In this document: positions 1-64,000 of the stretch, piece after piece | Position numbering within the stretch: the stretch's first letter is position 1 | How the letters are laid out: each line of letters starts with the position of its first letter | Origin: Bacteroidota bacterium | GTDB taxonomy: Bacteria; Bacteroidota; Bacteroidia; Flavobacteriales_D; Crocinitomicaceae | Direction of reading: 5' to 3' | Assembly (NCBI GenBank): GCA_030148165.1 | Contig: JASBTZ010000003.1 | Location: 992,001 to 1,056,000, forward strand | DNA length: 64,000 nt | Program-made: the position numbers and the translations under genes | Notes under the pieces: model-generated | Databases searched by the model: none | What the model was told of the DNA's origin: nothing | The model's input: the letters and a program-made list of their open reading frames with translations, nothing else

Positions 1-716
1 GATAACGAATCAGTTGACACACAAATATCATCAATGTAGTAGTAGGCCGAGTACTCATCTATACCAGTAATGCTACCGCTTCCTGTAGGAATCGTGTCGG
101 TATTTAGATTGTTCTCAAAATTACCAATGGTGATAAATTTTTCGCCGCCTTGTGCTATGTATTCACCGCGAAATTCCATCCACGTGGTTTTATCACTTAA
201 ATAATTACTATTACTTAATGATGGGGATAGAACGAATGCATAGGTGGAGTCATTCAACAATGAGTCGACTGTAAAGTGAACGCCAATGGAATTTGTATAA
301 TAATGACTACTATCGGCTAAAGACAAAAACATGGAAACATAATAGGTTTCGCCAGCAGTTAAAGGCGAATTTAAAGGAGCCTCAATGTATTCTCTATATT
401 CCCAATTCCAGGGAGCGATTCCTACCCAAGGATAAGCGATTAATAAACCGGCATAACTTTTTCCAGAAACGGGTTGTTGGTATCCCATGTTGTTTAAGGG
501 TACATCAAGCATAACATCCCATGGTTGAGAGACATAGCATTCATGGAATTGATCCGGTGTTCCTGCAGTGGGTTGAAACCAAGGCGGACAGTTTTGAATA
601 TCGCCAAATGTCCAGGTGCATTGTAGCGTATCCTCAAAACTCGGATTAGGCACCAAATTTTGCGCAGAGCTCTGAAACAGAGTGAACAGTAGCAGTATGT
701 TAAGTGCATACTTCAT
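1..716 (-). CDS. Exported Bacteroidota surface protein, N-terminal part (runs off the left edge)
   Basis: The frame is open from the ATG at 716 down to the window edge, giving about 238 residues with no stop. Residues 1-20 are a signal peptide ending in a typical Bacteroidota cleavage context (SSAQN). Directly after it comes NLVPNPSFED, which in Bacteroidota opens the jelly-roll-like N-terminal domain of secreted or OmpA-type surface proteins. The rest is rich in aromatics and threonine, as expected for a beta-sandwich. Its C-terminus, where an OmpA or T9SS sorting domain would sit, is outside the window. A cassette-type site (720-873) sits immediately upstream, so this gene is probably the next cargo of the array. 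The protein is clearly exported; its function is unknown. Confidence 0.75.
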   Translation of the reverse strand, partial: MKYALNILLLFTLFQSSAQNLVPNPSFEDTLQCTWTFGDIQNCPPWFQPTAGTPDQFHECYVSQPWDVMLDVPLNNMGYQQPVSGKSYAGLLIAYPWVGIAPWNWEYREYIEAPLNSPLTAGETYYVSMFLSLADSSHYYTNSIGVHFTVDSLLNDSTYAFVLSPSLSNSNYLSDKTTWMEFRGEYIAQGGEKFITIGNFENNLNTDTIPTGSGSITGIDEYSAYYYIDDICVSTDSL

Positions 717-719
717 TAT

Positions 720-873
720 CTATAACGTTTTGCGGCTATACTATCGCCGCACGTTTTAAAATGTTTGTAGTTGTAAGTTAAGAAAAAGCGACATAGCTTT
801 TGAAGTATGTTGGGTTAAATGAATTAGATGTTGAAAGTAGGGTTTGTGCAATGGAGTGAAAGTGCTGTTATAC
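720..873 (-). repeat. Cassette-boundary site A (attC-like)
   Basis: Read on the minus strand, the site opens with TATAACAGCAC (near 873) and closes with GCGGC...GCCGCAAAACGTTATAG (near 720). The end hexamers TATAAC and GTTATA are complementary. It lies between the stop of the gldN-like gene and the start of the partial gene at 716. The gldN-like cassette does not show matching ends: its start GTTAGATG is not complementary to this site's opening. The interior shares the TGTAAGTTA stretch with site G but lacks the 99-nt core. Confidence 0.6.
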
Positions 874-928
874 GCAACTGTCAAAATGAAATGAGAAGAA
901 TATTATAGTTTAATCTTTAACAAGCTAA

Positions 929-1762
929 TTATTTACCCCCCTCTATCACAATCTCCTCAAAATACTTCAGATATGTAATGGGTTTTCCGCGTTCATTAAA
1001 AAAATAACCTTCTTTTAGGTGAGGTTTTATTTCATTATAATCCAACCAGAATAATTCACGTTCACCCGTGATTTGACCCTCACGAATTTCAAAGACCATA
1101 GGGGCAATGGATTCGATAATCCGTTTCTTTTCATCGCCGTTTTTCTTAACCAGTATTTTAAGGCGGACCTTATACTTGATGATTTCTGAATCTCTGTACC
1201 ACTCGTAATTGCGCGGAGGATATACGTATGACACTGTGCCATCCGCCCATATGACGGTACTATCTTCTCCGTATTGGTTGGCTAAAGGTCGAGTCGATTG
1301 CGGTCCAAAAAGTCCTAAGTAATGGCACATCTGATCGCGGAGTTCCTGAGAGTTCAAGAAATTATCGTTTGGCTCGGTTCCTTTGATCGGATAGCGCAAT
1401 TCACCATCGTCATGTACTTGAAATGATTTTGGATCGTATGGACTGTATAGCGTTAGTGCACCGTTGATGATTTTAGGATGTAAAAGGGTATATAAATTAT
1501 CGCTACGTCCATTGAATGCAACCAGATAATTTTCGGCGTTCATCGCTGGTGAAGCAATGCATCTTAAATCAGGATTATCAAAATTCCATGATTCCAACCA
1601 GGCTTTTGAATAAGGGACAAACAAAGTAGAGTCCTTTTGACGGTCAATTTCTACATACACAGTTTTACTAAACGATGTTAATGCCTGAATCTGCTTTAGT
1701 TTAAGTGATAACAAGCCGAACAGAACAAATAAACTGAGTAGGGAATAGAACGTCTTTTTCAT
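929..1762 (-). CDS. GldN-family paralogue carried in the cassette array
   Basis: This 277-residue protein has an N-terminal signal/anchor segment (residues 1-28). It aligns clearly with the canonical GldN at 41335-42342: both have the block YLG.[LF]GPQ.TR.L.N.YGEDST, then ADGT..YVYPPR, then a later block ending RELFW. GldN is a periplasmic T9SS component that forms the outer-membrane ring with GldK. This copy is shorter than its chromosomal relative (277 against 335 residues) and lacks the extended N- and C-terminal parts. It is flanked by site B upstream and site A downstream and stands alone, without gldK, gldL or gldM. Family membership is solid. Whether it works in secretion, substitutes for GldN or interferes with it is unknown. 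Confidence 0.85.
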   Translation of the reverse strand: MKKTFYSLLSLFVLFGLLSLKLKQIQALTSFSKTVYVEIDRQKDSTLFVPYSKAWLESWNFDNPDLRCIASPAMNAENYLVAFNGRSDNLYTLLHPKIINGALTLYSPYDPKSFQVHDDGELRYPIKGTEPNDNFLNSQELRDQMCHYLGLFGPQSTRPLANQYGEDSTVIWADGTVSYVYPPRNYEWYRDSEIIKYKVRLKILVKKNGDEKKRIIESIAPMVFEIREGQITGERELFWLDYNEIKPHLKEGYFFNERGKPITYLKYFEEIVIEGGK

Positions 1763-1807
1763 GAGTTGAATTTAATTGTTGCGAATGAATTTCGTCATTT
1801 TTATTAC

Positions 1808-1959
1808 ATCTAACGTTTTGCGACTATGCAACGGTGCAGATATTAAATTGTTATATGATTGTAAGATAATGATTTGCCAACACTCCTTCAGCTTTTCGAG
1901 CGACAACCTCGCTCGAGCTTCAGTCTTCGCAAGCTTCGCTTGCTCTGGAGCTGTTAGCC
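1808..1959 (-). repeat. Cassette-boundary site B (attC-like, with 99-nt core)
   Basis: The minus-strand 5' end is TGGCTAACAGCTCC and the 3' end is CGCAAAACGTTAGAT. GTTAGAT fits the integron core consensus GTTRRRY. The site contains the 99-nt core (1850-1948) shared with sites D and G. The core has a perfect 8-bp stem, TCGAGCGA (1896-1903) with TCGCTCGA (1909-1916) around a 5-nt loop, and a second GCAAGC/GCTTGC hairpin. It sits between the stop of the TPR gene and the start of the gldN-like gene. Confidence 0.65.
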
Positions 1960-1969
1960 ACAGTTATTT

Positions 1970-3106
1970 TTATTTTTTTCCAGGTCTTGATGAAGCACCT
2001 GGTTTTAATTTTCCTTCCAAAATCTCAATAACAGTACTTTTTAAGTCCTCATAGTTGAAGCCCTCATTGAAACCAACATTGAAGGTTGAATGAGTGTCGC
2101 CTTTGTCCATGCCAAGAATGTACTTAGGTCCTCCGAGTTCAACCGAGATTACAGAATTTTCTGTCTGTATGCGATATTCAATTTCACCGTCTTTGTTCAC
2201 TACATAGAAAAGATGTTTGTAGTACAATTCTCCTTCGGGCTCTGCAAATCTTTCAAATACTTGAATTAGTTTATCGTTCCACTTGAATTGGTCAAAGCAG
2301 AACATGTCTTTTAGGTTGTCCTTTAGTAATCCTTTGCCATGTGCTTCATATAGCTTCTTTTCCAATGGCTCAGCTTTGTCATATTGTTTGCGAGCATAGT
2401 GAATTTGAATAAGCTTAGCATATGAATGGTAGTCGTTGGGTGCAAGTTCAACAAGTTCCATAAAAGCTGTCTCGGCTTTTTCATAGTTCTCTGCAAGTAG
2501 TTCAAAAAGTCCGATGTTGTATAGCACGTTGATATATGAGTCATTCTCTTTTGATATTTTGCCCTTGGCGATATAAAATGCCTCTAAAGCTTTTTCCTTT
2601 TGATTTAGAGAATTGTAAATCTGAGGTATCATTAAGTAAGCTCGGTCTGGTGCATTTTCTTGTTCTGTTGCCTTTTGATAGGCTTCAAGTGCTTTGTCAA
2701 ATTTGTCAATGCTGAAATAAGAATCACCAAGTCCACTGTAATAGTCACCGCTCGTATTAAGGAGTTCGATGGCTTTGTTGAAGAATTTTATGGCATTCTC
2801 AAATTGCCCCATGTAATTGTAGGTCATTCCTTTAATAAAGTAGGCATCAGGGTCGGTTGGGTCTTTCTCAATTGACATGTCCATGTGCTTAAGACAATTA
2901 TTGTCGTCCGCTTTCATGTAGTAAGCCATTCCGATGTAGTAAATGGCTTTTGCCGGATATTTTTTTGCTTTAGAGGCGTGAATGTCAATTATCTCGTCAT
3001 ATTTCTGATTGTCATAAAGTCCTTTAAGTTCTGTTGTCTGGTCGTCTTGTGCCATTACCGTCATTGAAAAGACTATCAAGAGAAGTACTGTTATTGTTTG
3101 TTTCAT
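1970..3106 (-). CDS. Exported tetratricopeptide repeat protein
   Basis: The 378-residue protein has a signal peptide (residues 1-19, ending VMAQ). About six TPR-like helical pairs follow between residues 30 and 260, with typical A/Y/F spacing (for example DAYFIKGMTYNYMG and AIKFFNKAIEL). The C-terminal 110 residues are a non-TPR domain with beta-strand character. TPRs are protein-binding scaffolds, and this one would act in the periplasm or at the envelope. The start at 3106 leaves a short leader after site C. The cassette start (GATGGCCACA) and end (TGTGGCTAAC) are complementary over 6 bp, consistent with a cassette unit. The specific partner is unknown. Confidence 0.8.
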   Translation of the reverse strand: MKQTITVLLLIVFSMTVMAQDDQTTELKGLYDNQKYDEIIDIHASKAKKYPAKAIYYIGMAYYMKADDNNCLKHMDMSIEKDPTDPDAYFIKGMTYNYMGQFENAIKFFNKAIELLNTSGDYYSGLGDSYFSIDKFDKALEAYQKATEQENAPDRAYLMIPQIYNSLNQKEKALEAFYIAKGKISKENDSYINVLYNIGLFELLAENYEKAETAFMELVELAPNDYHSYAKLIQIHYARKQYDKAEPLEKKLYEAHGKGLLKDNLKDMFCFDQFKWNDKLIQVFERFAEPEGELYYKHLFYVVNKDGEIEYRIQTENSVISVELGGPKYILGMDKGDTHSTFNVGFNEGFNYEDLKSTVIEILEGKLKPGASSRPGKK

Positions 3107-3120
3107 TGTCTATATTAATT

Positions 3121-3198
3121 GTGGCCATCGTTTTGCGGCTACGCACCGCTCCGCAATTCTAAGATAACATTTTCGATGCATGGAGTATAGGAGCTATT
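3121..3198 (-). repeat. Cassette-boundary site C (short attC-like)
   Basis: This is the shortest site, about 80 bp. On the minus strand it opens with the variant ATAATAGCTCC, where the others have TAACAGCTCC. It closes with GCGG(n)CCGCAAAACGATGGCC, where others have GTTAG. The hairpin half is intact but the core triplets have drifted. It separates the TPR gene from the gene at 3200-3784. Confidence 0.5.
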
Positions 3199-3199
3199 A

Positions 3200-3784
3200 T
3201 TATATACCGTCCAATTCTATTGCTGACTCAAGTGATTCTATTCTCTCGCCTGATTCATTATAGAAGTTCCAATTATTGTCATTCATAGTGCTTCGGTACC
3301 AACCATCATCACCGCAATTATTACCAAATTCTTCAACTTTTAACGTATAATGACCCTCCGCCTTGAGTTGACCATTTGGGTAGAAAAAGAGCCATTTACC
3401 GCTTTTAAAATTGTAGCCAGAAATAATAGGACCTGCGAATTGACAGTAAGTAGTTGCACCGAGTGAAAATTCTCCAATTGATTTAACAGAGTCATTTGGG
3501 TAATATTGAGTCCAGATTCCAATCTTACGATCATTGAATTCCATAAATGGATCATTTATCTTATTACCAATCCATTTATTCCCGACAGAATCAATTATTG
3601 TATCCATATATGTATAAAACCATTTATTATTATCGATGTGGTTAAATTGATCTTTAAAGGACTTTATTTCTACATATTGGGAATCTACCACGACTATTTC
3701 ACGTTCCTGCTTAACAGGTGTTCCGGTTTGACCTAGTAACAGGTTGGACAAAACGATCAGTGCTATCGTGATGGTGGCCTTCAT
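3200..3784 (-). CDS. Exported MORN-like/YwqK-like protein, function unknown
   Basis: The 194-residue protein has a signal peptide (residues 1-18, ending LLLGQ). Two segments resemble the MORN/YwqK-type repeat, which has the pattern G.W..YYPNG....G.: one near residues 91-107 (IGIWTQYYPNDSVKSIGEF) and one near residues 125-145 (SGKWLFFYPNGQLKAEGHY). Such repeats occur in many Bacteroidota exported proteins of unknown role. The stop codon is the first three bases beyond site C and the start codon abuts site D, so this is a tight single-gene cassette. The repeat assignment is moderately secure and no biochemical function can be stated. Confidence 0.7.
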   Translation of the reverse strand: MKATITIALIVLSNLLLGQTGTPVKQEREIVVVDSQYVEIKSFKDQFNHIDNNKWFYTYMDTIIDSVGNKWIGNKINDPFMEFNDRKIGIWTQYYPNDSVKSIGEFSLGATTYCQFAGPIISGYNFKSGKWLFFYPNGQLKAEGHYTLKVEEFGNNCGDDGWYRSTMNDNNWNFYNESGERIESLESAIELDGI

Positions 3785-3787
3785 AGT

Positions 3788-3966
3788 TTATAACGTTTTA
3801 CAGCTATACGATCGCCGCACGTGTTTTCACCCTGAGCGCAGTCGAAGGGTAAATGTTATATGATTGTAAGATAATGATTTGCCAACACTCCTTCAGCTTT
3901 TCGAGCGACAATCTCGCTCGAGCTTCAGTCTTCGAAAGTTTCACTTGCTCTGGAGTTGTAATGCGT
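3788..3966 (-). repeat. Cassette-boundary site D (attC-like, with 99-nt core)
   Basis: The minus-strand ends are CGCATTACAACTCC and AGCTGTAAAACGTTATAA. It carries the 99-nt core at 3855-3953, which differs from site B's copy at four positions. Three of those changes weaken the second hairpin. Next to the core is an extra insert, CACCCTGAGCGCAGTCGAAGGGT (3829-3851), with complementary ends (ACCCT/AGGGT). This is a short palindrome type seen scattered in Bacteroidota genomes. Confidence 0.6.
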
Positions 3967-3987
3967 ATTTCTTTTACATACTGGGGA

Positions 3988-4386
3988 TCAATTAATATCT
4001 ATGTTAATGCCTAATTCATTTTTCTTTGCATCAAATTCTTCCTTTGTATTGAATTCATACACTTTATAAGAATCTCGGTGCGGACTTTGATATTTTGTCA
4101 GGTCAATTATGAAGTAGTTTAATTGAATGCTATCCCCTTTAGCGTATTGTGGTAATTGATTTGCAATAATAAAATCTTCATTCGATTTAATTTCCTGAAC
4201 CTTTTCAGAAATTACTTCTAAACCACCACGCGGTATTGAGTCTGTATTCCATAAAAGAGTGAAATTATCGTCTGTAACAGAGCGACTAAGCCAAAAATCA
4301 TGCTGAATCATGATAAATTCTTGTTCCACATCAGTGCCATGGAAACATGAGCTTAGTGCAAGCAATATTATTGCTGTTCTCCACAT
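3988..4386 (-). CDS. Small lipoprotein of unknown function
   Basis: The 132-residue protein has a short lipoprotein signal (lipobox ALSSC, Cys14). The mature part is a small alpha/beta domain with the motif HDFWLSRSV near residues 29-37 and an acidic/lysine-rich C-terminus. It starts one base downstream of the stop of the membrane-protein gene at 4388 and so belongs to the three-gene unit 5364-3988 between sites E and D. Its layout resembles small immunity- or DUF3997-like lipoproteins, but I cannot assign a family with confidence. Confidence 0.65.
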   Translation of the reverse strand: MWRTAIILLALSSCFHGTDVEQEFIMIQHDFWLSRSVTDDNFTLLWNTDSIPRGGLEVISEKVQEIKSNEDFIIANQLPQYAKGDSIQLNYFIIDLTKYQSPHRDSYKVYEFNTKEEFDAKKNELGINIDIN

Positions 4387-4387
4387 A

Positions 4388-5008
4388 TTATTTCAATTTT
4401 TCCGTGTCGATGTTATAATAGATACTTCGATAGTTGTTTTGTTTGGTTCCAACAGTGTCTGTTGGGATAATTTTAAACGATAGTGAAATTATTTCTTTAT
4501 CACTTTCTGAAGATGTTGAATATCTAAGTGCATAAAATGATGACCGATTAAACCCTACACACTGATCCGTAATATCATTTCCACACTCGTCTACAACTGA
4601 TGGTTTGGACCATAAGCGATTAAAAGTCTCTTCACTCAAATATCCAATTCCATTTGTGTCGAGTGTAAGTATATTCTCTGAAACATTTGATAGCACGAGT
4701 GTAACTTGGCCTGTATAATTATGTGGGACTACGATTTTTAAGGTAGGAGAATAGATTTGATAATGAAAGAAAATAAATGCCACTGCAGTAATGATATAAA
4801 ATGCGGTTCGGCCAGGCATCTTTTTCCAAAACAATTTTGTGAACCAAACAATGCCTAACGCAGCAACCACTATCAGCGCAATTACAATTATACCGAGAAT
4901 TAACCCAGGTAAAATAATACCACCTGGAATACATAAGAGATGGTATAGAAGGGTTACTAATACGATTAGTGATATGACACCTGTAATGTTTTCAAGTTTC
5001 TTACTCAT
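4388..5008 (-). CDS. Membrane protein with C-terminal extracytoplasmic domain, unknown
   Basis: About 206 residues. Three hydrophobic segments occupy roughly residues 9-31, 34-58 and 70-90, followed by an extracytoplasmic beta-rich domain of about 110 residues with two cysteines (DECGNDITDQC). I place the start at 5008, where the TGA of the upstream gene overlaps the ATG (TGATG), a usual arrangement for translational coupling; an ATG at 5014 is possible. It is the middle gene of the three-gene unit in the cassette between sites E and D. I do not recognise the function. Confidence 0.65.
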   Translation of the reverse strand: MSKKLENITGVISLIVLVTLLYHLLCIPGGIILPGLILGIIVIALIVVAALGIVWFTKLFWKKMPGRTAFYIITAVAFIFFHYQIYSPTLKIVVPHNYTGQVTLVLSNVSENILTLDTNGIGYLSEETFNRLWSKPSVVDECGNDITDQCVGFNRSSFYALRYSTSSESDKEIISLSFKIIPTDTVGTKQNNYRSIYYNIDTEKLK

Positions 5009-5364
5009 CACCATAAAAATAAAAACGATACAATTCCAATAAATGCAATTAAGGCAATTATACAGCCAATTGATTTCCTTTTATCTTCTTTCTTGAACTG
5101 AGCAAGTAGATGTTCACCGTTTTCTTTTATTACAAAAAATCCACGCCATGCTTGATCCGGCTCGGAGTACCACCATTCTGTATTACTGTCTAGACATAAG
5201 TATCGGCCATATCCTTTGTCATTGGGATATTCAATTTTTCCTAAATACTTTATTTCCGTTGTAGAGAGTGGTTTAGTTTTCTTGCTTAAGGCTAGATCAA
5301 ACTCTTCGAACTGTGCTTGTTCGACAAACCGCGGTATTTCATTATAAAAGCACGAATCACACAT
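5008..5364 (-). CDS. Small protein with C-terminal membrane anchor, unknown
   Basis: The 118-residue protein begins with a CxxC motif (MCDSC) and ends in one hydrophobic helix (about residues 99-117) after a basic KKEDKRKS stretch. That suggests a tail-anchored cytoplasmic protein. The soluble part contains a tryptophan-rich segment (EWWYSEPDQAWRGFF). It is the first gene of a three-gene unit coupled by TGATG to the next. No family is recognised. Confidence 0.6.
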   Translation of the reverse strand: MCDSCFYNEIPRFVEQAQFEEFDLALSKKTKPLSTTEIKYLGKIEYPNDKGYGRYLCLDSNTEWWYSEPDQAWRGFFVIKENGEHLLAQFKKEDKRKSIGCIIALIAFIGIVSFLFLW

Positions 5365-5394
5365 TGTCTAATCAGTAATGGTTGGAAATGGATT

Positions 5395-5479
5395 ATTACG
5401 AATTTCGTTTTGCGGCTGCTATTCCGCCGGTAGTTTAAATTAATAAAATAAGCGTAGAGCATAGGCGCTGTTAGTGGTA
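5395..5479 (-). repeat. Cassette-boundary site E (attC-like)
   Basis: The minus strand opens with TACCACTAACAGCGCCTA at the right side and closes with CGGCGG...CAGCCGCAAAACGAAATTCG, where the core GTTAG is degenerate. Plus-strand GTTAGTGGTA (5470-5479) is a perfect 10-bp inverted complement of TACCACTAAC at 6318-6327 in site F, so the two ends of the cassette between them match. Confidence 0.65.
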
Positions 5480-5481
5480 GT

Positions 5482-6219
5482 TTACTGTTGGATTATGCAA
5501 TTTGTCTCATAGATTTGAAACTTAATACCATTATATTCTTTACTTGGCCTTGATTTGATAACTATTTCTACATCTCTCTCAAATCGCTCAACAATATTTC
5601 TGATGGATGCAAGCCGCGTCCTTTCAATTTTTTTTGCCACCTCAAGCGTAGAGACATTTGCGTCATAAATAGAATCATTGAAGAAATCACTTTTTCGAAC
5701 GTCATCTTTTCTTATTATCATAGGATCTACAAGGATAAAATCTTGATAGAGAATGCGGCCTTCTATGGATGGAAACATGTTCGATATTTCCAGAATCACG
5801 ATCTTTTTCTTATCTCCAGAATTCTGATCTTCAACAAATTCAAATACGGCTATTAACGAATCGATGGAAGGGCTAATTGCTAAACTATCTGCATAATGCA
5901 ACATGCCGTTTTCGATTATCGGGAATTCTTTGAGCCTAAATCTAACTACTCTTTCCGGATATTTAGCTCCAAAGGCGAACACTTTTAGCTCGCAGAAATC
6001 AGGATTTAATTCAAGCAGTTTTTTTCTTACCTCATGAGCTCTTTGATACGAAAGAAGCGTGTCTCCATTGACACATTCATTGGTATCACAGCTTCCTCCT
6101 ATTTCTAATGTGTAGCTGTAAGATAATTCCATAATATCTACTAATCGTTCTAATTCTCTAATCGCCACTGAATCAAGAGTTGATGAGCCTTCTTCAAACG
6201 ATATCACCGGGAATAACAC
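5482..6219 (-). CDS. OmpA-like domain protein, probably cut off from its signal peptide by an in-frame TGA
   Basis: The open frame gives 245 residues from a GTG at 6219. Residues 1-80 look like an OmpA-like peptidoglycan-binding fold: ISFEEGSSTLD, then a G.CDT-type strand, then SYQRAHEVRKKL. The remainder is unrecognised. In the same frame, directly upstream, a TTG at 6288 would start a hydrophobic signal-peptide-like segment (KIQLVIVLILVLRSSSA). It is interrupted by TGA (6229-6231) and then continues as TNTVLFPVIS. A Bacteroidota signal peptide normally ends ...SAQ just here, so I infer a nonsense mutation. Otherwise the GTG start produces a cytoplasmic protein. The cassette ends are perfectly complementary. 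Confidence 0.6.
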   Translation of the reverse strand: MLFPVISFEEGSSTLDSVAIRELERLVDIMELSYSYTLEIGGSCDTNECVNGDTLLSYQRAHEVRKKLLELNPDFCELKVFAFGAKYPERVVRFRLKEFPIIENGMLHYADSLAISPSIDSLIAVFEFVEDQNSGDKKKIVILEISNMFPSIEGRILYQDFILVDPMIIRKDDVRKSDFFNDSIYDANVSTLEVAKKIERTRLASIRNIVERFERDVEIVIKSRPSKEYNGIKFQIYETNCIIQQ

Positions 6220-6317
6220 AGTATTTGTTCATGCTGACGAAGAACGTAAAACCAATATGAGTACTATAACCAACTGGATCTTGCTCAATTCTAATAATAT
6301 TTCTTTGTCACTATCAT

Positions 6318-6404
6318 TACCACTAACGTTTTGCGACTACTCAACGGTGCAGCTCGCAATCAAGGTTGTTTATCTAAGGTAAGTTATTTGAGTGAGAAGG
6401 ATTA
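6318..6404 (-). repeat. Cassette-boundary site F (attC-like, degenerate 5' half)
   Basis: The 3' half on the minus strand is clear: GCACCGTTGAGTAGTCGCAAAACGTTAGTGG, closely matching site B's (GCACCGTTGCATAGTCGCAAAACGTTAG). The 5' half, between 6360 and the stop at 6406, lacks a recognisable TAACAGC. The site therefore looks partly eroded or recombined. Confidence 0.55.
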
Positions 6405-6405
6405 A

Positions 6406-7035
6406 TTACTCGAAGAATTCATATTCTATTACTTTTAGATTAAACAAGCCAACGGCATTCGTGTATTCTATTCGATCTAACAGACCGTTAGAATTGTAGA
6501 AATATGTTTCTCTGTAGTATAACGGTGAATATACTTCAGCAGTAGAACCGTCAGAATTAAAAGTGGTAATAGTTGAATCTGTAAAACTATCATATTCATC
6601 ATACCAGGTTGTTTGGATAACTATTTCCTGATGTAGCTTTTCGTTTTTGAATATTCTTTTTGTGATTATTTGAGTAGAGTCAGGAGTTGCAGGCACGTTA
6701 ACAGGTCCATCCCACTTAACATCTGTATCGATTAAAAATCCTTTTTCATTGTATGTAAATTTTATATAATGATAGCCCAGGTTCCAAATAGTTGATGTAT
6801 CTAAATTTTTCAGATCAGTTTCCTCGAATATATTAATATATCCATTTCTCAAATATTCATATCGCTTTGTCCAAAGTGAATCTCTAGAGGTAGAATCAAC
6901 TTTTATCGTTGTAACAGTTCTTGACCGAACTTTATTTACAAAAGCTATTGAATCCAAACCGCTCTTTATTCCATGGACAGTTTGACAAAACGAAATATTG
7001 GAAATGAGTAATAATATAAGAAGTAAAAACTTCAT
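6406..7035 (-). CDS. Exported protein of unknown function
   Basis: From the ATG at 7035 the product has 209 residues with a clean signal peptide (MKFLLLILLLISNISFCQ). I prefer this start because the upstream ATG at 7110 lies beyond site G's core sequence. The mature protein alternates charged and aromatic residues in short strands (DSLWTKRYEYLRNGY, HYIKFTYNEKGF, ETYFYNSNGLLDRIEYTN), resembling YD/RHS-like or sugar-binding beta-repeat proteins of Bacteroidota. No specific family or function is clear. It is a single-gene cassette between sites G and F. Confidence 0.65.
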   Translation of the reverse strand: MKFLLLILLLISNISFCQTVHGIKSGLDSIAFVNKVRSRTVTTIKVDSTSRDSLWTKRYEYLRNGYINIFEETDLKNLDTSTIWNLGYHYIKFTYNEKGFLIDTDVKWDGPVNVPATPDSTQIITKRIFKNEKLHQEIVIQTTWYDEYDSFTDSTITTFNSDGSTAEVYSPLYYRETYFYNSNGLLDRIEYTNAVGLFNLKVIEYEFFE

Positions 7036-7085
7036 AAATAGAGATTGAATATTGTAATAACGGTAGACCTGTAAGGCGTTACTAT

Positions 7086-7241
7086 TGCTACTAACGTTAC
7101 GGTTACGCACTGCCGCAGGTCTTTAAATGTTGTGTGATTGTAAGTTAGTGATTTGCCAACACTCCTTCAGCTTTTCGAGCGACAACCTCGCTCGAGCTTC
7201 AGTCTTCGCAAGCTTCGCTTGCTCTGGTACTGTTAGTAGCA
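7086..7241 (-). repeat. Cassette-boundary site G (attC-like, with 99-nt core)
   Basis: The two ends of this site are a perfect 10-bp inverted complement: TGCTACTAAC at 7086-7095 and GTTAGTAGCA at 7232-7241. It carries the 99-nt core at 7129-7227, which differs from site B's copy at four positions, all in the first quarter, with both hairpins intact. The 3' half is GCGGCAGTGCGTAACCGTAACGTTAG, a divergent form of the usual GCAAAACGTTAG. Confidence 0.65.
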
Positions 7242-7242
7242 T

Positions 7243-7760
7243 TTAGTTTGAAGATTGATATGAAGGTGTTTTATTGATTATATAATCCAACACTTGATCT
7301 AAATAATATATAATCAATGAGTATTTACTTTGATCAACAATCATAAGGAAAATTTTAAATTCTTCTATTTCTTTAAGACCACTTATGGTTTTGCTAAAAA
7401 GAATCTTTTCAGTGGAATCCTTCTGTTCATAAATCCGAATTTCCAAATTGTATTTTTTAAACCTTTTTTTGGTACGCATTGCAGCAGAAATAAAATCAAC
7501 ACTTAATGTGTCAAATGTTTCTACTATGTTGACGCAAGATTGAACCAATTCTTTTGGAGCATACATGCCAGATGGATTTTTTGAATAACTAATGTGTGTG
7601 TTAAAAGCAGTGTCCACAATCGAGTAATCCAACGGGATGTCCTTTTTCCCATTTTTAAATCAAATTCTACTCCTAATGATTTTTGCGAATAACATTGAGG
7701 TAGAACAATTAGGAGAAATAAGGTACATATGGGGACTTTAATTCTAGCTCTGTTATTCAT
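7243..7760 (-). pseudogene. Exported protein gene broken by a -1 frameshift in an A-run
   Basis: An ATG at 7760 starts a signal peptide (to about residue 27, QCYSQ) that continues as KSLGVEFDLKMGK. A second frame, 7243-7632, encodes a natural continuation (DIPLDYSIVDTAF...). The two join if one A is added to the five-A run (plus-strand TTTTT 7643-7647), giving MGKKDIPLDYSIV. The reconstructed product would be about 172 residues: exported, rich in charged residues, family unknown. Causes could be a real mutation in a decaying cassette, a sequencing error in the homopolymer, or slippage. The cassette lies between sites H and G. Confidence 0.6.
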
Positions 7761-7776
7761 GTTCTGATTTTCTTAT

Positions 7777-7862
7777 TGTTGCTAACATTTTGAGGCTACG
7801 AAACCAGCCGCTTCTCCAATGTAATCATTTTGCGGCTTGATTTGTAGGTGCTGTTAGTGGTA
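7777..7862 (-). repeat. Cassette-boundary site H (attC-like)
   Basis: The minus strand opens with TACCACTAACAGCACCTA, almost identical to site E's opening, and closes with GTAGCCTCAAAATGTTAGCAACA. Plus-strand GTTAGTGGTA (7853-7862) is a perfect inverted complement of TACCACTAAC at 8827-8836, so the following unit also has matching ends. The interior holds two partial copies of the TTTTGCGGC/TTTTGAGGC motif (7788-7796, 7828-7836). Confidence 0.6.
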
Positions 7863-7916
7863 TTAAATTAAATTCAATTTAATTATCTTAACTTCAAATT
7901 ATAAACACTATTCGCC

Positions 7917-8792
7917 ATGGAAATATTGACTTCATTCGGTATTCATTGTTCTGTTATTGGCTTTATGGCCTTAGCGATAAGCTCTGTCGCAGGAAAAAGT
8001 ATAAATTCCAAAATTTCGCTGTTGTTAATAATAGGCGGTATAAGTGCATCTGTATTAGGCTGCATATCTGGCTATTTAACATACTACTATACTAGAGGTT
8101 ATATCGCAACCTACCTTGGGGGTGGAACAGTTGTGTTAACTGCAATCTCTTATTTATTATACACCACTACCACAATTCCAAGAGATAAGATTGACGAACA
8201 ATTGGAAGAAGATGAACCTGGCACAAGCAGTGATTCGGAAGAAGACGAATTTCCAGAAGAAGATGATCGGCCAATTCATTGCTTTCCTGAAAAAATAAAG
8301 GGTCCGAACAAAAAAAACGTAAAACTAGCTGGAGAAGCATGGAACAAATCTTTCCGATCGGAACATGAGGTTTTGGTACGTAGTGAATATATGTTTTTTC
8401 AAGCGCAAGCAACCGGTCGTCAATATTACGGGTTTTGGTGGCAGAAATATAAATGTGAGATATCTTGGCTAGGATACATATATCACCGCGAGAAAGACCC
8501 AGTTTATCTTTTTATTGAGTGTATCGATGGTTGCAAGATTGTACCTGAGAAGAATGGTTCATTTAGAGGTCAGGATGGACCACTTGTTATAGAGTTTGAT
8601 GTAAATTGGGACATCTTAGACAGTATGGACACCATATATATTTATGTCAAGGCAATGGCTAACATAGAAGGCGTTGTGTCTGCTTCCATTAACCATCCAT
8701 CTGGTGTTGTGGGAGTTTCAGTCAACGACACTACCACAACAAAATCTTCTGAAATGGGTACATGGGTTTGGAAGTGCGAGGAAGTCCGCTAA
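7917..8792 (+). CDS. Integral membrane protein with acidic linker, unknown; opposite orientation to the rest of the array
   Basis: The 291-residue protein has three predicted helices (about residues 5-25, 32-54 and 62-84). An extremely acidic linker (about residues 93-117) and a soluble C-terminal domain follow. That domain has paired tryptophans (YGFWWQKYKCEISWLGY) and ends in a beta-rich part. It is the only plus-strand gene in the array, yet its unit is bounded by the perfect inverted complement GTTAGTGGTA (7853)/TACCACTAAC (8827). The gene therefore appears to have entered as a cassette in reverse orientation. No function can be assigned. Confidence 0.7.
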   Translation: MEILTSFGIHCSVIGFMALAISSVAGKSINSKISLLLIIGGISASVLGCISGYLTYYYTRGYIATYLGGGTVVLTAISYLLYTTTTIPRDKIDEQLEEDEPGTSSDSEEDEFPEEDDRPIHCFPEKIKGPNKKNVKLAGEAWNKSFRSEHEVLVRSEYMFFQAQATGRQYYGFWWQKYKCEISWLGYIYHREKDPVYLFIECIDGCKIVPEKNGSFRGQDGPLVIEFDVNWDILDSMDTIYIYVKAMANIEGVVSASINHPSGVVGVSVNDTTTTKSSEMGTWVWKCEEVR

Positions 8793-8826
8793 ATTTTGCT
8801 GATAAACTAGCTAGAGCCAATTATAT

Positions 8827-8836
8827 TACCACTAAC
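8827..8836. repeat. Terminal cassette end, complement of 7853-7862
   Basis: TACCACTAAC here is the exact reverse complement of the last 10 bases of site H and equals the end at 6318-6327 in site F. It is not followed by the usual GTTTTGCGGC hairpin half, so it looks like the outer edge of the array or a truncated site. Confidence 0.5.
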
Positions 8837-9176
8837 TTACTTATATACACAGTAAAACTGAATTATATATCCCAATATAGTCAATATTGTGTGGTTTTAA
8901 ATTTGTCAAATAACCGTTGCATGTCGTTTGTTGTCGAAATATTAACACGTCTTCATAATGAGCTGACTTACGCCCTCATTAAGCCAAAGACCCCTTCCCG
9001 ATTAGTTGACGTCTATCCCTGGACAAATTCCGCTTGCTGCCGACAAAGTGACGACGAATGACCATACAGTTGTTGCCTCGTCACAGAACTGTGACACACG
9101 ACTCTTGCACAATGACAGCTCTTCTCTGCGAGGTGACAAACGAGAAAAGTGAAGTGTTCCCCCGCTCCCGAACAAG
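8837..9176. other. Non-coding stretch, no gene seen
   Basis: Short open frames here lack signal peptides, ribosome sites or recognisable motifs and overlap each other on both strands. The right half (from about 9130) shows increasingly clear echoes of the 21-bp unit that dominates 9177-9458 (for example AGGTGACAAACGAGAAAAGT). The left half is simple AT-rich sequence. I see no tRNA, integrase or attachment gene in it. Confidence 0.6.
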
Positions 9177-9458
9177 TGAAATGTGTTCTAGACGAGGTGA
9201 ACATCGTTTCCGGTGAATGAACGCCCGCTGAAGACGACCGGAACATCGTTCTCGGTGACCTTACGAAGGAATAAGGTGACCTGTACATTGCTTCTGGTAA
9301 GCTGAACGGACGTAAATGCCATCATTCGCAAGGTAAATGTCTCTGTACACAAGGCTATTGTCACTGATCGCAAAGCAAAAGCTACTCGTTGCAAGGAAAA
9401 TGTCGTCCTCACACAGACTAATGTCATTGAGAGATAGAAGAATGTTCGATATCACTTC
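9177..9458. repeat. Degenerate 21-bp tandem repeat array
   Basis: Reading from 9197 the sequence divides into consecutive 21-base units: 9197-9217, 9218-9238, 9239-9259, 9260-9280, 9281-9301, a 10-base partial, then 9312-9332, 9333-9353, 9354-9374, 9375-9395, 9396-9416, 9417-9437 and 9438-9458. Many units share AATGT near bases 4-8 and end in GCAAG or GGTGA-like triplets (for example GTAAATGTC...CACAAG). Because 21 is a multiple of 3, weak heptad-like peptides appear in all frames. None has an expressed-gene look, so I call the array non-coding. It ends just inside the 3' end of the adjacent glycosyltransferase gene. Confidence 0.7.
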
Positions 9459-10564
9459 TCATAAATCCCCCTCCCCTTCCACTTTGGTTTGTAAATTAAT
9501 ACTAAAAGACCTATTAGTAAACTATAGAATGGAAAGAGAATTTCGTAAATCGGTATCAGCCACCAGGTTGTGAGTTTACCAATGCGTTGGAAATAGAAAT
9601 AGAATAAAAGCATATCTACCAATGCCTTAAGCGAAATGAAAATGATCAGAAGCATCCACTCTGCTTTGAGTATCATCGTTAAACTCATCGCTAAGAATAC
9701 GCCTATGAGTAAGCTCTGGAGAATGCCAACTGTGTTAGCGAGCACATCCTTGATATCACGGGTCTTCCCAATCCAGCGCAAGCGCTGATCAATAAATTCC
9801 CGAAAGGATTGTGGAGTTTCCGTAGTAACGCGAGTGGCAGGATGAGTCACCAATCGGACATCCGTATCATTTTCGCGAAAGTCCCTCAACAAATAGGTAT
9901 CATCTCCACTCGCGGCATTAATGTGTGATCCCAGATCATCTACCCGTTCAAATGTATCACGTCTGTATAGTAAGTTGGCACCGCTTGCCATAATCGGTCG
10001 TGCCAATCCGGCCAGCCCCGCATTTGCCGCATTCACCAGCACCAGATCAATTTCGTAAAAGTACTCCAGGAAAGACTTAGGGATCATTGTTACCGATAAG
10101 ACGTACAAATCAGCTTGTCCAAGCTGGCCAATGTTCTCAAAATAATCCGGTGCCATTTCAATATCGGCATCTAAAGTCAGAATGTACTCCGATTCAGAAT
10201 GGTCTATCGCGTAGCGCAAGGCCTTCTTCTTACCAAACACATCTTCCGGTAAGGATAGAATGCGATAGTTTTTGATATTCAGTTCGTTGTGGATCGAAGC
10301 AACCCCCTCATCGCTGGAATGGTCATCAATAAAAATAAATTCCCGCGGAAGCTTCGTCTGTTCATTAATACATTTCAACAAAGGTCCGATCCGGCGCGCT
10401 TCATTCCGAAATGGAATTAGCACCACAATGTTGTTGACGTCTATTTTATTCCCTTGTGTGAAATAAGGCCGCTCTTTCCTTATCTGAAGAAAATATCCAA
10501 TGGAAATAATTATTCCGTGCAGAAGAATATAGACAGTAAAGAATATAACAATGTGCTGAATCAT
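9452..10564 (-). CDS. Membrane glycosyltransferase, family 2
   Basis: The 370-residue protein has an N-terminal membrane helix (about residues 4-26), then a GT-A fold glycosyltransferase domain. The nucleotide-binding core VVLIPFRNEARRIG leads to FIDDHSSD. TLDADIEM provides the DxD metal-binding motif and QRLRWIGKT the QxxRW motif, both typical of processive or membrane GT2 enzymes. Two or three C-terminal helices follow (about residues 285-360). It probably transfers a sugar to a lipid or polysaccharide at the inner membrane. The start overlaps the stop of the upstream gene by four bases (ATGA), so the two are translationally coupled. Substrate unknown. Confidence 0.88.
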   Translation of the reverse strand: MIQHIVIFFTVYILLHGIIISIGYFLQIRKERPYFTQGNKIDVNNIVVLIPFRNEARRIGPLLKCINEQTKLPREFIFIDDHSSDEGVASIHNELNIKNYRILSLPEDVFGKKKALRYAIDHSESEYILTLDADIEMAPDYFENIGQLGQADLYVLSVTMIPKSFLEYFYEIDLVLVNAANAGLAGLARPIMASGANLLYRRDTFERVDDLGSHINAASGDDTYLLRDFRENDTDVRLVTHPATRVTTETPQSFREFIDQRLRWIGKTRDIKDVLANTVGILQSLLIGVFLAMSLTMILKAEWMLLIIFISLKALVDMLLFYFYFQRIGKLTTWWLIPIYEILFPFYSLLIGLLVLIYKPKWKGRGIYEK

Positions 10565-11496
10565 GAGAACTTTCTTCTTCTGGCAACGATGAGTCCAAGC
10601 AACGCCGGCGACAATGAATTAACAAACCAGATGATCAATGAGGTAAACAGGATGGCGAAATCATTGATCCCGATACTCGTTAAGATAAACAAGGAGATCG
10701 ATTCCTTGATTCCCAGCTTCCCCAGAAAGAGCGATGGTGCCATCATGGTGATCAGATATACCTTCCAGATTGTGAGGATGACTTCCCAGTCGAGCGTAGC
10801 TCCAAATGCCATCAACATGAGGGCAAATTGCGTGGTAAAGATCACAAAACGAATAGAAGACAAGGCAACGATCAACGTCCGGTAGTAATTGGTTTGACTC
10901 AGTTCTTCCCGGATCTCATTTAAGCGCCATTTCCTATAGCTTTTCGGGATCAGCTTCTCTCCGTAATAATATATAATGATGGAAACCACGAACAAAATAC
11001 TAATAGCTATAATCACCGAATCAACATCTTCGAATGGATAGAAGCTACCCGTCAGAATGATCGCGGTAAAGCCGAAGGCCAGACTCGTGGCAAACTGAGC
11101 AAAATTCGTGAGCAGGGTAAATCCTGTGATAAGTGTCCGTTTTTCCGATTTGAAATAGTAGATCCGACCCAGAAAGTTTCCGATCATATTTGGTGTCAGC
11201 ATCCCGGTTACCAATCCTGCAAAGAATGACTGATTCCGTATAGAACGATTCGTTTCAATGTCCAGGGTCGATAAGGTAACCGTCCACATGAGATAAGTGC
11301 AATATATATTCGGAAATACCAGTAGAATGGAAACGATGAGCCATGCCGGGCTGACCAGATGCCATTCATCCCACAATTTTAGGTCGACCGTATTCAACTG
11401 CAGATAAAGTGCAAAGAGGACCCCCAGAAAAAGGATCAGCTTGGCTGCCAGAAATAAGTTCTTGTGATTTTTGTTAGCTTTAAACAAGTAAATCAA
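10561..11496 (-). CDS. AglD/MprF-type flippase-like integral membrane protein (UPF0104)
   Basis: The 311-residue polytopic protein has about eight hydrophobic helices and matches the lysylphosphatidylglycerol synthase transmembrane (UPF0104) pattern. Typical features are GMLTPNMIGNFLGRIYYF near residues 97-114 and the C-terminal GKLGIKESISLFIL motif. Relatives are thought to flip or accommodate lipid-linked substrates. It is the first gene of a pair with the GT2 enzyme (4-bp overlap), which suggests a glycolipid or envelope polymer pathway. Its start lies 4 bases from the divergent ruvC start. Confidence 0.8.
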   Translation of the reverse strand: MIYLFKANKNHKNLFLAAKLILFLGVLFALYLQLNTVDLKLWDEWHLVSPAWLIVSILLVFPNIYCTYLMWTVTLSTLDIETNRSIRNQSFFAGLVTGMLTPNMIGNFLGRIYYFKSEKRTLITGFTLLTNFAQFATSLAFGFTAIILTGSFYPFEDVDSVIIAISILFVVSIIIYYYGEKLIPKSYRKWRLNEIREELSQTNYYRTLIVALSSIRFVIFTTQFALMLMAFGATLDWEVILTIWKVYLITMMAPSLFLGKLGIKESISLFILTSIGINDFAILFTSLIIWFVNSLSPALLGLIVARRRKFS

Positions 11497-11500
11497 TTTA

Positions 11501-12055
11501 ATGCCTCAAGATAAAATAATTCTAGGAATTGACCCCGGTACAACCGTCATGGGTTACGGCATTATACAGATCGTTGGGAAGGAGATGAAGCTCATCAATT
11601 TCGGCGTCATTCACCTCAACAAATTACCAACTCATCCGGATAAGTTGAAAAAGATCTTCGATCGCTTGGAGGCTATTATTAAGGAATACAAACCGGATGA
11701 AATGGCGATTGAGGCTCCTTTCTTTGGTAAAAATGTTCAATCCATGCTCAAACTGGGTCGGGCTCAGGGAGTGGCGATTGCGGCATCGTTGAACTATAAC
11801 ATTCCCTTCGAGGAATACACACCTAAGCGGATCAAGCAAGCCATTACAGGATCAGGAAACGCATCCAAAGAACAGGTAGCGGCCATGTTGCAACAATTAC
11901 TCAAGTTTGATGAGATCCCGAAATACTTAGATGCTACCGATGGCCTGGCAGCAGCCGTTTGTCACCATTATTCCAAAGGAGTTGGCGAACACAATAAATC
12001 GAAATCATCGAATTGGTCGAGTTTTGTTAAGAATAATCCTGATCGAAAAAAATAA
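11501..12055 (+). CDS. ruvC: Crossover junction endodeoxyribonuclease RuvC
   Basis: The 184-residue protein resolves Holliday junctions in recombination repair, acting with RuvAB. The RNase H-like fold is evident: ILGIDPGTTVMGYG carries the first catalytic Asp, EAPFFGKNV the catalytic Glu and the conserved phenylalanine loop, and DATDGLAAAVCHH the C-terminal acidic pair. The length is slightly above the usual 160-175 because of a polar tail (about residues 160-184). It is transcribed divergently from the flippase/GT pair with only a 4-base gap between start codons, so the two promoters must overlap the coding ends. Confidence 0.95.
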   Translation: MPQDKIILGIDPGTTVMGYGIIQIVGKEMKLINFGVIHLNKLPTHPDKLKKIFDRLEAIIKEYKPDEMAIEAPFFGKNVQSMLKLGRAQGVAIAASLNYNIPFEEYTPKRIKQAITGSGNASKEQVAAMLQQLLKFDEIPKYLDATDGLAAAVCHHYSKGVGEHNKSKSSNWSSFVKNNPDRKK

Positions 12056-12121
12056 GTGACATGACCAAAGTCATTGAAGCCAGAAATTTGATTCCTTAGC
12101 TTAGATTCGTATATTAAAGGT

Positions 12122-12523
12122 ATGATGGAAAAGAAAGTTGGAATTTGGATCGATCGCGCAAAAGCACACATTATTGATGAAGGTAATGGCACCTTTGAAA
12201 CGATCGAATCGAATGTATCAGAATTTAATCCTAGCGGTGGTTCACCTGCGAACACCCCTTACGGAAAACAAGATGCTTCAGGTGAAAAGGAACTTCAGAA
12301 CGAGAAACGAGAACAAATGAAAAAATACGTTCGTGAATTGGCCGATAAACTAGCTGATTCAGATCGAATTGTCATTTTTGGTCCAGCAGAAGCAAAGCTG
12401 GAACTCGCAAAAGAAATTGAAAGTTCGCACGAGCTGAAAGACAAACTACAAGGCGTAGAAACAGCTGATTCAATGACTGACAATCAGCTGAGAGAATGGG
12501 TAAGAAACTACTTCAATCAATAA
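12122..12523 (+). CDS. Conserved small protein with eRF1/host-attachment-like fold
   Basis: The 133-residue protein begins VGIWIDRAKAHIID, followed by a strand-rich part, and ends with a domain containing RIVIFGPAEAKLELAKEI. This layout resembles the small bacterial proteins related to the eRF1 domain 3 or host-attachment families. In those families an N-terminal strand pair is followed by a helix bearing GP.EAK.E. Two consecutive ATGs (12122, 12125) could both start it. It is followed three bases later by a DUF1508 gene. The fold assignment is by pattern only; the role is probably stress related but unproven. Confidence 0.65.
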   Translation: MMEKKVGIWIDRAKAHIIDEGNGTFETIESNVSEFNPSGGSPANTPYGKQDASGEKELQNEKREQMKKYVRELADKLADSDRIVIFGPAEAKLELAKEIESSHELKDKLQGVETADSMTDNQLREWVRNYFNQ

Positions 12524-12525
12524 TT

Positions 12526-12711
12526 ATGGACAATCCGAAATATCAAATATTCAAAGGCAAGGACGGCCAGTTTTACTTTCGTCTCAAAGCTGCTAATGGT
12601 GAAATCATTGCGAGTAGCGAAGGCTACACAACGAAGCAATCTGCTCAAAATGGAATCGAGGCAATACGTACCGTTGCTGTCGAAGCACCAATTGAAGACC
12701 TCGAAGAATAA
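12526..12711 (+). CDS. DUF1508 (YegP-like) small protein
   Basis: The 61-residue protein has the DUF1508 signature: YQIFKGKDGQFYFRLKAANG, then EIIASSEGYTTKQSAQNGI. It is a single copy of the roughly 50-residue repeat that YegP carries twice. I chose the ATG at 12526, which starts the conserved motif, over an in-frame ATG at 12496 that lies inside the preceding gene. Members are small, often stress-induced and without a defined activity. It is probably co-transcribed with the upstream gene. Confidence 0.85.
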   Translation: MDNPKYQIFKGKDGQFYFRLKAANGEIIASSEGYTTKQSAQNGIEAIRTVAVEAPIEDLEE

Positions 12712-12794
12712 TACTTCTTTCGTTAATCTTCTTTAACAATTTTTATTTCAGTCGAGGGCATGAATAAGTGATCTTAGTGGGACAAAGTTTCACC

Positions 12795-13571
12795 ATGCGC
12801 ATACTCTTGATCTTACCCTTGCTGGTTGTCCTGATTTCATGTAAAGCTCAAACGGAAGAAGAATTAGAGATTCCCATTCCGGATACCAGCTATACCGAGG
12901 ATCAGGTTTCATCTTTTTACGAAGCCAATAAAGGCAATAAGCTGGAAAGCATTTCCAAAGGTACCGTAGGCAACGGAAGTCTGGTGAATGGAAAGCTCTT
13001 TCCATTCAGTGGTCCGAATTTTCAATACTTCGATACCGCCAGCTACATGGAAAAACGTGCGTATGTGAATGACCGCGTTCTGGAAGCTGTATTGGCAACT
13101 TATGACAGCCTGTACACCAAATACCCGGATCGTAGTTTTCGCGTTATGGAATGTTCAAATGAACATGGTGGGAAGATCGCCCCTCATCGCACCCATCAGA
13201 ATGGACTGAGTATAGACTTTATGACTCCACTGGCACGAAATGGTGTAGCTTGCCCTGATTATGATGACGATGGTGTTATGCATTATCTCATGGATTTCGA
13301 CGATACAGGACATTATCTGGAAGACAAAAGTGTCGTGATCGACTTCGATCTGCTTGGGGAACATTTGATCATTCTGAATGAACTGGCCAGTCAACATGGA
13401 TTGAAAATCGATAAGGTCATCTTCAAGAAGGAGCTGAAAGATGAATTGTACGCTTCGGAATACGGAGATCTTATTCGGAAAAAAGGTATCTATATTACCA
13501 AAAATCTGACACCCATGATCAACGCACTGCACGATGATCATTATCACATCGATTTTGGGATAATCCGCTGA
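12795..13571 (+). CDS. Penicillin-insensitive murein endopeptidase-like lipoprotein (MepA, peptidase M74)
   Basis: From the ATG at 12795 the product is 258 residues with a lipoprotein signal (VLISC, Cys16). I reject the upstream ATG at 12768 because it would bury the signal peptide. The zinc peptidase core is present: HRTHQNGLSIDFMTP (His and Asp ligands of the M74/LAS fold) and near the C-terminus HDDHYHIDFG (catalytic and ligand histidines). MepA cleaves D-Ala-meso-DAP cross-links in peptidoglycan. An unusual insert (about residues 150-200) separates the two motif blocks. It probably acts at the outer membrane on the cell wall. Confidence 0.85.
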   Translation: MRILLILPLLVVLISCKAQTEEELEIPIPDTSYTEDQVSSFYEANKGNKLESISKGTVGNGSLVNGKLFPFSGPNFQYFDTASYMEKRAYVNDRVLEAVLATYDSLYTKYPDRSFRVMECSNEHGGKIAPHRTHQNGLSIDFMTPLARNGVACPDYDDDGVMHYLMDFDDTGHYLEDKSVVIDFDLLGEHLIILNELASQHGLKIDKVIFKKELKDELYASEYGDLIRKKGIYITKNLTPMINALHDDHYHIDFGIIR

Positions 13572-13589
13572 ATTTATTTTCTTTAGGGT

Positions 13590-14195
13590 ATGGCAAAGTT
13601 TAAATCATACGAGGACTATATCGGGCAGTCACAGGAATTTGCCCGGCCCATATTGAAAGCAATTCGAAAAGTTGTGAATGAGGCATGTCCAGAAGCATCG
13701 GAAGAATTCAAATGGGGTTTCCCCAATTTCACTTATAAAGGTCAGATTTTATGTTTCATGGCAAGTTTCAAGCAGCACGTGAGCTGTGGATTCTGGTTAG
13801 GACCTATTATGGATGATCCGGATAATATTCTGCAAGAACGAGGAGAAAGCAGTATGGGAAACTTTGGTAAAATCAGATCCGTTGATGATCTCCCGGAATC
13901 AAAAACATTCATTCGCTACATCCATCATGCTATGGATCTTATAGATCAGGGTAAGAAGCTCCCAACAAAAAAAGCTAGCGAAAAGAAACAGCTGGAGGTT
14001 CCTGCAGAATTAGTAGCCGCCCTAAAAGAGAATGCAAAGGCCCGATCAACTTTCGACAATTTCAGTTATACGAATCAAAAGGAGTATGCTGAATGGATTT
14101 CAGAAGCGAAACGCGAAGAAACAAAACAAAAAAGATTGGCTCAGGCTATTGAATGGATGGCCGAAGGAAAGCCAAAAAACTGGAAATATATGTGA
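13590..14195 (+). CDS. YdeI/DUF1801 family protein
   Basis: The 201-residue protein has an N-terminal DUF1801-like alpha/beta domain (residues 1-115, with EEFKWGFPNFTYKGQILCFMA) and a C-terminal YdeI-type bacteriocin-protection helical domain. The latter carries the signature F..FSYTNQKEYAEWISEAKREETKQKRL and ends W.AEGKPKNWKY. The family is widespread. E. coli YdeI was linked to peptide resistance and some relatives bind iron, but there is no assigned enzymatic activity. It starts 18 bases after the preceding gene on the same strand. Confidence 0.85.
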   Translation: MAKFKSYEDYIGQSQEFARPILKAIRKVVNEACPEASEEFKWGFPNFTYKGQILCFMASFKQHVSCGFWLGPIMDDPDNILQERGESSMGNFGKIRSVDDLPESKTFIRYIHHAMDLIDQGKKLPTKKASEKKQLEVPAELVAALKENAKARSTFDNFSYTNQKEYAEWISEAKREETKQKRLAQAIEWMAEGKPKNWKYM

Positions 14196-14242
14196 GATTA
14201 GTGTTGGATGATGGATGTTGGATCAGTAGATTTAAATCCTCA

Positions 14243-14590
14243 TTATTTCTCTAGCTCTCCCAGTTCTCTGTTAAGCTCATCGAGTGCCTGGTCATAGATC
14301 GCCATCATTTCATCCTGTCTTGAACCATAATATTCCATCGAAGATTCAAACTGTTCGTTGTTCACGCCATGTGCATGTAACAAAGAATCACCGGAATCGG
14401 TCATGACTTTATGAAATCGATCAACGCTCCGATAAGTAGCCTGAATATGTGATTCCAGCTTGGTCAGCTCGGTTATGATGACCACCATCTTCTCCTTAGG
14501 GATCAGATTTTTTGGCCTGGGCGTTTCTTCAATGTGTTGCGAACACCCTACAATGGTAAAAAGGAATAATATGGCTGCGATTAATTTCAT
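14243..14590 (-). CDS. DUF4296 lipoprotein
   Basis: The 115-residue protein has a lipoprotein signal (TIVGC, Cys16) and the DUF4296 pattern RPKNLIPKEKMVVIITEL, with a helix-rich remainder (YYGSRQDEMMAIYDQALDEL). It is found throughout Bacteroidota as a small lipoprotein of unknown role. Its start overlaps the pyrC stop by four bases, making it the last gene of the glycosyltransferase-pyrC-DUF4296 operon. Confidence 0.85.
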   Translation of the reverse strand: MKLIAAILFLFTIVGCSQHIEETPRPKNLIPKEKMVVIITELTKLESHIQATYRSVDRFHKVMTDSGDSLLHAHGVNNEQFESSMEYYGSRQDEMMAIYDQALDELNRELGELEK

Positions 14591-15927
14591 CGATTGAATA
14601 AGAGTCTGTCACCTACACTTCCGTCAATGATTTGTCCATCTTTATAAACACAGCGTCCATTCACATAAGTCGAATCAATGGAGCTTGAGAAGGTATAACC
14701 TTCGAAAGGCGACCAACCACATTTATAGAGTATGTTGTCCTTGTTTACTTCGTAACGTTTATTCGGATCTACAATGACCAAATCGGCGTGATATCCTTCG
14801 CGGATAAATCCACGATCCTCTATTCGGAATAAGATTGCCGGGGCATGCGCCATCTTTTCCACTACCCTTTCAAGCGTAATTTTACCTTCGTTCACTTTGT
14901 CCAACATGGCCATCAAGGCATGCTGTACCAGTGGTCCTCCGGATGGGGCCTGTAAGTATTTATTGTTCTTCTCTTCAATCGTATGCGGAGCGTGATCTGT
15001 CGCCACCACATCCAGGCGATCGTCCATTAATGCCGCCCATAGTTCATCCCGATCTTCGGCTGTCTTTACAGCAGGATTCCATTTGATAAGGCTTCCTTTT
15101 GAGTCGTATTGACTATCATCAAACCAAAGGTGGTGGATACATACTTCTGAAGTAATCTTTTTCTCAGCTAAGGGAATATCATTTCGAAACAGTGATGTCT
15201 CCCCTGCTGTGCTGACGTGAAAGATGTGTAACCTGCTTCCATGCTTTTTGGCGAGCGACACTGCAAAGGATGAACTCAGGTAACATGCTTCTGAACTTCT
15301 TATGATCGGATGCATGCTCATCGGAATATCTTCACCATACTTTGCCTTTGCTTTTTCGAGATTCGTTCGGATAGTCTGTTCGTCCTCGCAATGCGTGATC
15401 AGCTGATGATCCAGTTGAAAAATCCCGTCAAGTGTTTGTTGTTCATCCACCAGCATATTTCCGGTAGATGAGCCCATGAATATCTTAATTCCCGCTACAT
15501 CTCTTTTACCAACCTTCTTAAGCTCTTCGAGATTATCGTTGGTAGCTCCCATGTTGAAGCTGTAATTCGCAATGGAAACTTCACTTGCTCGCTGGAATTT
15601 TTTTTCCAGCTCTTGAATTGTGGTAGCGGTCGGTTTGGTGTTGGGTTGCTCCATGAAGGAAGTAATTCCTCCGGCTACTGCCGCTCTTGACTCTGAATAA
15701 ATATCTCCTTTGTGTGTCAGACCCGGTTCGCGAAAATGAACCTGATCATCAATACAGCCGGGTAATACAAACTTACCGTTCAGATCATGCTCCTCCACTC
15801 CACCGTCATTGGGAATAACACCACCAATCTGTTCGATCCTTCCGTTTTTTATCAATAGATCTCCGGAGATGACTTCTCCTTCATTGACAATTCGACCGTT
15901 TCTTAATATGATGTTTCCCTCACTCAT
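14587..15927 (-). CDS. pyrC: Dihydroorotase
   Basis: The 446-residue amidohydrolase catalyses the reversible cyclisation of carbamoyl aspartate to dihydroorotate in pyrimidine synthesis. Visible class I features are: DDQVHFREPGLTHKGD after the first beta-strand, the metal-bridging-lysine region GIKIFMGSS, ITHCEDE, IFHVST, and VATDHAPH with the catalytic Asp. The usual HxH metal pair reads QVH here, as in other Bacteroidota dihydroorotases I recall. I place the start at 15927, where ATGA overlaps the preceding gene's stop, rather than at 15960. Second gene of a three-gene operon. Confidence 0.92.
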   Translation of the reverse strand: MSEGNIILRNGRIVNEGEVISGDLLIKNGRIEQIGGVIPNDGGVEEHDLNGKFVLPGCIDDQVHFREPGLTHKGDIYSESRAAVAGGITSFMEQPNTKPTATTIQELEKKFQRASEVSIANYSFNMGATNDNLEELKKVGKRDVAGIKIFMGSSTGNMLVDEQQTLDGIFQLDHQLITHCEDEQTIRTNLEKAKAKYGEDIPMSMHPIIRSSEACYLSSSFAVSLAKKHGSRLHIFHVSTAGETSLFRNDIPLAEKKITSEVCIHHLWFDDSQYDSKGSLIKWNPAVKTAEDRDELWAALMDDRLDVVATDHAPHTIEEKNNKYLQAPSGGPLVQHALMAMLDKVNEGKITLERVVEKMAHAPAILFRIEDRGFIREGYHADLVIVDPNKRYEVNKDNILYKCGWSPFEGYTFSSSIDSTYVNGRCVYKDGQIIDGSVGDRLLFNR

Positions 15928-16634
15928 AGATCCATTCTTCTCATTTTCCAAACACCCCAAAACGCTTCTTTGAATATCCCGGAACTCATTTTAGATTCCC
16001 CCTTCTCTCTATCAATGAAAGTAATAGGCACTTCTTTGATCCTGAATCCATGCTTAACAGCAGCGTATTTCATGCAGATTTGAAAGGCATAACCCTTAAA
16101 GGTATTTCCATCGAGGTTGATCTTCTGCAGTACTTTTCGGTTATAGCACTTGAATCCGGCTGTCGTGTCCTTGATTTTGATCCACAGAATCATTCTAACG
16201 TAGACACTCGCAAAATAGGACATCAGAATTCTGCCCATTGGCCAGTTCTTAACTTTTCCACCTTTGCAGTATCTGGAACCAATACTCAAATCAGCTCCCT
16301 CGGAACAGGCTTCGTACAATCGAATCAAATCATCCGGATCATGTGAAAAGTCACAGTCCATTTCAAAGATGTATTCGTAATTCTTATCGAGTGACCATTT
16401 GAACCCCGCGATGTAGGCAGTACCCAATCCTTGTTTACCTGCCCGCTCAATCAAATGAATGCGTCCATCAAATACCTTTTGCATGTCTCGAATAATATCC
16501 GCTGTTCCGTCTGGTGAACCATCATCGACAAAGAGGATGTCAAACTCTTTTCCAAGTGACATAACCTTACGCGACATGTTTTCGACGTTATCGCGCTCAT
16601 TATAGGTGGGTATTATGACTACAGAATCCGACAT
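15924..16634 (-). CDS. Polyprenol-monophosphate mannosyl/glycosyl transferase (Dpm1-like)
   Basis: The 236-residue GT2 enzyme has the Dpm1-family order of motifs: VVIIPTYNERDNV, ILFVDDGSPDGT, the EMDCDFSHDP DxD motif and GSRYCKGG. The C-terminal part contains TTAGFKCYNR and FIDREKGESKMS. Such enzymes transfer mannose or a related sugar from a nucleotide donor to undecaprenyl or dolichyl phosphate, feeding envelope glycans. No C-terminal membrane domain follows, unlike longer relatives. It is the first gene of the operon with pyrC and DUF4296. Confidence 0.92.
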   Translation of the reverse strand: MSDSVVIIPTYNERDNVENMSRKVMSLGKEFDILFVDDGSPDGTADIIRDMQKVFDGRIHLIERAGKQGLGTAYIAGFKWSLDKNYEYIFEMDCDFSHDPDDLIRLYEACSEGADLSIGSRYCKGGKVKNWPMGRILMSYFASVYVRMILWIKIKDTTAGFKCYNRKVLQKINLDGNTFKGYAFQICMKYAAVKHGFRIKEVPITFIDREKGESKMSSGIFKEAFWGVWKMRRMDL

Positions 16635-16741
16635 TTCGTTTCGAGTACGGTACGCTAAAATACGTAATTAACTCAATTCAGTAAGCAGTAACGTAGCATT
16701 GGTAGCATTGTTTTATCTTTACGTTAACAAAAATTGTTAAG

Positions 16742-18118
16742 ATGCTCCTCAGACTGGTATTCATCTTATTCCCTGCCTTGCTCTTTGCACAGGACAAAAT
16801 GAATGTCGACCTCCTCGATAACTGGAGCAATGACAACATCCCCTTTGGACCAGCCGGAATCAGATACAATGAATGCTGGGGTTTTGTTCAAAATGGAGAA
16901 GAATACGCCGTTCTTGGTTCCTCCTGGGGGACCCATTTTTTCAGAATAACTGAAGACGATACCTTCGAAGAAATTTCACTCGTGTTTGGTGCCTTCGCTT
17001 CACCTCAGGTGATGCATCGGGATTACAAGGTTTATCAAAACTATTTGTATGCTGTATGTGATGAAGGAAGCAGTTCACTACAAATCATTGATCTCTCCAC
17101 TCTACCCGATTCTGTTTCAGTGGTGAACGAGATCTTTGATGAATTTACGCATGTGCACAATCTCTTTATCGATTCCGCGAACGCTCTGCTTTACTCATGC
17201 AGCCAGATGGTAATAGACATGGCTATGCCGGTTGTGAAGCCCTTGCGCGTTTATTCGCTCAATGACCCCGTGAATCCTCAACTAGTTTATCCCGGAGACG
17301 ATCCGCTACCCGATGTGCATGATGCCTATGTTCGCGATAACATTGCCTACCTATCGTGTGGATTTGACGGGCTCAGGGTATATGATTTCACCAATCCGGC
17401 TAGTCCAGTATTCTTGCAGAACCTGAATATTTATCAGGATCAGGGATATAACCATCAGGGTTGGTTAACACCGGATGGAACACGATTTATATTCGGAGAT
17501 GAAGATGAAGGAAAAAAGCTGAAGAACTGTTCGGTTGCTGCCAATCATCAACTGACGATTGAAAACACCTTTGGAAGCAATTGGGGAGACGGAAGTGTTC
17601 CGCACAACATCATGCTAAGTAATGAATTTGCCTATGTAGCATATTACAACGAAGGATTACGCATTTACGATATTCGAACAATCGTCCCTGAAGAGATTGC
17701 CTGGTACGATACCTACCCGGAGGAAACGATCTATTCTATGGTAGGAGCATGGGGTGTTTATTCAGATCTACCTTCCGGAAGAATTATTGTTTCTGATCGC
17801 ACGAATGGTCTCTTCCTGTTTGATTTTCGCGAGGACATCTTTAAAATTCAAACACCGGCCAGTCAGGCGTTCATCTATCCGAACCCGGTTGAGCGAGAAG
17901 GAACTGTCACAATTCGCCTGAATATGGAAAATTACAGCGATGTTACTATTGAAATGGTGGATTTGATGGGTAATGAGGTACTGGAAGAACAGGTTTTGGA
18001 GAATACCTACTTCGAATTACCGGTTGAAGTCAGCCAGGGAACTTATCTGCTCAATATCATATACCTCGATTATCTGGGCGATTTTCAGCAGGAAGTATTC
18101 AGAGTTTGTGTCCAATAA
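16742..18118 (+). CDS. Exported LVIVD/choice-of-anchor B protein with T9SS C-terminal sorting domain
   Basis: The 458-residue protein has a signal peptide (residues 1-16, LLFAQ) and a seven-bladed-type LVIVD beta-propeller. Blades show LQIIDLS, LRVYDFTNPASP, LRIYDIRT and similar motifs (choice-of-anchor B pattern, with early NECWGF and HNLFIDS). The last 80 residues form the type A T9SS sorting domain: FIYPNPVEREGTVTIRL, VEMVDLMGNEV-like strands and SQGTYLLNI. It should cross the outer membrane through the GldKLMN system encoded at 41-47 kb. The gene is monocistronic and converges on recX with a 20-bp overlap of the ends. Confidence 0.88.
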   Translation: MLLRLVFILFPALLFAQDKMNVDLLDNWSNDNIPFGPAGIRYNECWGFVQNGEEYAVLGSSWGTHFFRITEDDTFEEISLVFGAFASPQVMHRDYKVYQNYLYAVCDEGSSSLQIIDLSTLPDSVSVVNEIFDEFTHVHNLFIDSANALLYSCSQMVIDMAMPVVKPLRVYSLNDPVNPQLVYPGDDPLPDVHDAYVRDNIAYLSCGFDGLRVYDFTNPASPVFLQNLNIYQDQGYNHQGWLTPDGTRFIFGDEDEGKKLKNCSVAANHQLTIENTFGSNWGDGSVPHNIMLSNEFAYVAYYNEGLRIYDIRTIVPEEIAWYDTYPEETIYSMVGAWGVYSDLPSGRIIVSDRTNGLFLFDFREDIFKIQTPASQAFIYPNPVEREGTVTIRLNMENYSDVTIEMVDLMGNEVLEEQVLENTYFELPVEVSQGTYLLNIIYLDYLGDFQQEVFRVCVQ

Positions 18119-18581
18119 GCTTATCGATAGCCACATTTACTAGCTCCGCTTCATAACCCTTACCGTACATATAGCGAAGTGTTTTCATTCGCTTCTCATA
18201 CTCGTTTCCTTTGGCGATAGCATTGTATTTCCGGTCAACCAAGGTGTCAATATTAGACAGATAGATTTCTTCGTCTATTTCTTCCAGTGCCGAATGGATA
18301 TATTCATCGCTGATGCCTTTCTGTTTGAGCTCCTGAATAATCTTATTTCTGCCCCATCGCTTTATTTTGATCTTACCTGAAGTATAAGTTTCCGCAAAGC
18401 GCTTCTCATTGAGAAAGCCGCTCTCTTCAAGTTCCTGAAGTAATTCCTGCTGAAGATCATGGGTGAGCCCCCATTGATCCATTTTTTTGCTTAGCTCCTG
18501 CTTACATCGTTCCTGATAGGCACAGAATGCCTCCAGTTTAAGCAGAGCTTCCTCCCGAGAGTATTTCGCCCGGGTAACCAT
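18099..18581 (-). CDS. recX: Regulatory protein RecX
   Basis: The 160-residue, all-helical protein has the RecX three-helix repeats: YSREEALLKLEAFCAYQERC at the start, LEESGFLNEKRFAETYTSGK and RWGRNKIIQELKQKGISDEYI. RecX modulates RecA filament growth in recombination and SOS. The start codon overlaps the rng stop as TAATG, so translation is probably coupled to the RNase G gene. recA itself is not in this window. Confidence 0.92.
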   Translation of the reverse strand: MVTRAKYSREEALLKLEAFCAYQERCKQELSKKMDQWGLTHDLQQELLQELEESGFLNEKRFAETYTSGKIKIKRWGRNKIIQELKQKGISDEYIHSALEEIDEEIYLSNIDTLVDRKYNAIAKGNEYEKRMKTLRYMYGKGYEAELVNVAIDKLIGHKL

Positions 18582-20131
18582 TACAATGACAGCTCTTCGT
18601 TCTTTTTATTGAGAAACTTATACTCCAGCAAGTGGTACGAAGAATTTCCGCGAACCGGAATCCACTTCTTATATTTAAAGAACCATTTTACTTGTCTCGA
18701 AAACAGTCCGTTCTTGAAGTAAGCTTCCAGATAAGGATGAACATGCAGTACTATGCTTCCCTCTTTGCGCTCAGAAATCAAATAATCCAACGTATTGATG
18801 ATCTCTTCTGCGTATAGTATGGAAGCCTGGACTTCACCCGTTCCGTTACATGTTGGACACGTTTCAGATGTGTTAATATCTGTTTCCGGACGAACGCGTT
18901 GTCGGGTGATCTCAACGACGCCAAACTTGGATGGAGGAAGAATGTTGTGCTTGGCACGGTCGTTAGCCATGGCTGCAGTAATCGCATCGCGCAGAGCTTT
19001 ATTATTCTTCCGATCGTGCATATCGATAAAGTCGATACAAACGATTCCGCCCATATCACGTAGCTGAAGTACTCGAGCAATCTCCTTAGCTGCTTCTATA
19101 TTCGTACTCAGGGCATTGTTTTCCTGACCATCAGCACCTTTACGGTTACCACTGTTCACGTCGATGACATGCATGGCTTCCGTATGTTCAATGATAAGAT
19201 AACCTCCCGAAGGCAATGGTACTTTCTTACCGAATAAGGCTTTGATTTGCTTGTTTACACCGAAACGCTCGAATATATCAACCTTGCCGTTGTAATACTT
19301 AATGATCTTTGTTCTTCCCGGAGCGATCCCTTCCACATATTCTTTCAGATTCGCAGCCAGGTCAGCATCATTCACGTGAATATTCGTGAAGTCTGAATTC
19401 AACAGATCACGAAGAATAGACGAAGTTTTATCGATTTCTCCTAAAACACGACTTGGTGGTTTCGCATCTTTTAAGTTCGCGTGCATGCGTTTCCACTTTT
19501 CAAGCAAATTCTTTAGATCTTGATCCAGTAACTCGATCTTTTTACCCGACGCTACTGTTCGGATAATCACACCAAAGTTTTTAGGCTTAATGCTGTTAAG
19601 CACTTCCTTCAGACGTTTGCGTTCTGCACTGTCCTTAATTTTCTGTGAAATGGAAACCTTATCTGAAAAAGGCACTAATACCAGAAAGCGTCCCGCCAGG
19701 GTCACCTCTGCTGTTAACCTCGGTCCTTTAGAGGAAATCGGTTCTTTAGCAACCTGCACTAAAATTGGGGCTGATGAAGATATAACATCATCAATCTTCC
19801 CATCTTTGGGAATGTCCTTCTCTTTTTTGAAATAAAGAAGGTCAGCTACGTTTTGCTTGCCTCGCAAGGTATCACGCGAAAACTTATTTAGCGAATTATA
19901 TTGTGGACCTAAATCAAGATAGTGAAGAAATGCATCCTTCTCATATCCTACATCCACAAATGAAGCATTCAAGCTCGGAACAACCTTTCTTACTTTTCCC
20001 AGGTAAATATCACCAACGGAAAATTCAGATTTACCACCTTGTTCCTCATGTAATTCAATAAGCTTTCCGTCCTCGAGTAAAGCAAGCTGAATGCCTTTTC
20101 GACGGGCATCAACAATTAATTCTAAACTCAC
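18581..20131 (-). CDS. rng: Ribonuclease G/E
   Basis: The 516-residue endoribonuclease has an N-terminal S1 RNA-binding domain (about residues 35-125, with VGDIYLGKVRKVVPSLNASFVDVG). The catalytic core's two metal-binding aspartates lie in HVIDVNSGNRKG and CIDFIDMHDR. CPTCNGTGEV is the zinc-link motif at about residues 424-433. The length matches RNase G rather than RNase E, since there is no long C-terminal scaffold. It processes 16S rRNA 5' ends and helps decay mRNA. It is upstream of, and coupled to, recX. Confidence 0.94.
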   Translation of the reverse strand: MSLELIVDARRKGIQLALLEDGKLIELHEEQGGKSEFSVGDIYLGKVRKVVPSLNASFVDVGYEKDAFLHYLDLGPQYNSLNKFSRDTLRGKQNVADLLYFKKEKDIPKDGKIDDVISSSAPILVQVAKEPISSKGPRLTAEVTLAGRFLVLVPFSDKVSISQKIKDSAERKRLKEVLNSIKPKNFGVIIRTVASGKKIELLDQDLKNLLEKWKRMHANLKDAKPPSRVLGEIDKTSSILRDLLNSDFTNIHVNDADLAANLKEYVEGIAPGRTKIIKYYNGKVDIFERFGVNKQIKALFGKKVPLPSGGYLIIEHTEAMHVIDVNSGNRKGADGQENNALSTNIEAAKEIARVLQLRDMGGIVCIDFIDMHDRKNNKALRDAITAAMANDRAKHNILPPSKFGVVEITRQRVRPETDINTSETCPTCNGTGEVQASILYAEEIINTLDYLISERKEGSIVLHVHPYLEAYFKNGLFSRQVKWFFKYKKWIPVRGNSSYHLLEYKFLNKKNEELSL

Positions 20132-20202
20132 GAAAGCCTAATTTTGTTAATAAAAACAGAAAACCGGAAGCACTTTGAATCCAGGTTTAAAACAACAAAG
20201 AA

Positions 20203-20295
20203 TTATTTCTTCTTCTTGTGTCTGTTTTTTCTAAGTCTCTTTTTACGCTTGTGCGTAGACATCTTATGTCTCTTTCTTTTTTTACCGCTCGGCAT
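20203..20295 (-). CDS. 30-residue basic ribosomal protein, AURKAIP1/COX24 (mS38/bS22-like)
   Basis: A short minus-strand frame encodes MPSGKKRKRHKMSTHKRKKR and continues LRKNRHKKKK, more than half lysine or arginine. This matches the tiny AURKAIP1/COX24-domain protein conserved throughout Bacteroidota, related to mitochondrial mS38 and actinobacterial bS22 of the small ribosomal subunit. The TAA at 20203-20205 ends it. It lies between rng (start 20131) and HU (20436), on the same strand. Its small size means gene callers often miss it. Confidence 0.88.
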   Translation of the reverse strand: MPSGKKRKRHKMSTHKRKKRLRKNRHKKKK

Positions 20296-20354
20296 AATCT
20301 TATCTATTTTCTTATTGTTCTAAATCTCTTTTATCATCCGCCTCTCAATAGCCA

Positions 20355-20387
20355 GAAGAAAAAACACTCCCGGCTATAGCGGGAGTG
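20355..20387 (-). terminator. Rho-independent terminator downstream of HU
   Basis: The stem CACTCCCG (20365-20372) pairs with CGGGAGTG (20380-20387) around a 7-base loop. On the minus strand it is followed by a run of six T, so it ends transcription of the HU gene before the mini ribosomal protein gene. Confidence 0.8.
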
Positions 20388-20435
20388 CAAAAATAACAAT
20401 TCCTTTGATAATTCCTACAAGTATCTGTAAGCTAT

Positions 20436-20726
20436 CTACTTAACTTTTACCTTCGTCTTTACCTCATCAACGAAAGTTTTTGCAGGTTTAAATGCAGGAA
20501 TATTGTGAGCAGGAATAATGATCGTCGTGTTTTTCGAAATGTTTCTACCGGTTTTCTCCGCTCTTTCTTTAACGATGAAGCTCCCGAATCCTCTCAAGTA
20601 AACGTTTTGGCCTTTCGATAATGAATCTTTTACAGAGTCCATAAATGCTTCAACAGCCTTAAGTGCTTCAACTCTCTCTAGTCCAGTTTCTTCCGCAATA
20701 TTTGCAACGATGTCTGCTTTGGTCAT
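20436..20726 (-). CDS. HU family DNA-binding protein
   Basis: The 96-residue nucleoid protein has the HU/IHF fold: MTKADIVANIAEETGL, VEAFMDSVKDSL and VYLRGFGSFIVKERAEKTGRN. The DNA-binding beta-arm around NTTIIIPAHNIPAFKPAK carries the proline-intercalating tip motif. It binds and bends DNA without sequence specificity. A slightly extended lysine-rich tail (VDEVKTKVKVK) is common in Bacteroidota. It has its own terminator and is divergent from mutY. Confidence 0.93.
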   Translation of the reverse strand: MTKADIVANIAEETGLERVEALKAVEAFMDSVKDSLSKGQNVYLRGFGSFIVKERAEKTGRNISKNTTIIIPAHNIPAFKPAKTFVDEVKTKVKVK

Positions 20727-20831
20727 ATCTTGTTTATTTAATTTTGGTTTTATTTATTCCGTCGCCAAAAATAGCTGTTGGTTTTGGTAATTGAGTAATT
20801 TTGAACGAAGTTTTTTTTGACTTTTCCCTTA

Positions 20832-21839
20832 ATGGACAATTTTTCCCCATCAATACGCTCTTGGTTTAGACTAAACCACCGAAGATTACCCTGGCGAGGT
20901 TCTAAAGACCCGTATATCATATGGTTATCTGAAATTATTTTGCAACAGACCCGCGTAGAGCAGGGAAAGCCCTATTTCCAACGGTTTACAGATCATTTCC
21001 CTGATATTCAATCGCTTGCAAACGCTTCAGAACAGGAGGTTCTCAATCTCTGGCAGGGACTCGGGTATTACAGTCGTGCAAGGAATTTACACGCAACGGC
21101 TAAACACATTTCTGAGAATCTAAACGCTTGTTTCCCAAATTCTTATCGAGAATTGCTCAAACTTAAAGGAGTTGGTCCATACACAGCAGCTGCCATAAGC
21201 AGTATTGCTTTTGATGAAAAGGCAGCGGTTGTCGATGGAAATGTTTACCGCGTCTTATCGCGTGTATTTGATATCGCCACTCCGATTGACTCGACCCAGG
21301 GGAAAAAGGAGTTTCAGCAATTGGCAGATGAACTCATAACGGATGAAGATCCGGGAGATCACAACCAGGCAATCATGGAGCTGGGCGCAACAATTTGCAC
21401 TCCTTCAAATCCGGATTGCGGTCATTGTCCATTGAATGATAAGTGTCTCGCATATGCCCGTGGTGTCATTTCGGCACGTCCCGTAAAACAAGGAAAAACC
21501 AAAACAAGAGATCGCTATTTCCACTATCTCGTCTTTGACAATGATGCGGAAACGATCATTGTAAAGCGAACGGAAAAGGATATCTGGCAGCATCTTTTTC
21601 AATTTCCTTTACTCGAAGGGGAATCTATCGAAGAATTGTTGCCTAATGGCTTTCATAGTGTCAGCCCAACCATCAAACACATCCTATCTCATCAACGCAT
21701 ATATGCCAGATTTTATCATTACAATTTCATTCCTGAGTTGGATGACAGCTGGAAAAAGATCAAGTGGTCGGACATAGAAGATCATCCACTGCCGGCTTTG
21801 ATCGATAAATACCTGGAAAGCGTTCGCGCTGAAAATTAA
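20832..21839 (+). CDS. mutY: Adenine DNA glycosylase MutY
   Basis: The 335-residue base-excision repair enzyme removes adenine mispaired with 8-oxoguanine. It shows NHRRLPWRGSKDPYIIWLSEIILQQT at the start, the helix-hairpin-helix LKGVGPYTAAAISSIAF, and VDGNVYRVLSR. The 4Fe-4S cluster motif CTPSNPDCGHCPLNDKC has Cys spacing 6-2-5. A C-terminal NUDIX-like MutT-homology domain recognises 8-oxoG. I use the ATG at 20832; the frame also allows a TTG at 20817. It is divergent from HU and is followed by ssb after 32 bases. Confidence 0.94.
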   Translation: MDNFSPSIRSWFRLNHRRLPWRGSKDPYIIWLSEIILQQTRVEQGKPYFQRFTDHFPDIQSLANASEQEVLNLWQGLGYYSRARNLHATAKHISENLNACFPNSYRELLKLKGVGPYTAAAISSIAFDEKAAVVDGNVYRVLSRVFDIATPIDSTQGKKEFQQLADELITDEDPGDHNQAIMELGATICTPSNPDCGHCPLNDKCLAYARGVISARPVKQGKTKTRDRYFHYLVFDNDAETIIVKRTEKDIWQHLFQFPLLEGESIEELLPNGFHSVSPTIKHILSHQRIYARFYHYNFIPELDDSWKKIKWSDIEDHPLPALIDKYLESVRAEN

Positions 21840-21871
21840 ATTTACTACCTTTAATTTAAATTAGAATTCGA

Positions 21872-22324
21872 ATGGCAGGAAGCGTCAATAAAGTAATACT
21901 TATAGGAAACCTTGGGAAAGATCCGGAGGTAAGACACCTCGAAAATGGAGCGGTTGTAGCAAACTTTCCCCTCGCTACATCTGAATCCTATACGGACAAG
22001 AAAACAGGGCAGCGCATTGAGAATACCGATTGGCATGATATCGTAGTATGGAGAGGACTAGCTGAAGTGGTTGAAAAATATGTGAAAAAAGGAACGAAGG
22101 TTTACGTAGAAGGAAAGCTTAAAAAACGTTCCTGGCAGGATAAAGATGGTAACACGCGTTACAACACGGAGGTTGTTGCTGACGAGTTAACTATTCTTTC
22201 ATCGCGGGCGGAAAAATCATCGGAAGACTCAACAGGTCATCCCTATGATCAAGGAGAGACACCGCAAAAACCAGAACAGATTGACAAGATATCCGACAAA
22301 GATCCGGATGATCTTCCATTCTAA
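21872..22324 (+). CDS. ssb: Single-stranded DNA-binding protein
   Basis: The 150-residue protein has an N-terminal OB-fold (residues 1-105: KVILIGNLGKDPEVRHLENG, TDWHDIVVWRGLAEVVEKYV, VYVEGKLKKRSW). A short polar linker leads to an acidic tail, DPDDLPF, the tip that recruits repair and replication partners. It forms tetramers on ssDNA. Placement between mutY and gldE is typical of many Bacteroidota. Confidence 0.96.
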   Translation: MAGSVNKVILIGNLGKDPEVRHLENGAVVANFPLATSESYTDKKTGQRIENTDWHDIVVWRGLAEVVEKYVKKGTKVYVEGKLKKRSWQDKDGNTRYNTEVVADELTILSSRAEKSSEDSTGHPYDQGETPQKPEQIDKISDKDPDDLPF

Positions 22325-22333
22325 GTAACATCT

Positions 22334-23674
22334 ATGAACCCAGACCCCTCCAGTTTTATCTTAATTCAGGAAACACAGGCAGGATTCGGATCTTTTTGGT
22401 CATTGATTCCAATCTTAATCTTAATATGTCTGCTTATGGCCTCAGCCATGATTTCAGGTTCTGAAGCAGCATTTTTTTCATTGAGTCCAACGGATAAAGA
22501 AGACCTATCAAACGATGATAACAAAAAGGCGATCGCGGCGAAACTACTGTTAGAAAAGCCAAGAGAATTACTGGCAACCATTCTGATCACCAATAACTTT
22601 GTCAACGTCGGGATTGTTATACTGTCCAGCGCCATCATACAGGATTTATTCGCCGTTGTAGATCTAAGCACCACCGTTAAGTTTATCATCGAAGTAGTTG
22701 TCATAACACTCATGATACTTATGCTTGGAGAAGTAATTCCGAAAATATACGCCACAAAAAATGCGCTGAAGTTCACTTTGTGGATGGCACCTATATTGGG
22801 CAGACTTAATAAACTTCCACCCATTTCATGGATCAGAAAGCTTCTGGTGGGTGGAACCAGGTTTATGCAGAGAAAAGCGGGCAAAAGATCCATAAAAATA
22901 TCTTCTGACGAGTTGGAACAGGCGCTTGCTTTGACCAAAGCTGACAACTCTTCGGAGGAGGAACATAAAATTCTTGAAGGGATAGTAAAGTTCGGAAACA
23001 CGGAAGTGCGCCAGATTATGAAGTCTCGTATGGATGTATACGCTATCGATGTGAATTCCGATATGAACGAAGTACTTGAATTGATACTCGAAAGTGGTCA
23101 TTCCAGGCTTCCGGTATATGAAGACAGCTTTGACAATATTCACGGGGTGCTCTTTATAAAGGATTTGCTGCCTATTTTGGGTAAACATGATGATTACGAC
23201 TGGAAGAAGTTGATCAAAAAACCTTTTTTCGTTACAGAAAACCGAAAGATCGACGATTTGTTAAAGGATTTTCAGGAAAAGAAGGTCCATCTGGCAATGG
23301 TTGTTGACGAATACGGTGGAACCAGCGGTATTGTAACACTGGAAGATGTATTGGAGGAAATCGTTGGTGACATTACAGATGAGTTCGATGAAGACGAATT
23401 AGTCTACACGAAGATAGATGACAACACCTATTTATTTGAGGGCAGAACCGCATTGGTGGATGTATACAAGGTTTTGGATATTGATGAGAAAGAACTTGAA
23501 TTCGATAACAATCTGGCTGAAACTTTAGGAGGATTGATCGTTGAATTATCAGGGCGCATACTTAAGAATAATGAATTTGTAGAGGTGGGTAATCTCAAAT
23601 TGATCGTTGAATCCAGTGACAAGAAGAGAGTGAAAATGATAAAAGTTATCCGTCAAGAATTAAACGAGAAATAA
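22334..23674 (+). CDS. gldE: GldE, CNNM/CorC-type membrane protein of gliding motility
   Basis: The 446-residue protein has an N-terminal DUF21 (CNNM) domain with three or four helices (about residues 20-190), with SGSEAAFFSLSP near the start. A CBS-domain pair (about residues 210-335) has MKSRMDVYAIDV and GHSRLPVYEDS. A C-terminal CorC_HlyC domain carries VDEYGGTSGIVTLEDVLEEIVGDI. Relatives transport Mg2+ or regulate ion flow. In Flavobacterium GldE is linked to gliding, and excess GldE compensates some gldB defects. It overlaps gldD by one base (TAATG), so the two are co-translated. Confidence 0.9.
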   Translation: MNPDPSSFILIQETQAGFGSFWSLIPILILICLLMASAMISGSEAAFFSLSPTDKEDLSNDDNKKAIAAKLLLEKPRELLATILITNNFVNVGIVILSSAIIQDLFAVVDLSTTVKFIIEVVVITLMILMLGEVIPKIYATKNALKFTLWMAPILGRLNKLPPISWIRKLLVGGTRFMQRKAGKRSIKISSDELEQALALTKADNSSEEEHKILEGIVKFGNTEVRQIMKSRMDVYAIDVNSDMNEVLELILESGHSRLPVYEDSFDNIHGVLFIKDLLPILGKHDDYDWKKLIKKPFFVTENRKIDDLLKDFQEKKVHLAMVVDEYGGTSGIVTLEDVLEEIVGDITDEFDEDELVYTKIDDNTYLFEGRTALVDVYKVLDIDEKELEFDNNLAETLGGLIVELSGRILKNNEFVEVGNLKLIVESSDKKRVKMIKVIRQELNEK

Positions 23675-24243
23675 TGAGATACAGCTACCTGATCATGATA
23701 TTACCATTAATGTTCTTTAGTTGTGAGGAAGAAACGCCCGTTCCCAAACCCCCAACTTATTTGCGTTTAGAGCTTCCGGGGCACGATTACAAACCAGTTA
23801 TGGATAGTTGTCCCGTCCATTTTGAGCTTTCAGAGCTATATACCTTTAGAACAATCGAAGCTAAGGAGAACATGTATCAGGGTGAGATCAAGCTAGGTCC
23901 TCTGAATGGTTCAATTTATCTACATTATTGGGATATGACGGAACCGCTTGCCTACTATATCAACAATGCCAATGATGAGATTGATCGTCATAAAGTCAAA
24001 GCGAGTAAGATCGCGGATGAGCAGCATTTGCGACCGGCAGATCGGGTTTTTGGAACATTTTTCGAGTTACAGGGAGATGTGGCAACTCCTTTTCAATTTT
24101 ATCTGACAGACAGCGTATCTAGATTCGCTTATGCAGAGGTATTATTTAATTCCACACCTAACTATGATTCACTGAAACCAAGTCTGGATTACCTGCGGGT
24201 CGATCTGGATCACATGATTGAATCATTCAAATGGAAAGAATAG
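23674..24243 (+). CDS. gldD: Gliding motility lipoprotein GldD
   Basis: The 189-residue lipoprotein (lipobox FFSC, Cys17) has the GldD core: RLELPGHDY, CPVHFELSELYTF, WDMTEPLAYYINNANDEIDRH and FQFYLTDSVSRF. It is required for gliding and T9SS-dependent secretion in Flavobacterium, although its exact biochemical role is unknown. It is the second gene of the gldE-gldD pair and overlaps folK by 13 bases. Confidence 0.92.
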   Translation: MRYSYLIMILPLMFFSCEEETPVPKPPTYLRLELPGHDYKPVMDSCPVHFELSELYTFRTIEAKENMYQGEIKLGPLNGSIYLHYWDMTEPLAYYINNANDEIDRHKVKASKIADEQHLRPADRVFGTFFELQGDVATPFQFYLTDSVSRFAYAEVLFNSTPNYDSLKPSLDYLRVDLDHMIESFKWKE

Positions 24244-24746
24244 CCTATTTATCACTCGGGAGTAATCTCGGCAATCGGGAAGAATTACTTATCACTGCCA
24301 TTGCTCTGATTAAAAAGCGATGTGGCAAGGTGCTTTCAATCGGAAAGATCTACGAAACACCTCCCCTGGGTTTTGAGTCAGATTCAAAGTTCCTGAATAC
24401 CTGCGTCAAACTTCAAACAATCCTAAGTCCCAAAGAATTATTAATAGAATTACAAAAGATCGAGCTAGACCTGGGTCGCGTTCATAAATCAGGTTCAGGG
24501 TATCAATCCAGATTGATAGATATCGACATCATACTCATGGATGACCCCATGATAATAAGTGACGATAGCTTAGAACTTCCCCATCCCAGATTTCGCGACA
24601 GGCTTTTCGTTTTATTGCCCTTACACGATATAGATGGGAGTCTTATTGATCCTATAACCGGGAAATCAATATCTGAACTGATAAAGGCGAGTTTAGACGA
24701 GTCTGACATTTCTGTCTACAAAAAAGATCTTATGGGGAATGAATAA
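24231..24746 (+). CDS. folK: 2-Amino-4-hydroxy-6-hydroxymethyldihydropteridine pyrophosphokinase
   Basis: The 171-residue enzyme catalyses pyrophosphoryl transfer from ATP to the pterin in folate synthesis. Motifs are AYLSLGSNLGNREE, YETPPLGF, FLNTCVKL, LIDIDIILMDDPM (the magnesium-binding DxD) and LPHPRFRDRLFVLLPL. It starts inside the gldD coding end, a 13-bp overlap, and the downstream intergenic region suggests it ends the mutY-ssb-gldE-gldD-folK run. Confidence 0.94.
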   Translation: MERIAYLSLGSNLGNREELLITAIALIKKRCGKVLSIGKIYETPPLGFESDSKFLNTCVKLQTILSPKELLIELQKIELDLGRVHKSGSGYQSRLIDIDIILMDDPMIISDDSLELPHPRFRDRLFVLLPLHDIDGSLIDPITGKSISELIKASLDESDISVYKKDLMGNE

Positions 24747-24826
24747 TCATTTCAGCGCTTTGGTAAACCAAAATTTTTCTTAATATTGCAACTACAATTT
24801 TGAATTAGAATTTATTTGTAATTACT

Positions 24827-26524
24827 ATGAAAAAGCAAACGATTAAAGTATTCACTCTTTTAGCAGCCGCAGGAACGATCGTAGCGAGCTGTAAACTAGG
24901 TGATGTAGAATACGTTGTTACTCCGGATCCTGTTGAAATGCACGGTGATTCAGTACGCGTAAAAGTGGAGGCAATATTCCCTGAAAAGGGTCTTCCAAAG
25001 AAAATGGCTGTGGAGCTGGTTCCGATGATTGGTAACACTGAACTTAAAATGGTTCGTGTTCAAGGTGAGAAAGCAACTGGTAACGGAGATGTTATTCAAT
25101 ATAAAGCTGGAGGAAAAGTTACATATGAAGATGTTGTTCCTTACGAAGCTGCTATGGAGCACTCAGAAATGTCAATTACCGGAAAGGTATTTAAAGGAGA
25201 AAAAGAAAAGGATCAAATAGAAAAAACAAAGATTGCTGATGCAACCGTTGTTACTCCTCTTCTTGTGAACAAAGATTTCAAAGTAATTATCGCTAAAGAT
25301 ATGTTCAAGCGTGTTACAGAAGAAACATTTGAATCTCAGATCAACTTCGATAAAGGAAAATCTGTGGTAAAAGCTTCTGAAATGCGTGATGAAGATATCG
25401 AAGCTTATCAGGACTTCCTTGAAGGAGCACAATCTAACCCTAAGATCGAATTAAAGACGATCAACGTTGTTGGTTACGCTTCACTTGAAGGTGAGGAAGA
25501 TAAGAACAACACACTTTCAACAGATCGTTCGGAAGCAGGTAAAGAATCAGCAATGAAAGTTGCAAAGGCTGCTAAGAATGAGGCTGCTGGTGGTGAGATC
25601 TACGCAACAAGTGCGAAAGGTGAGGATTACATTGGATTCAAGAAAGCACTGGAAGCGGACAATGTAATGGATGAAGATGATAAAAATCTCGTACTACGAG
25701 TTCTTGAACAGTATTCAAGTGGAGAAGAGCGTGAGAAAGCAATGCGTGACATGGGTAAAACCTTCGTTTATCTTGATAAGAAGATCTTCCCTCAACAACG
25801 TAGAGCTGAGATCATTTGTGTATATGATTTGACAGGATTCTCTGATGAAGAGTTAAAAGCTAACTCAGTATCAAACCCTGATACATTAAATCTTGAAGAG
25901 TTGTTATTCACTGCAACACTTTATGATGATTTAAATGAGAAGCTTAGAGTATACAAAATTGCTGAAGCAAGATATCCGGATGATTACCGTGCAGCGAACA
26001 ACGTAGGTGCAGTATTGTACATGCAAAACAAACTTTCTGAAGCGAAAGGAAAGTTCGAGAAAGCTAATGGTATCGAAGACAACCCAATCTCTAAGAATAA
26101 CTTAGGAGCGATTGCAGGAGTTGAAGGAGATCGTGATAAAGCATCTAAACTATTCGGACAAGCGAGTGGTGCAGGAAACGAAGTAAGCTATAATAAGGGT
26201 ATCATCGATATCCAGAATGGTGATTACGAGTCTGCTATCTCTAACTTCGGTGGTGATGCTTCATTCAACAAAGCATTGGCACAGGTTCTTAACGGATCGC
26301 CTTCCGATGCATCAAGCACAATCGATTCATCGGATGATGCTGAATCAGGTCAGGGTTACTATCTAAAAGCTATCGCAGCTGCGGATCAGGATAACCTAAG
26401 TGGCGTTATCAGCAACCTTAAAAATGCAATTTCAAAAGACGGATCTCTTAAAGCGAAAGCTGCAGAAGATCGTGAATTTGTAAAATACTTCGACAACCCT
26501 GACTTCTCAGCAATTGTGAAGTAA
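24827..26524 (+). CDS. Large lipoprotein with OmpA-like and TPR parts
   Basis: The 565-residue protein has a lipoprotein signal (IVASC, Cys22). Residues 25-140 form a beta-rich domain (DVEYVVTPDPVEMHGDSVRV). Residues 165-330 resemble an OmpA-like module: INFDKGKSVV, GYASLEGEED and NNTLSTDRSEAGKESAM. The C-terminal 200 residues contain TPR-like pairs (YRAANNVGAVLYMQNKLSEA and similar). Codon choice favours GAA, AAA, GCT and CGT strongly, as in highly expressed genes. It is probably an abundant periplasmic or peptidoglycan-associated lipoprotein; the function is not established. A strong terminator follows. Confidence 0.75.
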   Translation: MKKQTIKVFTLLAAAGTIVASCKLGDVEYVVTPDPVEMHGDSVRVKVEAIFPEKGLPKKMAVELVPMIGNTELKMVRVQGEKATGNGDVIQYKAGGKVTYEDVVPYEAAMEHSEMSITGKVFKGEKEKDQIEKTKIADATVVTPLLVNKDFKVIIAKDMFKRVTEETFESQINFDKGKSVVKASEMRDEDIEAYQDFLEGAQSNPKIELKTINVVGYASLEGEEDKNNTLSTDRSEAGKESAMKVAKAAKNEAAGGEIYATSAKGEDYIGFKKALEADNVMDEDDKNLVLRVLEQYSSGEEREKAMRDMGKTFVYLDKKIFPQQRRAEIICVYDLTGFSDEELKANSVSNPDTLNLEELLFTATLYDDLNEKLRVYKIAEARYPDDYRAANNVGAVLYMQNKLSEAKGKFEKANGIEDNPISKNNLGAIAGVEGDRDKASKLFGQASGAGNEVSYNKGIIDIQNGDYESAISNFGGDASFNKALAQVLNGSPSDASSTIDSSDDAESGQGYYLKAIAAADQDNLSGVISNLKNAISKDGSLKAKAAEDREFVKYFDNPDFSAIVK

Positions 26525-26549
26525 GAATAAATTTCAATTCAAATAGAAA

Positions 26550-26575
26550 AGCCCGGCCATTGGTCGGGCTTTTTG
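26550..26575 (+). terminator. Rho-independent terminator after the OmpA/TPR lipoprotein gene
   Basis: The stem AGCCCGGCC (26550-26558) pairs with GGTCGGGCT (26562-26570), with one G-U pair and a 3-base loop. Five T follow. It is placed 25 bases after the stop codon. Confidence 0.88.
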
Positions 26576-26726
26576 CTTAAATAAAGAATAACTTATTCAA
26601 GTTATCAACATCCCGTTGATCGATATTCCTTTCCTAACTGATTCACTTAACCGTTTTAACATCCCGAATCACTCTTAACACACTGATAGACAAGGATTCA
26701 TGTGGATAATGTTTGTTTATAATTCT

Positions 26727-26757
26727 TTGTAAATCGGCAATAAAGGGTTTAACTTTG
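26727..26757 (+). promoter_or_regulatory. Bacteroidota-type promoter for the gene at 26784
   Basis: TTG (26727-26729), a 20-base spacer, then TAACTTTG (26750-26757), an exact match to the TAnnTTTG -7 element. The start codon lies 26 bases downstream. The rest of the 258-base gap (26576-26726) is AT-rich and shows no gene. Confidence 0.7.
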
Positions 26758-26783
26758 TTATTAGGTATCATTGACCTGTATAT

Positions 26784-28835
26784 ATGATCAACGTAATTAA
26801 ATTTCTACTGACAATCTTAACGCTCAGTGCAAGCTTTTCGGCTTCGTCTCAATGGATCAATGAGATTCATTACGATAATGCCGGTGGAGATGTAAATGAA
26901 GGCATTGAAGTAGCAGGTCCTGCAGGAACAGATTTGAGTTGTTGGCAATTAGTTCCCTACAACGGAAGTGGAGGTGTTGAATACTCCGTTACGAATCTAT
27001 CAGGTACAATACCAGATGAAGGATGTGGTTATGGAGCTATTTGGTTTCCAATTTCCGGACTCCAAAATGGTGCACCTGATGGAATCGCACTTGTGGATTG
27101 TGGAGGAGTCGTAATACAGTTTCTTAGTTACGAAGGCACCTTCACTGCAACTAGTGGACCGGCTATCGGTCAAACATCTACTGATATCGGTGTTTCAGAA
27201 CCTGGTGCCATTGGAGAATCTTTACAATTAACAGGAACAGGTTCGAGCTATGGCGACTTCACCTGGCAAGCACCGATTGCATCTTCTGAAGGAAGTTTAA
27301 ACCCTGGTCAAACAATATCTCCTTGCGGAGTTAACACCATCACTACAGGAGGCGTTACAGGAGCTCCGTTTTCGGTAGATTGTACCAACTCTACAACAGA
27401 CAATGGAACGGTCGCATTCACGTCTACAGGAACATTTAATGCCGGTAATGTATTTACCGCGCAGCTATCAGACGCCAGTGGATCCTTCGCAAGTCCAATT
27501 TCCATAGGTACATTAAGCTTGTCTGGAGTTGATCCAGGTGGCGTTATTAGTATTACTATTCCTGCAGGAATGGCAACCGGAGCAGGATATGTCATTCGTG
27601 TAGTTTCAGACAATCCGGGTACCATCGGATCCAGCAGCGCAGCTTTTATCATTAACCAATTGGCTCCTTGTTCTCCATCATTACCATCCTCTCAGGGATT
27701 ACTTATTAATGAATGGTCAAACGGTCCTTCGGGTAGTAAAGAATACTACGAGTTCGTAGTTGCAGGGCAATGTGGAGACCTTGTTGATATCCGAGGATAT
27801 ATTTTAGATGACAACAACGGTACATTTAGTACGGTATTTCCAAGCACATCAGGCATTGCTCAGGGACACCTTCGTTTAACTAACGATGCACAATGGGCCT
27901 CGATTCCCGTGGGGTCACTCATTGTCATTTATAACGCAGATGATTTAAATGCCAGTCTTCCGCCGGATGATGTGGATGATACGAGTCCGAATGATTCCTT
28001 ATACGTCATACCGCATAACAATACGACCTTGTTTGAAATAACAACTGATCTTCCTGATAACAATGTTCCGGATTCGACCTATTCTCCGGTGGTATATGCG
28101 AGTCTTTCATGGGCACCTTTGGGGCTTAGAAATGCCGGTGATGCGATTCAGGTCCGCGATCCAAGTGGTGCATATTGGCATGGTGTATCGTATGGTGGAG
28201 CAGAAATAACCGGAGGACCGGATAATATGAAAATTTCAACCTCATCCATGGGAGGCAGTTGTGGTTGGTTTACGGACGGTGATTATTTGAATGCCGCAAA
28301 TTGGTCAACTGGTGCAACAACAGGTAACGAAACTCCCGGATTACCAAACAATGCCTTAAATCTTGCCTGGCTTCAAGCCATGCGTGATACGGTATCTGCC
28401 AACTGCCCAATAACAATTTTGCCGGTCGAAATAGTTGATTTTGATGGTATGAAGATCAAAGAAGGAAACTTACTGCATTGGTCAACTGTTTCTGAGATCA
28501 ATGCGGATTACTTCACTTTGGAGCGAAGCACTGATATGAAGCAATGGGTGGAGGTAAGTACGTTGAAAGCAGCAGGAAACTCGTTTTCTACGCTTCATTA
28601 TCAGGTCGTAGATTACAACTATAGAAATGCGATCAATTATTACCGACTTAAAGAAACTGATTTTGATGGCACAACTGCCCGTCATCACCATATCGTAACT
28701 ATCAACAATGGAGAAGTTGAGGATAAGGAATTAGAAGGAATCTATAATATACTTGGACAACCAATAAGTAGTGATACGCAAGGCGTACAGATACATGTGT
28801 ATTCTGACGGAACCATTAAGCGTATTTTTAAATAG
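26784..28835 (+). CDS. Large exported lamin-tail-domain protein, probable T9SS substrate
   Basis: The 683-residue protein has a signal peptide (residues 1-23, FSASSQ). The first lamin-tail domain (residues 24-165) shows WINEIHYDNAGGDVNEGIEV and LSCWQLVPYNG. A beta-sandwich (about residues 190-295) is followed by a second lamin-tail-like domain (residues 305-530) starting SQGLLINEWSNGPSG. The C-terminal module has LPVEIVDFDGMKI and INYYRLKETDFDGT, the usual element before a Bacteroidota C-terminal domain. The final strand is short (IHVYSDGTIKRIFK), so the sorting signal is atypical. Proteins of this architecture are typically secreted and adhesive. Confidence 0.8.
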   Translation: MINVIKFLLTILTLSASFSASSQWINEIHYDNAGGDVNEGIEVAGPAGTDLSCWQLVPYNGSGGVEYSVTNLSGTIPDEGCGYGAIWFPISGLQNGAPDGIALVDCGGVVIQFLSYEGTFTATSGPAIGQTSTDIGVSEPGAIGESLQLTGTGSSYGDFTWQAPIASSEGSLNPGQTISPCGVNTITTGGVTGAPFSVDCTNSTTDNGTVAFTSTGTFNAGNVFTAQLSDASGSFASPISIGTLSLSGVDPGGVISITIPAGMATGAGYVIRVVSDNPGTIGSSSAAFIINQLAPCSPSLPSSQGLLINEWSNGPSGSKEYYEFVVAGQCGDLVDIRGYILDDNNGTFSTVFPSTSGIAQGHLRLTNDAQWASIPVGSLIVIYNADDLNASLPPDDVDDTSPNDSLYVIPHNNTTLFEITTDLPDNNVPDSTYSPVVYASLSWAPLGLRNAGDAIQVRDPSGAYWHGVSYGGAEITGGPDNMKISTSSMGGSCGWFTDGDYLNAANWSTGATTGNETPGLPNNALNLAWLQAMRDTVSANCPITILPVEIVDFDGMKIKEGNLLHWSTVSEINADYFTLERSTDMKQWVEVSTLKAAGNSFSTLHYQVVDYNYRNAINYYRLKETDFDGTTARHHHIVTINNGEVEDKELEGIYNILGQPISSDTQGVQIHVYSDGTIKRIFK

Positions 28836-28861
28836 CTTACTAATCAACCATCATATCAGAT

Positions 28862-28896
28862 ATGGGGCATGAGAAATCATGTCCCATGTTTTTTTG
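28862..28896 (+). terminator. Terminator after the lamin-tail gene
   Basis: The stem ATGGGGCATGA (28862-28872) pairs with TCATGTCCCAT (28877-28887), with one G-U pair and a 4-base loop. Seven T follow. Its right arm overlaps the last codons of the convergent glycosyltransferase gene. Confidence 0.8.
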
Positions 28897-29776
28897 CCAG
28901 ATAAATCTGTTCTGATTGACCGGGAGTTGCAAATAATTGACATTCTGCACCAAGACATTCAACATCCATGATGGTGGAATATCCGGAACGACTTATAATT
29001 CGTTTTGCTCGTAGAATAACTCTATCTTTGTCTCTCCAGTTACCTTCCACCCTTATCGAGCCGGCAGGAACAGACACTTCATCATCGCAAATGATATGTA
29101 TCCCTTCCACTCCTGTGAATTGATCCACCAATTGTTGCGCATAAATTTTCGGACCGCTGGCGATTAAAACCTCCTCTAAGTCCTTCGTTTGTTTATCATA
29201 AATCCTAAATCGTGAGTAGGGTCCAATGAAATGAATCCTCGAATCCTTCTGGCAACGGCTTAGCGAGCCCGCTAATCTCGAATCGTAATAATCCATGATC
29301 CAGATATGGTCAAATGCACGCATCAACTTGTAGTGAAATCTGTTGACAAGCCTCTGGTACCACTTTACCGGTAAATTATACTGATGCGTAATAAAGATCG
29401 AAGGGCAGCTTTTTGATCGAAATCCATAGCGATGATCGGATATCACGATATCGATGTCGTGCTCTTTCACATAGGTTTCGACCTCTTCTTGTTCGCGTTT
29501 CAATCTGGATCTAAGCTTAGAAGACTTTTTGAGTAGATCCCAACCGAATTGCCCTTTACCCCCAAAATAAAAGGGGTATCCTTGATGGTCAATGTAGGTC
29601 AGGTTATCGAAATAGCATTCGTAAACTTCCCGCTGTGCAGCATCGCAGGCAACAACGATATCGTTGCGCTCCATTAATAGAAAATGTATTAATCCGATAC
29701 TCCGGGATACATGCCCCATGCCCCAGTTTAAAGGAGAAAGTAATATTCGTTTGTTCTCGATCTGACTTGGTAACAT
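28877..29776 (-). CDS. GT28-like glycosyltransferase (MurG/MGDG-synthase-related)
   Basis: About 299 residues from the preferred ATG at 29776, which begins MLPSQIENKRILLSPL; an ATG at 29815 is also in frame. The N-terminal Rossmann loop is SPLNWGMGHVSRSIG, the glycine/histidine loop seen in MurG-type GT-B enzymes. Further on are DIVISDHRYG and, in the C-terminal half, GPKIYAQQLV and RIISRSGYSTIMDVECLG, the donor-binding region. The stop sits inside the terminator of the convergent gene. Likely acceptors are lipid-linked sugars, but the substrate cannot be told. Confidence 0.78.
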   Translation of the reverse strand: MLPSQIENKRILLSPLNWGMGHVSRSIGLIHFLLMERNDIVVACDAAQREVYECYFDNLTYIDHQGYPFYFGGKGQFGWDLLKKSSKLRSRLKREQEEVETYVKEHDIDIVISDHRYGFRSKSCPSIFITHQYNLPVKWYQRLVNRFHYKLMRAFDHIWIMDYYDSRLAGSLSRCQKDSRIHFIGPYSRFRIYDKQTKDLEEVLIASGPKIYAQQLVDQFTGVEGIHIICDDEVSVPAGSIRVEGNWRDKDRVILRAKRIISRSGYSTIMDVECLGAECQLFATPGQSEQIYLAKKHGT

Positions 29777-29841
29777 TCTCACTAAAGATAATGAACAGAT
29801 CTTAACCGGAATCAATTAGTATATTTTTAGAAATAATTGAA

Positions 29842-29871
29842 TTGCCAATCCCAACTTGTATCTTATCTTTA
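29842..29871 (+). promoter_or_regulatory. Candidate promoter for clpP
   Basis: TTG (29842-29844), a 19-base spacer and TATCTTTA (29864-29871) match the Bacteroidota TTG/TAnnTTTG pattern with one mismatch. It lies 27 bases before the clpP start. Confidence 0.55.
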
Positions 29872-29898
29872 TCGTTACTAACAACGAAAACATAGATT

Positions 29899-30567
29899 AT
29901 GATTGACGATAAGGAATTCAGAAAGTATGCTACGAAGCACATGGGGCTGAGTAGTATGCATGTTGAAAATTATATTGAATCATCTCTTACGCCGTATATT
30001 ATTGAGGAACGTCCACTTAATATGACACAAATGGATGTGTTCTCGCGTTTGATGATGGATCGAATTATCTTTCTTGGAACAGGCATTAATGACCAGGTAG
30101 CTAATATTATCAACGCGCAGTTATTATTCCTTGAATCCGTTGATCCCAAAAAAGACATACAGATATACATGAATTCACCGGGAGGTTCTGTGTATGCAGG
30201 ACTCGGTATTTATGATACCATGCAGTATATCAATCCGGATGTTGCTACTATATGTACAGGGATGGCAGCATCTATGGGTGCAGTTTTACTTTGCGCGGGA
30301 ACAGATGGTAAGCGATCGGCTTTGAAACATTCAAGAGTCATGATCCACCAGCCACTGGGAGGTGCACAAGGTCAGGCATCGGACATCGAAATTACAGCTA
30401 GAGAGATCCAAAAGCTGAAAAAGGAGCTTTATGACATTATTTCTACTCACTCTAAGCAGGAATATGACAAAGTTTGGGAAGATTCTGATCGTGATTACTG
30501 GATGACTGCAGAGGAGGCAAAAGAATATGGAATGGTTGACGAAGTTTTGCTTCGTAACCCGAAATAA
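29899..30567 (+). CDS. clpP: ATP-dependent Clp protease proteolytic subunit
   Basis: The 222-residue serine peptidase self-assembles into two heptameric rings and degrades substrates fed by ClpX. Motifs are RIIFLGTGINDQVAN, IQIYMNSPGGSVYAGLGIYD, the catalytic Ser in ATICTGMAASMGAVLL, the catalytic His in HSRVMIHQPLGG, and RDYWMTAEEAKEYGMVDEV. An N-terminal extension of about 30 residues (including HMGLSSMHVENYIESS) precedes the core, longer than in E. coli and typical of this phylum. A terminator lies between it and clpX. Confidence 0.96.
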   Translation: MIDDKEFRKYATKHMGLSSMHVENYIESSLTPYIIEERPLNMTQMDVFSRLMMDRIIFLGTGINDQVANIINAQLLFLESVDPKKDIQIYMNSPGGSVYAGLGIYDTMQYINPDVATICTGMAASMGAVLLCAGTDGKRSALKHSRVMIHQPLGGAQGQASDIEITAREIQKLKKELYDIISTHSKQEYDKVWEDSDRDYWMTAEEAKEYGMVDEVLLRNPK

Positions 30568-30586
30568 TGTAATTTGACAATAATCT

Positions 30587-30620
30587 AGCCCTGAAGCCGT
30601 TAAGGCTAGGGGCTTTTTCG
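30587..30620 (+). terminator. Terminator or attenuator between clpP and clpX
   Basis: AGCCCT (30587-30592) can pair with AGGGGCT (30608-30614) with one bulge, with an inner AGCC/GGCT helix. Five T follow. It lies 19 bases after clpP and just before the clpX start at 30630, so it probably lowers read-through. Confidence 0.6.
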
Positions 30621-30629
30621 ACAGAAATT

Positions 30630-31856
30630 ATGGCAAAGAAAGAAGCAGGTTGTTCATTTTGTGGCAGGTCTCGAAACGAGGTAGGCATGTTGATAGCGGG
30701 TGTGACTGGTCACATCTGTGAAAACTGTGTATCTCAGGCTAGTCGTATTATTAGTGAAGAACATCTGTCAGACACAAGTGACAAGTCGGAGAAGGTAGTC
30801 AATGTTCTCAAACCAATTGAGATCAAGGAAAAGTTGGATGACTATGTAATTGGTCAGAACGATGCCAAAAAAGTTATTTCTGTTGCCGTTTACAATCATT
30901 ACAAGCGATTGAATCAACCGGAAACGAAAGACGAGGTTGAGATAGAAAAATCGAATGTGATCCTTGTCGGAAGGACAGGAACAGGTAAGACCTTATTGGC
31001 TAAAACGGTAGCCCGAATGTTGAATGTGCCCTTCTGCATAGCCGATGCGACTGTACTTACAGAAGCAGGCTATGTAGGTGAAGACGTTGAAAGTATTCTT
31101 TCGAGACTTTTACAGGCAGCCGATTTCAATGTAGCAGCTGCGGAGAAGGGAATTGTATTTATAGATGAGATCGATAAGATCGCACGTAAAAGTGATAACC
31201 CTTCGATAACCAGAGATGTTTCAGGTGAAGGAGTTCAACAAGCTCTATTGAAGTTGCTGGAGGGATCAATTGTAAACGTTCCACCTCAAGGAGGTCGTAA
31301 GCATCCAGAACAAAAGATGATCCAGATCAACACGAAGAATATTCTTTTTATTTGTGGAGGAGCATTCGATGGAATTGAGAACATCATTGCAAATCGTGTA
31401 AATCGACAGACTATCGGATTCAGCACTGTTGGTGCAGAACAAATCGAAGAAGATACACTTCTCAAATATGTGAATCCAACGGATATTAAGTCATATGGAC
31501 TAATTCCTGAATTAATAGGAAGATTCCCGGTTCTTACTTATCTGGAACCACTTGATGCAGAAAGCCTGAAGCGAATACTTACAGAACCAAAGAACGCGAT
31601 CGTTAAGCAATACAATCGTCTCTTCGAACTGGATGGTATTGATCTCAAGTTTGATGCAGATGTATTGGACTTCATTGTTGATAAAGCAATCGAATTCAAG
31701 CTTGGAGCAAGAGGATTGCGATCGATCTGTGAAGCCATTCTAAACGAGGCGATGTACGAGCTTCCTGATAAGGATGAAAAAGAATTCAGAGTTACAGGTG
31801 AATACGCCAAAGCTCAGTTCTCTAAATCGAAGCTGGCCAAGCTGCGCGTAGCTTAA
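30630..31856 (+). CDS. clpX: ATP-dependent Clp protease ATP-binding subunit ClpX
   Basis: The 408-residue AAA+ unfoldase partners ClpP. The N-terminal zinc-binding domain has [11 protein letters not shown] and ICENCV (four-cysteine zinc site). Walker A is GRTGTGKT, Walker B is [11 protein letters not shown], and the RGFR/pore-loop region contains [15 protein letters not shown]. The sensor and C-terminal helical domain has [21 protein letters not shown]. It converges on trmB with the ends overlapping by 4 bases. Confidence 0.96.
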
Positions 31857-32521
31857 TTGACCGTAAAGCGACAGTACTTTATCGTAGCACCCTTTTCAGT
31901 GAACAATTTCTCGTAATGAGTCCTGATGTGTAGGATGTCTTGTGTTTTCGAGTCCAGATCTGCCGGAAGCTCTCCGTAAAGATCCCAGGATAACTCCAGT
32001 TGATTGTATTTATGCTCCCTGATCTGTTCTTCTGTGTACTCGAATAAAAGGTCACTATCAGTCTTTAGATGTATGACCCCTCCCGGTTTTAATATCTTTC
32101 TATATCGATCAATAAACAAGGGAGACGTCAATCTTTTTCTTGGTTTTTTGGGTTGAGGATCAGAGAATGTTAACCAAATCTCTTCAACTTCGTTTGCATC
32201 AAAGTAATCTTCTATGAAATCAATGCGCGTTCGCAAAAATGCAGCATTCGACAAGCCCAACTCCAGGGCCTCTTCTGCTCCGACAAACATGCGGGATCCC
32301 TTAATATCAACGCCAATAAAGTTTTTATTTGGAAAGTGCTTTGCCAGGCCAACCGTGTATTCTCCTTTTCCGCATCCCAATTCAAGTATAATGGGATTGT
32401 CATTATGAAAATGTTCCGCGTGCCATTTACCTTTGAGATGAAACTCCTCTTTGATAACCGGTTCATAAAAGTTATCGAAGTTCTTGACAGCTGCGAATCG
32501 TTTCAGTTTATTTTTTGCCAT
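31853..32521 (-). CDS. trmB: tRNA (guanine-N7-)-methyltransferase TrmB
   Basis: The 222-residue class I SAM methyltransferase makes m7G46 in tRNA. The SAM loop is [19 protein letters not shown] followed by [29 protein letters not shown] gives the catalytic/tRNA motif, and [13 protein letters not shown] follows. It is the last gene of the gldB-gldC-DUF2797-trmB run, six bases after the DUF2797 stop. Confidence 0.94.
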
Positions 32522-32527
32522 GACAAG

Positions 32528-33319
32528 CTAATCTATCTCAACAAAATACCCTGTGTGCTTTCTGATACTCATTACTCTGTCGTCATCAAACAAAAGGTAT
32601 TGACCCTTTATTCCGGCTAGTTTCCCTCTAATCGCCGGAAATTTATCAAACGAAACACTCTTTACGGCATTCGGATATCTTAAGACCGGATAATTTAATT
32701 CGATCACTTCGTCGTCCTCTGAGAAAAAGTCGAGAATATCTCCCGGCAATTGTTCCTCGAGCGACCATTTCTCCTCCTCCAGATCGATCGAATCGTCAAT
32801 CTCATTTTTAAGCATTTTGCGCCAATTGGTTTTATCAGTATAAAGGTCCTTAAGCGCAACCTCTATCCTACCCGCCTCATATCGATTAGGAGTTCTGGCA
32901 ATGATGATCGCAGAGCTTGCACCCTGGTCAATCCATCTGGTAGGTACCTGACTTTCTCTTGTCACTCCAACCTTAACAGCACTTGACGCCGCTAAATAAA
33001 CTATGTGAGGTTGATTGTGGTGCGCCTGCTCCCATTCCGGATCGCGTCCTTCACCAAGATGGGCACGACAAAGTTCCGGTCGAACGATGCATTCAGCAGC
33101 TTCGGGTGCAGAGATAAAACAATTATAACAAAAGCCTTCTCCAAAGGACTTTTTAGTGATCTTGCCACATTTCTGACAGTTGATGATCCCGCTCCAGGAA
33201 AGATTGATTTCATTCCCGATAAGCGAATTCATATCAACAATTTCTGACAGGTTCAGTTGATAACGAATCTGATCCCCCAGATCAACTTTCATTTTTCGTA
33301 TGTTACCCGCAGCCAGCAT
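32528..33319 (-). CDS. DUF2797 protein with N-terminal zinc ribbon
   Basis: The 263-residue protein has a zinc-ribbon-like four-cysteine motif at about residues 49-68 (CQKCGKITKKSFGEGFCYNC). The DUF2797 core follows, including HIVYLAASSAVKVGVTRESQVPTRWIDQGA and NRYEAGRIEVALKD. That central part resembles a GIY-YIG-like nuclease fold, though no activity has been shown. It overlaps the gldC stop by one base (TAATG) and is probably co-translated. Presence between gldC and trmB is recurrent in Bacteroidota as I recall it. Confidence 0.85.
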   Translation of the reverse strand: MLAAGNIRKMKVDLGDQIRYQLNLSEIVDMNSLIGNEINLSWSGIINCQKCGKITKKSFGEGFCYNCFISAPEAAECIVRPELCRAHLGEGRDPEWEQAHHNQPHIVYLAASSAVKVGVTRESQVPTRWIDQGASSAIIIARTPNRYEAGRIEVALKDLYTDKTNWRKMLKNEIDDSIDLEEEKWSLEEQLPGDILDFFSEDDEVIELNYPVLRYPNAVKSVSFDKFPAIRGKLAGIKGQYLLFDDDRVMSIRKHTGYFVEID

Positions 33320-33675
33320 TATTCAGGCAGTATTTCCATTTTCTCTGCGAAGTGATAGCAATAGTCGCGTAGATCTTCACAGATGTTATGTTCTCCTGTA
33401 GCCTTTTCAAATGTGTCGGAGAGCGTCAACAAAGTCTGATGGAAAAACTGTTTCATCTCTTCTACAGACATTTCTTTTGTCCAAAGATCCATTTTCATGG
33501 TGTTTTTTTTATTCGGATCCCACAGAGAAAGCAGCATTGCTTTTGCCGGTTCATCTTCTACCGAACCATCTTTTGCGGTCCATTTCATAGCAATCGGTAG
33601 GTTATTCTCGTTCAATCCTACCTTGATACTGATCTCTGATGTCTTTACTATCTTATCTTCCATTCGCTTAGTCAA
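33319..33675 (-). CDS. gldC: Gliding motility protein GldC
   Basis: The 118-residue soluble protein has the characteristic core EDEPAKAMLLSLWDPNKKNTMKMDLWTKEMSVEEMKQFFHQTLLTLSDTFEKAT spread over residues 38-93. GldC is cytoplasmic and enhances colony spreading in Flavobacterium, perhaps by stabilising GldB. The start at 33675 overlaps the gldB coding end by 8 bases, the usual gldBC arrangement. Confidence 0.92.
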   Translation of the reverse strand: MTKRMEDKIVKTSEISIKVGLNENNLPIAMKWTAKDGSVEDEPAKAMLLSLWDPNKKNTMKMDLWTKEMSVEEMKQFFHQTLLTLSDTFEKATGEHNICEDLRDYCYHFAEKMEILPE

Positions 33676-34675
33676 TTTCGTATTCCTGAAGTATATCGTT
33701 GTAATTAAGATCTAACAGCTCCTTAACTGTCACATCATTGTTGGACATGTACTGCTCAACCATACGCCAACCGGTAAATCGTCCCATTCGATCGGGTGAT
33801 CCTTCTGTTGGTAATCCGGATGTCGTTGGTCCCGGATTTAACATATTGCTTTTAGTTCTCTCATCATTATCGAATAACATTTTCTCATCAACCAGGTATT
33901 TCCAAAATGCTTCCTCATTCTCAAGCGCCCAATTGTATTCTTCTTCTGAGTAACGCAGGATCTCCGGAATCTCTTTGTTCGGAAAAGCAGCGTAGACCAA
34001 ATACTGAATTTTACCCCACCGGATCATTTCAGCTACCAGGCTACCTTCCGATTCATCGATTAAATGAGTATCTGCCCAACCGGAAATAACGTCCACCTCC
34101 AGGAATTTTTTATCCATGGCTTTTCTAACCCAATCGTAGAACTCTGCCGGTAAATACTTCATTATTTCAGAATCATATCCTAGATATCGATCAAGACCTA
34201 TCGCAACATCATTTTCAGAACAGAAGATGCTTGAAACAAAATTCGAATTCATAAAGACTATGTGTTTCGGCATTGGACTTTCCGGTAAGTGATAAGTTAG
34301 GTGCTTTATGCCATCTTTCAGATTATCCTGTATTGGTTTTAGATCTGGGAAAACTCTGTTGATTTCCCGGTCGACCATCTGGATCATGGTATCTGTACGA
34401 TACTGAATAATACTGTTATAAAAAGTCGTGTCAGGTGACTTTCTTGTTTGCATGACGTAGCCGACGTAATAATCGTATAACTCTTCCGATATCTGCTGCA
34501 TTTCCGCATGGTTCGCCATAAGTTCAGCAGAGTCCGCATCCATGATAATCGAATTAAGATCGATATAGTTTAAATCCACCTGAACCGAGCTCACATCTAC
34601 GTCGAGTTTATTACCTCCACAAGCGACAAGAACAGAGGAGATCAGCGACAAGTATAAAAATCTTTTAAGAGTCAT
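33668..34675 (-). CDS. gldB: Gliding motility lipoprotein GldB
   Basis: The 335-residue lipoprotein (lipobox SVLVAC, Cys19) has the GldB/DUF2268-like middle region: HIVFMNSNFVSSIFCSENDVAIGLDRYLG, PAEFYDWVRKAMDKKFLEVDVISGW and the C-terminal GPTTSGLPTEGSPDRMGRFTGWRMVEQYM. It is needed for gliding and for stability of the T9SS machinery in Flavobacterium. A TACATTTG element (minus, 34698-34705) lies 23 bases upstream of the start and could be its -7 box. First gene of gldB-gldC-DUF2797-trmB. Confidence 0.93.
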   Translation of the reverse strand: MTLKRFLYLSLISSVLVACGGNKLDVDVSSVQVDLNYIDLNSIIMDADSAELMANHAEMQQISEELYDYYVGYVMQTRKSPDTTFYNSIIQYRTDTMIQMVDREINRVFPDLKPIQDNLKDGIKHLTYHLPESPMPKHIVFMNSNFVSSIFCSENDVAIGLDRYLGYDSEIMKYLPAEFYDWVRKAMDKKFLEVDVISGWADTHLIDESEGSLVAEMIRWGKIQYLVYAAFPNKEIPEILRYSEEEYNWALENEEAFWKYLVDEKMLFDNDERTKSNMLNPGPTTSGLPTEGSPDRMGRFTGWRMVEQYMSNNDVTVKELLDLNYNDILQEYEID

Positions 34676-34758
34676 TATTATTAACTAATTTCGTTATCAA
34701 ATGTACTTAAATCGTCAGAGACATTCATGGAATTAATTGACGAATCAAAATCTTAAGG

Positions 34759-35565
34759 ATGAAAAAACTGATCACTGGAATACTAGCTTTAACTATTGCT
34801 ATTTCATTAAACGCACAGGAAGCCGCGGATAAAAATATTCAGGCAGGACTAGTTATGGGATATGGGTTGAATTTTCAGAAAATGGGGACTAAACTCATGG
34901 AGAATAACGGTACGGGAGGAGACTTGACCATTGGTGCGAACATGAACTTTGGCCTAACGGAAACAATCGGAATCTGTACCGGTCTTGAATTTGATTTCGA
35001 AACACTTAAATACAAAGTGCCGGGATCTGATACGGTACTCTATTACTATAAAAGCACAGATAATTCACTTGTACAATATCAGGATATTGACTCGACACAT
35101 AGTTTGTATATGTTGTCAACCAGAAAGCAAAAACCAATGTACCTGACGATTCCGGTTATGCTTGTCTTCCGAACAAAATTCATTGGTTATTTCAGGTATT
35201 TCGGGAAGTTTGGCTTACGAACAAGCATACTCTTATCGAACACTATTACCGATGAAGGAACCAATATTGATCCACTTACATTAACTCCTTTGAATACTGA
35301 AACAAACGCAGAAATGTCAGCAAGAGGAGAAATGTTTCCGCTTAAATCAGCTGTAGGTTTAGCCGGAGGTGCTGAATGGAACTTTACAGGTGGGACATCC
35401 CTTGTTGGTGAGATCGGATATTATTATGGATTTACTCCTTTACACACTGATAGAAAACCGGAAAAAACATATTTACAAAGTTCCGCATCACCTGAGACAC
35501 CACCTGTTTTCTCTAATTTGGCGAATCAAAGTCAGCTTATGTTGAAAATATCCATTTTATTCTAG
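34759..35565 (+). CDS. PorT-like outer-membrane beta-barrel protein
   Basis: The 268-residue protein has a signal peptide (residues 1-19, SLNAQ). The rest forms alternating amphipathic strands ending in an aromatic residue (QLMLKISILF), the outer-membrane assembly signal. The pattern matches the OMP_b-brl family that includes PorT. The strands ETIGICTGLEFDFETLKYKV and KPMYLTIPVMLVFRTKF are typical. PorT itself is a T9SS accessory, but this protein cannot be equated with it from pattern alone. It is divergent from gldB and stops 2 bases before the likely nadE start. Confidence 0.7.
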   Translation: MKKLITGILALTIAISLNAQEAADKNIQAGLVMGYGLNFQKMGTKLMENNGTGGDLTIGANMNFGLTETIGICTGLEFDFETLKYKVPGSDTVLYYYKSTDNSLVQYQDIDSTHSLYMLSTRKQKPMYLTIPVMLVFRTKFIGYFRYFGKFGLRTSILLSNTITDEGTNIDPLTLTPLNTETNAEMSARGEMFPLKSAVGLAGGAEWNFTGGTSLVGEIGYYYGFTPLHTDRKPEKTYLQSSASPETPPVFSNLANQSQLMLKISILF

Positions 35566-35567
35566 CA

Positions 35568-36341
35568 TTGAAGACTAAAGAAGTTTCAAAACACATTATA
35601 AGCTGGTTAGACCAGTATTGCGAGAAAGCCGGTTTATCCGGCTTTGTTGTTGGTATCTCTGGTGGAATTGATTCAGCATTAACTTCCACGCTATGTGCCA
35701 TGACAGGGCGAGAGCTTATTTGTATTTCGCTTCCCATACTTCAGCGCTCTGATGAACAGGAACGTGCATTGGCACATATCGAAGACCTGAAAAGTCGATT
35801 TAAAAATGTCAGCGGCATCGAAATTGACCTGACCGAAACCTTCTCTAAACTAAAATCGGACCTGCCGGACAAAGCTTCAGCCCATGAGCTATCCATGGCG
35901 AATTCGAGAGCGCGTCTTCGCATGACAGCTTTATATGCGGTAGCCCAGGCAAATAATTGTCTTGTTGTTGGCACGGGAAATAAGATCGAAGATTTTGGAA
36001 TAGGTTTCTATACAAAGTACGGTGATGGTGGTGTTGACCTAAGTCCAATAGCTGACCTTACCAAAACAGAAGTATTTGCTGTTGCAGAAGAAGTTGGCGT
36101 GATAAAAGATATTCTTATTGCCAAACCGACCGATGGTTTATGGGCTGATGCGCGAACTGATGAAGATCAGATTGGAGCTAGCTACCCTGAACTTGAATGG
36201 GCAATGGACTTTACTGGGGACGAATCCAAACTGGATTCTCGTCAGCTGGAGGTATTAGCTATCTATCGAAGATTTAATAAGGCCAATAAGCACAAGATGT
36301 TGCCCATTCCCGTCTGTGAAATTCCCAAAGAGTTAAAATAA
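35568..36341 (+). CDS. nadE: Ammonia-dependent NAD synthetase
   Basis: The 257-residue enzyme catalyses the amidation of deamido-NAD at the end of NAD synthesis. The ATP pyrophosphatase loop is GISGGIDSALTS. Other motifs are GTGNKIEDFGIGFYTKYGDGGVDLSPIADLTKTEVF and AKPTDGLWADARTDEDQIG. There is no glutaminase domain, so free ammonia is the nitrogen donor. The start appears to be TTG at 35568; no ATG lies near. nadE beside gldB/gldC is a recurrent Bacteroidota arrangement. It ends exactly where the convergent ferredoxin gene ends. Confidence 0.93.
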   Translation: MKTKEVSKHIISWLDQYCEKAGLSGFVVGISGGIDSALTSTLCAMTGRELICISLPILQRSDEQERALAHIEDLKSRFKNVSGIEIDLTETFSKLKSDLPDKASAHELSMANSRARLRMTALYAVAQANNCLVVGTGNKIEDFGIGFYTKYGDGGVDLSPIADLTKTEVFAVAEEVGVIKDILIAKPTDGLWADARTDEDQIGASYPELEWAMDFTGDESKLDSRQLEVLAIYRRFNKANKHKMLPIPVCEIPKELK

Positions 36342-36662
36342 TCAGGCTTCCGGAGCCAGACGTAAAACGATCCCGTCAATTTCTTCTGACAGGTGAATCT
36401 GGCATCCAAGGCGACTATTATTCTTAACGAAAAACGCCTGATCGAGCATATCGAGTTCATCATCACTTTGTTCCGGCAATTCTGTATCTGATTCGAGATA
36501 ACACTGACAAGTTGCGCACATCGCCATTCCTCCGCATTCACCAATGACAGGTAGCTCATATACCCTACAGAGTTCCATGATATTCATATTCATGTCGGTC
36601 GGACCAATCAGTACATGCGAATTTCCGTCACGATCAATAATAGTTACTTTGATATCACTCAT
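36342..36662 (-). CDS. Adrenodoxin-type 2Fe-2S ferredoxin
   Basis: The 106-residue electron carrier has the vertebrate-adrenodoxin/Isc cluster motif: GECGGMAMCATCQCYL (C-x5-C-x2-C) and a fourth Cys in RLGCQIHLSEEIDG. Acidic residues in ELPEQSDDELDMLDQAF form the partner-docking helix. It probably supports iron-sulfur assembly or a P450-type reductase. It is convergent with nadE with zero bases between stops. Confidence 0.92.
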   Translation of the reverse strand: MSDIKVTIIDRDGNSHVLIGPTDMNMNIMELCRVYELPVIGECGGMAMCATCQCYLESDTELPEQSDDELDMLDQAFFVKNNSRLGCQIHLSEEIDGIVLRLAPEA

Positions 36663-36685
36663 CAGCTACTTTTCGGCAAAAATAA

Positions 36686-37114
36686 CTAATTATAAATTCT
36701 CACGGTCTCGCTACCGTTCCATGTGGTTGCATATTGACGTAAGCCATACTCGCAATTGGATATTGGCGAGCCATCATAGAGTGAGAAAGAAGCGTTGTTA
36801 CAATCATCCAGTAAAACCAGGAAGTTGTTTGTGTCGGGGTACAGAGGCTGAGCACAGATACCCGCTTCATCTGCCGGCGAGTGCCTGTCGAATGCTACGA
36901 AATCGTCTACTCCTCTGCGATAGACGATAATTCCTTTGGATCCCCCATTCACGTATGCATAACCACCTACGCCCATCAAACTGGAATAAGAAGGCAGTGT
37001 TATATTGATTGACACGTCAAATGGAATATACGGAACCGGATGAGTCGTTTGCTTCTTACAAGCAGCAACTATCAATATCAGCGCCGAAACCATTAAAATA
37101 AATCGTAATTTCAT
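36686..37114 (-). CDS. Degenerate Rieske-like lipoprotein
   Basis: The 142-residue lipoprotein from the ATG at 37114 has lipobox VAAC (Cys19) followed by KKQ. The mature part reads as a Rieske-type beta-barrel with DDFVAFDRHSPADE..., then NASFSLYDGSPISN and RQYAT. The cluster ligands are absent: the C-x-H pair position is RHS and the C-x2-H pair is missing. So it probably does not hold a 2Fe-2S cluster. Such ligand-less relatives are common in Bacteroidota. It is divergent from the small basic protein gene at 37140. Confidence 0.7.
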   Translation of the reverse strand: MKLRFILMVSALILIVAACKKQTTHPVPYIPFDVSINITLPSYSSLMGVGGYAYVNGGSKGIIVYRRGVDDFVAFDRHSPADEAGICAQPLYPDTNNFLVLLDDCNNASFSLYDGSPISNCEYGLRQYATTWNGSETVRIYN

Positions 37115-37139
37115 TACGTTTGATTTGTAGTACAAAGGT

Positions 37140-37406
37140 ATGAAGTTCTTAACGTATATTATAATCATTTTATTACTTGCCGGGGCAAATAGCTGTGGAA
37201 GCTCTCGTCCTGACAAAACACCAGCTACCGTTGAACAGGCAGAAAAACAACTGGCAAAGAAGGAAAAGAAGTCTGCTCGTGAGGCGAAAAAGGCTAAACG
37301 TAAGGCTTTTCGTATCTATTGGAAATCTCAGTCTAAAGAGGCGAAGAAATCTGTACGGAAAAACAAGCGTCGTCAGAAGCGAATCACCCGACATAAGAAA
37401 AAATAG
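37140..37406 (+). CDS. Small basic lipoprotein-like protein
   Basis: The 88-residue protein has a hydrophobic N-terminus with lipobox-like GANSC (Cys19). A long helix of alternating Lys/Ala/Arg/Glu follows (EQAEKQLAKKEKKSAREAKKAKRKAFRIYW), and the tail is very basic (RKNKRRQKRITRHKKK). It is probably lipid-anchored with a charged periplasmic helix. Similar short genes sit beside ABC-F or Rieske-like genes in related genomes as far as I recall, but no role is known. Confidence 0.6.
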   Translation: MKFLTYIIIILLLAGANSCGSSRPDKTPATVEQAEKQLAKKEKKSAREAKKAKRKAFRIYWKSQSKEAKKSVRKNKRRQKRITRHKKK

Positions 37407-37411
37407 AAGAC

Positions 37412-39325
37412 CTAATCTAAGCTAAGTAATTCCTCCGTTAGTCCTTCCCACCTGGAGTTCAGTTGATCGAGTTCTTTTTTATCGGATTCATAGTCTGCCA
37501 ACAATTTTGTTGACTCCTCCTCATTAGAATAATCCAAATCAGCGATTTTAGATTCGTATACTGAAAGCTTTTCCTCCAGTTTTTCTATGGCATTTTCGGT
37601 CTTACGAATATCATTTTCAAGCTTAGAACGATGTTGCTTATCTTTCTTCCGCTGGTCAAAATCTGTCCCCTTAGCTGAGCTCTTCTTATTTAAATCGACT
37701 GGCTTTTTCTGAATAAATGGAGTAAGCTTTCGACTCAAATACTCTTTAACGCTGAAATGATGGATTTTCAATTGCTTATCTTCTATATCCCAAATTCTAT
37801 TGGTTAAGCCATCTAAAAACTCCCGATCGTGTGATACAACAATAAAGGTTCCCTCATAGTTAATCAGTGCATTCTTTAAAATCTCTTTACTCTGTATATC
37901 GAGGTGATTCGTTGGCTCATCGAGAATCAAAAAATTGGATGGACTAAGCAACAACTTGCATAGTGCCAGTCTCGTACGTTCTCCTCCCGATAGGACGTTA
38001 ACTCTTTTATCTACATCTTCACCTTGAAATAAAAAGGCTCCGAGTACGCTCCTCAAATTTTTACGGATTTCACCTTCAGCAATCTCATCTACTGTTTCGT
38101 AAACAGTTTTACTAGCATCCATTGTTTCAGATTGATCCTGCGCGAAATATGCTATATTGACATTGTGACCGTACTTGATACGACCCTCGTGTTCGATATG
38201 CTCCATAACACATTTGATCAACGTAGATTTCCCTGTGCCATTCGCCCCTAATAAGGCTATCTTCTCTCCGCGACCAACTGTAATGTTTACATGCTCAAAA
38301 AGTTCTAGGTCATCATATGACTTGCCGACATCTTCCATTTCGAGCACCCATTTTCCGGGCTGAACACTGAGTGGAAATCGGATATTCATGGATTGTATGA
38401 AATCACTATCCACTTCTATTCGCTCGGTTCGTTCCAGTTTTTTAATAAGCGATTGCGCAAAAGCCGCCTTATTCTTCTTCGCGCGAAACTTATTGATTAA
38501 CTCCTGTGTTTGCTTGATATCTTTATCCTGCTGCTTCTTAGCACTCTGAAGTCGCTCAAGCTCTTCCGCTCTTAGTTCCTTGTATTTGGTATAAGCGTAA
38601 GGGAAATCAAGAATTCGTTGCTGTGATATCTCCAGGGTTCTATTTGTCACGTTGTCCAAAAAGAGCCGATCGTGCGAGATTATAATTACAGCGCCATTGA
38701 ATGTTTTCAAGTAGTTTTCCAACCATGATATTGAAATAATATCGAGGTGGTTTGTGGGCTCATCCAGAAGTAGAACATTCGGGTCATTTACCAGAATTCT
38801 CGCTAATTCAGCTCGCATCTGCCATCCTCCGGAAAAAGTCGAAAGCGGATTTTTAATATTGTCCTCGTTGAATCCGAGACCTTTGAGGGTCTCAACAATT
38901 CGTTCTTCCCACTGATTTCCTTCCAACAATTGAAATTTATGATTGCATTCATTCAATTCATCCAACAAGCCCAAATACGATTCAGATTCATAATCTGTTC
39001 GTTCGACCAATTGAGTATTAATCTCTTCAATTCGATTCTGAAGTTTATTTAATTCCTTATTAGAATTGAATAGAAAATCGAAGACTGTTGGTTTTGTATC
39101 GAGTTTAATATCCTGTGACAGATATCCTATTTTAAGCTCCTTTTGTTTGTGAACGAATCCTTCAGAAGGCTCGATCTTTCTAGAGATGATACGCAATAGG
39201 GTGGATTTCCCTGCCCCATTCTTTCCAACAAGTCCAATTCGATCATTCTTATTGATCTGCAAGCTGACGTCGCTGAACAAATAACCTTGTGGAAGGTGAT
39301 AGCCTAATTTCTCTAGATTGATCAT
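37412..39325 (-). CDS. ABC-F family ATPase (translation factor/ribosome-associated)
   Basis: The 637-residue soluble tandem ATPase has two nucleotide-binding domains. Domain 1: GKNGAGKSTLLRII, LSTFSGGWQMRAELARIL, VLLLDEPTNHLD. Domain 2: GANGTGKSTLIKC, VLSGGERTRLALCKLL, FLILDEPTNHLD. A linker of about 80 residues rich in Lys/Gln (the P-site tRNA interaction motif) sits between them. A C-terminal charged coiled-coil occupies about residues 555-637. There are no membrane helices. ABC-F proteins act on stalled or special-state ribosomes; the Uup/YheS type is the nearest. A terminator separates it from the upstream gldM copy. Confidence 0.9.
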   Translation of the reverse strand: MINLEKLGYHLPQGYLFSDVSLQINKNDRIGLVGKNGAGKSTLLRIISRKIEPSEGFVHKQKELKIGYLSQDIKLDTKPTVFDFLFNSNKELNKLQNRIEEINTQLVERTDYESESYLGLLDELNECNHKFQLLEGNQWEERIVETLKGLGFNEDNIKNPLSTFSGGWQMRAELARILVNDPNVLLLDEPTNHLDIISISWLENYLKTFNGAVIIISHDRLFLDNVTNRTLEISQQRILDFPYAYTKYKELRAEELERLQSAKKQQDKDIKQTQELINKFRAKKNKAAFAQSLIKKLERTERIEVDSDFIQSMNIRFPLSVQPGKWVLEMEDVGKSYDDLELFEHVNITVGRGEKIALLGANGTGKSTLIKCVMEHIEHEGRIKYGHNVNIAYFAQDQSETMDASKTVYETVDEIAEGEIRKNLRSVLGAFLFQGEDVDKRVNVLSGGERTRLALCKLLLSPSNFLILDEPTNHLDIQSKEILKNALINYEGTFIVVSHDREFLDGLTNRIWDIEDKQLKIHHFSVKEYLSRKLTPFIQKKPVDLNKKSSAKGTDFDQRKKDKQHRSKLENDIRKTENAIEKLEEKLSVYESKIADLDYSNEEESTKLLADYESDKKELDQLNSRWEGLTEELLSLD

Positions 39326-39349
39326 TTCGATGACAAAAATACAGGAATT

Positions 39350-39378
39350 AAAAAAGCCCCGAAGAATTCCGGGACTTA
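39350..39378 (-). terminator. Terminator after the second gldM
   Basis: On the minus strand, AAGTCCCGG pairs with CCGGGG(C)TT-type sequence (plus arms about 39354-39360 and 39369-39376), with an AT loop and a T-run beyond. It lies about 30 bases after the gldM2 stop and before the ABC-F start. Confidence 0.7.
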
Positions 39379-39406
39379 ATTTAGCTGAACTATAAACTAA
39401 TTGGTA

Positions 39407-41200
39407 TTATCTCACTCTTATTATAGTTTGCATATTTCCGGCATAACCCATCCCAACAAACTTACCTTCAATTGTGACAGTACTACCAGGTTGAGCCTGA
39501 CAAAGCAAGGACTTCGCATCACTTGAAAGTACAGGTCCTGAACCCTCAACGGATCTATTCATACCTGATACCGTAATCCTATATTTGTCAACATTAAATG
39601 TCGCTTTGAGTGGGATTGAAGATGGATATCTTGAAAAAAGTCGAGTAATACTGCACAATGTTGGCTTGGATACAGTTTCACCTGATTCAACCGTTCCTGC
39701 GTACATACTCGGTTTTGGAAGGTTTCTAACCCGGTACTGCACCGTCTTTAAAACAGCCGTTCTTCCTGTCACATTATTTACTCCGGAAACCCTCAAAGTA
39801 GCTGTACGCCCACTTGTCGTTGGCTTTACAATATAACCGTCACTTGAGTTTCTAATATCTACTCCATCTCCGGTAAGTCTTGTTTGATCATAACCGGATG
39901 CAGTAGCCTGCACCTGATTGGGATAGCCTCTGTAAAGGATATTCATTTCAGGAAGCTCGATAGAGCCTTGTGGCTGCATGATGATAATGTCATGACTCCA
40001 TTTCTCGGTTTTGGTTACTCCAAACTTGTTCTTAATAGACACCGTTCCTTCAATGGTCATATTATTTCCATTACCAGTCTTGAAGCTAACCAGTCCCTGA
40101 CCATTACCCGGGTATTTTACACTTGCTTCCATGTCCGAAGAGGTAATTTCAACTTTGGGTTGATTATCCGAATCAAATGCCGCCATCATCACCTGGAGTT
40201 CAACTGAGTCGCCCTTATTTGCAATAGATGGCCCATAAGCCAGTGATTTGATAGTGTTAAAACTATATTCGCCGACAGAAACTTTCGATTTCCAATGAGC
40301 CATAGCCAGTGCTCGCGCGGAAAGTATTTCCTGTTGCATTGACGATAACGATGCCAATGCTGCCACCAATGGTGAGTGATCAAAGGTTGCCCCCACCCAA
40401 TGAACTCCCTCTACTCCATGTACTTCTGATTTTTCAAGTTTGGTTAATCCCATATACAGATCGATCAATACCTGACGATCCTCCTTCAGGTTTGCTTTTG
40501 ACTTATCGATCATATCCTCAACCTTTTTCTTAAGATCCTGGTTATCCTTGAAATCATTGATATGCTTTGGAGCAACAGTGAACTTGTCACCGGCCCATTC
40601 ATATGTTCCGGCTAATTCAACAATCTTCGATCTGAAATCATTGTAATCTTTCCAAAGCTTCGCCCCTTCGCCTTTGATATTCTTAATATCTCCACCTTCA
40701 GCTGTTCCGCAGATGATCTGCATTGGAATATCGTACTGATCTTTTGCCTGTACCGCCATGAGATGCATTCTGGTCGGTAAACATGGCTTTTCCTTTCCAT
40801 CATACTTCGACCAAAGAATGTTTTCCTCATCGCCTTCTTTTACTGTTCCAACATTCTCACCACTTTCATTCAGAAGTTTGATCTTGAGATTATCGATCTT
40901 TTCAATCATTGTTCCTGTGGCTTCGTCGATCTTATCCATCTGTTTAAGAACATAATTCAGTTTCTGCCTTTTAAGCTTGCTATCTTCATCATTGCTCAAC
41001 ATGGCAAGTTCTGAACGAACGTCAACATAGAATCCATCTCCTCGATCAACCTGTACTATGTTAGCTTTCTGTATGTTTTCCTCAATTGCTACAAAAGCAT
41101 CGAGTACCGCTTTAGATACATTCAGGGCGAGTAACGCGGTAAGTACCAGGTACATCATCCCTATCATTTTTTGTCTTGGTGTTTCTTTTCCTCCTGCCAT
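39407..41200 (-). CDS. gldM: Second GldM (T9SS motor shaft) copy
   Basis: The 597-residue protein is a full-length GldM. It has a single N-terminal helix (about residues 11-32), then periplasmic beta-domains. The first 46 residues are identical to the other GldM (42356-44146), and blocks such as HLMAVQAKDQYDIPMQIICGTAEGGDIKNIKGEGAKLWKD are shared unchanged. The rest has drifted. It lies downstream of gldN beyond a terminator, so it is probably its own transcription unit. GldM threads from the inner-membrane GldL motor to the outer-membrane GldKN ring. Two versions in one genome could give alternative motor shafts. Confidence 0.93.
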   Translation of the reverse strand: MAGGKETPRQKMIGMMYLVLTALLALNVSKAVLDAFVAIEENIQKANIVQVDRGDGFYVDVRSELAMLSNDEDSKLKRQKLNYVLKQMDKIDEATGTMIEKIDNLKIKLLNESGENVGTVKEGDEENILWSKYDGKEKPCLPTRMHLMAVQAKDQYDIPMQIICGTAEGGDIKNIKGEGAKLWKDYNDFRSKIVELAGTYEWAGDKFTVAPKHINDFKDNQDLKKKVEDMIDKSKANLKEDRQVLIDLYMGLTKLEKSEVHGVEGVHWVGATFDHSPLVAALASLSSMQQEILSARALAMAHWKSKVSVGEYSFNTIKSLAYGPSIANKGDSVELQVMMAAFDSDNQPKVEITSSDMEASVKYPGNGQGLVSFKTGNGNNMTIEGTVSIKNKFGVTKTEKWSHDIIIMQPQGSIELPEMNILYRGYPNQVQATASGYDQTRLTGDGVDIRNSSDGYIVKPTTSGRTATLRVSGVNNVTGRTAVLKTVQYRVRNLPKPSMYAGTVESGETVSKPTLCSITRLFSRYPSSIPLKATFNVDKYRITVSGMNRSVEGSGPVLSSDAKSLLCQAQPGSTVTIEGKFVGMGYAGNMQTIIRVR

Positions 41201-41286
41201 GATTTTTCATTTTAAGTTTCATAAGTAAAATGATTCATTGGTAAGAAGTAACAAACATCGATCTTAATCAGAATTTTCAGACACAA

Positions 41287-41319
41287 AAAAAGCCCCGAAA
41301 TAAATTCGAGGCTTTTTTT
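41287..41319. terminator. Bidirectional terminator between gldN and the second gldM
   Basis: AAAAAGCCCCGAA (left arm) and TTCGAGGCTTTTTTT (right arm) pair with one G-U, flanked by an A-run and a T-run. On the minus strand the hairpin follows the gldN stop by about 15 bases, ending the gldKLMN operon. Confidence 0.82.
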
Positions 41320-41334
41320 AAAATTGTTTATGAT

Positions 41335-42342
41335 TTAGAACGACCAAACATCGTGTTCAATGTTTCGGATCTCATTCTTAATGTGCTCAGATTCCCATAG
41401 GGCGTCTACGCCTGCACGATAGCTTTCTATGGCTCGATCATGCACGTTACTTTCCCGATAAGCAACGCTATTGAATCTACGCTTCCAGAACAAGTCATCA
41501 AAACTCATCCATTGAGCGTCGTTCTGCTCATTATACGTAAAGTAATTGTTAAAGACGAATCGGCAATGTGGGAAATAAAGCCAGAACAGCTCACGTAACC
41601 CTTCGATATCTCCTTCAGGACTCTTTTGGTAAATTACTGGAGCAATCGCAATGATTCTAACATCTAGAACTGATCTCTCCTTGTCCAGGAACCAATCTTC
41701 TTTGATACGATATTGAACAATGTCTCTGGACATGATCCAAATAGTATCACGCGGAGGGTATACATACTCTATTGTACCATCAGCAAGCATTATAGTACTG
41801 TCCTCTCCATACATGTTGGATAAAGCCCTTGTTGGCTGAGGACCCAGGCGTCCCAGATACTGGAACAATTCTGCCGCATATGCACTATCCGAATAATAGT
41901 TTAATCCTGGCTGAGGGTCAATTGGATATTTCAACTGATCACCATCCAATAGGGAGAACTGTGCAGGGTTATACGGTGAGAACACACGTAGATCCCCGTT
42001 CAGAATGTGATGTTTCATCACAGTATATAAACTCCAACGAGATCTGTGTTTCACCCATTTTCCATCCGAGTCATACTCATCAAAAGGATAATATAACGGG
42101 TGATTTATCTTCTCGCGTAAGTCTATATATTCCCAAACACGGTGGCTCCAGACAACATCCGCTTCGCGAACGTATTCGTACGGAATCATTCTCTTCGTTG
42201 GAATGTGTTCCTGAATGAACACCCCATCAATAATCCCCTCGGTTGGCACGTTTACCGGACCACCGTTAATCTCCTCCATACCCTGTGCACTCACTCCAAA
42301 AGTGATTCCGGTAATAAGTGCTGCCAAAAATAAACCTTTCAT
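41335..42342 (-). CDS. gldN: GldN, T9SS outer-membrane ring component
   Basis: The 335-residue protein has a signal peptide (residues 1-19, GVSAQ). Conserved GldN blocks are HVPTEGIIDGVFIQEH-like N-terminal strands, EADVVWSHRVWEYIDLREK, LFQYLGRLGPQPTRALSNMYGEDST, ADGTIEYVYPPRD, and FDDLFWKRRFNSVAYRESN near the C-terminus. GldN binds GldK to form the periplasmic ring under the outer membrane. It is the last gene of gldK-gldL-gldM-gldN and is followed by a terminator. The cassette-borne relative at 929-1762 shares its middle blocks. Confidence 0.95.
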   Translation of the reverse strand: MKGLFLAALITGITFGVSAQGMEEINGGPVNVPTEGIIDGVFIQEHIPTKRMIPYEYVREADVVWSHRVWEYIDLREKINHPLYYPFDEYDSDGKWVKHRSRWSLYTVMKHHILNGDLRVFSPYNPAQFSLLDGDQLKYPIDPQPGLNYYSDSAYAAELFQYLGRLGPQPTRALSNMYGEDSTIMLADGTIEYVYPPRDTIWIMSRDIVQYRIKEDWFLDKERSVLDVRIIAIAPVIYQKSPEGDIEGLRELFWLYFPHCRFVFNNYFTYNEQNDAQWMSFDDLFWKRRFNSVAYRESNVHDRAIESYRAGVDALWESEHIKNEIRNIEHDVWSF

Positions 42343-42355
42343 CTTTATCTGTTTT

Positions 42356-44146
42356 TTACTTGACCTTAATTATGGTCGCCATGTTACCTGCATATCCCAT
42401 ACCTTTGTATTTTCCAGCTATGCTTATGGTCGAACCAGGTCGAGCTTGTTTAATCAAAGACATTGCTTGCGACGATAAAACCGCCCCGGTACCTTGTATT
42501 GTCCTTGGTGCTCCTGAAACGGAAACTTCGTAAGAAGTTACACCAAATGTTGCTTTAAGCGGAATTTCGGGTGGATATTTCGCAAATAATCTATTCATAT
42601 TCTTAACTGCTGAAGATGAAACCACTTCACCTGTAGCTATAGTTCCAAGATACATCTGAGGTGCAGGCAAATTCATTACCCTATATTCAACAGTCTTCAA
42701 AGAAGCAGTTTTACCAGTCGCTGTATTCTTACCAGAAACTGAAAGTTTTGCAGTTCTACCAGTCGTAGTTGGTTTAACTATATATCCTGTTCCTGACTTA
42801 GAAATTGATACACCTTGACCGTTAAGACTTGTTTGATCATAACCCGATGCTGTTGCCTCAACGATGTTTGGATAACCTCTGTAAAGTACGTTCATCTCAG
42901 GTAGTTCGATTGAACCGGAAGGCTTCATAATAATAATATTATGTTTCCATGGCTGAATCTTTTTCACACCTGACTTATTTCTAATTGACACTGTACCTTC
43001 AACAGTCATTTCTGTACCGCCACCAGCTTTGAAATTAACATAACCAACTCCGTCACCAGGATATTTAACGTCACTTTCAATTCCTTCAGTTGTAAGAATT
43101 ACTTCCGGCTGATTATCTGAATCGAATGCTGCCATCATTACTCTAAGTTGAACTGAATCACCAGTGTTTGCCACAACAGGACCGTAAGCCAAAGGCATAA
43201 TCTTGTTAAAGCTATACTCACCGGTTGTAACCTTAGATTTCCACTGATCCAACGCAATTGATCTTGCCGTTAAAACGTGCTGTTGCATTGAAGATAATGA
43301 AGCGATAGCTGCTACCAATGGAGAGTGGTCAAATGTAGCTCCAACCCAATGTACATCCTTCACACCGTGAACATCAACACGTTCAGGTTTTGTTAGTTCA
43401 AGATACATTTTCTTCAGGTAAGCACCATCATCATTCTTATTGGCATCTGATTTTTCAATCATTTTTTCAACTGCGTCTTGCAACTTAAGATAGGACTCAA
43501 ACTTGTTGATTTCCTCGACTTTCATTTTGTACGTCTTTTCACCCCAGGTGTAATTCGCACACAATTCGATCAATTCTTTTCGGTAGTTATTAAAGTCTTT
43601 CCAAAGTTTAGCTCCTTCACCTTTAATGTTCTTAATATCACCACCTTCAGCCGTACCACAGATTATCTGCATTGGAATATCGTACTGATCCTTCGCCTGA
43701 ACAGCCATTAAGTGCATACGAGTTGGTAAACATTGTTCTTTCTTGTCGTATTTTGACCATAGGATTGTTTCTTCGTTATCCTTAGCCACTTTACTCATGT
43801 CTTCACCACTCTCAGTCAAAATTTTGATCTTTAAATCATCTAATTTTTTGACCATTTCACCAGTTAGCTTGTCGATTTCCTCCATTCGCTTAAGAACAAA
43901 ATCTAACTTCTCACGTTTTGCCTTATTCTCAGCGTCTTTCGGCGTGGTTTTTAGTTCTTCATCAACAGCTCCAATATAACTGTTACCAGTTGTTACCTGA
44001 GCCATGTTAGCTTTCTGGATATTTTCCTCAATTGCAACGAATGCATCAAGGACAGCTTTTGATACGTTTAGGGCCAGAAGTGCGGTAAGTACCAGGTACA
44101 TCATACCGATCATCTTCTGCCTCGGGGTTTCTTTTCCTCCTGCCAT
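42356..44146 (-). CDS. gldM: GldM, T9SS/gliding motor protein
   Basis: The 596-residue inner-membrane protein has one helix near the N-terminus (GMMYLVLTALLALNVSKAVLDAF). The large periplasmic region is made of the known GldM D1-D4 domains, including VHWVGATFDHSPLVAAIASL and ELPEMNVLYRGYPNIVEATASGYDQT. GldM dimers form the shaft through the 5-GldL:2-GldM motor. It sits in the canonical position between gldL and gldN, with 13 bases before gldN. Confidence 0.96.
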   Translation of the reverse strand: MAGGKETPRQKMIGMMYLVLTALLALNVSKAVLDAFVAIEENIQKANMAQVTTGNSYIGAVDEELKTTPKDAENKAKREKLDFVLKRMEEIDKLTGEMVKKLDDLKIKILTESGEDMSKVAKDNEETILWSKYDKKEQCLPTRMHLMAVQAKDQYDIPMQIICGTAEGGDIKNIKGEGAKLWKDFNNYRKELIELCANYTWGEKTYKMKVEEINKFESYLKLQDAVEKMIEKSDANKNDDGAYLKKMYLELTKPERVDVHGVKDVHWVGATFDHSPLVAAIASLSSMQQHVLTARSIALDQWKSKVTTGEYSFNKIMPLAYGPVVANTGDSVQLRVMMAAFDSDNQPEVILTTEGIESDVKYPGDGVGYVNFKAGGGTEMTVEGTVSIRNKSGVKKIQPWKHNIIIMKPSGSIELPEMNVLYRGYPNIVEATASGYDQTSLNGQGVSISKSGTGYIVKPTTTGRTAKLSVSGKNTATGKTASLKTVEYRVMNLPAPQMYLGTIATGEVVSSSAVKNMNRLFAKYPPEIPLKATFGVTSYEVSVSGAPRTIQGTGAVLSSQAMSLIKQARPGSTISIAGKYKGMGYAGNMATIIKVK

Positions 44147-44208
44147 GATTAATTAAATTTAATTGGTTATCAATTTATTTAATGTTCAATAACTGAATAG
44201 GCTTCAGC

Positions 44209-45015
44209 CTAATCTCTTGTTATTGTCATAGCTTTCAACATATTACCGTATACAGCGTTTAGATCTGTCAAGTTCTTAGACAACATTGACATGTTTTCTT
44301 TATACAATCTTGTATCTTCTACCGAATCAGAAAGATTCTTCATCATATCAGTAACTTGAGACTGGAATTTCTCAGTTGCTTCAAGATGAGCAGATGATCC
44401 TTTCAATTGTAATTCATAAACGTTGTTCAATGCTGCAAGATTCTTAGAAACTTTCTGCATTTGCTCTCCAAATGACTCACCTTCTGCCTGAGAAGAAGTC
44501 ATTCCCGAAATAGCTACTGAAGCTTTTTCGTAAGCGTCTGATAAAGAAGATACTCTATCTGAAGCTGCTTGCAGACTCTCTACATATGAATCTGTTGCTG
44601 CCACTGCGGTGGATACTTCTTTCAATTGAGCTGCGTTGTCTCCCAAATGACGCATTCCATCTCCGAGTCTTCCTAGTAGTTCACCATCAATTTTAGCTTC
44701 TTCGAGCATTTTGTCAATTTGATCAGTGATTCCTCCTTTTCCTGCACGACCTGCTTCTAGTGCATCCTGATCCAAATCATCAGAGTGTCCTAGTGCTAGT
44801 TCCGGATACACAAGCTCCCAGTTCGGGTCTTCGTGTATTGGTTCAAATGCTGAGAAGGCGAAGATTATCGCTTCGGTTCCCAATCCTGCAATAAGCATCG
44901 GTCCTGCTCCTGGCCAGTGCTGGATTTTGAAGAGTGCTCCAACGATTACTACTGAGGCACCAAATCCATATAATTTGGCCATAAACTTTTTCCATCCTTT
45001 ACTTCCTGGTTTCAT
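44209..45015 (-). CDS. gldL: GldL, proton-driven motor of the T9SS
   Basis: The 268-residue protein has two N-terminal transmembrane helices (about residues 13-29 and 37-57). GASVVIVGALFKIQHWPGAGPMLIAGLGTEAIIFAFSAFEP includes the conserved Lys and Glu thought to handle protons. A long cytoplasmic, helical, serine/alanine-rich tail (about residues 75-268) follows. GldL pentamers with GldM dimers convert proton motive force to rotation. It follows gldK by 57 bases. Confidence 0.95.
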   Translation of the reverse strand: MKPGSKGWKKFMAKLYGFGASVVIVGALFKIQHWPGAGPMLIAGLGTEAIIFAFSAFEPIHEDPNWELVYPELALGHSDDLDQDALEAGRAGKGGITDQIDKMLEEAKIDGELLGRLGDGMRHLGDNAAQLKEVSTAVAATDSYVESLQAASDRVSSLSDAYEKASVAISGMTSSQAEGESFGEQMQKVSKNLAALNNVYELQLKGSSAHLEATEKFQSQVTDMMKNLSDSVEDTRLYKENMSMLSKNLTDLNAVYGNMLKAMTITRD

Positions 45016-45072
45016 AGTTTTCCTTGTTTTTAGGTTTAATAATTAATAATACTACTTATGTTTGTTGTTATT

Positions 45073-46620
45073 CTAGCGAAGTTCTATATCGCTTCGAATT
45101 TCTTCACCACCTTCTTTTGTGAAATCTCTACCTCCACGTCCCAGGTGTGTCATTACGTTTCTGTATCCGATGTATGACTTAGCTGTATCCTGATACTCGA
45201 AAGTACGTGTACCATTTCTCAGATAGTAACCAATGTCCTTCCACGATCCTCCACGTATTACTTTACGTTTCATTGATGGTGGATCCCAATCCATTGCGTC
45301 ATAACGGTACTCCGTATTCAAATCATGTGAGAACTCATACATAGACTCATCGTAAGCTGTTTCGCACCACTCCGCTACGTTACCAGCCATACAATACAGA
45401 CCCCATCCGTTCGGGTTGTATGAGAATACCTTTACAGTATGGAAACCTCCATCTTCAAAGTATCTACCTCTCATCGGTTTGAAGTTTCCTAAGAAACAAC
45501 CGGACTCATTTCTAATATATGGTCCACCCCAAGGATATTGTGACATTTCAAGGTCACCTCTTGAAGCTCTCTCCCACTCAGCTTCAGTTGGCAATCTAAA
45601 GTCGTTCACAAAAAGGTCTCCCATTGCAACTAACCAGTTGTTTAATAATTGAGTTCTCCATACCGAGAATGCTTTTGCTTGAACCCATGTTACACCTACT
45701 ACAGGATAGTTATCGTAGGCAGGGTGCCAGAAATACATGTTCGTCATTGGATCATGGAACGAGTATGTGAAATCACGTACCCAGCACAAGGTATCCGGGT
45801 AAACATTGATCATCTCGTCAATAATGAATCGCTGACGGTTCGCATGTCCTCGTATTGCATTACTTTGACCCTTTTTGTTAACTCCATTACTTAAATCCAA
45901 ATCTTGACCTTGCGGCTCTTCGGTAAACGGATGTGGTGGAGTTTCAAGTTCTCTGTGCTCATCGACAAGTTTGTTTCCAAGGTTATCGTAAGCATTAGGC
46001 GTGATGTTGATTCTACCGCGTCGAGCTGCTTCTCTTAAATCAATCCAGTAGTATCTATACATAAGTTTACGCACATCTATTTCTCTTCGCTTATAATATC
46101 TTTGCGGCTGAGGATAGTACATGTCCGCTAAAAGAGGAACTAGATCCGGGTCATTATAATAGAACCTTCTATCCCAATTCAATGAGAAAACCGTACGGTT
46201 CATCTCTCTATCAGATGGATCGTACTCAACGTATTCCAATGCTCCCTCATCGAAATACAGATCTTCATAATTGATATATGAATCTGCTTCATCGTCTTCT
46301 TCAAGACCATAATAGATTTTATCTCTTGCGATTGAATCTCTAACCCAATGAACGAACTGACGATACTCGTTATTCGAGATCTCAGTTTGATCCATGTAGA
46401 AAGCCTGAACGGAAACCGCTCTCGCACGAGTTTGATGCAGGAATGGAACATCTCCATCATTCTCACCCATTTGGAATCCTCCCGATGGAATGTACACCAT
46501 TCCAAGAGGAATTTGCGGGTGATATACTGGTCTACCCAATACTCCAGTAAGATGCCCAGAACGTTGACTACAAGAAGCCAACGCAACACCTGCTAAAGCA
46601 AATAACAATAACTTTTTCAT
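45073..46620 (-). CDS. gldK: GldK lipoprotein, T9SS outer-membrane ring component
   Basis: The 515-residue lipoprotein (lipobox ALASC, Cys17) has a formylglycine-generating-enzyme-like (SUMF1/FGE) fold. It starts MVYIPSGGFQMGENDGDVPF and contains NYPVVGVTWVQAKAFSVWR, FRLPTEAEWERASRGDLEMSQYPWG and GNVAEWCETAYDESMYEF. GldK anchors the ring with GldN on the outer membrane's inner face. It is the first gene of gldKLMN and is preceded by the PorP/SprF-type gene on the same strand. Confidence 0.95.
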   Translation of the reverse strand: MKKLLLFALAGVALASCSQRSGHLTGVLGRPVYHPQIPLGMVYIPSGGFQMGENDGDVPFLHQTRARAVSVQAFYMDQTEISNNEYRQFVHWVRDSIARDKIYYGLEEDDEADSYINYEDLYFDEGALEYVEYDPSDREMNRTVFSLNWDRRFYYNDPDLVPLLADMYYPQPQRYYKRREIDVRKLMYRYYWIDLREAARRGRINITPNAYDNLGNKLVDEHRELETPPHPFTEEPQGQDLDLSNGVNKKGQSNAIRGHANRQRFIIDEMINVYPDTLCWVRDFTYSFHDPMTNMYFWHPAYDNYPVVGVTWVQAKAFSVWRTQLLNNWLVAMGDLFVNDFRLPTEAEWERASRGDLEMSQYPWGGPYIRNESGCFLGNFKPMRGRYFEDGGFHTVKVFSYNPNGWGLYCMAGNVAEWCETAYDESMYEFSHDLNTEYRYDAMDWDPPSMKRKVIRGGSWKDIGYYLRNGTRTFEYQDTAKSYIGYRNVMTHLGRGGRDFTKEGGEEIRSDIELR

Positions 46621-46736
46621 TCTACCTCGTTTTTATCTTCCGGATATCTATATTAACAGTTTACAGGATCAATATGTTTTCGATATAACGGAATCTTCGC
46701 AAAGATGGTTACAAATATTTTAAAAAAAATTAAATT

Positions 46737-47723
46737 TTACAACCACCTAGGGTGTTTCGATTTCTGTATAGGTATGGGCGGAAGATAGTAACAATACTTC
46801 AATAAAATCTCGTGAGATCCTTTCGAAATATTCGATAATTGATTGATCGTAATATCATACGAATATCCAACCAACAATCTATCTAACGGTCCGCCTGTCC
46901 CCATTAATTTACCAGGTTTAGCACCCAGCATAACAGCAATCGCGTCACTTGTTCTATATGTTAATCCCCCATATGCTGCATCATCCCAGATGAAGCGGGC
47001 ATTAATGTCTGCAGATAATTTTACCATATCTGTGCGAAGCAGCACATTTCCTTCAATGTCACCGTTCGTCATAACATCCTGATATTTATAACCTCCCATT
47101 ACATAATAATGTCTTGCAGAGTTATAAGTTATTGGATTCGTAGACCCGTTGATCGCTCCATCAGCCTCGAATGTTGAAGCCGGAAGATGCGTCGACGAAA
47201 TCCCCGCATAGTATCCTTGCACACCTTTAAAGTATAGTCCAAAGTTTACATCCAGTTCTGTTGAACCGAATCCTGTTGGTAAAGTCGGGTCATTCATCGT
47301 TTGTGGTGGAATCCAAGTAGGATCCATTCCAAAGTTCTGAATTCCAAGACCTACCCCAACCCCCAGAGTTCCTGTTCCTTGAAATACAATGGGATAAGAG
47401 TAATTAAGTAACACATTGTTTTGTCTCGTAAAACCTATCGCATCGTGATAGAATGAAATTCCAATTCCACCCGGAATAAATCTATCCAACTTAGCTGCTA
47501 CATTAAAGACAGCTGAGTTCGGAGCGCCGTTAACCTTATCCCATTGATTACGATATACTGATGTTGCACATATTCCGTCTCTCGCGATATCCATTCCAGT
47601 TTGACCTGGGTTCAAGCTCATTTTATCAAATATGAAATGAGTCAACAGTTTATCCTGCTGAGCCATCGCTCCGTTCCCAAGTGTTATCGCTGTAAGTGAA
47701 AGAAATAGTAGTTTCTTCTTCAT
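46737..47723 (-). CDS. PorP/SprF-family type IX secretion outer-membrane protein
   Basis: About 328 residues from the ATG at 47723 with a signal peptide (AMAQ). The family pattern includes NPGQTGMDIARDGICATSVYRNQW near the start, GGIGISFYHDAIGF and LNYSYPI. The C-terminal block GSHEILLKYCYYLPPIPIQK with a closing charged tail PRWL is typical. PorP/SprF proteins are beta-barrels that anchor individual T9SS substrates or partners (SprF with SprB). Many genomes carry several copies next to gldK, so substrate specificity cannot be stated. It is followed by gldK after 116 bases. Confidence 0.9.
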   Translation of the reverse strand: MKKKLLFLSLTAITLGNGAMAQQDKLLTHFIFDKMSLNPGQTGMDIARDGICATSVYRNQWDKVNGAPNSAVFNVAAKLDRFIPGGIGISFYHDAIGFTRQNNVLLNYSYPIVFQGTGTLGVGVGLGIQNFGMDPTWIPPQTMNDPTLPTGFGSTELDVNFGLYFKGVQGYYAGISSTHLPASTFEADGAINGSTNPITYNSARHYYVMGGYKYQDVMTNGDIEGNVLLRTDMVKLSADINARFIWDDAAYGGLTYRTSDAIAVMLGAKPGKLMGTGGPLDRLLVGYSYDITINQLSNISKGSHEILLKYCYYLPPIPIQKSKHPRWL

Positions 47724-47891
47724 ATACAAAGTATGTTTCCTTGCTTTAGTTACTTAACAATAGGGTGTAATTTACCCTTAATTTAAGCGACTAAAATAAG
47801 TAAATTTCATTTAGAAAGTAAATTTTATTCTAACAATGTTAAAAAATTCATCGATCATGCTTAATTCGGTACAATCTAACACACATCATGA

Positions 47892-49043
47892 TCAACTAAG
47901 TTTTTGTAAGGTCTTCCACCAAAGATCCGGTATATTATTTTCGATAGCTCGCTGATAATCATCGTAATCACAAGGGACCATGTGATGTCTCTCATACTTC
48001 TCCTGCTCACCACTTTTATAGCTCACTTCCAACCACCATCTACCCGACTTCTCACTTTTATAAAATACCAGATCATCCTCAAATTCATCCAGGTGTACGT
48101 GGAATTTCTTGTAATTCATTTTGCTTCCAATTGGAAAATCCCCAACTCGTTGGGCTACACCATCTATAAAGTACCAGATTATCTGGGCCAATAATGACGC
48201 TGAGTGACTATTATGAGAAGGGTTCACATTAAATATTCCCATGCAGGACATTTTATCACTGATGCCGGCATATTTTGCAACTTGACATATTTGATCAGAC
48301 TTAAATCCATTGGGTTGGTGATAAACGTTGTTATCCGTCTCGGTCGATTTAATAGAATCGAAATCCACTGTTAGCAGATCAGCATTGCGCAAATGTGGCT
48401 CAGCTCGCTTGAAATCCTGATTAAACTCACCCAGTCTGCAAATATCAAAGTACAATTTTTCAAACAGATCTATTTCCTTCTTAGCAACCAGCGGTCTTTG
48501 CATTCCGACGTTTGCATAGTTGAACAGGTAACACGGCCTTTGCATCAGTAAGTGACTTACGTAGGCGTTTGCTTTTACAGGCGAATCAGGATCGCCCACA
48601 TTCAAAGCGTGATCTATTGCACAAATATTGATAGTCCTTTCCAAATTTTCAAATGAACTATAACAAGCCATTGTGATATCCTGAGATCCTCCAATTATCA
48701 CCGGTATAACATCTTTCTTGATCAATTCAGAAATAGATTGACTCAATGCAAAGTAGGTATCCTCTATCTTCTCACCTGCCTGAATCGTACCCAGATCATA
48801 AATCTTAAAATCCCAAGCATCGCCCCGGTGAAGTCGGTAAAGTTGTTTTCGAAACGAATCTTTTGCTTTATCAGAAATCTGCATTTCTGAGTTACGGTAC
48901 TCCGGAACATGAATGATAGCAATCCCCGCCTTATCAATTTCCGGAAATCCGGAACTGTCGTTCGCCTCAATGAACGAGCTTAGTTCGTTATCGATCGATT
49001 CGAATTCCGGAACCTGAGAAAAATAAATTGAAATATCTTTCAT
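47892..49043 (-). CDS. Arginase-superfamily protein lacking the usual metal ligands
   Basis: The 383-residue protein has the ureohydrolase fold order, but the manganese ligand motifs are changed. GGDHS appears as GGSQDI, DAHxDxR as IDHALNVGDP, and SxDxDxxDP as TVDFDSIKST. Remaining elements include GIAIIHVPEYR and SCMGIFNVNPSHNSHSASL. It is therefore probably not an active arginase or formimidoylglutamase. The gene lies between topA and the PorP/SprF-gldKLMN cluster, a conserved Bacteroidota neighbourhood. That suggests a T9SS-linked or structural role rather than arginine breakdown. Confidence 0.8.
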   Translation of the reverse strand: MKDISIYFSQVPEFESIDNELSSFIEANDSSGFPEIDKAGIAIIHVPEYRNSEMQISDKAKDSFRKQLYRLHRGDAWDFKIYDLGTIQAGEKIEDTYFALSQSISELIKKDVIPVIIGGSQDITMACYSSFENLERTINICAIDHALNVGDPDSPVKANAYVSHLLMQRPCYLFNYANVGMQRPLVAKKEIDLFEKLYFDICRLGEFNQDFKRAEPHLRNADLLTVDFDSIKSTETDNNVYHQPNGFKSDQICQVAKYAGISDKMSCMGIFNVNPSHNSHSASLLAQIIWYFIDGVAQRVGDFPIGSKMNYKKFHVHLDEFEDDLVFYKSEKSGRWWLEVSYKSGEQEKYERHHMVPCDYDDYQRAIENNIPDLWWKTLQKLS

Positions 49044-49131
49044 TAGCTGTGAGCTTTAGTCAAAGCTAATGTAAATTAAGTCCACCATGATAATCGATCT
49101 AACTAAGAAATTCAAGGCAGTTCGTTAATAA

Positions 49132-51444
49132 CTATGATTTCTTCTTAGCGCCTTTCTTTGTGCTAGGCTGATTCTCTGCTATATCGAGACATTCCTGGAG
49201 TGTCAATTCCTCCGGCTTAACATCCTTTGGTAATCGAAAGTTCTTTTTACCAATTTTCAGATATGGCCCCCAGCGACCATTCAACAACTGCACATCTTCG
49301 TTCTCTTCGAATTGTTTAATAATTCGCTTGGAGTCCGCTTCTTTCTTCAGTTTGATCAACTCTATCGCTTCTTCCAAAGTGATGGTCATAGGATCCTGTT
49401 CCTTTGGTATAGATGCAAACAGCTTACCCTGCTGCACGTAAGGACCAAATCGACCGACATTTGCCTTGATCGGTTGATTTTCGTGTTCGCCTAAAGTCCT
49501 AGGAAGCTTAAATAGTTCGAGTGCTTCTTCCAGTGTAATGGTATTGATCGACTGTGTACCTCTCAACGATGCAAATTCCGGCTTTTCTCCATCTTCCTGC
49601 TCATCTCCGATCTGAATCATAGGACCAAACCTTCCTATACGTGCGATAACTTTTCGACCGCTTTTCGGGTGAGTCCCGAGCTCACGCTCTCCGGTTACGC
49701 GTTCTGAATGTTCAAGGGTATCCTCTACTTTATGATGGAAAGGACCATAGAAGCTCTCGAGCATCTTTGTCCACTCAACCATGCCCTTTGCGATCTCGTC
49801 AAACTCTTTTTCAACCTGTGCGGTAAAATTATAGTCCATGATATGCTCAAAATGCTCCATGAGGAATTCTGTTACAACTATACCAATATCTGTTGGTGCG
49901 AGCTTATTCGTTTCTCTACCTGTAATCTCTGTAAGCGTTTCTTTGTTTATTTCACCTCCCTTGAGAGTCCACTTATCATACTGACGTTCTACACCTTCTC
50001 TTTGAGGCTTTTCAACATACCCTCTTTTTTGAATGGTGGAAATAGTCGGAGCATATGTAGATGGTCGCCCTATTCCAAGGCTTTCCAATTTCTTCACTAA
50101 AGATGCCTCTACATATCTTGCCGGTGGTCTTGAAAAACGTTGTGTTGCATTTAGTTCATCTAACGCAACCGTTTCCCCTTCCTCGACAGCAGGGAGTAAT
50201 CCAGAATCAACATCTCTATCTTCTTCTTCCAGATTGCTCTCCAGATAGACCTTCAAAAATCCATCAAATTTCACAACCTCTCCTTTTGAAATAAACTTAT
50301 CATCCAGCTCATTTGCGCCAATCTTAACCGTTGTTCTTTCAAGCTGCGCATCAGACATTTGTGATGAAATTGCTCTTTTCCAAATCAGGTCATAGAGCTT
50401 AACCTCATCATTTTCACCTTCAATTCCATGTACTGAGAAATCAGTTGGGCGAATCGCCTCGTGGGCTTCTTGTGCACCAGAATTCTTTGTTTTGTATTGC
50501 TGTGGACTAGAATACTCTTCACCGTAGGCCTTCTTAATCTCAGCTTTCGCTCCGTTAATAGCAGTTTCGGATAAGTTCACTGAATCTGTTCTCATGTAGG
50601 TAATCTTACCTGATTCATACAAACGTTGCGCTACCGACATTGTTCTGGTAACCGAGAAACCAAGTTTTAAACTCGCTTCCTGTTGAAGCGTCGATGTCGT
50701 GAAAGGTGCGACCGGTTTTTTGGTGGCGGGTTTCTTCTCCACATTTAGAACAGTGAATGTGGCGCCGTTACATTTACTCAGTATTTCTTCTACTTCTGAT
50801 TCACTTTCAATGTTTCGACTAATATCGGATTTTAACGTTCCGTTCTTCGAGTTGAAAAAGCCGCCAATTTTGTAATAACTCTCAATATTAAATGCCTGAA
50901 TTTCTTTTTCACGTTCAACGATTAACCTAACTGCAACCGATTGAACCCGACCCGCCGAAAGACTTGGTTTAACCTTCCGCCAGAGAACCGGCGATAATTC
51001 AAATCCAACCAGTCGATCTAAAATTCTCCTTGCTTGTTGAGCATTTACCAATTTGCTATCGATCTCTCGTGGAGATTCAATTGCTTTGGTAATCGCGGAT
51101 TTAGTTATTTCGTTAAAAGTGATACGCTTGGTTTTCTTCTTATCGAGCCCTAAAGTCTCGAATAAATGCCAGGATATCGCTTCTCCTTCGCGGTCCTCAT
51201 CCGTTGCTAACCATACCATCTCGGCTTCTTTAGCTAACTTCTTTAATTCCGCAACAATTTGTTTCTTATCCGGTGAGACGATATAATTCGGTGCGAAATT
51301 GTTTTCTATATCGATCGCAACTCCTTTTTTAGCGAGATCCCTTACGTGCCCAAAGCTTGATTTAACAATGAAATCTTTTCCAAGATAACCTTCAATTGTT
51401 TTTGCTTTTGCCGGGGACTCTACAATTACTAAGTTTTTAGCCAT
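49132..51444 (-). CDS. topA: DNA topoisomerase I
   Basis: The 770-residue type IA topoisomerase relaxes negative supercoils. TOPRIM: VIVESPAKAKTIEGYLG, LATDEDREGEAISWHL. Active tyrosine: KITYMRTDSVNLS. Conserved: SAGRVQSVAVRLIVEREKEI. The C-terminal region lacks four-cysteine zinc ribbons. It carries three short glycine/aromatic repeats (GRFGPMIQIG, GRFGPYVQQG, GRWGPYLKIG), the Toprim_Crpt type common in Bacteroidota. It is transcribed from 51444 by the minus-strand promoter at 51470-51501. Confidence 0.96.
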   Translation of the reverse strand: MAKNLVIVESPAKAKTIEGYLGKDFIVKSSFGHVRDLAKKGVAIDIENNFAPNYIVSPDKKQIVAELKKLAKEAEMVWLATDEDREGEAISWHLFETLGLDKKKTKRITFNEITKSAITKAIESPREIDSKLVNAQQARRILDRLVGFELSPVLWRKVKPSLSAGRVQSVAVRLIVEREKEIQAFNIESYYKIGGFFNSKNGTLKSDISRNIESESEVEEILSKCNGATFTVLNVEKKPATKKPVAPFTTSTLQQEASLKLGFSVTRTMSVAQRLYESGKITYMRTDSVNLSETAINGAKAEIKKAYGEEYSSPQQYKTKNSGAQEAHEAIRPTDFSVHGIEGENDEVKLYDLIWKRAISSQMSDAQLERTTVKIGANELDDKFISKGEVVKFDGFLKVYLESNLEEEDRDVDSGLLPAVEEGETVALDELNATQRFSRPPARYVEASLVKKLESLGIGRPSTYAPTISTIQKRGYVEKPQREGVERQYDKWTLKGGEINKETLTEITGRETNKLAPTDIGIVVTEFLMEHFEHIMDYNFTAQVEKEFDEIAKGMVEWTKMLESFYGPFHHKVEDTLEHSERVTGERELGTHPKSGRKVIARIGRFGPMIQIGDEQEDGEKPEFASLRGTQSINTITLEEALELFKLPRTLGEHENQPIKANVGRFGPYVQQGKLFASIPKEQDPMTITLEEAIELIKLKKEADSKRIIKQFEENEDVQLLNGRWGPYLKIGKKNFRLPKDVKPEELTLQECLDIAENQPSTKKGAKKKS

Positions 51445-51469
51445 GATCTAGTTTGATTGGATGAGGGTG

Positions 51470-51501
51470 CAAAAATAAGCGTAAATAATTGCAATAGTCA
51501 A
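51470..51501 (-). promoter_or_regulatory. Bacteroidota-type promoter for topA
   Basis: Minus-strand TTG (51499-51501), a 21-base spacer and TATTTTTG (51470-51477), an exact TAnnTTTG match. The topA start is 26 bases downstream. It is divergent from the miaB promoter. Confidence 0.75.
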
Positions 51502-51604
51502 CGTCTAACCACAAGAAAAAGTTACATGACACCTTATTATATATATTCTTTAACCATAGGTTAAAGGAATTTTTATTTTTTTATAATAATAAAAGCATGA
51601 CATT

Positions 51605-51634
51605 TTGACACCCTTGTTAAAAAGCTTATTTTTG
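51605..51634 (+). promoter_or_regulatory. Bacteroidota-type promoter for miaB operon
   Basis: TTG (51605-51607), a 19-base spacer, TATTTTTG (51627-51634), an exact TAnnTTTG element. The start codon at 51652 is 17 bases beyond, giving a short leader. Confidence 0.78.
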
Positions 51635-51651
51635 CATTCGCACTAATTTTT

Positions 51652-53094
51652 ATGGAAGAAGCAGTAAATAAAGTTATAGATGAATCGAGACAGGGGGAAG
51701 CCGTGGTGCTTTCCAGTCGTGGTGAAGGGAAAAAACTTTACATCGAGAGCTATGGCTGTCAGATGAACTTTTCGGATAGTGAGGTGGTTGCATCCATCTT
51801 AACGAAAGAAGGATTTTCAACTACGCGCAACGTGGATGAGGCAGATGTCGTTTTGATCAACACCTGTTCTATCAGGGAAAACGCAGAAACTCGCGTACGA
51901 AATCGATTGACGGAGTTTAAAAAGAAAAAGGAGGATAAACCTGAAATGATGGTTGGCATCCTTGGGTGTATGGCAGAACGCCTTAAGAAATCTCTATTGG
52001 AAGAGGAAAAGTTAGTCGATCTTGTTGCCGGACCTGATGCTTACCGAGATCTTCCAAATTTGATAGAAGAAGTAGGAAGCGGTCAGAAAGCCGTAAATGT
52101 TCTGTTATCCCGTGATGAAACTTATGCAGATATTTCTCCTGTCCGAATGGATAAAGGTGGTGTTTCTGCCTTCGTAACCATTACCCGCGGATGTGATAAT
52201 ATGTGTTCTTTCTGCGTTGTACCTTTTACAAGAGGCAGAGAACGCTCACGGGATCCTGAAACAATCGTGGAAGAGTGTCGCGAACTATTCAACAAAGGAT
52301 ACAGGGAGGTAACGCTGCTTGGACAAAACGTAGATAGTTATCGATGGAATATGACCTCGAAAGGGGAAATCAAGGACAACTCGAAACTGACAACTAATTT
52401 CGCTCAATTGATGGAAATGGTGGCTTTGGTTTCTCCGGATTTGAGAATTCGTTTTTCAACTTCTCATCCGAAAGATATGACCGATGATGTTCTCGAAGCA
52501 ATGGCAAAGTATGAAAATGTTTGCCCTTATATCCATCTTCCGGTTCAGTCAGGTAATTCTGACGTCTTAAAACGAATGAACAGAGGATACACACGTGAAT
52601 GGTATTTAGAAAGGATTGCTGCCATTCGGCGAATTGTTCCCGACTGTGCGATTTCCACGGATATTATCACAGGCTTCTGCGATGAAACTGATTCTGAACA
52701 CGAAGATACAATCACCTTAATGAATGAAGTCAAGTACGATTATGCCTACATGTTTAAATACTCTGAACGACCTAAAACCTTAGCCGAAAGAAGATTCGAA
52801 GACAATGTTGATGACGGTATTAAGTCGAAACGAATAACGGAAATCATTGAGCTTCAAACCCAGCATTCGCTTGAATCAAATCAGAAGCAAATTGGCACGA
52901 CCCAAAAGGTGTTGATTGAAGGTAAATCAAAACGCTCCGAAGAACAGCTTTGCGGAAGAACCGGTAGAAATTCGATGGTAATTTTCCCGAAAGGGGAATA
53001 TCAGAAAGGAACGTACGTTATGGTGAAGATCAACGATTGTACATCGGCAACATTATTCGGTGAGGTGGTTGAAGAGATACCACCGGCAAAATAG
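51652..53094 (+). CDS. miaB: tRNA-2-methylthio-N6-dimethylallyladenosine synthase MiaB
   Basis: The 480-residue radical SAM methylthiotransferase modifies A37 in tRNA. The N-terminal UPF0004 domain has [12 protein letters not shown] and [11 protein letters not shown]. The radical SAM CxxxCxxC is in [44 protein letters not shown] is the core barrel. The C-terminal TRAM domain ends [14 protein letters not shown] and [17 protein letters not shown]. It is the first gene of the plus-strand run to secG, with only 5 bases before the sigma-54-type regulator. Confidence 0.96.
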
Positions 53095-53099
53095 ATCAA

Positions 53100-54326
53100 A
53101 TGGATACGCAACAGGTAAAGAGACGATTTGGAATAATTGGAAATGCTCCGCTATTAAACAGAGCTTTGGAGGTTGCTGTTCAGGTTGCGCCAACTGACAT
53201 CTCTGTGCTCGTTACCGGAGAGAGTGGTACCGGAAAGGAAATCATTCCTCAGGTGATTCACCAATTGAGCTCGAGAAAACATGGCGAGTATATCGCAGTC
53301 AACTGTGGAGCAATTCCGGAAGGAACAATCGATTCAGAATTATTCGGTCATGAGAAAGGTGCTTTCACCGGAGCAAGTGGAAGCCGAAAAGGATACTTCG
53401 AAGTAGCAGATGGCGGAACAATTTTCCTGGATGAAGTTGCAGAATTACCGATGCAGACGCAAGTTCGTTTATTGAGGGTTCTGGAAACAGGTGAATTCAT
53501 CCGTGTTGGATCATCGAAAGTGATTAAGACCAATGTTCGCGTGGTTGCAGCAACGAATGAAAATATGCAGCAGGCCATCGCGAAAGGTAAATTCAGAGAA
53601 GATCTATTCTATCGCTTGAGCACGGTCCCTATCTCCTTGCCTCCACTTCGAAACAGAAAGGAAGATATTCATTTGATATTCCGAAAATTCGCGAATGATT
53701 TCGGTGATAAGTACCGTATGCCTACAATTAAACTAACCGATGACGCCGTCAACTTATTAGAAAACTATAGCTGGCCGGGAAACGTGCGCCAACTTAAAAA
53801 CATCGTGGAACAAATATCCGTGATCGAAACAAGTCGCGACATTGATTCCGCTACTTTAACACGATACCTGCCTGTAGAACGAGATAATAGTCCAGCCGTG
53901 ATTTCTGATAATTCAGACTTCAATGAAAGAGAGCTCATGTACAAGTTTCTTTTTGACATGAAAAAGGATCTCACTGAGTTGAAAAAACTCGTTATCGACC
54001 TGGTAGGAAAAGACGGTGATACTGAATTAAGCTCGGACCAGATACGGGTGTTGAATCGATATTTCGAAGAAGTAAAACCAAGTGACCTGAATCAAAAGGC
54101 ATTGCCACCTTCAGAAGAGAGTTTTGAATACTCTCCTAAGGAAGAGGAATCTTATGAAGAGGTGGAAGAAGTGGAAGAATCTTTGTCGCTTGAGGAAAGA
54201 GAAAAAGATCTGATCAAAAAAGCCCTAGAGAAACACAAAGGCAAGCGAAAATACGCTGCGGCTGAATTAGGTATTAGTGAAAGAACATTGTATCGAAAGA
54301 TAAAAGAATACGATCTAACCAGTTGA
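53100..54326 (+). CDS. Sigma-54-dependent transcriptional activator without receiver domain
   Basis: The 408-residue protein has an AAA+ domain (about residues 10-240) with Walker A GESGTGKEIIPQVIH, the sigma-54 contacting GAFTGA in HEKGAFTGASGSRKGYFE, Walker B GGTIFLDEVAELP and PGNVRQLKNIVEQISV. The C-terminal Fis-type helix-turn-helix is KYAAAELGISERTLYRKIKEY. A glutamate-rich stretch (about residues 335-365) precedes the HTH. There is no N-terminal receiver or PAS domain, so it may be constitutively active or ligand-gated otherwise. It overlaps the lptE start as TGATG. sigma-54 (rpoN) is not in this window. Confidence 0.92.
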   Translation: MDTQQVKRRFGIIGNAPLLNRALEVAVQVAPTDISVLVTGESGTGKEIIPQVIHQLSSRKHGEYIAVNCGAIPEGTIDSELFGHEKGAFTGASGSRKGYFEVADGGTIFLDEVAELPMQTQVRLLRVLETGEFIRVGSSKVIKTNVRVVAATNENMQQAIAKGKFREDLFYRLSTVPISLPPLRNRKEDIHLIFRKFANDFGDKYRMPTIKLTDDAVNLLENYSWPGNVRQLKNIVEQISVIETSRDIDSATLTRYLPVERDNSPAVISDNSDFNERELMYKFLFDMKKDLTELKKLVIDLVGKDGDTELSSDQIRVLNRYFEEVKPSDLNQKALPPSEESFEYSPKEEESYEEVEEVEESLSLEEREKDLIKKALEKHKGKRKYAAAELGISERTLYRKIKEYDLTS

Positions 54327-54832
54327 TGAAGTGGTTCCACATAGCATTATTGGGTGTATTACTTTCCTCCTGTTGGCCTACGCGAGTTTCATTTATTGAC
54401 GGAAGTATGCCCGAAGAATGGGAAACTTTCTACGTTCAAACCCTGAGCAATAATTCATCGAATACACCGCTAAACTATCCGGTTGATCTTTCAGAACTCA
54501 TAAAAGATGGCATCATGAATAACACTCGCTTACAGCTGAATAATGACGCTGATGGTGCTGAAGTTTTCATAGAGGGAAGTATTACGAATTATACCATCAC
54601 GCCTGTTGCAATGCAGGAAGGTGACAATGCATCTAAGAACAGATTGACGGTCAGCACACAATTCAATTTTATCATTACTAAACCCAATGAATCAGAAATG
54701 TCATTGACAAGCACGAAGTTTGTAGACTACGATTCTAATACTGATTTGGGTACGGTTGAGAACACCTTACTGGCTGAAGTAAGTGAACAAATTGTGCAAG
54801 ACGTCATCAACAAACTATTGTCGAACTGGTAA
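54326..54832 (+). CDS. lptE: LPS-assembly lipoprotein LptE
   Basis: The 168-residue lipoprotein (lipobox LLSSC, Cys16) has the LptE pattern: VSFIDGSMPEEWETFYVQTLSNNSS, VFIEGSITNYTITPVA and a C-terminal amphipathic helix LLAEVSEQIVQDVINKLLSNW. LptE plugs LptD and helps insert lipopolysaccharide in the outer membrane. Its ATG overlaps the activator's stop (TGATG) and its stop overlaps the next start (TAATG), so it is translationally coupled on both sides. Confidence 0.88.
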   Translation: MKWFHIALLGVLLSSCWPTRVSFIDGSMPEEWETFYVQTLSNNSSNTPLNYPVDLSELIKDGIMNNTRLQLNNDADGAEVFIEGSITNYTITPVAMQEGDNASKNRLTVSTQFNFIITKPNESEMSLTSTKFVDYDSNTDLGTVENTLLAEVSEQIVQDVINKLLSNW

Positions 54833-55719
54833 TGATCAGCACGGAGGACATAGGAGAACTGATCCGGAATCCGGATGCCATTCGGCAGGATCAGCTAGAC
54901 CCAATGATTGAATTGGCCGAGAAATACCCCTACACACAACTTTTCTCGATTATACTACTCAACGGACTGAATAAGTATCACGATGTTAGATTCGAAGAAT
55001 TATTATCGAAACATTCTTTCCGAATTGCGAATCGCGAACGGCTTTATCACCTGATACATGATCACGAAGTTCAAAACGAAACTCAAACCGTTGAGCAACT
55101 TGAAAAAGATAACAACGATCAGATAACAGAACAAGTAGTCAGCGAACAGGTTGAGACAGAAACTGTTCAGCAAGATGAAACGATTAATGTCGAAAAGGCC
55201 AGGGTAGATCCGTTGGAGGAGTCAATTCTTCATCACGCCGTAGCTGCTAATTATCAATTACCGGAGCTCACCGAAGAAGAAGAAAAACAGCTGGAAGAGC
55301 GTCAGTCAGATGCAGAACCAAACGAAGTTTCTGAAGTAGAAATTGAATTTGATCTGAACGCAGCCCATTCATTTTCAGATTGGCTCCACGCTGATAAAAA
55401 TTATGAGGAACAGGACACGAGTGATAAAGAAGCAATCAACGCTTTAGTTGAAAATTTCTCAGATTTCAATCCAATGAACAGTTTGTTCGGTGAAGTAGAA
55501 CGACCAAAGGCTGAGTTCTTCTCCCCTACCAGAAAAGCCAAAGAAAGTCTGGATGAAGAACAGCTACCTGTGAGCGAGACATTGGCAAAGATTTATGCGC
55601 TTCAAGGAAATTATCCCAGAGCTATTTCAGCTTATGAACAATTAAGTTTGAAATTTCCGGAAAAAAAGGCTTTCTTTGCAAACCTTATTAAGGATTTGAA
55701 AAAACAAATAAAAAAATAA
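54832..55719 (+). CDS. Conserved protein with C-terminal TPR-like motif
   Basis: The 295-residue soluble protein begins with DIGELIRNPDAIRQDQLDPM and helical segments that resemble a tetratricopeptide module (PYTQLFSIILLNGLNKYHD). The middle is low-complexity and rich in Glu/Gln/Val. The C-terminal motif SETLAKIYALQGNYPRAISAYEQLSLKFPEKKAFFANLIKDLKKQ is one TPR-like unit with a basic tail. A position between lptE and secG is conserved in Bacteroidota, but the function is unknown. Confidence 0.75.
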   Translation: MISTEDIGELIRNPDAIRQDQLDPMIELAEKYPYTQLFSIILLNGLNKYHDVRFEELLSKHSFRIANRERLYHLIHDHEVQNETQTVEQLEKDNNDQITEQVVSEQVETETVQQDETINVEKARVDPLEESILHHAVAANYQLPELTEEEEKQLEERQSDAEPNEVSEVEIEFDLNAAHSFSDWLHADKNYEEQDTSDKEAINALVENFSDFNPMNSLFGEVERPKAEFFSPTRKAKESLDEEQLPVSETLAKIYALQGNYPRAISAYEQLSLKFPEKKAFFANLIKDLKKQIKK

Positions 55720-55720
55720 A

Positions 55721-56029
55721 ATGGTAGGAATTATTTCATCAATTATCATTCTGGCAAGTGTGCTGTTGATATTTGTGGTCTATGTCCAAAACCCCAAAGG
55801 TGGTGGTTTAAGTACTGATTTCGGAGCAGCTCATCAATTAGGAGGAGTTCAGAAAACAAATGATTTCATTGACAAAGCAACATGGTCTTTAGCTGCATTG
55901 ATTGGTGCTTTGAGTATTTTCCTTACGATACAGTTGAAGTCGGACGCGCCGACTCCTCAGGAGAATCCTGATCAAACTGAACAGGGACAAACTCAAGGAC
56001 AAGTTCAAACACAAGGTCAAGCAGAATAG
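55721..56029 (+). CDS. secG: Protein translocase subunit SecG
   Basis: The 102-residue protein has two transmembrane helices (about residues 5-22 and 52-70). VYVQNPKGGGLSTDFGAAHQLGG is the conserved cytoplasmic loop. The C-terminal tail is rich in Gln/Thr/Gly (QTEQGQTQGQVQTQGQAE). SecG stimulates SecYE-SecA translocation. It starts one base after the preceding stop and is followed by a strong terminator. Confidence 0.93.
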   Translation: MVGIISSIIILASVLLIFVVYVQNPKGGGLSTDFGAAHQLGGVQKTNDFIDKATWSLAALIGALSIFLTIQLKSDAPTPQENPDQTEQGQTQGQVQTQGQAE

Positions 56030-56052
56030 GGTCTCGCATCCAAAAGAAATTC

Positions 56053-56088
56053 AAATGTCAGTATGTCAGCGTACTGACATTTTTTTTC
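56053..56088 (+). terminator. Rho-independent terminator after secG
   Basis: The 10-bp stem AATGTCAGTA (56054-56063) pairs with TACTGACATT (56072-56081), with an 8-base loop. Eight T follow. It ends the miaB-secG transcription unit, leaving groESL on its own promoter. Confidence 0.92.
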
Positions 56089-56179
56089 GCTTTAAATGAA
56101 ATTTTGTCTCGAAAAATCCAATGGCATAGAATTCGTGATAGGGCAACAGCAAATTGAATTTAACTAAATAATTATTGAT

Positions 56180-56455
56180 ATGGCAACAAAGTTTAAACCA
56201 CTCGGAGATCGCGTTCTGATCGAACCTGCTCCGGCTGAACAAACCACTGCTAGTGGAATCATTATTCCTGATTCTGCAAAAGAAAAACCATTAAAAGGAA
56301 CAGTAGTCGCAGTTGGCGATGGTAAGAAGGACGAACCAATCACGGTAAAAAAAGGTGATGAAGTTTTGTATGGTCAGTACGCAGGTACGGAAATCAAAAT
56401 GGACGGTAACACTTACCTCATTATGCGTGAATCAGATATTTACGGAATATTTTAG
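56180..56455 (+). CDS. groS: Co-chaperonin GroES
   Basis: The 91-residue GroES forms the seven-subunit lid of the GroEL chamber. It has [42 protein letters not shown] with the mobile loop around TTASGIIIP, and [14 protein letters not shown] and [13 protein letters not shown]. It is followed by groL after 21 bases. No CIRCE (TTAGCACTC...GAGTGCTAA) operator is visible in the 150 bases upstream, so heat control must be by another factor. Confidence 0.96.
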
Positions 56456-56464
56456 TAAACCTAA

Positions 56465-58114
<1,650 letters not shown>

Positions 58115-58125
58115 GATCATGATAT

Positions 58126-58155
58126 AAAGGGCTGACTCATGTCAGTCCTTTTTAC
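58126..58155 (+). terminator. Terminator after groEL
   Basis: The stem AAAGGGCTGAC (58126-58136) pairs with GTCAGTCCTTT (58141-58151), with one G-U and a 4-base loop; the T-run is contained in its right arm and beyond. Confidence 0.85.
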
Positions 58156-58230
58156 GTATCTGTTTTCCTGATTTTATCAGATAGGCAGAGCGACTATATA
58201 AAGAGCTCCTCTGAAACGAGGAGCTCTCTT
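58146..58230. repeat. Structured repeat element, copy 1
   Basis: This roughly 85-base segment matches 62195-62271 at most positions: TCCTTTTTAyGTmTCTGTTTTCCyGATTT, then GGCAGAG/AGCAGAG, then AAGAGCTyCTC. It folds as a CCTGA/TCAG hairpin inside a CTG...CAG frame, followed by the perfect AGAGCTCCT/AGGAGCTCT stem (58202-58210 with 58219-58227) and a T-run. That second stem can also serve as terminator between groEL and the convergent gene. Confidence 0.55.
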
Positions 58231-58231
58231 T

Positions 58232-61200
58232 TTATTCAAAAGCTACAAATTCATCTTTTGCTTCCAGAACCTTGTTCACATAAGCTTTGAATTCTTCATA
58301 TTGCTCCGGTGAAATATTATCACTGCCAGGTGTGGCGTGAATTGTTACACGTAAGTGATTAGGGGCAATCAATTCGTATGTCCTCGAGTATTTATGATCT
58401 CTAAAAGCGAAATTCTTGCTTTCAGGCAATTCTGTAAAGGACTTTCCTTCCTCGACAAATAGATCAAATTCTGTATTATATACGTCCGTACTTTCATATG
58501 ACATATACTCGATCGGGTAATCTCTTTCATCCTCAGCGATGACTGATCCGGTATAAACATTAACCACATATGGCAATTGAACAACGTAGTACTTTCCTAT
58601 CTTATTGGTCTTCTCGGTATAGCTGACCTCAGCAGTATATGACACAAAATCTTCGTGCTTATCATTTTTAATGTTGTAGACTGAATCAAGTGTACAGCTC
58701 GAGTTAATACTTGAATGATATCGATTAACCAGATCTTTTTTCATAATCGTATAACTATCATTATCAAGAATATCTGCTGTACTTGACCGGATGCTACCTT
58801 GAATTTTAGCGTCTATAATCAATCGCTTTTTATCATCCTCGATATACATCTTAATATTATTATTATAGCTATTTATCAACCTTTCCCTGTCATCCAGATT
58901 AGACAGTTCATATGTCTTATCATCGTCATAATTCCTAGGTATTTCAAGAATTTGTGCTCCTCGATCTCGCGTTGGCAAAGACATAAACGGCATGTTATTA
59001 TCTGTCAATTCAAGGTATACTTCTTTACCATCCAAAATAACTTTCACGATACAATGATCGAAGGATATACTAGGCATAACTAATTTCTTAATTCCGTTTC
59101 TTCGAGTAGAGATCAACACGAGATTCGCTTCTAGGCCGGCCAGATCAGCAAGCACAACGAACAAAGTAGAAAGATCTTTGCAGTCACCCATTTTTGTCTT
59201 TAGGGTTTTACTTGGCTTTTGAGGAATATATCCGCTTTGTTTGAAGCTAACGAAGCTGTATGTTAGATTATCAGCCATGTACTCATAAATAAGCTCAGCC
59301 CGCTCCTTTTCTGAATAGGCCTGAGTTCCATCCGGGAAAATTTCTGCAAATGCTTTCTTCACCACAGAATTAATCTCTATTTGCTGCCTCACAAGATCAG
59401 AATACCAATTGGCAATGTCATTCCATCCTTCCAAAGAGCTCATATGTAAAGTGATGTTCACATCACTCTCCTCAGGCATAAACCTCTCACTCTCCGGTAA
59501 TCCCGGATGATCTTTTAGTGTCCAAATGTATACATCGCGATCACCCTTTGTCGTACTCTCGAATTCAAGTTCTCCATTAACCACTTCATGTTTTATTTTA
59601 ATATCCTGGGGAGAGATCAACGTGTACCTGGCTAATTTAAGTGGGTGATATGATGTGAATTGGTAATCATCCATATGATCCCTATAAAATCGACCGTACC
59701 CATTGAAATCAACTTGATAATCGATATATATCACATCGCCTACCTCCAGTCCGTTAAATACAAATCGAGAACCACTACTTTCAGCGGGAACTATAGAGCC
59801 ATTAGCCTTTACAATCTCAGACTTGATAATATCATAGTTTCGGTAAAGACCAAGACTATATTCCTTCAAACGCTCTACACCTTTTTCGGATGTAATCTCG
59901 AAAAGATAGGTTACGCGAGTTCTTCCTCCAGCCTCTTTATTTAATTCCACTATGACTTCATCCAAAAGGAAGTTATAACCATAGTTGTTAGACTTCGTTT
60001 TGTTTTTATTTTCTTCGATGTAATCATACACATCCTGGATTTTATATTCCTCTACAATATCCGGTTCGTTTAAAATGTCTCTGATCTTTCTTCTCAATGT
60101 GCTATTAGCACTATTATGAACCAATGACTTCTGATACCATTCAATAGCTCCTTCCTTATCATTCAATTGAAGAAGCGCATCACCCATATATTCCATCGCA
60201 CGGAATGAATATGGGAATAGCTCAAGGGCTCTTTCGATATATGGAACGGATTCTTCGTACTCAGTGAGATAATGTAAATAAGACACATAATCCTTGTAAA
60301 AAGCGATCTCAGTGTCAAATTTTTCAACCTTTTCTTCGAGAAGCTTCTTCGTTTTAGCCTTTTTATTCTGTGAATTATAAATTCTCGCCAACTTATCTAC
60401 TATGTCGATGTCGTAATATTTGTTGTTGATCTTCTCATAAAGTAGCTGTGTTTTGGCGTCATCATTCAAAACTCGACCATAAAGAGATGCGTAGGTCTTC
60501 ATAAGCTTCACATTACCCATTTCCAAAGCTAAATCCATTAATTCATCGAGATACTTCTTGATAAGCTTCTTATCCTCGAGTCTCAGAGCTTTTATGATTT
60601 CAGCAGAAATTTTCACCAATTCACTATCTACAGATTCAGCATAATCGTCCACCACTTCTGACATGTCTTCGAAGCTAAGCCTGAATAATTCCTGAACATC
60701 AAGAAAATACATCATGAGGGTCAAATGATAATCAGGATCATCGTTTTTTATATTCTCTCTCAGCTCATCAACCTTGTTACTGTCATCTTCCAAATCGCTG
60801 ATAGTTGTCATCATAATTCGAAGCATCGAACTCTTTTCGTATTTATCAAACCAGGGTTCTATTACCTCCTTAGCTTCTTCGTATCGCTCATTTCTGAGGT
60901 AAGTTTTTATCAAGCAATAATCGTAAAGGAAATCATCACCGCTTTCGCTCTTATTGATGAAAAAATCTTCAAATGCACTCGTAATCATACGGGGATTAAT
61001 GGTTTCTTCCGTGGATTTGTTATAGTCAGCGTATTTATTAGAATATGTGAGCCCGTCAATATCGTGATAAGAATCGTCGGTAATACGTAATGAAAAATAA
61101 CCGAACGAAGTTTCAACTGAAGTTTTAATCAATAAGCGGTTATTTCCAGCAGGGATATTAACCTTCACACTATAAGCATCGGTGGTTGTCCCTTGCTGTT

Positions 61201-61996
61201 TTGTGTTTTCATAAATTAAGACATCATTGAGCCAAAGCTTAAATTTGGAAGAGTTCCCCACTCGAATAACGCATTCTTGATCCGCAGGCGCATTAATAAA
61301 GGTTTGGGCATAGTGTACACCCATTCCATATTCCTCATGATTTGTCAGCTTCATATAACCTTCCGGATCATTAACAGGAACATACCAATCGACAATTCCA
61401 TTACTATTTGCATTAAAACCGGATCCACCAATTGGATCAGTCTCCGGAGGATAAATCGCATCAATACCACTCCCGTTCATGTTCTCGAACACACCGCAAT
61501 ATTGCCAGTCGCGTATAGCTTTTACTTCCCGAACATATTTTTCATATCCTGTGAAATCGTTCAAAACTCTTGATTTAATGCCTTTCAAGTAAGCTAGATC
61601 GCATTTAATGGTTGGGTGTTTAAAATTCGTACTATATAGACGATCCACATGATCCATAGTGATATTATTCATGTCTTCACTGAGATAATCACCAAATATG
61701 AATGGTTCGTTCCACAGCGCAAACAGATAATAATCTCGATCATCTCCGAATTCTATAAACTCATCGATCAACTTTTTTGATGGCGACAAAAGGCCATTCT
61801 CCCATCGAATAATTTCTCTCGCCATTAGCGTTTCAATGGTTGGGTTTGAACTATATGCCTTTTTTACTTCTTTCAAAGCAGTTTCTCTGTCATTGTTCAA
61901 TGCCGCATCCCAATAGTTAGGAATGCTATTCTGAGCTAAAATAATGTTGGAAATACTCCAGAATAGGAGTGCCAAAAGTCCTTTTTTGTAGTGCAT
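58232..61996 (-). CDS. Large exported transglutaminase-like protein (DUF3857 + TPR)
   Basis: The 1254-residue protein has a signal peptide (residues 1-21, ILAQN). Residues 25-340 contain a beta-sandwich/PA14-like part (ADQECVIRVGNSSKFKLWLNDVLIYEN). Residues 350-670 are TPR-like helical repeats. A DUF3857 domain follows (about 690-870). The transglutaminase-like core has KTLKTKMGDCKDLSTLF (catalytic Cys), ISFDHCIVKVILDG (His) and YLELTDN (Asp). DUF3857-transglutaminase proteins are common in Bacteroidota and probably act in the periplasm. The first half is unusual in its length. It stands alone, converging on groEL across the repeat element. Confidence 0.88.
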   Translation of the reverse strand: MHYKKGLLALLFWSISNIILAQNSIPNYWDAALNNDRETALKEVKKAYSSNPTIETLMAREIIRWENGLLSPSKKLIDEFIEFGDDRDYYLFALWNEPFIFGDYLSEDMNNITMDHVDRLYSTNFKHPTIKCDLAYLKGIKSRVLNDFTGYEKYVREVKAIRDWQYCGVFENMNGSGIDAIYPPETDPIGGSGFNANSNGIVDWYVPVNDPEGYMKLTNHEEYGMGVHYAQTFINAPADQECVIRVGNSSKFKLWLNDVLIYENTKQQGTTTDAYSVKVNIPAGNNRLLIKTSVETSFGYFSLRITDDSYHDIDGLTYSNKYADYNKSTEETINPRMITSAFEDFFINKSESGDDFLYDYCLIKTYLRNERYEEAKEVIEPWFDKYEKSSMLRIMMTTISDLEDDSNKVDELRENIKNDDPDYHLTLMMYFLDVQELFRLSFEDMSEVVDDYAESVDSELVKISAEIIKALRLEDKKLIKKYLDELMDLALEMGNVKLMKTYASLYGRVLNDDAKTQLLYEKINNKYYDIDIVDKLARIYNSQNKKAKTKKLLEEKVEKFDTEIAFYKDYVSYLHYLTEYEESVPYIERALELFPYSFRAMEYMGDALLQLNDKEGAIEWYQKSLVHNSANSTLRRKIRDILNEPDIVEEYKIQDVYDYIEENKNKTKSNNYGYNFLLDEVIVELNKEAGGRTRVTYLFEITSEKGVERLKEYSLGLYRNYDIIKSEIVKANGSIVPAESSGSRFVFNGLEVGDVIYIDYQVDFNGYGRFYRDHMDDYQFTSYHPLKLARYTLISPQDIKIKHEVVNGELEFESTTKGDRDVYIWTLKDHPGLPESERFMPEESDVNITLHMSSLEGWNDIANWYSDLVRQQIEINSVVKKAFAEIFPDGTQAYSEKERAELIYEYMADNLTYSFVSFKQSGYIPQKPSKTLKTKMGDCKDLSTLFVVLADLAGLEANLVLISTRRNGIKKLVMPSISFDHCIVKVILDGKEVYLELTDNNMPFMSLPTRDRGAQILEIPRNYDDDKTYELSNLDDRERLINSYNNNIKMYIEDDKKRLIIDAKIQGSIRSSTADILDNDSYTIMKKDLVNRYHSSINSSCTLDSVYNIKNDKHEDFVSYTAEVSYTEKTNKIGKYYVVQLPYVVNVYTGSVIAEDERDYPIEYMSYESTDVYNTEFDLFVEEGKSFTELPESKNFAFRDHKYSRTYELIAPNHLRVTIHATPGSDNISPEQYEEFKAYVNKVLEAKDEFVAFE

Positions 61997-62094
61997 AACA
62001 TGGTTTTATGAAGTGATAATATAGGAAAAATGATGTTAAAATTAACCGTCTAATCCCTATCTAAATAATACGCGAACCGGCAACTATCTTTTTA

Positions 62095-62205
62095 TCAACT
62101 GATTACCTCCTTACCACATTGATTGCAGTAGATGTAGCCGAATGAGCTTTGGTTTCCACAGTTATCGCCTTTATTTTCTTTGGGATCATCGTTATCCTTT
62201 TTATG
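62095..62205 (-). pseudogene. Truncated duplicate of the ion-channel 3' end (zinc ribbon)
   Basis: The minus-strand codons read RHKKDNDDPKENKGDNCGNQ then SSFGYIYCNQCGKEVIS and stop. That matches the C-terminus of the channel at 63530 (RYKKDDDDSGENKCENCGNH, then NPFGSIYCNQCGKETITG) along its length. The upstream part of the gene is absent and homology stops at about 62205, where the repeat copy 62195-62271 begins. The first zinc-ribbon cysteine is lost (KGD in place of KCE). It is a gene fragment, not expressed as a channel. Confidence 0.75.
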
Positions 62206-62271
62206 TCTCTGTTTTCCCGATTTATTCGGGTAAGCAGAGCACCTATTTAAAAAGAGCTTCTCAGAAATGGG
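62195..62271. repeat. Structured repeat element, copy 2
   Basis: It matches copy 1 at 58146-58230, with the hairpin CCCGA (62216-62220) and TCGGG (62226-62230) replacing CCTGA/TCAG. This compensatory change suggests the structure is kept. The second stem is much weaker here (GAGCTTCTC...GGGAAAC). It overlaps the upstream in-frame ATG of the histidine kinase (62267) and borders the channel-gene fragment. Confidence 0.55.
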
Positions 62272-62305
62272 AAACTTTTTCGTTCTTAATACTATCTTTA
62301 TCAGC

Positions 62306-63529
62306 ATGTTAAGCTTTTTTAAGCCCCCGGTTGATTTGTTCGCAGATAAATATGAACAATCCAGATTCAATCTCATCTGGAACTTTTGTATCGCCCTGGT
62401 GGTTCTAATGATGTTGATAATTGCAATCAACCTCTGGGATCGCAATTACCCGATCGTACCAAATATACTCGGTGCCGGTATTGCCGCAATCGTATGGATT
62501 GTATTAAAAATCACTGGTAAATACAAAGTGATCGCTGCAATTGCATCGGTAAGCAGTGTATTGGTCATGCTTTACACTTTTTTTCAGATCCATACCGTAA
62601 TACACTTTACTACTGCGCTTTGGGCTGTTGTATGCATACTTTATACATTTTTCGCTTTAGGATTAATCTGGGGAATAATTATTCTGGCGGCTCATTTCGC
62701 AATCATTTGCGTTTACTACACAACCAAGATCCATTACAATATTCAACATTTTAATCTCGATGCACACCCCTCACTTACACTTGATTTCATTATTGAATGC
62801 TTGTTCATAGGTATTGCAATATCGTACCTTCTGGCACAATTTATCAGATCAAATAAATTCGCAGAAAATGAATTGAAACTAAAAAATAAAGCACTAACCG
62901 AAAGAAATAAACTAATAAGTCGACAGAATAAAGAAAAAGAACTGATGTTGAAGGAAATCCACCATCGAGTTAAAAACAATCTCCAGGTTATCACCAGCCT
63001 TTTACGACTTCAATCCAATGATTTCAAAGACGAGGATCAAAAAGCAACTTTTCGGGAAGCAATCAACCGAATCGGCACAATGGCGCTGATACATGAGCAA
63101 ATGTATAAAAGCGAGGTAATCGTAAATTTCGACCTCGATAATTATCTGAGAACGCTTACAAACAATATTATCGAAACGTATAATGTAGAGACTGAAATTC
63201 AGTTAGAGATTAATTCAGAAGTATCCGATATTGGAATGAAAGGACTGGTTCCTGTTTCACTCATTTTTAATGAACTTATCAGCAACTCACTTAAACACGC
63301 ATTCCGCAATAAATCGAAAGGTTCAATAAGTGTTTCAATTGAGCCGTGTGAGCAGGAAGGATATTTCAAATTGATTTATAAGGATAATGGTGATTGGAAA
63401 GAGCCGGGAGCTATTACTTTTGGTATTGAATTAATAGAGACAATGACAGAACAATTAGAGGGGAAATGTCAAAAAAGCCTCGATGAATCGGGAACAAGTT
63501 TCACTTTCGAACTCAAAAAGTTAGAATGA
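62306..63529 (+). CDS. PdtaS-like histidine kinase (HisKA_2/HATPase) with 6 membrane helices
   Basis: From the ATG at 62306 the product is 407 residues. I prefer it to 62267, which lies in a repeat element. Six transmembrane helices (about residues 25-180) are followed by a coiled coil (ELKLKNKALTERNKLISRQNKEKE). The HisKA_2 phospho-acceptor is EIHHRVKNNLQVITSLLRLQ, and the HATPase has an N-box NELISNSLKHAFRNKS and a G-box KLIYKDNGDW. It lacks a response-regulator partner in the window. The stop is immediately adjacent to the convergent channel's stop. Confidence 0.88.
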   Translation: MLSFFKPPVDLFADKYEQSRFNLIWNFCIALVVLMMLIIAINLWDRNYPIVPNILGAGIAAIVWIVLKITGKYKVIAAIASVSSVLVMLYTFFQIHTVIHFTTALWAVVCILYTFFALGLIWGIIILAAHFAIICVYYTTKIHYNIQHFNLDAHPSLTLDFIIECLFIGIAISYLLAQFIRSNKFAENELKLKNKALTERNKLISRQNKEKELMLKEIHHRVKNNLQVITSLLRLQSNDFKDEDQKATFREAINRIGTMALIHEQMYKSEVIVNFDLDNYLRTLTNNIIETYNVETEIQLEINSEVSDIGMKGLVPVSLIFNELISNSLKHAFRNKSKGSISVSIEPCEQEGYFKLIYKDNGDWKEPGAITFGIELIETMTEQLEGKCQKSLDESGTSFTFELKKLE

Positions 63530-64000
63530 TCAACCTGTGATCGTTTCTTTACCACACTGGTTACAGTAGATGGATCCAAATGGATTGTGGTTTCCGCAGT
63601 TCTCACATTTATTTTCTCCCGAATCATCATCATCCTTTTTATATCTTGACATTTCTACGGAAATTAGTCCGGTAGGAACAGCGATGATCGCATAACCCGT
63701 TATCATCATTAATGAAGCAAGCATTTTCCCTAGAACCGTTACCGGAGCGATATCACCATAACCGACAGTCGTTGTTGTCACAATAGCCCAATAGATACTT
63801 GCGGGAATGCTATCAAATCCGTTCTCTCCTCCTTCGATCACATACATCACGGTTCCGGCGAGTACCATCATCATAAAGACAAAAAACAGAAAGACAATGA
63901 TCTTGTAATAACTCGCCTTAAGCGAATGCGCCAGTGCCTGCGATTCTGATGTGAATCGGCTTAATTTTAGAATTCTGAAAACCCTGATCAATCGGAAAGC
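63530..64000 (-). CDS. Voltage-gated potassium channel, C-terminal part (runs off right edge)
   Basis: The frame is open to the window edge. It shows an arginine-rich S4 segment (RLIRVFRILKLSRF), two helices (S5: KIIVFLFFVFMMMVLAGTVMYVI; S6: MLASLMMITGYAIIAVPTGLI) and the selectivity filter TTTTVGYGD. A C-terminal tail of about 35 residues ends in a zinc ribbon CENCGNHNPFGSIYCNQC. The voltage sensor S1-S3 is outside. A partial copy of the last 110 bases lies at 62095. Confidence 0.88.
   Translation of the reverse strand, partial: AFRLIRVFRILKLSRFTSESQALAHSLKASYYKIIVFLFFVFMMMVLAGTVMYVIEGGENGFDSIPASIYWAIVTTTTVGYGDIAPVTVLGKMLASLMMITGYAIIAVPTGLISVEMSRYKKDDDDSGENKCENCGNHNPFGSIYCNQCGKETITG

Follow-up and report, generated by a model that had tools for sequence, protein, structure and literature searches.

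The left part of the window, the whole stretch of 64,000 nucleotides that was analysed, is occupied by short genes separated by related sites, and judged by its sequence this stretch is an integron-type cassette array (Table 1). The preliminary description had placed sites sharing a minus-strand plan at eight positions (A to H, at 720, 1808, 3121, 3788, 5395, 6318, 7086 and 7777), and related minus-strand sites were indeed present at all eight. The shared plan survived in part: the array is partly decayed, having lost two crossover boxes (GATG in C and GAAA in E instead of GTTA) and two 5' boxes, D and F have no clean TAAC, one gene is apparently broken, and at most four of the eight sites look intact. 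The claim that the cargo lies on one strand with each gene in its own unit needs correction at two places, since E and D bound a unit with three ORFs and the gene of the first cassette lies on the plus strand.

At the right end of the array, position 8836 is exactly the first crossover point: GTTAGTGGTA, read leftward from there, is perfectly complementary to TACCACTAAC at 7862, which forms the 5' box of site H. Site E has the same 5' box, TACCACTAAC, and it pairs with the cassette start at 6327. On the left, the array extends beyond the window, with one more site at C14:991126. As the preliminary description had stated, the window holds no integrase (none was found by tblastn with the C8 integrase); one exists elsewhere in the genome, on contig C8.

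Table 1. Features of the cassette array in the window
Feature	Position	Strand	Remarks
Orphan attI-like head, GTGTATATAAGTAA followed by GTT	8837..8860	-	no integrase adjoining; resembles the core of integrase-adjacent attI sites
First cassette	7787..8836	-	ORF 7917-8792 on + strand, 291 aa, no Pfam match
Site H, attC-like	7779..7862	-	crossover GTT at 7786
Cassette ORFs 7243-7632 and 7524-7760, two frames	7243..7760	-	probably broken gene
Site G, attC-like	7095..7240	-	crossover GTT at 7095; read directly and repeat family D1
Cassette gene	6406..7044	-	no Pfam match
Site F	6320..6390	-	crossover GTT at 6327; 5' side without clean TAAC
Cassette gene, OmpA-domain protein, 245 aa	5482..6219	-	Pfam
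Site E	5397..5482	-	crossover box decayed (GAAA); read directly
Three cassette ORFs, one unit between E and D (132, 208, 118 aa)	3988..5364	-	no Pfam match over cut-off
Site D	3787..3975	-	crossover GTT at 3794; 5' box decayed
Cassette gene, MORN-repeat protein, 194 aa	3200..3784	-	Pfam
Site C	3121..3205	-	crossover box decayed (GATG); read directly
Cassette gene, TPR protein, 378 aa	1970..3106	-	ORF list and Pfam
Site B, attC-like	1807..1960	-	crossover GTT at 1814
Cassette gene, GldN-like protein, 277 aa	929..1762	-	Pfam PF19841, E 1.4e-9
Site A, attC-like	719..874	-	crossover GTT at 726

Cassette starts pair with the ends of the same cassettes

A cassette starts with GTTA and six variable bases, and this start pairs with the end of the same cassette. 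Among the 27 cassettes scored in the genome of the window, the pairing was perfect in 12, and on average 4.41 of the six variable bases were paired, compared with 2.51 after permutation (none of 20,000 permutations gave a value as high). The agreement between start and end drops to background beyond base 10. In a genome-wide scan, 7 of 27 cassettes paired at no more than two of five variable bases. On contig C6, five consecutive cassettes reach 9 or 10 paired bases out of 10, the first of them, at its attI, all 10. Since the start of a unit is complementary to the site at its own end, we infer that, as in integrons, the units circularise and open at GTT. This signature is a more direct test than a covariance model, for which the sites are too variable in both sequence and length.

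The preliminary description regarded the cassette ends as attC-like with no obvious L-site pairing. The first part stands; however, the L-arm pairing proved to be real, the own arms of a site reaching a mean of -9.7 kcal/mol versus -7.0 kcal/mol for arms swapped between sites (32 own-genome sites; 0 of 5000 permutations). Site-by-site pairing of the arms was also found in the set taken from integrase loci (0 of 5000 permutations), where 27 sites were tested and one (L123, arm energy -5.1) was later dropped as spurious. Among the 26 that were kept are the own C8 site (L020), a Spirochaetota-labelled record (L131) and the pair L079 and L080, which come from a single genome. As in integrons, R and L stems enclose an unpaired central spacer, which measures 1 nt versus 5 nt in 15 of the 26 sites.

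Extrahelical bases, in contrast, are scarce. Scored with one script, they occur on the expected 5' arm, the one opposite the crossover, in 4 of the 26 sites versus all 14 canonical ones, and on the 3' arm in 5 of the 26; 17 of 26 have none on either arm, while every canonical site has at least one. The 14 canonical sites come from three IntI loci (L230, L232 and L235), two of them being alike; when IntI loci were scanned strictly for canonical attC there was no match, and the chains returned by a looser scan were taken as the control. Position 15 is mispaired, mostly as A.C, in 23 of 25 and in 25 of 26 sites. Positions 4, 5, 10 and 13 are also often mispaired in the own genome (17, 20, 15 and 12 of 26), and position 15 stands out mainly in the comparison across loci. 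The bottom strand was predicted to be the more stable one at 24 of 26 integrase-locus sites and 20 of 24 own-genome sites, compared with 15 of 32 control segments.

A tyrosine recombinase and attI-like heads

Contig C8 encodes a tyrosine recombinase of 372 aa, followed by an attI-like site and then by an array of the same kind. Its reading frame is intact, and the R, K, HxxR, H and Y positions are invariant in the 24 aligned proteins. At 69 nt past the stop codon, the attI abuts GTTAGTAACA, which has a perfect partner (10/10); insertion would take place at a GTT beside the integrase, as in integrons. An extra N-terminal domain is present in the C8 integrase and lacking in some relatives; 79 residues of it from a relative found no confident match in the PDB (best E 0.14). 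The genome also encodes two XerC/D-like proteins, and no IntI above the family cut-off was found in it. The phage records with a match to the integrase at E 1e-15 or better number 90, and in none does the match extend over 80% of the integrase.

An attI-like motif lies 65-135 nt past the integrase stop in 33 of 41 cases, the pattern having been recovered only in 27 of 41 family loci and 14 of 80 others, and two of the 41 attI loci (L155 and L165) probably do not belong to this system. The inverted repeats of these attI sites are only modestly longer than those of shuffles (mean 7.7 versus 6.2), with 20 of the 41 reaching 8 nt or more, and are given no weight here. Five of the 41 attI-bearing contigs stop within 4 nt past the crossover, as expected if first cassettes vary within a population. 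Several attI heads in the genome have no integrase. The one on C6 is a copy of the 76 bases that precede GTT at the integrase gene, a stretch that includes the last 7 bases of the gene, stop codon included, and another opens the window array, which looks like a platform served in trans, as it begins at its own attI-like site. The exact site word TAACGTTTTGC has 30 copies in the genome, versus 2 for the reversed-word control, clustered on contigs C3, C6, C8, C14, C17 and C18.

Homologues of the integrase were found in 101 of 198 sampled genomes of Bacteroidia, which we take to be the window's class; this count is an upper bound obtained with an E-value cut alone, attI or cassettes not being required and arrays not being checked there. 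Cassette chains run outward from the integrase in 31 of 121 integrase loci, with at least two cassettes in 17 and at least three in 12; because several GTT starts were tried per locus, the per-step random rates of 0.01-0.19 understate chance for single-cassette chains. In Flavobacterium enshiense the chain comprises ten cassettes. Some chains are weak (L123 and L149, 8/10 only) or open with an 8/10 step (L085 and L116), one locus (L102) scored 8 in the chain test but 10 from its attI, and the own C8 array missed the stem threshold (-8.4 versus -9). When the partner was sought from the attI, 10 of the 14 named attI loci with more than 400 nt downstream scored at least 9/10, against 1.74 expected. 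The mobile cassette system with attC-like ends that had been proposed thus gains support from the cassette-circle signature, from the recombinase and attI-like site that head a sister array, and from the same layout in other Bacteroidota.

Proposed mechanism and competing readings

From these sequence comparisons, we consider it very probable that the window array is one of several belonging to a chromosomal integron-type system, in which the C8 integrase would act in trans and the position-15 mispair would mark the strand. A cassette, consisting of a gene and a hairpin-forming site, would circularise and then be inserted at a GTT beside an attI-like platform or the site of another cassette. 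The C8 integrase, the candidate for the acting enzyme, would also serve the orphan attI heads scattered over the chromosome, including that at 8837-8860 of the window. Recombination would most likely act on a cassette site folded from one strand, probably the bottom one. In this fold the R stem is 10 bp long, the spacer is unpaired (1/5 nt) and the L stem measures about 18 bp. The choice of strand would depend on the conserved mispair at position 15, an A.C on the top strand and hence a G.T wobble on the bottom one, whereas canonical integrons rely on extrahelical bases recognised by the I2 helix, an insert that the C8 integrase does not have.

A less likely but serious alternative is that the C8 integrase is a divergent IntI minus its insert and that the arrays are ordinary CALINs plus one platform. 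By sequence, its best solved relative is indeed the V. cholerae IntI 2a3v (157.6 bits, with archaeal XerA near at 155.7), the IntI model TIGR02249 matches it at 226.5 bits, and the AU test did not reject a joint clade of the C8 integrase family and IntI (p 0.078). However, the TIGR02249 score falls below the NCBIfam cut-off of 265, and the IntI-specific insert (I2) is absent from 33 of 33 aligned family proteins and present in 6 of 6 IntIs, the region measuring 36-37 residues in the former versus 77-79 in the latter; a seventh IntI candidate (L174, 45 residues) falls among IS91-type recombinases and was excluded for that reason. Nor does an extra helix appear in this region in the AlphaFold model of a relative. 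In the best tree, IntI stands with Xer-like proteins of Patescibacteria, apart from the C8 integrase family, and both the frequent lack of extrahelical bases and the presence of several attI heads in one genome speak against a classical integron. Evenly balanced, in our judgement, is the stronger proposal of a second, I2-independent kind of integron, widespread in Bacteroidia and of an origin independent of IntI, in which a Xer/XerA-type recombinase works on cassette sites of its own, strand choice rests on a conserved A.C (top) / G.T (bottom) pair 15 nt from the R box in place of the I2 helix and extrahelical bases, and several orphan attI platforms share a single integrase.

It is improbable that the system is inactive here and the window array a decaying remnant. 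The decayed crossover boxes of C and E and the seemingly broken cassette gene would fit such a fossil, but the intact integrase frame with its invariant residues and the five well-paired C6 cassettes in series do not, nor do the 30 copies of the site word, which has 0-9 copies in each of 33 other genomes of the genus. The right-hand flanking gene is present in 30 other genomes of the genus, and the flank region of 12 of these (3.4-11.5 kb each, one genome per species) was compared. The flanking gene pair is kept in 12 of 12, and none of the 13 cassette proteins tested, nor the exact word GCAAAACGTT, was found in the 3.4-11.5 kb around the flank. Sites fixed in position with the same genes in all relatives and with no associated recombinase, which the preliminary description had named as evidence against a mobile system, are not the pattern seen here. 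No left-flank gene was found near the conserved right flank in the congeners, and a clean empty site could not be demonstrated.

Even less credible is a transfer of cassettes by the host XerCD at dif-like sites, in the manner of IMEX elements, with the C8 integrase as a bystander. The two XerC/D-like proteins are available for it, and the attI core is A+T rich, as is dif. CTX phage, moreover, uses XerCD with a hairpin (PMC7790495). Against this stand the integrase homologues that head arrays in many genomes, the attI-like motif past their stops and the copying of the 76 bases to the C6 orphan head. Finally, dispersed non-mobile repeats (terminators or REP-like hairpins) flanking genes by chance would account for hairpins between genes on one strand, but we dismiss them, as terminators explain neither the start-end complementarity of a unit, nor its 10-base limit, nor the attI junctions, and an Rfam scan of window positions 1-10500 gave only two matches, both below the gathering score.

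Significance and relation to known systems

According to PMC7790495, cassette capture requires the I2 helix, the innovation to which integrases owe single-strand recombination. With a natural cassette system in which I2 is absent and the bases that it docks are mostly missing, whether I2 is needed or two solutions exist becomes directly testable, and there may be a second way in which gene capture of the integron kind operates or arose. The IntegronFinder 2.0 survey counts a single complete integron for Bacteroidetes proper, that of Salinibacter ruber (PMC9024848), and the authors of a metagenome survey caution that their attC model, having been trained on known sites, is likely to overlook many forms (PMC7370490). 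Matches to the C8 integrase by E-value alone, in roughly half of the class's sampled genomes, suggest a large hidden reservoir of gene cassettes. No description of such a system turned up in the open-access literature that was searched, which takes in no preprints and few subscription papers.

The proposed system shares with integrons (such as class 1 and the Vibrio superintegron), the elements that spread antibiotic resistance, a tyrosine recombinase whose gene adjoins attI, cassettes that form circles and open at GTT, sites folding into imperfect hairpins in which an unpaired spacer parts the R and L stems, and small cargo genes of mostly unknown function. It differs in the missing IntI insert and in sites mostly without extrahelical bases, both of them marks that define a classical integron, in the position-15 mispair, in the same direction of integrase and cassettes, attI being located at the gene's 3' end, and in the presence of several orphan attI-like heads in one genome. 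R pairing extends over 10 bases here, compared with 7 in canonical attC sites. The window array resembles CALIN elements (attC clusters without an integrase, as defined in IntegronFinder) in having no integrase and differs from them in starting at its own attI-like site. Archaeal XerA (NCBIfam NF040815) resolves dimers, whereas the recombinase described here is associated with cassette arrays and has an extra N-terminal domain, which is not found in all relatives. IMEX elements and CTX phage, which integrate through XerCD and a hairpin, share a single-strand hairpin site for an enzyme without I2 (PMC7790495); the system proposed here would instead combine a dedicated recombinase with ordered arrays of passive cassettes.

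Pairing between the two ends of a cassette

An integron cassette circle is opened at GTT. What follows GTT at the start of a cassette therefore comes from the site at its end and must pair with the 5' box there (the TAAC side of a site; the GTT side, where insertion takes place, is its 3' box). The 5' boxes were located by a TAACAGCACCTA-like consensus alone, and pairing was compared only afterwards. Over 27 cassettes of the source genome (3.5 Mb, 18 contigs, 98.8% complete), a mean of 4.41 of the six variable bases were paired versus 2.51 with the cassettes permuted; none of 20,000 permutations reached as high a value, and 12 of the 27 cassettes had all six bases paired. Agreement dropped to background beyond box base 10. 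In a first scan, merely neighbouring boxes agreed little better than random (1.97 versus 1.79 of 5), and 7 of the 27 cassettes had at most two of five bases paired. Five consecutive cassettes on contig C6 paired 9, 10, 10, 10 and 10 of ten bases.

The preliminary description had reported eight similar sites (A–H) between small genes in the window (C14:992001–1056000) and suspected an integron-like cassette array. Sequence reading and repeat analysis confirmed the sites, and the start/end pairing across the 27 cassettes backs the suspected array. The word TAACGTTTTGC has 30 copies genome-wide versus 2 for the reversed control word. Pairing is perfect in the first window cassette and, by reading, for the boxes between sites F and E; the remaining window sites are decayed. 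A domain scan of ten window cassette proteins found GldN-like, TPR, MORN and OmpA matches above their cut-offs, and no match above cut-off for the others of the ten.

A flanking gene is present in 30 other genomes of the genus, 12 of which were examined. All 12 keep the genes to the right of the array, for a glycosyltransferase and a flippase, and none of 13 window cassette proteins was found at that place in them. The 33 other genomes of the genus mostly have site-word counts close to those of the control.

Coordinates of the array, its head and related features
Feature	Record	Position	Observation
Cassette array	Window	1–8836	
Cassette gene	Window	929–1762	GldN-like gliding/secretion protein
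First window cassette	Window	start 8836, partner 7862	
Array head, attI-like	Window	8837	GTGTATATAAGTAA followed by GTT
TTCGACAACAAACGACATRCAACGG, ~30 nt	Window	8911–8941	upstream of orphan attI head
TTCGACAACAAACGACATRCAACGG, ~30 nt	L023 (own genome)	upstream of 15512	upstream of orphan attI head
Array head to glycosyltransferase gene	Window	8950–9470	odd; short recurring words abundant (by eye)
tpnF	pHH1107 (FJ012881.1)	4019–4684	annotated TnpF

The proposed integrase and attI platforms

The tyrosine recombinase family has seven matches in the genome, none of which reached the cut-off of the IntI (classical integron integrase) family. The proposed cassette enzyme, a 372-aa tyrosine recombinase on contig C8, is followed 69 nt past its stop codon by an attI (insertion platform) ending in GCATATATACTA and continuing with GTTAGTAACA, and then by cassettes with the same kind of sites, the first of which ends in a perfect partner of GTTAGTAACA. 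Integrase, attI and array thus stand in order on one strand of this genome. Named relatives of the C8 integrase are mostly Bacteroidota. With the GldN-like cassette gene, this suggests a host in the class Bacteroidia of that phylum. In another genome, G078, twelve almost identical tyrosine recombinase genes, which belong to a neighbouring subfamily and have 39% identity to the C8 integrase, resemble an insertion sequence.

When own-genome arrays were searched backward from their first sites for a perfect partner, one was found behind an attI-like sequence with no adjoining integrase at C6, C18:67k, C18:216k, C3:163k and C14:1320k, and likewise at the head of the window array. At C6, the sequence preceding GTT is the same as at the integrase's own attI over 76 bases, counted from 7 bases before the integrase stop codon ends; C3:163k and C14:1320k share a second type of head. 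The look-back gave no attI-like partner for C14:177k or for two first sites of the second C3 cluster, and the C17 array begins at a contig end. Several platforms are apparently served by one integrase. The stretch TTCGACAACAAACGACATRCAACGG, common to two orphan heads, is possibly a promoter.

The same arrangement in other genomes

We fetched 40 further same-family integrase loci, chosen among the better matches. A second set consisted of 80 loci in named genomes, not exclusively Bacteroidota, which were the best 80 of at least 592 matches. One pattern for an attI-like motif, roughly TATAAANNA followed by GTT, matched 27 of the 41 family loci (the 40 and the own one) and 14 of the 80 others; in 33 of the 41 motif-bearing loci the motif lay 65–135 nt past the integrase stop. 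Of 14 named-set attI loci followed by over 400 nt of sequence, 10 had a partner box of at least 9/10, where 1.74 were expected from random words. Cassettes were chained outward, a step being accepted with a partner of at least 8/10 and a stem no weaker than -9 kcal/mol. One or more cassettes were obtained at 31 of 121 loci, two or more at 17 and three or more at 12. Flavobacterium enshiense DK69 had a run of ten cassettes, Algibacter onchidii a run of six and Winogradskyella ursingii a run of four. The random rate was 0.01–0.19 per step, and single-cassette chains are weaker evidence because several starts were tried per locus. The own C8 locus fell below the stem threshold of this test. In 5 of the 41 attI-bearing contigs the contig ends at most four bases past the crossover, which would fit assemblies where different first cassettes coexist.

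Counted by the integrase match alone, attI being no criterion, 101 of the 198 genomes sampled from the class have a homologue at E 1e-50 or better, as do 71 of the 121 genera. On a Chryseobacterium plasmid, a homologue is accompanied by an attI-like motif and a single candidate cassette. In one record titled as a Spirochaetota MAG (L131), an integrase relative goes with a cassette partner of 10/10 and a good stem, which could reflect transfer or a misbinned contig. Six loci (L084, L095, L112, L113, L120 and L121) have, by eye, a near-perfect palindrome of ~24–32 nt close before GTT just 3' of the integrase, with no TATAAANNA core, and this looks like a second attI type. On pHH1107 (L190), TnpF is a shortened integrase relative (52% identity over 227 aa) directly before tet(X3), which occupies the place expected of a first cassette, behind an inverted repeat and GTT; a search for its cassette end turned up no convincing candidate. 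This relative matches many Acinetobacter plasmids among the matches listed.

Site structure and relation to integrons

The extrahelical bases of canonical attC are described as docked by the I2 helix (PMC7790495, PMC2727003). One script scored 14 sites taken from three canonical arrays found in the same phylum and 26 sites of the present system, one per integrase locus. All 14 canonical sites had an additional unpaired base on the 5' arm versus only 4 of the 26, so the latter mostly lack what the IntI insert reads; the other arm had such a base in 5 of the 26, and 17 had none on either arm. The stems of these sites are for the most part symmetric and interrupted by single mismatches.

Pair 15 after TAAC stands out: it is mispaired in 23 of 25 locus-set sites and in 25 of 26 scorable own-genome sites (of 32), as A.C in 20 of 25 and 22 of 26, respectively. 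Among the other locus-set positions, no more than 1 of 25 sites has a mispair at 14 or at 17 and four have one at 16; the highest counts after pair 15 are those of 12 (9/26) and 10 (7/26). In the own genome, positions 4, 5, 10 and 13 are likewise often mispaired (17, 20, 15 and 12 of 26). The top-strand A.C becomes G.T on the bottom strand, which pairs, and the bottom strand is therefore predicted to be more stable, as it was for 24 of 26 locus-set and 20 of 24 own-genome sites, compared with 15 of 32 control segments. Pair 15 would thereby mark the strand.

In our sample of the phylum, 57 of 198 genomes have canonical IntI genes above the cut-off, against a single Bacteroidetes case in the IntegronFinder 2.0 survey (PMC9024848); taxonomy may account for this large difference, since the phylum here may include further classes. 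Judged by its sequences, the system appears to function as an integron does. It falls short of integron family membership on two defining features, and we give independent invention an even chance.
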